Shown: positions 1 through 64,000 of the stretch, one piece after another
How the letters are laid out: every line of letters starts with the position of its first letter
Position numbering within the stretch: position 1 is the stretch's first letter
Source of the DNA: Antennarius striatus
Lineage: Eukaryota > Chordata > Actinopteri > Lophiiformes > Antennariidae
Reading direction: 5' to 3'
Assembly (NCBI RefSeq): GCF_040054535.1
Contig: NC_090785.1
Location: 9,971,001-10,035,000, forward strand
DNA: 64,000 nucleotides
Notes under the pieces: model-generated
What the model saw: the letters and a program-made list of their open reading frames with translations, nothing else
Told to the model about the DNA's origin: nothing
Databases searched by the model: none
Translations under genes and position numbers: made by a program

Positions 1-2833
1 ATTTTTTGTACAAGGCTTGATTGTCAGTATTGTGACAAGTATCTCAAATGTCGTTGAGCAACAGTTGTCCACAAAGACAAAGAGGTATTGTCAGCGTAGA
101 AAAAGGAGATCTACTACAGATTGAGCAAATGTTCTTCATAAATGAATGAATGCACTATCAATGAAGATGAGTCAAAAACTAGAAGGGCACTAACTACAGC
201 ACACAACTCTGCTTTCCCAAGGCCGAACAGTCCCAAACAATTGTTATGCTTGCTTGGCCCATGCCCACTCTCTCCATGAAGTTGTGTCGAAAATCTTCCA
301 ATATTGTTGGTCTAATCCTATTAACTCAGACAAAGAGACATGAAAACATAGTAAAAATCTAGGTCCAGTCCAGAAATTGTTGCCTTCTAGCTTCACATAT
401 TTCCTATCCTTCCAACAAATTTCATAGTAATCTACCTGCTTGTTTCATTGTAATTTAAAATAATCCTTTTAATAAAAGTTTAATCGAAAAGCCCCTAGTG
501 ACTGAATGCATAATAGTCACTTTTTATTTTAAAGTCACATCTCACATTGTTACACAAGATTCATTCATTCATTTTCTGCCGCTTTATCCACCAAGAAATT
601 CCTGAATAGATCTCTAAGAGAGTATGTGTTCTTCCATACCCCTTGGCCAAACAAAAGTTTTTGTGTACATGTACTAATAGACAAACAAACAAGTAAAAAC
701 ACAAGAAAACATTATCTCCTTGGAGAAAACACTACCTTGTTGTTCCATCAAATTTACATGGAATGGATGGATGGATGGATGCTGATGCCTCAGAGGGATT
801 TAAATGTGACCAAATGCAATGTAATACAGTATAAATAACAAAAGAGAATTACACACAGCAGGCATAGAGACAATTATTTTATGTTGAGTAAAACAAGCAC
901 AGCCTTTTTTAACCAAATGATTGACATCTGATATAATGCACTACATCTTATTTACTGTCATAATTATATAGAGACATTAAGTAATTTCAGCATAAACATT
1001 GGTGAAATGTAACATATTAATCCAATAGCGTATTGTGAATGTTTAAGGATGAATTCAACTTTTGTTGGATTGTAGGTTTTTTTTCACTTGCATTTTTTAT
1101 TTTAAAGCTCATGACTGACTTTTTGCATAAGATAAATGTGTGATTATGTTTATAAAATATGATGTAGCATTACTACTGTGTAAGAAGATTCTGTAGAGCT
1201 TAAAGCTATAGGATTTATAAATTTGGAATAAGCAGTGAAAGTAGCTAGATTTTGAATAATAAATATTAAGTTCAAATATCCTTCGGAAATTTTGCTGAAG
1301 TGACAAACTGGTGCTGACAAACAGAGCCGATGTGAATTGTAACTAGTGGTTCCTGGATTTAGTAATTGAGGCTGGCACATCGAGTGAGTCAATCCACATT
1401 TACCAATGTTTACAGTCTGGTTGGGTTCTATTGCTAATGTCCTGTATTTATAAAAAATACTCACTTGTTTGGATGCTATTAGAGATTATAGTGATGATAT
1501 GGCTTAGTTCAGTGGGAAGCGAACCATAACCTGTCTATGAGGTGTCACCTCAGTCAGTGAATTTGAACTCTTACCTGTGTTGGTGCCTTTGGAGAATTTA
1601 TATTCCTAATATTGAAAAAATAAAATAAATTTCTGTGCTGCTGATTGTATTAACATACTAGAGCAGGGGGACAGACATAGGCCAGCAGAGCTGTTGACGA
1701 GAGAGTCATCGGGAGAGTCTGGATCCTCTCATGGCGTGATCACGGGGAGTCACCAGATTCCACTTTGGATTTTGTCCAGCACAGTTCACTGGCTGTAAGA
1801 AAACAGATTTATTTTGTTGTTTGGGATAGTGATAAGGATCCATCCTAACTTCAGTTTCATAATCTGCAGCAGTAAGGTACTGACAAGCTTACAGCAGGTC
1901 CATATAACATATTGTCATTCTATTATTTGCAATTGAATGGAGGCAACATAAAAAGAGAAGATGTTGAAAAGACACAAGATGACAACATAAATAACTAGTT
2001 TCAACAGTTGCTGGGTTTATGTACATAGGAGGAACAACTAACCAACAAACACAGAAACACATCCACTGAGCTGAATACTGCTTGCTAGCTCATGGCTGTT
2101 GTACAGTAAGGCATTTTGGCTGCTTTGGGTAAATAAACCTGGTGTTTAATTCATATAACAAATGCAAATAAGTAAAAGTGATTCAAAAATCAAACTCAAC
2201 TAAATAACAAAGAAAAATATTCTACTTCTGTCTGAATTAAAGTCCAAGCTTGTTGGTCTCAGTTAGCTAGCTTGACCACATTGAGCTACGTGGTCATGAC
2301 TCAGATCAGAGTAACTGCGGTGCTTGGCCTCGCCCACATCCCCCAGTCTTCACCCATATTTGGAAGAGGAGTTGAATTAGACACTGCCAGTCATACCTAC
2401 GCATATTGAGCTTCATAGTGGCTTTTCACAAAAATATGGTGGATGTCATGATAACTCCATCCACTGGCTATTTTAAAATATATAATTGAAGATGCATTCA
2501 CCAGCCAATATTTAACTTTGGCTTTTGTTTTTAATTCGCTCAAGGTGAGAACAAAGCTGAAACACTTATTTGAAAAAATCTCGACTTTTGAAATTGCTGT
2601 GAAAGCTATGGATTGGCTGCATTCTGAAAGTAAATCTAATAGCATGTAGTTAATTCAATTAGCAGTGATAGCTGGATTTTCTTCATCTGATTGTTTTAGA
2701 CCATGGAATGAAAGAGACAATATCACTGTTTGCCACATCACCAGAACGTTTACCCTTGACTTGTAACATTATCACATGCTTCATTTGTTAAGTTTTATTT
2801 TATACATGTGATTTTGTCTTCTCTGTCCTACAG
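1..2833. other. Intergenic DNA, no gene recognised
   Basis: AT-rich DNA in which I find no reading frame with recognisable protein similarity and paired splice signals. A 1670-1800 segment looks exon-like on either strand but has stops in most frames. Short repeats occur, including one at 562-593. It could hold untranslated or regulatory sequence of a neighbouring gene outside the window. Confidence 0.5.
562..593 (+). repeat. Fragment of a common fish interspersed repeat
   Basis: A tandem ATTC tract runs into TTTTCTGCCGCTTTATCC, a start motif seen in many teleost interspersed repeats. Similar starts occur near 44511 and 52240 in this window. Only the first tens of bases are recognisable, so the family is not assigned. 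Confidence 0.4.
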
Positions 2834-2998
2834 ATCCCTGAGACCCAGATGACCACAAACTGGAACTTTTCAAAACAAAGTTGGCCTCAAGTAACCACTG
2901 AGAGCAGGGTGTATCCAACGAGAGATTACAACTCAAAAGAAATTACAGTCAGCTACTCAAGATACACTATCTTGCAACACACAGGTCAGCTTGCCTGA
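2834..2998 (+). other. Exon-like open stretch, unidentified
   Basis: A pyrimidine-rich tract ending in CCTACAG precedes an open frame of 54 codons, from 2834 to a TGA at 2996-2998. A possible donor (CAG/GTCAGC) lies at 2984/2985. Only phase 0 is open: the other two frames stop within about 25 bases. The translation is rich in Thr, Ser and Tyr and I do not recognise it. It could be an internal or last exon of a plus-strand gene whose other exons I could not find, or chance. Codon use gives no strong support. Confidence 0.2.
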
Positions 2999-5900
2999 TA
3001 TTTGCCATCACCATAGTAACTCATGATTGGTAATCGGTTTGGAATTCCCCACAGGATTTCTCCCTCACACACATAAATCGACACACACTCCCACAGATAC
3101 ACCAAAACACACTGGTGATTCAGAAAGTGAAGCTGTTCCTTTGGTGCAGAGAAGAATGTAAAGGGAAAAAGGGCAGAGAGGGACAAACTGAATTGTGGTT
3201 TCCACTGCAAGTTGTGAGTCACGAACAAGAAGGAGGAACAGAGAGGGGAAAAAAAGAGACTATTCTGGGATGGATGCTATAGTAACATAATAAGCAAGGG
3301 GTCAGGTACTTGCAGGGATATTTCAATAGCAATGTCCTGTCTGTGTATAGATAAATATCACTTACCACAAAGTACATTTTACAATAGGATGCCCTGTTCT
3401 ACTTGTACACAAAGTTTGTAATTGATTTTGAAAGAAGATAATTGTTTTCTTTATTGCAGCACTGCAGTCTGACTCAAGACACTTTTGAATTGACTGTACA
3501 ACTGACAGGTCCATTCTCGCTAGTTTTGTCAAAATGAGCAGTTAGTTAGACTCCAGATGTTAGCAGCATGGATTTGATATATTCATGTGGTCAACTGACG
3601 CATTCATGTTGACATTAAATCCATCATACCATCAATCTGTACAGTCTCCTCTGGTCACTCACTGTCAACTGATGATCTGACATATCAAAGAAAGTGATAA
3701 GGTTGTTTGTGAGAATTCCAACTTCCCATGTCTGTGAACCCATCTGTTGTTGCCTCTACTCAAGTAAAAACCTTGTTGAGCTGCACATTCCACTCATAGC
3801 TGTAAAGGTTCCAACAGTCAATTTTAGTGGGGGGATCAATGTATACTACAAACAAGTCAATACATGTTACCACAATCAGTCCTTTCAGTATCACGGTTAG
3901 GGGGAGAACTTTCTGGCTCAAAGAGCTCCTCCACGTTGAAAATACTGGTTTTTCAACCAAGCAAGAAAGTCCATAAATGTCTTGAAAAGAAATGCAAAAA
4001 TGAATCTAAACTGTCAAACGATCAATATACTCTTTATAAACATAGTATCAATTGACAAGGGACAAACTTCATAGCAAAATGGAATGGGTTTGTGATGAGA
4101 GTATTTATTGGGTCAGTGCCCAACCACAAAAAGTGATTACAAAATCACTGTAACTTTAATGTCTGATTTCCCCAAGTCAGTGCTGAACACTAATAGCAGT
4201 CAACTAGCAATCATCTATAGGCTTCTGAACTGCAAAAAGTTTATCAGATTTACTTTATATTTTATTGATGTTTGTGTTTTAAATGGTAGTCATAGCAGTG
4301 CATAGTTTAGTTTTGCTGTAGTTTCACAAGATCACTCCCTTTGCCCCACCTCCAGATTCTAGTAACATGAGCCAGAAATAAGTCTGGGGTTTCATGTGGA
4401 AAAGTGCAGGGGCTGACTGTTTTCCCTCTGCCATAACTCTCGTCTCCCCTCACACATTCCATTTAGCTCACATTGGCAACCTTCGGGCAGGACAACACAC
4501 TTATAACTGACATAGAATATCTTTTCTTAACAATGACTGTCCCGTTGGAACTTATAGATTCTTCTTGCAGGCATTATCTTGTCTCCCTCTGCTCTCCTTT
4601 TTTTTTTCTTGAGCAGACTCACCTTTGACACCTCATGCCTCCCTCCCCCCTTCATTCCAGTCCAGTACTAAATTACTATGTTGTGCTTAGTGACACAAAG
4701 AAATGTGAAGCCCTTTCTCATTTAAGTCCACCACTGTGAACAAATTCCCATTACTTGAGAACAGCAATTAAGATCCAAAGGTCACTTTTTCTTCCTTAAT
4801 AGAGACAAATGTCAGGATATATGAAGAGGAACTTCCATCACAGATTAACACTTTTGTGTTTTAATCACACAGTCACTTCTTATATGGATCCCTGCCTGCG
4901 TTCAGTAGCATTCAGTCCCTTGGGTCTTACCTCATATGCAAAGATTGACACTCAAGGTAAGGCAGCCCTGAAGTGCTGAGTAAGGATCAGATTTCCTGCT
5001 CCCATTCCTTTTGCCCAAGTTTTCTGTGTATATAACCGAGATTTCAGCCCAACCCCCAAACAAGGGTCTAAGAGAACGGACGGGACTGGGATGTGTCTGA
5101 CATTTGTTCCCATCACCAAGAGATGCTACAAACACTAGCAATGTTTATGCACTCTTACACTTATGTAAGAGAGTTGTAAACTTATTTCAAGTGGGAGAAA
5201 ATAACTATCAAACAATATTGTGGTCCATAGATGCAGACTAAAAGTCTGTGTGTGGCTCTGAAGGTCTCTTTAATCAGTCCAAACATCAAATTCAGAGATT
5301 CTTTAGGGAAAACATAGGATTTCAGCTTTGGACTCCCCGATGACAAGGTCTTCACCTCCCTGGCCCTCCACCAACCAACGTACTCTTTTCCAGATGTGTG
5401 GCTTGAACCGCCAGATGCTTAGCACATGCATGCCATGCCTTAGGCTTCAATGAGGGGGCTTGCAACTACAGGGACCGTATGTGAGGTAACAATGCATTCT
5501 CTCTTTGTTTTTCCATTGAAAACACTCAACAATGAAACTGCTTTAAAGAACTCCCACCCTTATGCATCAACATCAACATAAAAAAATGTCCAATGAGCAA
5601 GTACAGAGAGAGCAAGAAAGGAAAAGTAGTTGTGGGTGTGTGGCCAGGAGAAAAATAAAGAACAGGGGAGGAGCAAAGTTGGCAGGGCTGGAAGACAGAA
5701 TGTTGCTGTTGGCATTAATTCTGGTTATTGTTCTCATGGCATGCCTTTGCTGAGCCATTAAACACTGAAGTTACTAAACACAAAGACCAGAAGACATAAG
5801 GAATAGCATAAAAGTGTGTTCTAACATTACACCTTGTTCGCATGTAAGGTGGCTTGTGTAATACCGCTCCTTCAGCAACAAAAGGGTTGGCAGTTTGTGA

Positions 5901-7350
5901 AACTGTTAACTGCTTGTGTGAACCTGGAGTTATTTGCTAAAATTTGATACCTGTTGTGGGAACATTTCCACTATACCACAAAAATATATAAAATGGCTTC
6001 CCTGATTCAAAAGTAGGTTGGAGATTGGCTGCACAAAACTGATCTTGAGTCACAGTAGGTTGGAAAAAATTACACTTCTGACTCACTCAGGGATGAGATT
6101 GCTTCCTTGTGCTTTTTAAAGTGCGCCACAGAAAAGACTAAGCCAGGATCTTAACTTTGGTGTTTGACATACTCAATGTTCAATCTAAAGTTGTGCAACT
6201 TACTTAGAACATTGCAAATGCATTACATACGGTGGTCTAAGTGTCCTTTTCATGTACAACTGCTGCATTTAGATACAAAACAGGACCAAAAAGAAATCAG
6301 CATTACTGTACATAAATGGCAAGAGATCAGACATCCTTTGCTTCACTCTGCAGTTTGGATTCAAGTTTCAATTTTATCAGTAGTACATTTGAATTTAGTT
6401 CATAAATATAAATTATAAGTACTGTAAGGGATGGTAAAATATGAAACTGCACCCCAACTTGAAAGAACAAAAGAAAAATATGAAACACAGGCGTACTTAA
6501 AGTACATGTGTTGAAAATGTGTTTTGGGCTGACTGGTTGGGCAAGCATAAACAATATAAGAAGCACAAATTTAATGCAGACCCAGTTGTTGTCTGCTCAA
6601 ATGAAAACCACAGAACTCAGCCCAGTCATTTTCCCTTTTGGAGGTTTTTCCATGAAGACAACCCACCACCTTTCAGATGGTTCTTTGTCTACCCTCTGCA
6701 GGTATAACATGGTACTTCAGTGTCTGCTAATCATTGCAGTTTAAATGAACTACTGCTCTTGGTAGTAATGTCAAAGTTTGGTGAATTGTTTCTGGATGTT
6801 AAATTTATAATGCCATAGCAAACAGTATAAACAGGGACACAATGTCTGGAATATTCCAGTCACAACGTGGCAGTTAACTGGCGTTGAAACACTGAAGCAC
6901 CACTGACCTCTTCTGGTTAACCATGTACTACTACAACATGGGTGTGGTCAAAAGGCGTATGCTGTCATACATAAAACAAAACATCAGGTACGTTGACTGA
7001 GCATACAAATCACAAATTGTCAAGCTACTCAATTTAAATTCTTTAAACTGGAGGATGTGCGAGTTAAAATCATGCAGAAAGTTATTTTGTGCAGGAACCA
7101 CTATCGAAAACATTAACTGAATATATATTTTTATTTTACATACTAGACTAATCCCCGAAGGGAAATTGGTGGCACTCTAGTCAAATCACATGCATATAGA
7201 GCATGTTAGTATGTACAGGCCCTGAACACTGAACACACAAACACACACAAGGGGCCTTTACGCATGCAGTGGGAGGTATAGTGGTGGGCAGTTCCTGCTT
7301 GGTGCACCCAAATAAATCAAGTCAGACAAGACATAAAATCCCAAAGATGG
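2999..7350. other. Intergenic DNA downstream of eef1g, no gene recognised
   Basis: No gene recognised. Several short open frames are present, for example 5562-5753 (plus), which ends in a hydrophobic run, and 4932-5141 (minus). None has similarity, splice context or upstream signals that I can support. A motif near 7150 (AATCCCCGAAGGGAAATT) resembles the tail of a fish retroposon. Confidence 0.45.
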
Positions 7351-7365
7351 CATTGTGGAAAATGC

Positions 7366-7371
7366 TTTATT
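7366..7371 (-). terminator. Probable eef1g polyadenylation signal
   Basis: TTTATT on the plus strand reads AATAAA on the minus strand, about 160 bases after the eef1g stop codon. This fits the short 3' UTR usual for this gene. The exact cleavage site is not visible. Confidence 0.55.
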
Positions 7372-7532
7372 TTGCAGGTCTAAACAAAACAGTTTTGGGT
7401 CACTGAGATAAATTGTCTTGTAACACCAGATTTCCTGCAACAAAGTAAGCACATGGTGGCTTGAAGTCCATAGGTTTTAAGTACAGGAAAGCAGAAGCTC
7501 AGATTGCTTTTGATCACTGTCCCGAGTGTCTC

Positions 7533-10500
7533 TCACTTGAAGACCTTGCCCTGGTTGACTGCTTTACCAACATGCTTGAACTCTCCCTCCCATGATAAGT
7601 ACTCCTTTACCATGGTCTTGCACTCCTCACTATCTGGATCCAGCTTGCGCCAGTTATATGACTCGTAGTCAATCTGCCAGTCAGGAGACAGCTAGGAGGG
7701 GAAAGAAGAAAAACGTTATTGAACTACTCTAAGGATTAACAAACTGACAATGTCCTACCAGAACCGATACAGATGAAAGATCATCCAGTAGGCATTGGGA
7801 ACACTGCAGAGTGCATTGGGTTGTAAATTTTAAGAACTATTGTGCATGCATACTAAATTGTCAAACTGTACATCTTGTTCTCGGATTTGTGCCCATTGCA
7901 TGAACCAGCCTGTTACTCACTGAAACAGAGACGACTGGGATGAACATGGTCTGAAATTTATCTTCCCCTGTCAGATTAAGACTTCTTGCCACAACTAGAC
8001 ACTGCCTTGCCCAGTGACAGGGGATTGTCCTTTAACTCTCATCATCTCATCATGCCATGTATGGCCCATAATGGAACATTAGATCAAGGCTATATCACTT
8101 ATGCCATATTACATATGATCTCAGTATATCACTATATTAGCCAAAGCAGATGCATCTTAATGTCCAAATGACTAGCCCCACACTTCCCCCTGCAGACACC
8201 ATGTAACATTGCAACCAATGTGCCAGCAAGCCCATTGGAGAATTGACAATGAACAAGTGAGTGCCTTGATGTCAGTACTTTGCATCATTTCTTTATATTG
8301 TGTTCAACCTTTTAGACCCAATTGAAATGTGTTAACCCGTTAAATACTTACAGGGAAAACCAACTCCTGGCCTCTGAATACCCAGACTCCAGAGATGCTG
8401 CTGTCATCGTTGGCGCCAAACAACAGGACACTTGCAAAGGCATTTTTTCTGAGTTTATCCAGTCGCTGGAACATACCTGCAAATTTGCAGTATTGAGACT
8501 TGTCATTTTGGATGCACTTATCAATACAGAAACTCCTCGTTGCTCGCGGTTAATACGTTCCAGAACCACCCACAAAAACAAAATTCTGGGATATAGAAAA
8601 TTTTTATTTGATTATTTATGGTAATTTAAATCTTTATGAACCAGTGTCATGCAGTGAGGTTCACGGCGCTGAGGCACCGACGTTAAAATCAGTTCTACAA
8701 GTCAAAAAAGAGTGGCGTATTTGCCATTAAATTAGCAGCCAGACATTGAAAACAGGTTAAATGCATTATGAGTGTGCCACTCAGTTTGGACATGGCGGGT
8801 TATTTCCTTATCTCAAGTTCGAAGTAAATATTTAATATTGTTTTGATCAACTGGGAGTCCCGTCATAGGTGAGGCTCGACTGCTCGCTGCTGCACTGTGT
8901 GTCACTGTCATACTGATATTAAACCACCATATATCTGTATTACCTTTTCAAAGGACTGAAACTGAAATGATCATTGAAAATGCATTTCAAATATTTTAAC
9001 ACAAAATATTGAAGTAGCAGGACTCACCTGTGATGAGGTTACAGCTCATGAAAATCTGTGAAAGCTCATCATTGAATCTGTAATCGCAATACCAGATTGA
9101 GAACCCCTCACGGTCAAAGTGCTCCCAGAAGTGGGGTATGGCTACTTTCAGTGTGTCCTCATTGGAATACTTTCTCTTGAACTCATCCAGGACAAATGTG
9201 CTTCAAGAAAAAAAAGGAAAAAAGGATGTGGGTCCAAAAAGGAAAGAAATAAATGTTTGAACAGACACATGAAAATCAGACATGTCAAAATCTGGCTAAA
9301 ATTGACATAGAATTCAAGAAATGACATGCATGTAGTTAGGGTAATTCAAAGCATGTTTAAATTTTCACTAAATTCTTTCAGCGGTTTGAGATGTGGATAA
9401 ACCATTCCATAAAAGAGGGTAGGTCTGTAACCTGCATGCCCCCTTCAACAGGGGCTTACAAAACACTAGAAAACTTCCGGTGCCTGATTATAATGTACCT
9501 TTTGACTAAATATATTGTGGATACTCCATACATCCTCTTCAAATTGTAAATATCAATAACTTCATCAAATTTCATGGCCCAATTCATGTAAATAAAAAAG
9601 GTACTGCTTACAAAATTTCAACCCATCACTCACAGGTATAATTCTATACCCATTAGTTACAGGATCAAGTTGGAATCAGTTTGTGCCCACAGCATGAACC
9701 AGCCCATTACTCACTAGAACAGAGATGACTGGGATGAATATGGTCTCAGGTTTCTCTATCCCTGTCAGATTAAGACTTGGTGCCATGACTAGACACTGCC
9801 TTGCCCAATGACAGGGGTTACTTTTTCTTAAAACCACATTTATTTTAAAAAAAAACAACAACAACAACTGATTGATACATACCAGTTTTCAGCAATTCAT
9901 TATGCCATCAAATGCTTTGCATGACTGACCATCAGGCCTACACGCTCCTGGCTGCTTACAAGTACAGGAGACGTACCCCAGGTAATGGGCCGAGGCAATA
10001 ACTTCAATGGCTGTTCCGTAATCGACACAGATTCATACCAAAGCAATTACTTGACTCTACCTCTTTGGAAGGTGTGCAAAAGGGTCCTTGGCTTTGGGCT
10101 CAGCAGCCAAGGCAGCTTCACACTCATCCAGCTGTTCTTCTGGGGCAGGCTTCTTTTCTTCTTTTTTCTTTTCCTTCTCCTTCTTCTCTGGGGTCTTGGC
10201 TGGCTCCTTTGCTCCTTTCTCTCTCTTTGGGGCTTCTTTCTTAGGCTGCATCTCAGCAAATTTCTTGGCTAGAGAAGAACAGAAAACATGGGCTGTTAAC
10301 TTCTTGATCTGACCTTTGCATACTCTGGAACCTCTCTGGCTAGGAGTAATAGATGAATTGTGAATATAACATGATTCATGAAGAATTATCTGTGGAAGTA
10401 CTTCAGATTATCAAGTTATTTTTAAAAATTATCAAATTTTTAAATGTGAGCACTTTATGTTTTCAAGGAGTACCTGGTGTTATAATTATGCCATTAAAAT

Positions 10501-13480
10501 TTTACTTCTTCATATTACAACTTTATATTTTTTTTAAAAAGGATTAATTTAGAGACAAGCCATTAATAAACTTGAATCATAAGTGTGAGCTTTAGAAAGG
10601 CCAAACAAGACAACAGCAAATTGTTTTAAGAACTTGTGCCAAACTAGATGTGACACAAGACCTCTACAATTTCAAAATGACATGCTACTGTTCAGCCATG
10701 TGCTATTTGACTGGTGATGTTATTTGTGTCTCACCATCAAACTGGGCCATCTTTTCACACAGCTTAACCTCTCCAAGGATAGCTTTAAACTGGGGCTGGT
10801 TGATGCAGGTGAGGAACCAGCGGGTCACATTGGGGTAAGGCTGGCGGAAGGAAGGCTCGAGGACCTGCAGGGGACACAGAGGTATTAATGGACTTTTGGA
10901 TGTAATCCTTCAATTATAAGGAGATCAAGTATTACTATTAAAGAGCCGAGTATACTTTTTTTTTTCTTTGACTGATATCAACACCTTGCATGTGTATATC
11001 AAACCTGTTTGTAGAGCCAGAGCATGGAGCAGGCCACAGTGATGTCAGCAAGGCTGACCCTCTCTCCCACCAGGAAGGTGCGTGTGTTCAGATGTTGGTT
11101 CAGCACTGCAAGGGCCTTCTTCACATCCTCCTTTGCCTGCTCTGTAGCCTGGACCGAAACAGTCAAAAGAACATAAGACTACACAATACACTCTACAAGA
11201 TGGTCAGATACCAGGTCTCAGCTAGAGGGTGTTGCACGGTGGCTGGCTAATAACATACATCAGAGCTTCGCCAAAATTAACAAAAAATTATACTTTCAAG
11301 CACTTGACTTTGCCAAAAAAAGAGAGCTGTAAACCTGCTTGTTGAAATGCATAATTCCCAGAGTGGGGAAGACCCATGCGCTGGCTGGAGGGATGATCTC
11401 TGAGTCAGCAAAGCTCACCCACTGCAGAACCTGGGCTGCAGCTTGGGGAGTGGCACCACGCAGGTCATCATTGCTCACTGTAGTTAAAAAGAAACTGTTT
11501 TAAGCTATTTCTTCTCATGCTACCTTCATACATTTGATATTTTGTCTGATAAGAAAAAAATAACACAATATGTAGAAGACGGTCCCCAACATTATGATTG
11601 TGTTAGCTGGGGAAACACTACTGCCTCAAAATTGGAAAATAGTAATGATGAGAGGCGTTTCACATATGCTTACACAGAGCAACACGTGCATTTTATGCTG
11701 ATAACTGAGGTTATAGTTATGAAATTCCCTGAAATAATGTGATTATTTTAGGGCCACATCACCCACCACTATCTTAGACTACATATTCTTGAAAGAAAAT
11801 TTCTTCATATTATCCCTTGAAAATGTAAATCTACAATGTAAATTTATAATGAATGCATTCATTTTCTGAATTAAAAAAAAACTACAGAAATTTTGTTTAA
11901 TCATTCAGTAGATTTATATTATTTAAATGTACCCACAGCATGAACCAGCCTTTTACTCACAAACAGAGATGACTGGGATGAATGTGGTCTCAAATTTCTT
12001 TTCCCCTATCAGATTAAGACATTGTGCCATGATGGGACACTGCCTTGCCCAATGACAGGGGAATAATTTTTCCTCAAATGGGAAGTGTTAACAAAGAAAG
12101 TGTTACTTAATGGCAATTTAAGTAGTTTGGGATGACCATTTTAAAATGACGTGCTACATAGGCATACACTATTTACGCTCAAGCTAAATATTTCAATAAT
12201 GAGCGCAAACTTACAGTAGTGAGCAATGGCATTACTCTCAAACAGACAGAAGCCGTCATCTCCCTGGTAGGCAGGAACCTGCAATCAATAGCAAAATTCA
12301 GAAAACAGCATGTTAAATCATAATTAACATTCAAGTCAAATAGTGTGATGTAAAATCCAAGAACTCCCCAAAGACCGAATAACACTTCATACAAAGCAGT
12401 CCCACATAATCTGTTCAACCACTCCCACTAACCTTGCCCAGAGGGAAATTGTTTAGGAAGGCAGGAGTCCGATTTGTCTGCCCGAAGGTGAAGGCAGGGG
12501 GGTTACTGGCAAGTTTGAGGTTTGCCCCACTGTACTGTGCGGCAATCTGGGCCTTAAAGGCACGCCAGTTCTCTGGATAAGTGTACAGAGTCTGGAAAGA
12601 AGGGAGACAATGCAATTGTTTATCAATCATTACCTCTATATATACACTTTTAACATATCAAATTGTAAATTTCCCAGTTTGGGATCAATAAATGTGTGTG
12701 TGTGTGTGTGTGTGTCTTGGTATTACATTTAACGTTAGGTGGTGGCTCATTAAAGTGAGTCATTCATTTGGCTCTACAGTGTAGATCTGCATCATATTAG
12801 ATATATATTGTTATACCCGGTAAGAAAAAGCATTGTGATACACAGTGAGCAAGTACTATGCTGGCCCTTGCAATACTTTAGATTTCCGATGTTAGCAAAG
12901 ATTGATGCCATTTACATCAAGATGCTCCACCAGTGGGAAATGGAGATTTTAAAGCCTATGTTCTACCATGGATAAATATTCCTGGGTAGAAAAGTACGAA
13001 TAAAATTTAAAGCATTTCACGTGGCGTTTAGCTTTCCTTACTTACATGCTAACTAACCTTAACGTTAGCTGTCACCACTAACAATAACCTTATTGCTGTC
13101 AATTGACACGAGTTACCCTTTGGACTACATAACGTCAATTGAAGTACAGGCATTTTGCAAAAATCATGAAATAAGTTTCCATCCAACTTGGAAATGGTAA
13201 AAAGGTAACGTGGCACGATCCCGGAGCCTCACCATGGACAGGCGGAATTCAACGGTTGCTACGTCAGGGTAGCCAGAACTCACGTCAATTCGAGTGCACT
13301 ATGAATTAAAATCTTCAAAAATGAAATAAAAGACAGCTATCTAAAAGCCCGATTGCATTACTTAGCAACAAAAGTATTCAACAGAAGTGCAGATGGCCAT
13401 GATATTCAACGGAACAGCGTGAAAGTCATAGAACGCACTAAAACTAGTGTTCTCTCCATCTTACTTACCCCTGCCGCCAT
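7533..13480 (-). CDS. eef1g: Elongation factor 1-gamma
   Basis: Subunit of the eEF1B complex, which recharges eEF1A with GTP during translation elongation; the gamma subunit is a structural scaffold in the cytosol. Ten coding exons in transcript order: 13469-13480, 12433-12591, 12215-12278, 11335-11477, 11005-11148, 10735-10864, 10061-10268, 9028-9200, 8352-8476, 7533-7691. They join in phase to give 438 residues (human 437). The N-terminus is MAAG followed by [13 protein letters not shown]. Residues about 1-82 are the thioredoxin-like and 87-215 the helical part of a glutathione-transferase-like region. Residues 219-275 are a Lys/Glu-rich linker (exon 7), and about 276-438 form the conserved C-terminal domain ending NQGKVFK. 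All introns are GT-AG. Introns 3, 7 and 9 each contain an H/ACA snoRNA on the same strand. Exon 1 carries only four codons, a common layout for highly expressed ribosome-related genes. Confidence 0.97.
7885..8025 (-). ncRNA. Box H/ACA snoRNA, copy A (eef1g intron 9)
   Basis: Two-hairpin RNA of about 141 nt on the host-gene strand. The 5' hairpin closes with a 9-bp stem, CCCCTGTCA with TGACAGGGG. The H box AGATAA follows. The 3' hairpin has lower stem CCAT/ATGG and upper stem CCAG/CTGG, and an ACA box lies three bases from the proposed 3' end. H box and ACA are each 14 nt from their pocket. The 3' pocket arms GTTCATC and TTCATGC complement GCAUGAA-U-G-GAUGAAC of 28S rRNA in full. The 5' pocket arms TTGGGCA and AATC fit GAUU-U-C-UGCCCAG. 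Such RNAs bind dyskerin and guide pseudouridylation in the nucleolus. I do not assign a SNORA name. Confidence 0.82.
8026..8351. other. Remainder of eef1g intron 9, nothing recognised
   Basis: AT-rich intron sequence between snoRNA copy A and the exon at 8352-8476. I see no other element. Confidence 0.4.
8520..8965. mobile_element. Diverged copy of a TA-flanked MITE family, interrupted
   Basis: In eef1g intron 8. It begins with a CTCGTTGCTCGCGGTTAATA-type end, then GTTCCAGAACC and GGTAATTTAA. This is the same order as the 13787-14126 element and, inverted, the 35666-36048 element. After about 8642 the match breaks off. It resumes near 8912 with GATATTAAACCACC and a diverged TATCTGTATTACC stretch, as if about 270 bases of other DNA were inserted. 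The outer ends are too diverged for exact borders. Confidence 0.5.
9679..9819 (-). ncRNA. Box H/ACA snoRNA, copy B (eef1g intron 7)
   Basis: Second copy of the same snoRNA, about 141 nt. The 5' stem is CCCTGTCA/TGACAGGG, the H box AGAGAA, and the ACA box is followed by AAC. The lower stem of the 3' hairpin is CCAT/GTGG, a U-G wobble where copy A has U-A and copy C has C-G. The right 3' pocket arm TTCATGC is identical in all copies; the left arm is ATTCATC, one end base different from copy A. H and ACA are again 14 nt from the pockets. The RNA is presumably excised from spliced eef1g intron, as is usual for vertebrate snoRNAs. Confidence 0.82.
11935..12063 (-). ncRNA. Box H/ACA snoRNA, copy C (eef1g intron 3)
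   Basis: Third copy, about 129 nt. The 5' stem pairs CCCCTGTCA with TGATAGGGG. The changed base gives a G-U wobble on the minus strand but an A-C mismatch on the plus strand, which argues for the minus (host) strand as the RNA. The H box is AAAGAA, 14 nt after the pocket; GTACA supplies the ACA box. The 3' lower stem is CCAC/GTGG. The guide arms are ATTCATC and TTCATGC for the 3' pocket, and TTGGGCA and AATC for the 5' pocket. Confidence 0.8.
12663..12715 (+). repeat. Retroposon-tail motif with TG microsatellite
   Basis: TTTCCCAGTTTGGGATCAAT followed directly by AAATG and a (TG)n run. A near-identical motif, with CTGT units, is at 21413-21461. Teleost LINE and SINE copies often end in such a GGGATCAATAAAGT tail with a short tandem repeat. 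It lies in eef1g intron 1. Confidence 0.5.
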
Positions 13481-13600
13481 CTTCAGGACGAGAGAAAGGA
13501 GGAACGACAGCGTGGTGACGTATTTACAGGGGCTCGACGTACGCGCACCCTTTCAGCGTGCGCGTTCATGTTTTGCTTTAATTTTTTTACATCCCGCGAA
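13481..13600 (-). promoter_or_regulatory. eef1g promoter / 5' UTR with 5'TOP-like pyrimidine tract
   Basis: Directly upstream of the eef1g ATG the minus strand carries a 15-base pyrimidine run, TTCCTCCTTTCTCTC (13490-13504), about 10 bases before the start codon. Translation-factor mRNAs typically begin at a C within such a tract (5'TOP) and are controlled by mTOR and LARP1. The region is CpG-richer than its surroundings. The start site is inferred, not seen. Confidence 0.6.
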
Positions 13601-13635
13601 GAGGTGATGTACTGTAACTCAATGTTTGTGTGTTC

Positions 13636-14383
13636 ATCCGTCCGTCCAGCAAAATATCTTCACAACCGTTGCAGATAGAAACATGAAACAAAAAGCACAT
13701 TATTCGGGCATCAAAGGGGATGACCTTGAACTTGAGAAAACTAAGTCAAGGTCAAATTTCAACTTTTGTACATTTTTTTGCACATACAGTGCACTTTTGT
13801 TCTTTGCAGTTAAAACGTTCCAGGAACCACACGCAGTTAATGAATTCTGCGATAGAGCAACAAACTATCTTATTCACGGTAATTTAAGCGTTTATGACCC
13901 TCCCAATAGTGATATTAAACCACCTTCTATCTTCTTCTACCTTTTCCCACACTCAACTGTTTAAAGCACTTTTATGTCTCACGTAAATCCGAGACTCACG
14001 GAACCCAGCGCACTTCCGGATGCTGTCAGCCAATAGAATTGCGCGTATGGCATCACGTGACTGCCAACTAAAAATCCGCAATGAGATGTTGCGAGCTTTG
14101 ATGCGCGAATGCGCAAGGACGCACTGTATCTCGGGAACCGGATAAGATAGAAAGACAAAACAAAAAGCGTTATACTCAGGAAGGCAAGGGGATGAAAATT
14201 ACATAACAACCTTGACCTTGAAAAACTAGGTTAAGATAAAATTTTCACTTTTATAACTTTTTAGGTACACACCTCGGAAACCTGATAAGATATAATCACA
14301 AAACAAAAAGCAACATTTTCAGAAGGCCAGAGGCACAAAAATATGATGTTGCGGGATGTTGCAGTCTCTGACTGCTTTGTTAC
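13636..14383 (+). repeat. Interspersed repeat, copy 1 (split by a MITE)
   Basis: It starts near ACCGTTGCAGATAGAAA and ends TGCTTTGTTAC, matching 52598-53013 in inverse orientation over its whole length. Inside are two diverged units, each with ACAAAAAGC, an AAGGGGATG motif and paired TGACCTTGA/TCAAGGTCA-type sites. A 340-bp transposon at 13787-14126 interrupts it. The family is not identified. Confidence 0.7.
13787..14126 (+). mobile_element. MITE with TA target duplication
   Basis: 340 bp beginning CAGTGC and ending GCACTG, flanked on both sides by TA. The unrelated repeat copy at 52598-53013 is uninterrupted at the equivalent point (TTTGCACATATATCAGG on its minus strand), so this is a real insertion. 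TA duplication and CAGT-type ends suggest a Tc1/mariner-pogo-like non-autonomous element. Internal sequence matches 35666-36048 in reverse. Confidence 0.75.
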
Positions 14384-14537
14384 ATTTGAAAGCGATGCCT
14401 TGACAAGCAAAGCTGATTTTTAACTATTAAGTTAATTTGCTCACAAAGGGGCACAACCCTGTGATAAAATACTTCTCGAAAACAAATTTGAATCAGAAAA
14501 ATGATACAAATTTATAAGAACAATTTCAAAAAAATAT

Positions 14538-14543
14538 TTTATT
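14538..14543 (-). terminator. Possible polr2g polyadenylation signal
   Basis: AATAAA on the minus strand about 360 bases after the polr2g stop codon. Other AT-rich variants lie nearby, so the choice is tentative. Confidence 0.35.
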
Positions 14544-14899
14544 ACCATGAACAGACAAAAAAAACATTGTCACTTATAAGTTACAAATTCTACCTGAAAC
14601 AGTCAATAATCATTGGTGTACATTTCATACTATTTCTAACTAAATCAAATCAGCTTTCTGATGGTTTTGATATTTAATGAAGCTTATTAATAATTAATAA
14701 ACAATTATTAATTATTATTAATAATAACTAATATAACAGAACAACTAAGCAAAAAATATTATAAAATAATGTAGGTTAGGGGTTTCACCAACTGTCACTA
14801 TATGGTATACACCGGTACAGACAAAATGTTCATTTCAATACAGGAAAAACAACAATGCTATTACATGTCCCATTGGAAATGTGTGCCATCTTGGGAGAA

Positions 14900-18865
<3,966 letters not shown>

Positions 18866-19392
18866 GTCTGTTATAACGTTAAATCCAAGTTGGCAACTCT
18901 AATTGTAATTCTGAAAAAATATGGCACCACGTTTCTTTAAGACTTTATTCATCAATGAAAATATTTCGCTCGTTTACAGTGAAATCACTTCCGGGGTAGC
19001 ATACATGGGATATTTCACCCGATTTTTGTCTCTCAGGCTTTGTGACATTAGGACGCACATCACAGTGGTAATTGTTATCTATAGTTCTACTTTGTTAAGA
19101 TATTTACTTGACTGTTCCATTTAATTAATGAATATGTTGGCATGAAACGCCAATCAATGCCATATTTTAAACAAATATCAAAAGCAAACACAACCTTATT
19201 CCGGTGGCCAAGAAGACTACGGAACGCGACACTGTGTCCTGATTGGTTCAGCTGAGCTACGACAGCGTTCACCACACCGAGGGTTTTCAGAGACGTGACC
19301 GTTGTTAATGGTGGCTCGCATAGAAGTAGAAGTAACTCACAATTCTGTCGGCGTTTCACCGTTTCTTCTGGAATACTCCACAACTTACTGAC
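18866..19392. promoter_or_regulatory. Shared bidirectional promoter of polr2g and the AhpD-like gene
   Basis: 527 bases separate the divergent start codons. A CACTTCCGG motif (18986-18994), the reverse of the ETS/GABP site CCGGAAGTG, and an inverted CCAAT (ATTGG, 19242-19246) are present. Both are frequent in bidirectional housekeeping promoters. I see no TATA box at a convincing position. Start sites are not visible from sequence alone. Confidence 0.6.
19308..19391 (+). other. Upstream ORF before the AhpD-like gene
   Basis: ATG at 19308 opens 27 codons (MVARIEVEV...) and stops with TGA at 19389-19391, one base before the main ATG at 19393. It is in a different frame from the main ORF. If the transcript begins upstream of 19308, it could regulate translation by termination and reinitiation. 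Whether it is transcribed is unknown. Confidence 0.4.
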
Positions 19393-22300
19393 ATGAACAA
19401 GCTGATCTTGAAGTTGCTCCGTACGCGTGTGATAACTGAACTCGTGAGTTTGTGCTTGTCTTAAATCTTGTTTAGTATGAATAAGAAGAAAATACCCTAC
19501 GCTGCTGTTAAATCAATAACATTACTCTAGAACAGTTTGAATTGATCAGTAAAACAATCGACTTTCCCTTAGAAGTAAAGCAAAAAAAAAAAAAGGAACT
19601 GTTTTATCAGTCTCAAATCCAGCGTTTATACAAAGCCATAGCATATGGAAAGGTTTGGGGAGTTGGTTTATCCTAATTTTAATCAACGTGTTTTGTAATG
19701 ACCAAAGGTTATCAGGGTCTTGATCCAACATGCCAAAGCACTTCCAAGACCTTCGGCCCTTGATGACAAACTTGATAACTTGCTGCTGTCTGAATGCTCA
19801 GTCGACCGCATTCTGAGGTCATTTCATTTATACTGTGCCACTTATTAAATCCATGAAGTGCTCCAGGGAAAATGAACTTCTATTTGTGTAATGATCACAT
19901 TTTGAACTCGTAAAATAATGATTAAAAACAGGCCGAGTTAAAGGTCTCTTTTCAAATGAATTAAAAAGTTAAACTTACACTGAAGAAAGAAAAAAAAAAA
20001 GAATAAAAAATACCGTCATCCCTATTTCACCTTTGTTCTATCAGATCGTGTAGCGGAGCCTTGACCAGCATTTTTTTTTTAAAAAATACTGTCAATTGAG
20101 AAAAAAAAAAGAAGCACAATTACACTGATCAATGAAAATACATCATTGAAAAATATTTCATTAACCAGGTTAACGGCTTTCGTGACGCATAATTTGAGTG
20201 ATGAAAAATAATAAAATGTGATGTTTATTTTTAATCTTTCAACATCATAATACTGTATTCTTCTAACAAAAACGAAGTAATACAAATAAAATTGGATAAT
20301 TATATATTTCTTATATGTCGTATTTTCTAGAATTTAAGCCACTACTTTTTTCCTAGGTTTTGAACCATGCGGTTTATACAAAGGTGCGGCTAAACTCGGC
20401 TAAAAATGTCAAAACTGCATTACAACAATGAGAAGATCTAATGGTAAAGAACTGAGAATACACGTGAGGACAGGATAATAAAGATTTAAGGGAGAGTTAG
20501 GCTTGAGAAAATGTTCTAAAATCCAATCTTGAACTCCAGCTGGGCAGCTACAGATGGTTTACAAATACTGCTGGTGTCGTGTGGCAGTGAAATAAGTATG
20601 ATACTATCTTGTAATTTGGCCTAAACTGAATGAATAACGGCATAAATAAGCGCATTAACAAATAACAATGTATGTAAGGGAGCTGAATAATTTCAATTTC
20701 ATAACAAACTCTCCTGTCGTCCCTCTAGACACCTCTCCAGTCATGTTACATGTTGAGAGGGAAGGCTACATCTGCAGGATCCAGGCATTTCTCCACCCCT
20801 CCATCAGCAGACAACATAAGTCGCTATCCAGTTCCTGACAAGAAAGACCTTCCTTATGATATAGTGGAGCTTATGGAGGAAGTTGAGTTAAAAGTAAAAA
20901 GAGAGAAACTATTTAACCCTGCTTGTCTTGTCTTGTCTCTGGGCTGATTGTGTCACTTGTTAAACCTCCTCTTATGTTTCCATACAGGGAGGTTTTTTGC
21001 CCAACGTCTTCAAAACCCTTGCTCATAGACCGGCAGAATTCAGAGCCTTCTTTTCTTACTACAATGAACTCATGAACAAAGAGACAGGTGAGTGTGTTTG
21101 TCTATAGTGCAATGTTAAACCTCGTTATAATTATGCCTGTCATGAGAGATATTTTTACATGCTATGTTTAGGTGTAACTTTAAAATAGCAGTTGACAAGA
21201 GGTCTATTGAGTGTGCACAATGTATACATTCCATTTTGTATCACAGATTTTTTGGATGATAATGTCATGAACAAGGGTGTAACACACACTATGGCATTGT
21301 CATATCTAAGTCTTTGACCCAGGCTATCAGGCCATTAAGTTAGGAGTTTCAATAACAATATAATTTTCCACACTGGTAGATACAAACGTAGAGTATATTC
21401 GATATAGATTGATATGCAATTTCCTCTGGGATTAATAAAGTGTCTGTCTTTCTGTCTGAATATAATAGTGTTTTGATTTCATTGGATGCAGTACTTTAAA
21501 TCCATTGGAATTGCTTTGACTCCTTGTTCTCAGCTACTATTGGTGGCAGCATAATGTTGCCTCTCATTTGCTTTACTTGGATCCACTAAACATTGCTCCT
21601 ACCTAGTGCAGCATTTTAACCTTCCAGTTCATGACTATGATTAAATTTGAATTCTTTTTATACATTGTAGTGAAACATCATGTGTTGTACTTGGGGACTG
21701 TTATGTTGATATGCCAGTTACTGTAGTTCTTTGGTGCAATGAAATAAGGTCCTGTATAAAAGCATAGACAGATGATGAAATAAAAGATCACATGACCTTC
21801 TCCACCCTTCTGAGAGAAATAATAAAGATCAGCTGACACACATCCACCACTTAACAAAGATAAGGTGCAGTTTTTCAGTATCTATAGTCTTTGTAAACTT
21901 TTACTGTTGCTTTGTTTTGCCAGTTTGTTGGTTGCACATGAGCAGGCAGGTATAATATTGATTGAATCTGTTCCAACAAATGGTCAAACAGTGACAGGTA
22001 GTGTGGCAGACATTTTTGTAAATATTATCTGGTAGAAACACAAAAGCCGTCATTGAGGGCAACATGAAGACCAACACACTGTTTTGGAAATTACCCCGGG
22101 AAGCTTTTAGGGTTTGGGTGAAAATACGGACAGATCGCCACATTATGATGTTTCACATTTTTTTGAAAACAAGAAAAGGCCTTAATGAGAATACATTAAA
22201 ACACACTATGAAGCAAAAGCTTATGTGGACATCACCCAAACCACTTCAGTTTGTATACAGTATAACTTGATACCAAAAAAAGTAAAATAGAACTGATCAT

Positions 22301-23118
22301 CTCCGTTGTTGTACCAAATCCTCAAACTTAGCATTTTGTTCTTTTGTAAATATGTTTTTCAATTTGACATTAATTTAGTGTCTGACGTCTCCCAGGCAAT
22401 TTATCCAAGGCAGAACGTGAGCTGATCGTAGTTGCCACCAGTGTCCAAAACAAGTGTCTTTACTGTGTGGTCTCCCACAGTGCATTGCACCGCATTTACT
22501 CCAAGAATCCCACTCTTTGTGATCAGGTAAAATCTTTGATTTCAATACATGCCTCTGATTTTCTTACAATGTGACACAGTACCTGAAGTCATAACATAAA
22601 TTAAGTTACTTATTTCAATGAGAAATCTCATTAGTGTATGATAACTGTCATTTAGTTGACTAGAAGTTACTGCCAGGCAAATGTTAACTAACAGCAAGTA
22701 TTTCAGAAAGTGACCAAATTGTTCCTCGGTCCTTGGGCGATTTTTTGCGACATGAGCATATAAGGAGTTCTAATTTATAATTAATAGAAATATGTTTTAG
22801 TGAATAAACAATGAATTCCTTACTTCTACCCAGGTGGCTGTTAACTATGAGAATGCAGAGCTGTCGCCTCGGGAGCGTGCAATGCTGGATTTTGCAGTTG
22901 CTGTGTCTCGCAGTGAGACTCTAACAGAGCAGCATTTCCAGGCCCTAGAAGATGCGGGCTTTGACCGTGAGGATGCCTGGGACATTGCTGCCATTGCTGC
23001 TTTCTTTGCAATGTCCAACCGGCTTGCCCATCTCACCGACATGAGGCCAAACTTGGAATTTTATAATATGGGGCGGGTACCGAGGGAAAAGAGCAAGGAG
23101 GGAGCGAAAAAGGAATAA
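19393..23118 (+). CDS. AhpD-like (carboxymuconolactone decarboxylase family) peroxidase-related protein, probably mitochondrial
   Basis: Five coding exons, 19393-19443, 20729-20893, 20988-21087, 22396-22526 and 22834-23118, join in phase to 243 residues. Residues about 1-42 are rich in Arg, Ser and Leu and poor in acids, ending RHFSTPP, like a mitochondrial presequence. Residues 112-138 carry the AhpD catalytic pattern: Glu114, 11 residues, Cys126-x-x-Cys129, three residues, His133. Mycobacterial AhpD has the same spacing (Glu118, Cys130, Cys133, His137). The closest type I recognise is the bacterial 'peroxidase-related enzyme' family (ERELI...C.YC...H). Likely role: thiol-dependent reduction of hydroperoxides; substrate and reductant are unknown. 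The start is the first in-frame ATG after an in-frame stop at 19333. I know no mammalian counterpart with this motif; only the distant sestrin fold is related. The C-terminus is Lys/Glu-rich. Confidence 0.85.
21413..21461 (+). repeat. Retroposon-tail motif with CTGT repeat
   Basis: CAATTTCCTCTGGGATTAAT then AAAGTGTCTGTCTTTCTGTCTG, in intron 3 of the AhpD-like gene. It is a diverged match to 12663-12715 and typical of fish LINE/SINE 3' tails. Confidence 0.45.
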
Positions 23119-25253
23119 TGCCACAGATGAAATTATCAGTAGTCTCAGGCTTCTCAGCTTTTCTAATCTAATGTGAAATTTGTTTAATATCTGATCTGTA
23201 AACTGATAATAATCAGTGTAAGCAGTTGCCTGTTTATACTAGAATCAGTCATTATATCCTGAAATAATTGGGTTGAGTGCTGGAAATTGTCACAGCTTCA
23301 CACTATTTTATGTTGTTTTGTTTATTGCTTAGTTTTAGTCATCCATTACATTATATCTCTTGCAAAATGTCATAGCCGGCCATCAACTTCCATAAAGAGT
23401 CTGTTATTTTCTTGTGAATCAATTGGAATTAATGCATATCATGTAAGCTTTGTTTCTCAAGGAAAAATAATATTACCTTAGCATTTCCTTTATTTTCTCA
23501 ACGATATTTTTCTTAAAATTTCAAATTTGACACATTTTTCTTTTTCAAAAATACAGCAATGCTTTGGAATATCTGTAATCACTTCCAGTAGCCCCATCAG
23601 GTTTGGTAGGACAGAAAAAAGAAAATCTCATATATCATTTTGAAATTCTACATGTCACCACTGGATGGCGGAACAGACACCTAAATGTGGTTGACTCATT
23701 TACATTACTGGACAAGATGATAAAGCTAGAAATGTATTGCTTATAAGAGCTGCACGTAGAGATGTTAGCCAGCTCAATTTAAAAGAGAACTGTCCACAAA
23801 AATCATACGGTTATTTATAGTATTCTAGTTTCTTTTCCGTGGACATGTGATGAGTCACTGCTTCTTATGTAAAACTCTCAAAGGTTGCTCTTCTGGCATC
23901 CAACTTTGTCCGTAAGTATGTCTCTTTTCCCATTTTGCTCTCCTAAATCTAAGTGATACCAGTGAAACATGACTTTAGGCATCACCGGATTTATTGATGT
24001 GTGAGTGATGCGTTACTAACACCGAGTTGCAACGCGATCATAAAAATTGAGTTATTGATGTATAATTGAATATTTGAGAGATAACATATTTTTAGTGATG
24101 ATCAGAAAATCCAAACAAAGTGAATATTTATTTCCATATTTTACTTGAACTGTTGTGTGACTCTTCAGGTATTCAAGTCTTGTAGACAAATTGTGACATC
24201 GCGAGGAAACAAATCCCTTGACATTAGTGAAGGTCATTTCCTCCCAGGGCCTCTCCTCACTTGCCTTCACTGCCCTGATGTGGAGTGTTTCAGTTACTGC
24301 TAGTGCTCGTTTTTTTCTTTCCCGGAATATCTTATTACTTTATGTGATTCCTTTCAGATAAGAGCTGTCACATACACCCAGCCAGATTAGTAAGTATATA
24401 AGAAAGTAAAAACACAGACTCATCGCAGGGAATCAAAAGATTTACCACAAAGGGGTAAAGAGCTGTGTTAACAGAAGATGCATATTATTGGATTTATTAT
24501 TAGAATGAATCTTTAGAGTTTCCAAAAATTATTTTTGGAATAAAACACTGGTAAGTGAATCATTTAAAAATGAATATTTAAATGTAGACACTGAAAGAAA
24601 CATGGTCACACTATTTTTTTGTGTGTTATTGTGTATTACGATAGTTGTATCATGCTTTGTTTCTCCATATTTGTTTTAAATTGTTTTAGTTTCACTCTTT
24701 TTTTTTGCCTTTTGGTTATTTAATGTCACTGGATTTCAATTAACATTTTGGTTGAAGGATTTGCTTCCATGTGTACCAGGCATAACATTGTGACATTAGG
24801 GATCAAACCTAAATGATTGAAACAACCTATATTTTCTCTGCATAAATTTGTCATTAAACGAAGTTTAAATCTGAATTTCATGTATGTATTTTTTACAATA
24901 GAAGAAGCAATATTTCTATTTAGTCATGTCTACAGTCTTCTCCAATCACAGAAGGCTTATTCCTATGGTCTATATTGAGACATCATGGTTCAGATTGTTC
25001 AAGAGCAATTTTTTTAAAATAATTGTTCAGCTGCAGTCACAGCGCTTCTCTTGAGCTCTTTCTGTACCAATAAGGAAGTAGATTTTGTTTATTAAGATCC
25101 TTTAAAGAAATATCAGGTTCTGCAAGCTCGCAATGTGTGTATCAGCAGTCAGAATGCATGTCATTGAATTATTTGGTGTGTGTGCTGAGACTGAAACTGA
25201 GACTGATTGAATTGTGTGTCTTCATGAAGTTGGGGTAGATCTTCTTGGAATAT
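23119..25253. other. 3' flank of the AhpD-like gene, no gene recognised
   Basis: AT-rich. It presumably includes the 3' UTR, but no canonical AATAAA lies close to the stop codon. The first clear one is near 24538. A small inverted repeat, TTCCAAAAA/TTTTTGGAA, is at about 24520. I see nothing else. Confidence 0.45.
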
Positions 25254-26644
25254 CCTAGAAGTAGTGCTGTCACGCGATTAAAAAATTAATCTAATTAATT
25301 ACAGAATTTGTAATAAATTAATCTAATCGCATTTTAACCTCATACCTGCTAAAGGCCCCCAAATAAAGAATTTGAATTCTAGGACATTACAAAATTGGAG
25401 TGCATGACTAATCAATAGAATACACCAAGAACAGAAGATTTGAAATCCACATTTTTATTGGTTATGTGTGCTTTATAAATGAAATTCAAAAGAAAAAGGG
25501 TCAAGGACATCAGCAAACCAATTAGGCCAGGTATACGAATACGAATACAGTTAAATAAAATAAATAAAATTCAGAAATAAAATAAGGCTGAGTCTCAAAT
25601 AGGCACATAAACAGACTCTCAATCAAAATGAATACTAAAGCTGACTCAATACAGCAATTCAAAATGAATAGTATAACATGCCTCTAAATAAGGCAACATC
25701 AATAGCAACCTTGTTGGAGGTACCAAACCCTGCCAGTTTCATATGCTCACTCACCAAAGCCTTCTTTAGTAAAAAAAAATAATTCAAATTTAAGACACAG
25801 TTATATGTTTTACTGGTGTATTTAATGAATTGTGCATTAATGTCACCTTTCCAAAAAACAAAACCAAGACTACATGAACTCACATGAAATGATCTACCTG
25901 CAAATCAGTGTGACTTCTGCTGTTGTTATTGAGAGACCAGTTCAGATATGCGTGGCTTCACCTTGGCAAGTGCTACTTTTCTGTCATTTTCACAGCAAAG
26001 TCCGTGTCTGTTGTTTTCCACGCAGTTTAAGGAAGTGTTCCTCTACTTTTTTCAGTGCCAGACTAGAGTTGCTCAACTTGACAATGCAAATCATGCAGAA
26101 CGCTGACTCCCATCACATTCCATTATACAGTACATGTAAATTCACGTTGCACATATTCGTCCGACCACTTTCTTTTTTTTGCTCAACATAGTTACTATGA
26201 ATTAAATTATTAAGAAAGCAATCAGATGATGTACCATCATAACAGACATAAATCGACTACTGAGTGCACAAAATCCCATGTAGCACACGTAGGCTAATCG
26301 ATGTAGCGTCACGTGATCACCTGCAGCCAGTGATGGCTAAGGGGGGCGTGTCATCACCAATTGACACGATGTGTCAAACGTACACAGTGATTCGTGTATA
26401 TTCGGCAAAAACACCCGAGTGGGTTTGCCTCGCTCTCCCATGTCGCGTCCATCTCTGTTGTCAGTCACCCTGCTTTTGACTAGTGACCCAGGTATGAAGT
26501 AACGCCACAGCAGTCTACGGGTCACTCAATGGGCCACATTTAAAATGACTGTGCATTGATTTTCCACTTGCGATTAATTGCATTAATTTGCAGCGTAATT
26601 AATTAATCTAATTAACGCGTTAAACTGACAGCCCTACCTAGAAC
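25254..26644. mobile_element. hAT-type non-autonomous DNA transposon with 8-bp target duplication
   Basis: The element 25262-26636 (1375 bp) begins TAGTGCTGTCA and ends TGACAGCCCTA: terminal inverted repeats with one mismatch in eleven. It is flanked by CCTAGAAG (25254-25261) and CCTAGAAC (26637-26644), an 8-bp duplication with one mismatch. Subterminal stretches are rich in GCGATTAA/TTAATC motifs. No transposase frame is visible, so it must have moved with enzyme made elsewhere. Terminal motif and duplication length fit the hAT superfamily. Confidence 0.8.
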
Positions 26645-29600
26645 ATTTGGATTCCAGCAGTAATTCCCACATGTTTACAACAAATGTGCCCTTGATGCCC
26701 TGTTCACATCGGAATCTTTCTTTGCAGACGCTCTAGCAACATTGTGATTTATGATCCGAGCTGATTGAAAGGTCTGTTGCTCAAGATACATCAGTCCAAA
26801 ATTTTTCAGATGAAGTAACAGTGAAACATAAACCTTGATTTTGTCAAGATTTTGCCTGAAAAAAATGAAGGAGTTTAAAAAGAACTCCACACATTCAATT
26901 TGAGTTAAATTTGAGTAGTATCCGTGGCACCAACATGCTGCACATAAAGAGTAGAAACCACTTTGTCACCAAGCTATTTATAAGCCTTACCTATTACGCT
27001 TGAATGGACAGAATTACAAGGCTGATTTACAGCATGTGGTTTCTGCTATTACTCATGTCAGTACAGAATATGAACATTTCTGGCTTTTTCAGAACAGACA
27101 TCTTCGTTGGTCGTGATTGTTCAAGGTTAACAGCCTCAAGGAAGGCTTTCACCCATTTCTTACCGTGGTCTGTGGGTCCATTGATGGACTTGTCAATAAC
27201 AGTTTACAGCAGTTGCAAATTATAAGGGGAATCTGGGGGTGGTTTATCACTGTGTCTTTGTACCCCTGAGGCAGATAAAGTAAGGAATGATGCACACATG
27301 TCAACCTGAAAAGGAAAAAGAGACAAAGTGAAGGGAGCATTGTTACTCTGGTTCATGTTAAAAGAAGAATGGTGTGAATGACTGCAGTAGACATAATAAT
27401 GCAATTACTCTACAAGGGGGCTAGCAGTGCTTTTAAGATTTGAACATTCCTCTGGATTACAAATATATATGTTTATTCCAAGAAGGACTTTGCATACAAA
27501 TTGCACTATTTCACTCAATCCAGTGACCCAGGAATCACGGTACTGTATAGACTCATTCTACGGTGAATTAACTTACAACACAATAAAGCCCTTATCTAGA
27601 GTGACAGGGCTGTAGAATAAAAATGAAAACCCCACCTGAGACTGCCACATGAGTGAGTTAAACAGGAATTACAAATAAATGAGAAATGGGCATCTGTTTT
27701 GGAGGTTTGTGAAACCTCCAAAACAGTTACCTAATAATGATTTTTGTTTCACCACTATAAATGTCCGCAACTGTAACCATCTCATAAGACAATGTCTTAT
27801 GTGCCAAGTACAGCAAATTGAACAAGTGTCTTCCTTGTAAAAAAAAATTCATCAATAAACAATTCTGTATAATACCACAGTCATGTAATCAATATAAACA
27901 TACTAGCTGCTGTAAATGTGTCTTATACTGGATGGATCTCAAACACACCTGCTGGATTGTGCTAACTGGGCTAGCCATTGAAAAACAATCTGTTGATGCT
28001 GCAGCACTTATTCTTTGGCTCAAGGGGTATCTGCTGTTGCAGCAACACTCATCCATCAGCCCATAACTGCTCAACAGATGCTCAGTCCAGAAAGATTCTA
28101 CGGTAAACAAAAAGTGCAAACACAACTGATGTTAAGGCTCCCAGCCATCAAGCTAGGATATGATCCAATGTAGGAACTGTTGCTGACTGATTCTATATTT
28201 GGGTGTCTTTACCCTTTGAATGAAATTTATTTACACACAGGGGATGTTCTCATACGCATTACTCGCAGAAAAAATTGCAACACATGAGAGCTAAATTCAA
28301 AACAAGCAGGCACATATGGGACATTAGCAACCAAGCAGACAAGGAGATCATTATCTTCTCTCTTAAGAATGTATGTGAGCATGATTGTTCACAGGCCTGA
28401 ATACGCACATACTGTTAATACGTGCACCCATCTGCTTGTTTGTGTGTGTGAGCATGTGCAGATGAGGTCAGTTGTATTCATTGCGTTCATTTGGTCTGAT
28501 GTAATTTCACAAAGAACTCAGCACCTACAGCACATATCCTGGGAGACTAATCCCAAGAGATTCTGCATCATAAATGTCATATACAGTCAGACAGCTGCAT
28601 CACAGAGAGATAGAGCAGCACAAAGACATCAGGGTGTTAAAAGTAGACATAACACTTAGCATTTCAATGTAAAATTAATGTTATATTAAAAACACTATTA
28701 AATAAAACTTACTCTGGGTCTCATCGTGAAACAATGATTGTGCATAAGAGATTAAAACATTGAGGGTGTGGAGCGATTTTAGCATTGCTACAAGGCTGAA
28801 ATAATGGTTGCCATGATATCTGTGTTAAACTAATCAAAGTTAACACATTTATACACAAGGCACCAAAATACAATGTAACCAAGAAAATAAATTTGGAGAC
28901 TGGTGCATGCATTTATGATTTTCATGCTCTGCAGCTGATTCATAGTGTGTGCATATTTGAGATTAAAGTGAAGAACATCTGTGAAGTTCCTTTTTATGAG
29001 CGTGATTTGACCTGATTTTAAAATGTGTTCAGATTTTTCGATTTATGCAGTCTGAACTGGGGCAGATGTACGACTAATGGTCTGCACCTTCTAGTCGAGC
29101 GTTAAAGGTCAGTGACATCCTCTGATACTTTTCACACTGAAGCAAATACAGATATGCTGCATCTCAACATGAGTGAAAGACTGTCATGACCCCCCACTCA
29201 ATCAGTTCATGAAGTGTTTCGGATTAGACTGTTCCAGACTGGTAATCCAAATGCACATTCACTCAGATTACCTCCTGCCTGTAGATTGTGGGTCATGTAT
29301 CAACTCACATTTATTGCTGACAGAGATCCATGCTTTTTTTCTTTTTGTGATTACTCTAAAGAGTTTATATAACAACAAAAAAGCAGTTCTGTCCTCTGAA
29401 AGCAGCCATCAGACTTAGATGGCAGTTTATCTTTTCACCTGAGAACACCAGCACTAATAAATTCAGTATCAAGCGCATGAGTTTTTTTAATCACTGTGAT
29501 GTGGTTAAGTTTTCCATCATTCAAAAGTTACATTCCATTTTTTTTTTGCTTGTTGTTGTATTTGTTTCTTCCATGGTGTACGATTGAATCTAGGCTGGAA

Positions 29601-30050
29601 TGCTCATATTTACTGTTTCAGATGTCTGCTCTCTGCAGTTGTCCTTGAAATTTGGCAAGATCATCAGCTGGCAGACTTAGCTCTACATATTTGCAAGTGA
29701 TGTGCTTGTGTTTGTGTGTGCCATGAATATTAATATGATTTGAGGTATTTAATTGCATCACATTCCTTTAGGGAGCTTTAGATGTCTCACATATAAAGCT
29801 TCTGTTTTTGTTGCCTACAGACAGACCACAGTGAACAGTTGTCCGGACCTGCATCTTAACAGAGGAGTCAGGGTTGTGCTTTTCAAAGAACAGTCATGAG
29901 CAAAGTGTATAGAGACACGACTGATGGATAGGACTGCCTGTCCATCCATCTACGCTGTTCTCTCATTTGGAGATGTGTCACATTAACATTCTAGTTGTTT
30001 CATTATCATGTCACAGAATTGTTAAAGCAACGCTTTAATGAATCTCTGAA
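26645..30050. other. Intergenic DNA, no gene recognised
   Basis: AT-rich sequence with two palindromes near 27.7 kb. A minus-strand stretch around 27150-27200 could pass for an exon with a donor (GTAAGAAAT), but no partner exon or similarity supports it. Confidence 0.45.
27694..27726. repeat. Perfect 15-bp inverted repeat
   Basis: CTGTTTTGGAGGTTT, a 3-base loop GTG, then its exact reverse complement. A second smaller palindrome, CATAAGAC/GTCTTATG with a 3-base spacer, lies about 60 bases downstream. Function unknown; too short for a microRNA precursor. Confidence 0.75.
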
Positions 30051-30283
<233 letters not shown>

Positions 30284-31171
30284 GCCTCCCTTCATCTATA
30301 TTGCTGTCACTATCACTTTACTAACCAATTCATAATGCTCAACTCCAAACATGCATTTAAGTCTCCCACTGCAGAGATAAGACATGAGCTGAACATCAAT
30401 CCAACATCTACTGGGTAGATGCTGGATGATCCAGATAGAATATTTATTTTCAATTCTTTTAATGACAAAAGTCAGCCATAGTGCGGCAAAGATCTGCAAA
30501 CCCTGTTCCAATGTTTAATGGAATTCCTTGACCTAAAATTCTTCCCCACACAAAATAAGACTTTTCACAGAAACACTAACAAACAAACACACAAACAAAC
30601 AAACAAACATAAGAGAAACACACAATACAGTATGCGATCACATCAACCTCTTCATAGATAGTGTTTGAAACAATTCTACATTAACGTGTGGAAGGAAAAT
30701 ATCATTTGTCTCCCCTGTAAAATTCAGTTGTGTTGTTAACACATCGAACAACCCATTCTCTTTATTTCATGGCAATTGCGGAAAAAATAAAAATTCCTTT
30801 TTTACGACTGCAATTAAATGAAAGTTTGGTCAGTGTTTCAATTGGAGAGGTTTGGCTGGGGACTGTGAAGGTCTGGACAAATTCTCTGCCAATGACGAGT
30901 ACCTGCAGATTGGTCGGTCTTGACCAAAGTCATAGACTGACACACCATCCACTGGTGGAACAACATTGACATTCGTTGTGGGAGCAAATAGAGGAAAACA
31001 CAATATAATAACAATAGAAACGGCTCAAACCAAGGCACTTTTGTTGAATCATCACAAGTGAAGGTGCGAGATTGTTTGCTGGGCAGCTGACAGGACAAGG
31101 AGTGAAGAGACATTAATCTGGTTTGACAACAGCAAGCAGTAGGGTTATTTCTGAACTCCACTTTCCAAAGG

Positions 31172-31294
<123 letters not shown>

Positions 31295-32818
31295 TAATTG
31301 AGAGGGGAATGAGAAAATGTGAAGAGGAAGCAGGAGAGGAGGATATGACCCTGAGGTGATTTAGAGTATCTCTGTTGTGGAACTGATACGTTTTTTTGTT
31401 GAGGAAGGAATAGCGTAACCACAAACTAAACATCATTTTCGCCCACATTTCATTTGCCACACATAAAAGCATGGAGAAGGCATCATTTTCCTTCCAACTA
31501 ATAATGCTGGGTCAGCAGTTCAGCAGACTGAAGACGTTGCCATAAAGCGAGTAATAAGAACTGAGGCTCAAACCATAACTTTTTCATGGATTTCATTACT
31601 TTCCTGCTTTTTCCTCACTTAACCCTTTGGCTTCTTTGACCAGCTTATGGCTTGAATTTCAAAACATTTCCCATACTGTAATCACTTGTAGTACATGCAT
31701 TACTAAGCATTACAGATGAGATTTTAATCCAATTCCTGGACAGAAAATTAAAGCCTTTTTTTATTATTGTGGTTCATAACTTTTTCAGTCACTGTGAAAT
31801 ACACATCAGCTGCACAGCAGTCTGAGTGTTTGGCACTTCCTGATTATGCAACCTGGTCTCATTCAGGTCCCCACCATGCACAGTTTGCGCAAACGTGGTT
31901 ATGTTGATGGTGTACATAAGGTTATGTGTGGTAGGTGGTGGGATCTGCAATGTTGAGTCTGTATATGACAGACATCTTGTCACTGGTTTGACTCTGAACC
32001 ATCAAATTCCCAACATCACCCCCTCCTGTTGTTGGCCTTACATAAACCAACAAAAAAAAGAACAATAAAAGTACTTGTTTATATGTTGTCATCTCAGAAG
32101 ATTCTTCACTGCAGAGGTTTGGCAGACTATTTCTAACTCCAGTCTGGCAGCTGAGGCGTTCTTCCTCACAGTGGGGGGTTTGCATTTATAGCAGGTGGTG
32201 TTGATGAGACTGGGTAACATGCATCATCTTTTCCAATGGTTTGTTTTCTGTAAGACATAAATCACCTATATGTGGGGAAAAAAGGTCAAACATTCCTCAG
32301 CTTATGGAGACTTTGAAAAACACTGGAAAAAAGTGTGCTTGTATATGTTTGCAGTGGCATAAATGAAGCCTTCTAGGGCAGTATCCTGACATTATACCAA
32401 TGTCACAGTCAGAATTTTGCACTTACCTGCTCACTCATCTGCTGCTGAGCTTATCCACAGTCATTACCAGATTGTTCTTTGTCCTTGATGCAAAAGTTTT
32501 TAGCACTCATCTTCACATTGATCTGTTGTTCCTGCAGTCCATTGTTAACCTTTTTCACTCTGGATCATAGAATAAAATTGCAACAATTTTTTTCCCTTCC
32601 TTTTCACATGGTAGTAGTAATCCTTTATTTTGAGAGTAATGGCATTCCTCTGCCTTCATGCTGTAGTGTTTTCCTTTAAATGGTTGCAAAACACATTTCT
32701 TGAATATTGAAATACATTTTGCATTTGCAGCCATCTGTACAACTATTGCTGGAGTAATTCTTAAAAAATTGTTTTCATCCTGCCTTTTAAAGCTCATGTG
32801 GGAAGTGAATCCAGCTCC

Positions 32819-32846
32819 TTTATTTATTTATTTATTTATTTATTTT
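32819..32846 (+). repeat. (TTTA)n microsatellite
   Basis: About seven TTTA units. Confidence 0.9.
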
Positions 32847-33665
32847 AAAAAAAACATTCATATTTGTGAATGTTCCTTCTTCATTATAGTTCTGGACAGC
32901 AGATCAGTCTCTAAAAACAATGAATAATAGCAGCCAGTTACAGTGACTGCTCCCCACTGAGTCCAGTTTCATAGGAATTCTCGGTACAGATTAGAAGTGT
33001 CAAACTTTTATTTAATTTATTTTTTTAAACAGGGAAAAGAAAAGGAAGACATTCAATAATTTCATTTCTGCAGTCGGTGAAAGAATGCACATTATAATCT
33101 TTGCTCCATCAGTATATAGGTTCTGACCTAGTATGATTATGTACACACTCAAACACGTGAACATATGGATTGCCAGAATTTATACTTAATCATGACTTTA
33201 CAATCCTTAGAATTATCCTATAATCTAGACTGTCAAATGAAATTCTCTGTTTATTCTCAGTTATGTAATATTCTCAGGCTTGGCCTGGTTGCAGTTCTTA
33301 CATCCCATCTCCCCCAATACATTTACCCATTCAGTTGGATCCCAGGTTCATTTTTGCAATTGAATTTGGATTCTTTGAAGAAACTTTGCATCTATGTTCA
33401 CCATGATCAATCCAAATCATGGCTATTAGATATGATCATGCAGTTAAATACAGTACTTGATAAATTTATGGGTTTTTTCTGATCCCATTGAAAAAGCTTT
33501 GTTTACCGTATTGCATTTGTAACCATGATCAGCAGTACTTTCATCTACTGCCGTCATGGACTGGTTCACTTAGTTTTATTCCCATGCTCTTTTAATAAAT
33601 GATTAGAGTACTGACACAGTGCAGAAGGCACAACTCAGCACTTAAGTGTCCTTGTTTGTGCATGT

Positions 33666-33786
<121 letters not shown>

Positions 33787-35665
33787 TATGGGAACACAGT
33801 GTCATGTCTGTTGTTGTCAGTCATCGTCTGTTGATCAAAATGTTGAGTTTATAATTTTTTCAAGATGAATTCCACCATTGTATTGTTAAGTGTCCTTACC
33901 TGCTCATTGTAATACTGTATCAGGTATTTGTATGTTACCCTGAGCTAGTAGACGTGAATATGGATTTATTTACGATACTGTCAAAATAATGGATGTTTAA
34001 ATTTTGCTGCCAGTAGTTTAGGGTAGGAGTTGGACATTGAATTCAGAAAATTACCCAATGATATATCCATGTCTGGAGATTTTTCAAATAAAAGAAGCGA
34101 ATTATCTATTGGTTGGTTAACATCAAAAGTAAGAAGTTGAGAATAACTTCTTTGGCCACAAGAAAAACACACATTTCCTGGACCACAGCAGGAAAACACG
34201 TATTACATTTTTTTTTATCCAGCACGCTTTTTTGGCACACTGCAGCTCATATTTCTACTTGATTTCCTATTTCACTCCATTGTTTATTTCCCTCCTGTAT
34301 CTGTGACCAGCCTTCTTTTAACTACCCTCCAAGAAAAACAGAGTTTGCTGAAACAAAGGATATTTTCAGATTATACTTGTCTTATCCTTACCAAAGTCTT
34401 GGGCAGATCTTTCCACAGTCCTCTCAATAAGGTTTGCCATAGTCACCCTCATTCCTAACGTAATGACAGAGTACATACGTCACTGGAAGTGAAGTAGGAC
34501 ATTTCAGGGCCTATCACCAGATAATTTAATGCCTCATCAGTGATCCAAGAATCAATTGAGATCACTATAGCTAACATTTAATTTGAAGAGCAGAGATTTT
34601 CTTAAGACAGGACAAAATGGATAGTACAAATATTTATTCACTGAATGAAATCATAAATAGGTGGAGTAGTATTCCACAGTATCATCAATGACATAAAAAG
34701 AAATAAATGTAGATGCCTGTCAATGGACGTGAAGAAATAGTAGTAGTCTGAGAATGTGTGAGGAGGTAGAAAGTCAGTGTAAATAGGACTTCCTCAAAAT
34801 ACACATATATAATAAGAAAGACCTAATGTCTCTCTGTGTGTAAAAGTCTTCAGCCAAAGGAATGTGTGTATGTGTCGAGAAGTGGAAATGATGACCAGGA
34901 AGGAAAGTGTAATGAACAACTCCAAGTAAAGTGATCTCATACACAATATATACAAATCAATTCAAAAAAATCTCTTAATGAAAAAATCTTTCTACTAAAA
35001 CATGCTGTCTCATTACCTCATTAAAGGAAGTAATGTACAGTTCGACACGCAGTATCTGACCATACCTGGAAAAGACACCTGTGCATTTGACATTGCTGCA
35101 TGGTCAACATCAGTACTAAGCATTATCATGTAATTACATTGCAGATTCTATAGTCTAAAATTAAACAATAACCAAGACAAAAATGGTCCAAAACAAACGT
35201 TCCCACTTTTCTTTGTACCAAAGCAATCAAACTATGTCCAACATTCTGCTGACCTAAACAAATGGAAAAATGATCAAATTCACAGTGAAACATCTCAATT
35301 TCAACCAACCAAACAACATTATATAGTCTTAAATCAAAAAATGTCTCTCAGTTTCAAAGTTCAGATGATTGTCAGTTGGTATATGAGGTCATACCATAGG
35401 GGATGTTTGTGCATGCATGGCCGATGTGGACTGGGGTACTGCATGTGTTACTGTACAATTATTGAAGCCAGTTTCCAAATGAGTGCTGAATAAGACTGAC
35501 ATTTACACACACTACCTTTGAAGATCAAGACAATACGAATTTCTTAATAAATGTAAAAATATCTATACAATGCTCTCTATACTTGTCCCAAGAAACCAAA
35601 CCCTTTGCCTCTTGTCTCACCAGTTTGCCCCAAACTATTTACCCCCTCTTCATCATTATGATATA

Positions 35666-36048
35666 CAGTAATCCCTCACTTTTGGCGCTTCAAGATGCGC
35701 ATCTTCACTACATTGCAGATTTTTAGTAGGTAGTCACGTGATACCGTATGCGCATTCTATTAGCTGACAGAATCCAGAAGTGCGCTGTGTTCTGAGACTC
35801 ACGGAACGCAGCGCACTTCCATGTTTAAAGAAACACTTTTTTTTATACAAAAGTGCTTTAAACAGTTAATAAGAGTGTGGGAAAAGGTGATACAGACATA
35901 AGGTGGTTTAATATCGGTATGGGGAGGGTTCATAAACGTTAAAAATTACTGTAAATAATAAAATTAATAGTTTGTCGCTATATCACGGAATTACTTTTTT
36001 TGCTGTTGGTCCTGGAACGCATCAACCGCAAGTAACAAGGGATTACTG
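35666..36048. mobile_element. MITE with TA target duplication
   Basis: 383 bp bounded by CAGTAATCCCT and AGGGATTACTG (11-bp perfect terminal inverted repeats), with TA on both flanks. Internal motifs (GAGACTCACGGAACGCAGCG, TCACGTGATACCGTATGCGC) match the 13787-14126 copy in reverse. No coding capacity. Most like a Tc1/mariner-pogo-derived element. It lies just downstream of the chrna8 stop codon. Confidence 0.85.
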
Positions 36049-36094
36049 TAGACCACTAATTATCAGTGATTGTTTTGTTCCCAGCTTGATTCAA

Positions 36095-36100
36095 TTTATT
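36095..36100 (-). terminator. Possible chrna8 polyadenylation signal
   Basis: AATAAA on the minus strand, about 190 bases after the stop codon. Another lies at 36160-36165. Either would give a short 3' UTR ending before the MITE at 35666-36048; a longer UTR cannot be excluded. Confidence 0.35.
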
Positions 36101-36289
36101 ACATGATTGAGAAATTTCGAAGGGTCCATACATATTACTTTCGATTCCGGATATATACATTTATTAAGTCTATGTTCCATCTCTTTCCAATGGGGAGCCC
36201 TAACTGAAGGTTGGGGACCATGTAATGCAAGGTGTTTCCTTTCCTCGATCAACTTTCTTCCCAAATCTCTCTCTTGCAGTTGTAACTGG

Positions 36290-61497
<25,208 letters not shown>

Positions 61498-61720
61498 CCT
61501 GGCGCTGCTCAGTGGACTCCGACCCTCAGCAGCGGGCGCTCAGAAATGTTCTCCGGCTCGGAGGAGGTGTGAACATGAGGCTGGACAGACAACGAGGACT
61601 GAGACAAGCGTGTGAGGAAGAGAGAATGAACGTGGCGCGTTCACGCTGCTTCAGACGCGCAGTCCGCCACACGGCGACAGGCAGGCGACTGGGAACCCTG
61701 ACCCCAACAAGACCACTTCA
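61498..61720 (-). promoter_or_regulatory. chrna8 5' UTR / promoter region, CpG-rich
   Basis: CpG density rises sharply here (TTCGGGAATCGC, GGCGCGTTCACGCTG, GACGCGCAGTCCGCC) compared with the AT-rich surroundings, consistent with a CpG-island-like promoter. I recognise no TATA box or neuron-restrictive silencer site. Confidence 0.5.
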
Positions 61721-64000
61721 ACACCTTGTCATGATTGATTTTAATTTCCGTCCCAACAGCCAAAAATCTGTTGTGGAATTGAAATCTTGAAACTCTGAAA
61801 ATAAGATTTAACTCGCCTTTTCAAAGATATTTAGCTGTAATTGCTGTTCAGTATTAAATGTCAGACTTACAAACCTCATAAATGCAGTTGTTTTGTATCT
61901 CACACTCTCATGGCTGTTATGGCTTTACTGTCATTTCAAATAAGTGAATGCAGCAGAGGGATCTATGACACATACACACACACACACACACACAGAAAGC
62001 GTGTGTGCTCCATTCAGTGATGTTATCTAGGTGTTTATCATATCTTTTATTTATAGATAAGATAACTTTCCACTTCCAGATTTAGTCTTATTAAAAGCTT
62101 TGTGTTTGGCATGTAGCATTTGTGATGTCAGAGTTGCTGCTGTGACCTCTTAAATGAGACTCATGGAGGAAAATCAAGATGATGCACGGTCAGAGGTAAA
62201 TGTTTCCATTTTAAGTTAAATAGAATAATTCTATTTTTTTGTTACAAATTGATTCATTAATGTTTGTGAAGAAGAGATGATCAGTAAGTCTTGTCTTCAG
62301 TCACTTATGTAGATCCAGAGTCCAGGAGATTATCCCATTTGACAACAGGCCGAGTACACCCTGGATGTAGAAAGACAAATATCTATTCAGTCTGATACCT
62401 ACAATCAATTTCAACTGAACAATTCACTCATATTCCATGTTTTTGGTGGGAGGAAGCCAGAGAACCTGGACAGAACCCACACGGACACAGGTATAACATG
62501 CAAACTCGACGCAGAAAGGGCTCAGGTAGAATTGAACCATATTTACCACTGTGAGGCAACAGTACTACCCACTGCATCTCTATGCTGCCCTAGACATTGA
62601 TTACATGATTAAAACCCAATCTTAACATGAAGGAATGAGCTGCAATACATTTTTAAGTGCAATGGCTTAAATAACAATATGTAAAACAGAATGCTTCTAT
62701 GTTTGAAATTAAATATTTTGCTATTTTTAGTTTATAAACCAGTAAGGTGTCAGCTCAAACAGTTTTATTTTCACATATCTGAAAATCTACATTGTACAAT
62801 TTATTTAGTCTTCTGACTGGCTTGTTGTCCTGCTTTGCTCAGCTTTTTCTGAACATGTAAGTTTGTATATAAGTGTATTTATGACACCTGGCTAAAATAT
62901 CAGCCTTTTTCAGAAGCACTTGTTTTATTTTCAACAAACTTGTTTCCAATTGCAACAGGTGGCTCAAAAGCTCTGTAAGATAAAAGCCACTTCCCATTAC
63001 CTAACTGGCACCACTCAGCTGTTCTATGACAAACATAGTGGAGCATTGTAAAAAAAAAAAAAAGAACATATGGGAGAACAGATCAATCAAGCAGATGGGG
63101 AGACCGCTCACAATGAATGCTAATGTTGTGCTGTGTCAGTGAATATAATTTTTTTTTCTAGAATTGATCATATGTCATGCCTACGGCTTGTCGATCTCCA
63201 GAAGGGCGAGAAATCTACAGAAATCTGATAATGCTTAAATCAAAGACAAAGTCAAATATCATGGCTGCACACACAAAAACAAATTCATATTCATCTCTTT
63301 ACCTTCCTCAGTGCTGGAAATGACTCAAAACTCCGAACAATGAAGTTAGAGCAGATCTCAACCCCTTCTTCTCCCTAGACTGGAAACTCTCACTTCTGAA
63401 AGTACCTTGTCACACAGCAGTTTCTCATTGCTGATGTTAAAAAAAGGTCTAACAGCACATTTTTTTGTATTTACTGTGTGTTTGTGCAAAGTCTGGCTCA
63501 TAATCAAATGACCTATTTATTCCAGACCATAAATAATTTGAGTCGGAAATAGGACCCGACAGGCAATGAGGGTACCGCTGCACTTTTGAAAATGTTTTCA
63601 CTGCCTCTCTTCCTCTCAATGGAACTTATCATGTAAGCAGCCGTCCTGTGCCAGTGGTATTAGCCTAGCTCCTGTTATTTTTTATACATCATGTGTCGGC
63701 GTCTCGTAAGTCTAGAGTGCCATCATTGAATTATTCTATTAGAAGTGATTTAGTGCCAACTGCCACTGCAGACTTAGAGAAACCTCTGATCACAGCATTT
63801 GTCCCTGAACATTTCACACTAAGCGCAAACCTCATCAGTGAAGGGGATGTGGCATTAAACTAATCCCATTTCACTGAGGATGAAATCTTTGTTGAAGGGC
63901 TGTCCAAGGTGTTAAAAAATATTGTGCTTTAAACGAATGTGGAAAAACTAGAAAACATGTAACATAAATTAATGTAAAGGTTTGTCATCATTTTCACGAA
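61721..64000. other. Intergenic DNA upstream of chrna8, no gene recognised
   Basis: Contains a short (CA)n at 61972-61994, an A-run near 63050 and an interspersed repeat at 62434-62590. No convincing exon on either strand. Confidence 0.45.
62434..62590 (+). repeat. Widespread teleost interspersed repeat
   Basis: Carries GTGGGAGGAAGCCAGAGAAC, ACATGCAAACTCGACGCAGA, AGGGCTCAGGTAGAATTGAA and TGTGAGGCAACAGT. This series of motifs is found in thousands of copies in fish genomes. The copy is diverged and its class is not assigned. Confidence 0.65.

Follow-up and report, generated by a model that had tools for sequence, protein, structure and literature searches.

What are three related segments, each in a different intron of the translation-factor gene eef1g and all on the strand of their host, and which rRNA positions could they serve? 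A first-pass annotation of a 64,000-nucleotide stretch of the genome of Antennarius striatus (hereafter the window) had described them as copies of one box H/ACA snoRNA, a class of stable RNAs that associate with dyskerin, NOP10, NHP2, and GAR1, with two predicted targets in 28S rRNA. The analysis presented here makes it very probable that the three segments are intron-encoded SNORA48 genes having the equivalent of human 28S position 3797 as the target of their 3' pocket.

The host coding region occupies positions 7533-13480 of the minus strand and is made up of 10 exons with AG/GT borders, whose joined open frame of 438 amino acids shows the Pfam domains EF1G (E 4.6e-47) and GST, as expected of eEF1G. 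Its last exon has a single match in the genome. A pyrimidine run, CCTCCTTTCTCTC, lies 5' of the start codon; the TOP-type promoters of snoRNA host genes show such a run as well. In zebrafish, eef1g is found among the genes having two types of transcription start, and the accessible part of the same article treats snoRNA host genes separately, without naming eef1g as one of them (PMC6954239).

Copy A (7885-8025), copy B (9679-9819), and copy C (11925-12063), all on the minus strand and about 140 nt long, are located in introns 9, 7, and 3, at 326, 241, and 151 nt from the 5' splice site and at 193, 478, and 447 nt from the 3' splice site, respectively; each is identified by its match to Rfam family RF00554 and by its intron placement. 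BLAST comparison within the window gives pairwise identities, over 132-138 nt, of 86% (A-B), 84% (A-C), and 87% (B-C), and the next-longest matches to the copies elsewhere in the window are of 11-26 nt. A direct-repeat search over eef1g (40-nt minimum) also returns a single family with three copies. The description of three related segments in different introns on the host strand is therefore borne out (introns 3, 7, and 9; 84-87% identity). One boundary has to be amended. Copy C had been placed at 11935-12063, which cuts off the ACA box, and both the alignment and the Rfam match reach 11925; because a segment starting at 11935 has no ACA box, the end was corrected to 11925. The copy ends given here assume that the RNA terminates 3 nt after ACA.

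With this correction for copy C, the order hairpin, H box (ANANNA), hairpin, ACA box is observed in all three copies. The H box corresponds to columns 63-68 of alignment A2 (AGATAA in copy A, 7958-7963, minus strand) and the ACA box to columns 136-138 (7888-7890 in copy A, 9682-9684 in copy B, and 11928-11930 in copy C, minus strand). Both boxes are intact in the three copies, and the variation of the H box is confined to two N positions of ANANNA. H/ACA pockets generally lie about 14-16 nt above each box, and the 14-nt distance that had been read for both boxes is recovered in 3/3 copies (columns 49 to 63 and 122 to 136). The H/ACA structure was written by hand from the same three sequences; 97 of its 99 cells are standard pairs, vs. 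34-46% when the partners are slid by 1-3 columns, a control biased in favor of the structure since the latter was drawn from these very sequences. One stem position is left unpaired in copy A, and likewise one in copy B. The pairing-preserving stem changes noted earlier are all present, namely U-A, U-G, and C-G at one position of the 3' stem and a G-U elsewhere in copy C. Pairs changed on both sides are found at columns 2-62 of the 5' stem (U-A/A-U) and at columns 80-130 (C-G, U-A, U-G), and with three sequences the covariation falls short of significance, the observed value being reached by 101 out of 500 shuffles. Free-energy folding of the minus strand is weak, with z values of -1.28 for A, -1.72 for B, and -1.85 for C (11935-12063); shuffled sequences fold at least as well in 24/200, 11/200, and 9/200 cases, respectively (again 11935-12063 for C), and the minimum-energy fold of copy B differs from the H/ACA form. 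An antisense reading was discarded, since on the plus strand the structure loses 4 pairs in A, 4 in B, and 5 in C. A covariance model, R1, gives the copies 166-171 bits on the minus strand, values that are high by construction because the copies themselves built the model; the best plus-strand score is 10.5 bits, and at the copies themselves there are weak overlapping plus-strand matches (8.0-10.4 bits).

Among the lines of evidence examined, the best structural support comes from the full-length match to the SNORA48 (ACA48) covariance model, RF00554. At gathering thresholds, an Rfam search of the window gives 0 matches. At an E-value threshold, a search of positions 7300-13600 (6.3 kb) with 4227 families aligns the three copies to positions 1-135 of the 135 of the RF00554 model, with 37.6 bits for copy A (E 5.6e-5), 33.7 bits for copy B (E 5.4e-4), and 26.5 bits for copy C (E 0.03), all E values being for 6.3 kb. 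None of them reaches the gathering score of 50 bits. No other family among the 4227 covers the copies; the remaining four of the seven matches (FopS, SCARNA7, OmrA-B, and DAOA-AS1_2) lie outside them, below their gathering scores, and were set aside. Searching Rfam H/ACA families with the segments, a check proposed from the outset, thus brings out SNORA48 end to end in 3/3 copies, below the gathering score. Because the alignment to the model is full-length, the copies are regarded as divergent SNORA48 relatives despite these scores. Judged by sequence, the RNA is hence such a relative rather than a new guide, and the family itself is ordinary.

The genome-wide search with RF00554 (548 Mb) took 41 of 41,254 initial candidates on to scoring and ranks the three copies first among four matches, with E values of 0.0012, 0.011, and 0.63. 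The remaining match (22.3 bits, E 6.6, locus L007 on contig C6) was taken as due to chance. At E 10, RF00554 also has matches in six of the 14 microbial genomes used as controls, 0 of them over the cut-off. In human, SNORA48 has EIF4A1 as its host and is assigned to 28S position 3797 (PMC6466398, as far as its accessible text goes), whereas the fish copies, three in number, are in eef1g. No further SNORA48 locus, such as an EIF4A1-hosted orthologue, was found among the 41 of 41,254 candidates scored, and a DNA search with the SNORA48 consensus missed even the three eef1g copies and hence has no power to find a second locus.

To which uridines do the two pockets correspond? All uridines (about 2250 per test) of three 3043-nt loci carrying 28S-like fragments from the same genome were scored as targets, the fragments being diverged pieces and not a working rRNA gene. 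An exact copy of the 28S stretches used as queries was searched for in the assembly and not found; diverged 28S rDNA fragments (L008, L009, L010, and L139-L143) are present inside the large contigs C7 and C5. In each of four tests (both pockets, two versions of the arms), none of 200 shuffled guides scores as high as the real one. The arms of the 3' pocket are UUCAUC, preceded by G in copy A and by A in copies B and C, and UUCAUGC. The target proposed for this pocket, GCAUGAA-U-G-GAUGAAC, stands up to scoring: its uridine ranks first in the 28S-like loci, with no mismatch to the arm of copy A. The pairs number 14/14 with the arm of copy A and 13/14 with that of B and C, the best site being in fragment L010. 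The copy A arms are identical to the SNORA48 consensus (GUUCAUC, UUCAUGC), and the 3' guide arms of B and C differ from it at one base; devoid of the seventh pair of the left arm, B and C have -4.9 kcal/mol vs. -8.5 for copy A. In human 28S rRNA, position 3797 is 100% Psi-m (PMC6182160, in the part available). Its yeast counterpart, 25S-2314, is guided by snR86, and the yeast positions and guides named in the first-pass annotation, 2191 for snR32 and 2314 for snR86, agree with the available text of a published account (PMC8307265).

The 5' pocket is formed by the arms C/U-UGGGCA and AAUC. The predicted site GAUU-U-C-UGCCCAG again holds the top-ranking uridine of the 28S-like loci, with no mismatch. 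Pairing is 11/11 in all copies, with one G-U in B and C. The right arm accounts for four pairs and, alone, for 0.0 kcal/mol; the left arm can be extended to nine pairs, two of which cost pairs of the lower stem. Apart from one C/U change that preserves pairing, the arms are invariant among copies; guide nucleotides are variable at 2/25 positions vs. 31/116 for the others, a difference that is not significant (Fisher p 0.066). The exact 5' site is kept in L008 and L009 and the exact 3' site in L010 and L142. The two predicted sites are 123 nt apart in L009 (positions 1505 and 1628) and 121 nt apart in L010, and the spacing in L009 equals both 3797-3674 in human and 2314-2191 in yeast. Human 28S 3674 is 99% Psi (PMC6182160); a 2012 table matches it to yeast 2191 and gives its guide as "unknown" (PMC3542256), and in yeast 25S-2191 is guided by snR32 (PMC8307265), each according to the portion of the source available. 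The positions predicted here are thus the same two that snR32 and snR86 serve in yeast. The likeness is one of positions, and the yeast guides are two separate RNAs, whereas here one RNA carries both pockets. Later human guide catalogues (Kehr 2014, snoRNA Atlas, snoDB) may already assign a guide to 28S-3674. Position 3674 is absent from the main text of PMC10227372 and PMC10454564, and in PMC8482273 and PMC8629011 it appears within reference identifiers only.

The 5' pocket of the eef1g copies is therefore put forward as a predicted guide for the 3674-equivalent site, an assignment that we consider fairly probable. The alternative, in which the copies guide the 3797-equivalent position only, the 5' match being a relic or a coincidence and another RNA guiding 3674, is somewhat unlikely. 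It agrees with the accessible account of human SNORA48, for which 28S-3797 is the only target given (PMC6466398), and with the report, in the part seen, that strong predicted guide pairings can be inactive in cells (PMC8522698). The family consensus bears on it as well. With its 5' pocket, placed by eye, read as CUGGGUA and UAUC, the consensus forms 10/11 pairs at the 3674 site, the mismatch being a U-U adjacent to the target, whereas the AAUC of the copies in place of UAUC allows full pairing. The 3674 site is still the best of the fragments for the consensus, though with a margin of a single point, and its score is equaled anywhere in the fragments by 59 of 1000 shuffles; at the 3674 site alone, 1 of 20000 shuffled guides does so, a figure that can be used since the copies of the window had already singled out this site. 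Against a single target stand the 11/11 pairs of the 5' pocket, which 0/200 shuffles match in either version tested, the extension of the left arm to nine pairs, even if two come at the expense of the lower stem, and the invariance of the arms but for one C/U keeping the pairing. That SNORA48 ancestrally shares the second target is plausible in view of the consensus pairing, which by itself is weak evidence.

Starting from the H/ACA anatomy of the copies, their relatedness, their intronic position on the host strand, and the complementarity of their pockets to two sites, a mechanism can be proposed. As for other intronic H/ACA RNAs, the RNAs would be trimmed from the spliced eef1g introns and would then bind dyskerin and its partners; by the same analogy, we infer processing, dyskerin binding, and modification of 28S rRNA for the copies. 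The 3' pocket would direct isomerization at the equivalent of human Psi3797 and yeast Psi2314, and the 5' pocket at the equivalent of human Psi3674 and yeast Psi2191, so that one guide RNA would serve two uridines lying 123 nt apart. Finally, three copies in a translation-factor gene may raise the dose of the guide together with that of the translation machinery. This dosage role is held less firmly than the assignment of the 5' pocket. Taken jointly, the claims that SNORA48 is a vertebrate guide with two targets, that its 5' pocket guides Psi3674, and that the eef1g triplication raises its dose form a tentative proposal, about which we are slightly more doubtful than confident.

A different view is that not every copy is a functional SNORA48 gene, some being decaying duplicates, and that the triplication has no dosage role. 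Copy C has the lowest score against the model (26.5 bits), the 3' pocket of B and C forms one guide pair fewer, A and B each show one unpaired stem position, and unexpressed snoRNA copies are discussed in the literature (PMC10234308, in the part available). We nevertheless regard this view as unlikely, since the boxes are intact in 3/3 copies, 97/99 stem cells are paired, and the flanks have fully diverged whereas the RNA has not. The conservation of the RNA between such flanks makes all three copies look constrained.

How did the copies arise? Two DNA searches of the 548-Mb genome, made with a tool that skips very common words, give three matches with copy C at E 0.001 and three with copy B at E 10, all in eef1g. 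The idea that the RNA had multiplied within the gene is upheld, as all genome matches to the copies are the three eef1g segments. The finding that would have spoken against a guide RNA, a repeat scattered over many unrelated loci, was looked for in the same searches, with 0 copies outside eef1g; the reading as a dispersed repeat was therefore rejected. No alignment is obtained for the flanks, the RNA being 84-87% identical; together with the restriction to eef1g, this indicates that the copies are local and that either they are old or their flanks have turned over. The flanks inspected show no A-tail, and the longest direct repeat flanking a copy within 40 nt measures 6 nt and is found at copy C only; none of the marks of a snoRNA retroposon (A-tail, target-site duplication, many dispersed copies) is thus seen. 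The similarity stops at the RNA ends, as would be expected from RNA-mediated copying, but membership of a dispersed repeat or snoRNA retroposon family is highly improbable in view of the three eef1g copies being the only matches in 548 Mb and of the lack of A-tail and of longer flanking repeats.

A 16-nt invariant pattern of the copies was also compared with sequence collections, where it occurs in 6 viral and 119 prokaryotic stretches (80 of the 119 listed); these were taken as chance occurrences. No title among the literature matches listed announces SNORA48 in eef1g, which does not prove its absence from print, and SNORA48 does not appear among the matches listed for literature on SNORA48 and fish. 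In an article on chicken snoRNAs (PMC2653536), the six terms sought are all absent from the main text. The SNORA48 family and its 3797 target are already known; the new element is a three-copy member hosted by eef1g, an example of snoRNA duplication inside one translation-factor gene. The finding is largely ordinary, and its value may lie in proposing a precise candidate for guiding Psi3674 of human 28S rRNA, a position that is 99% modified and shared with yeast.

Other features of the window were recorded. The translation of 17633-18061 (minus strand) resembles what we take to be an exon of the RNA polymerase II subunit RPB7, and a Pfam search with it gave no match. Two stretches on the plus strand, 15266-15544 and 59669-59941, share the protein-like motif RN.YI.GTAHV and are presumably retroelement fragments; the translation of 59669-59941 has no match in Pfam. 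An open frame at 22804-23118 (plus strand) matches Pfam CMD (carboxymuconolactone decarboxylase / AhpD-like; E 4.7e-5), an enzyme family associated mainly with microbes. Finally, three open frames at 36290-41063 (minus strand), which by eye we assume to be nicotinic-receptor-like, match Cys-loop receptor domains (Neur_chan_LBD, E 2.3e-24; Neur_chan_memb, E 3.7e-13 and 3.3e-8).
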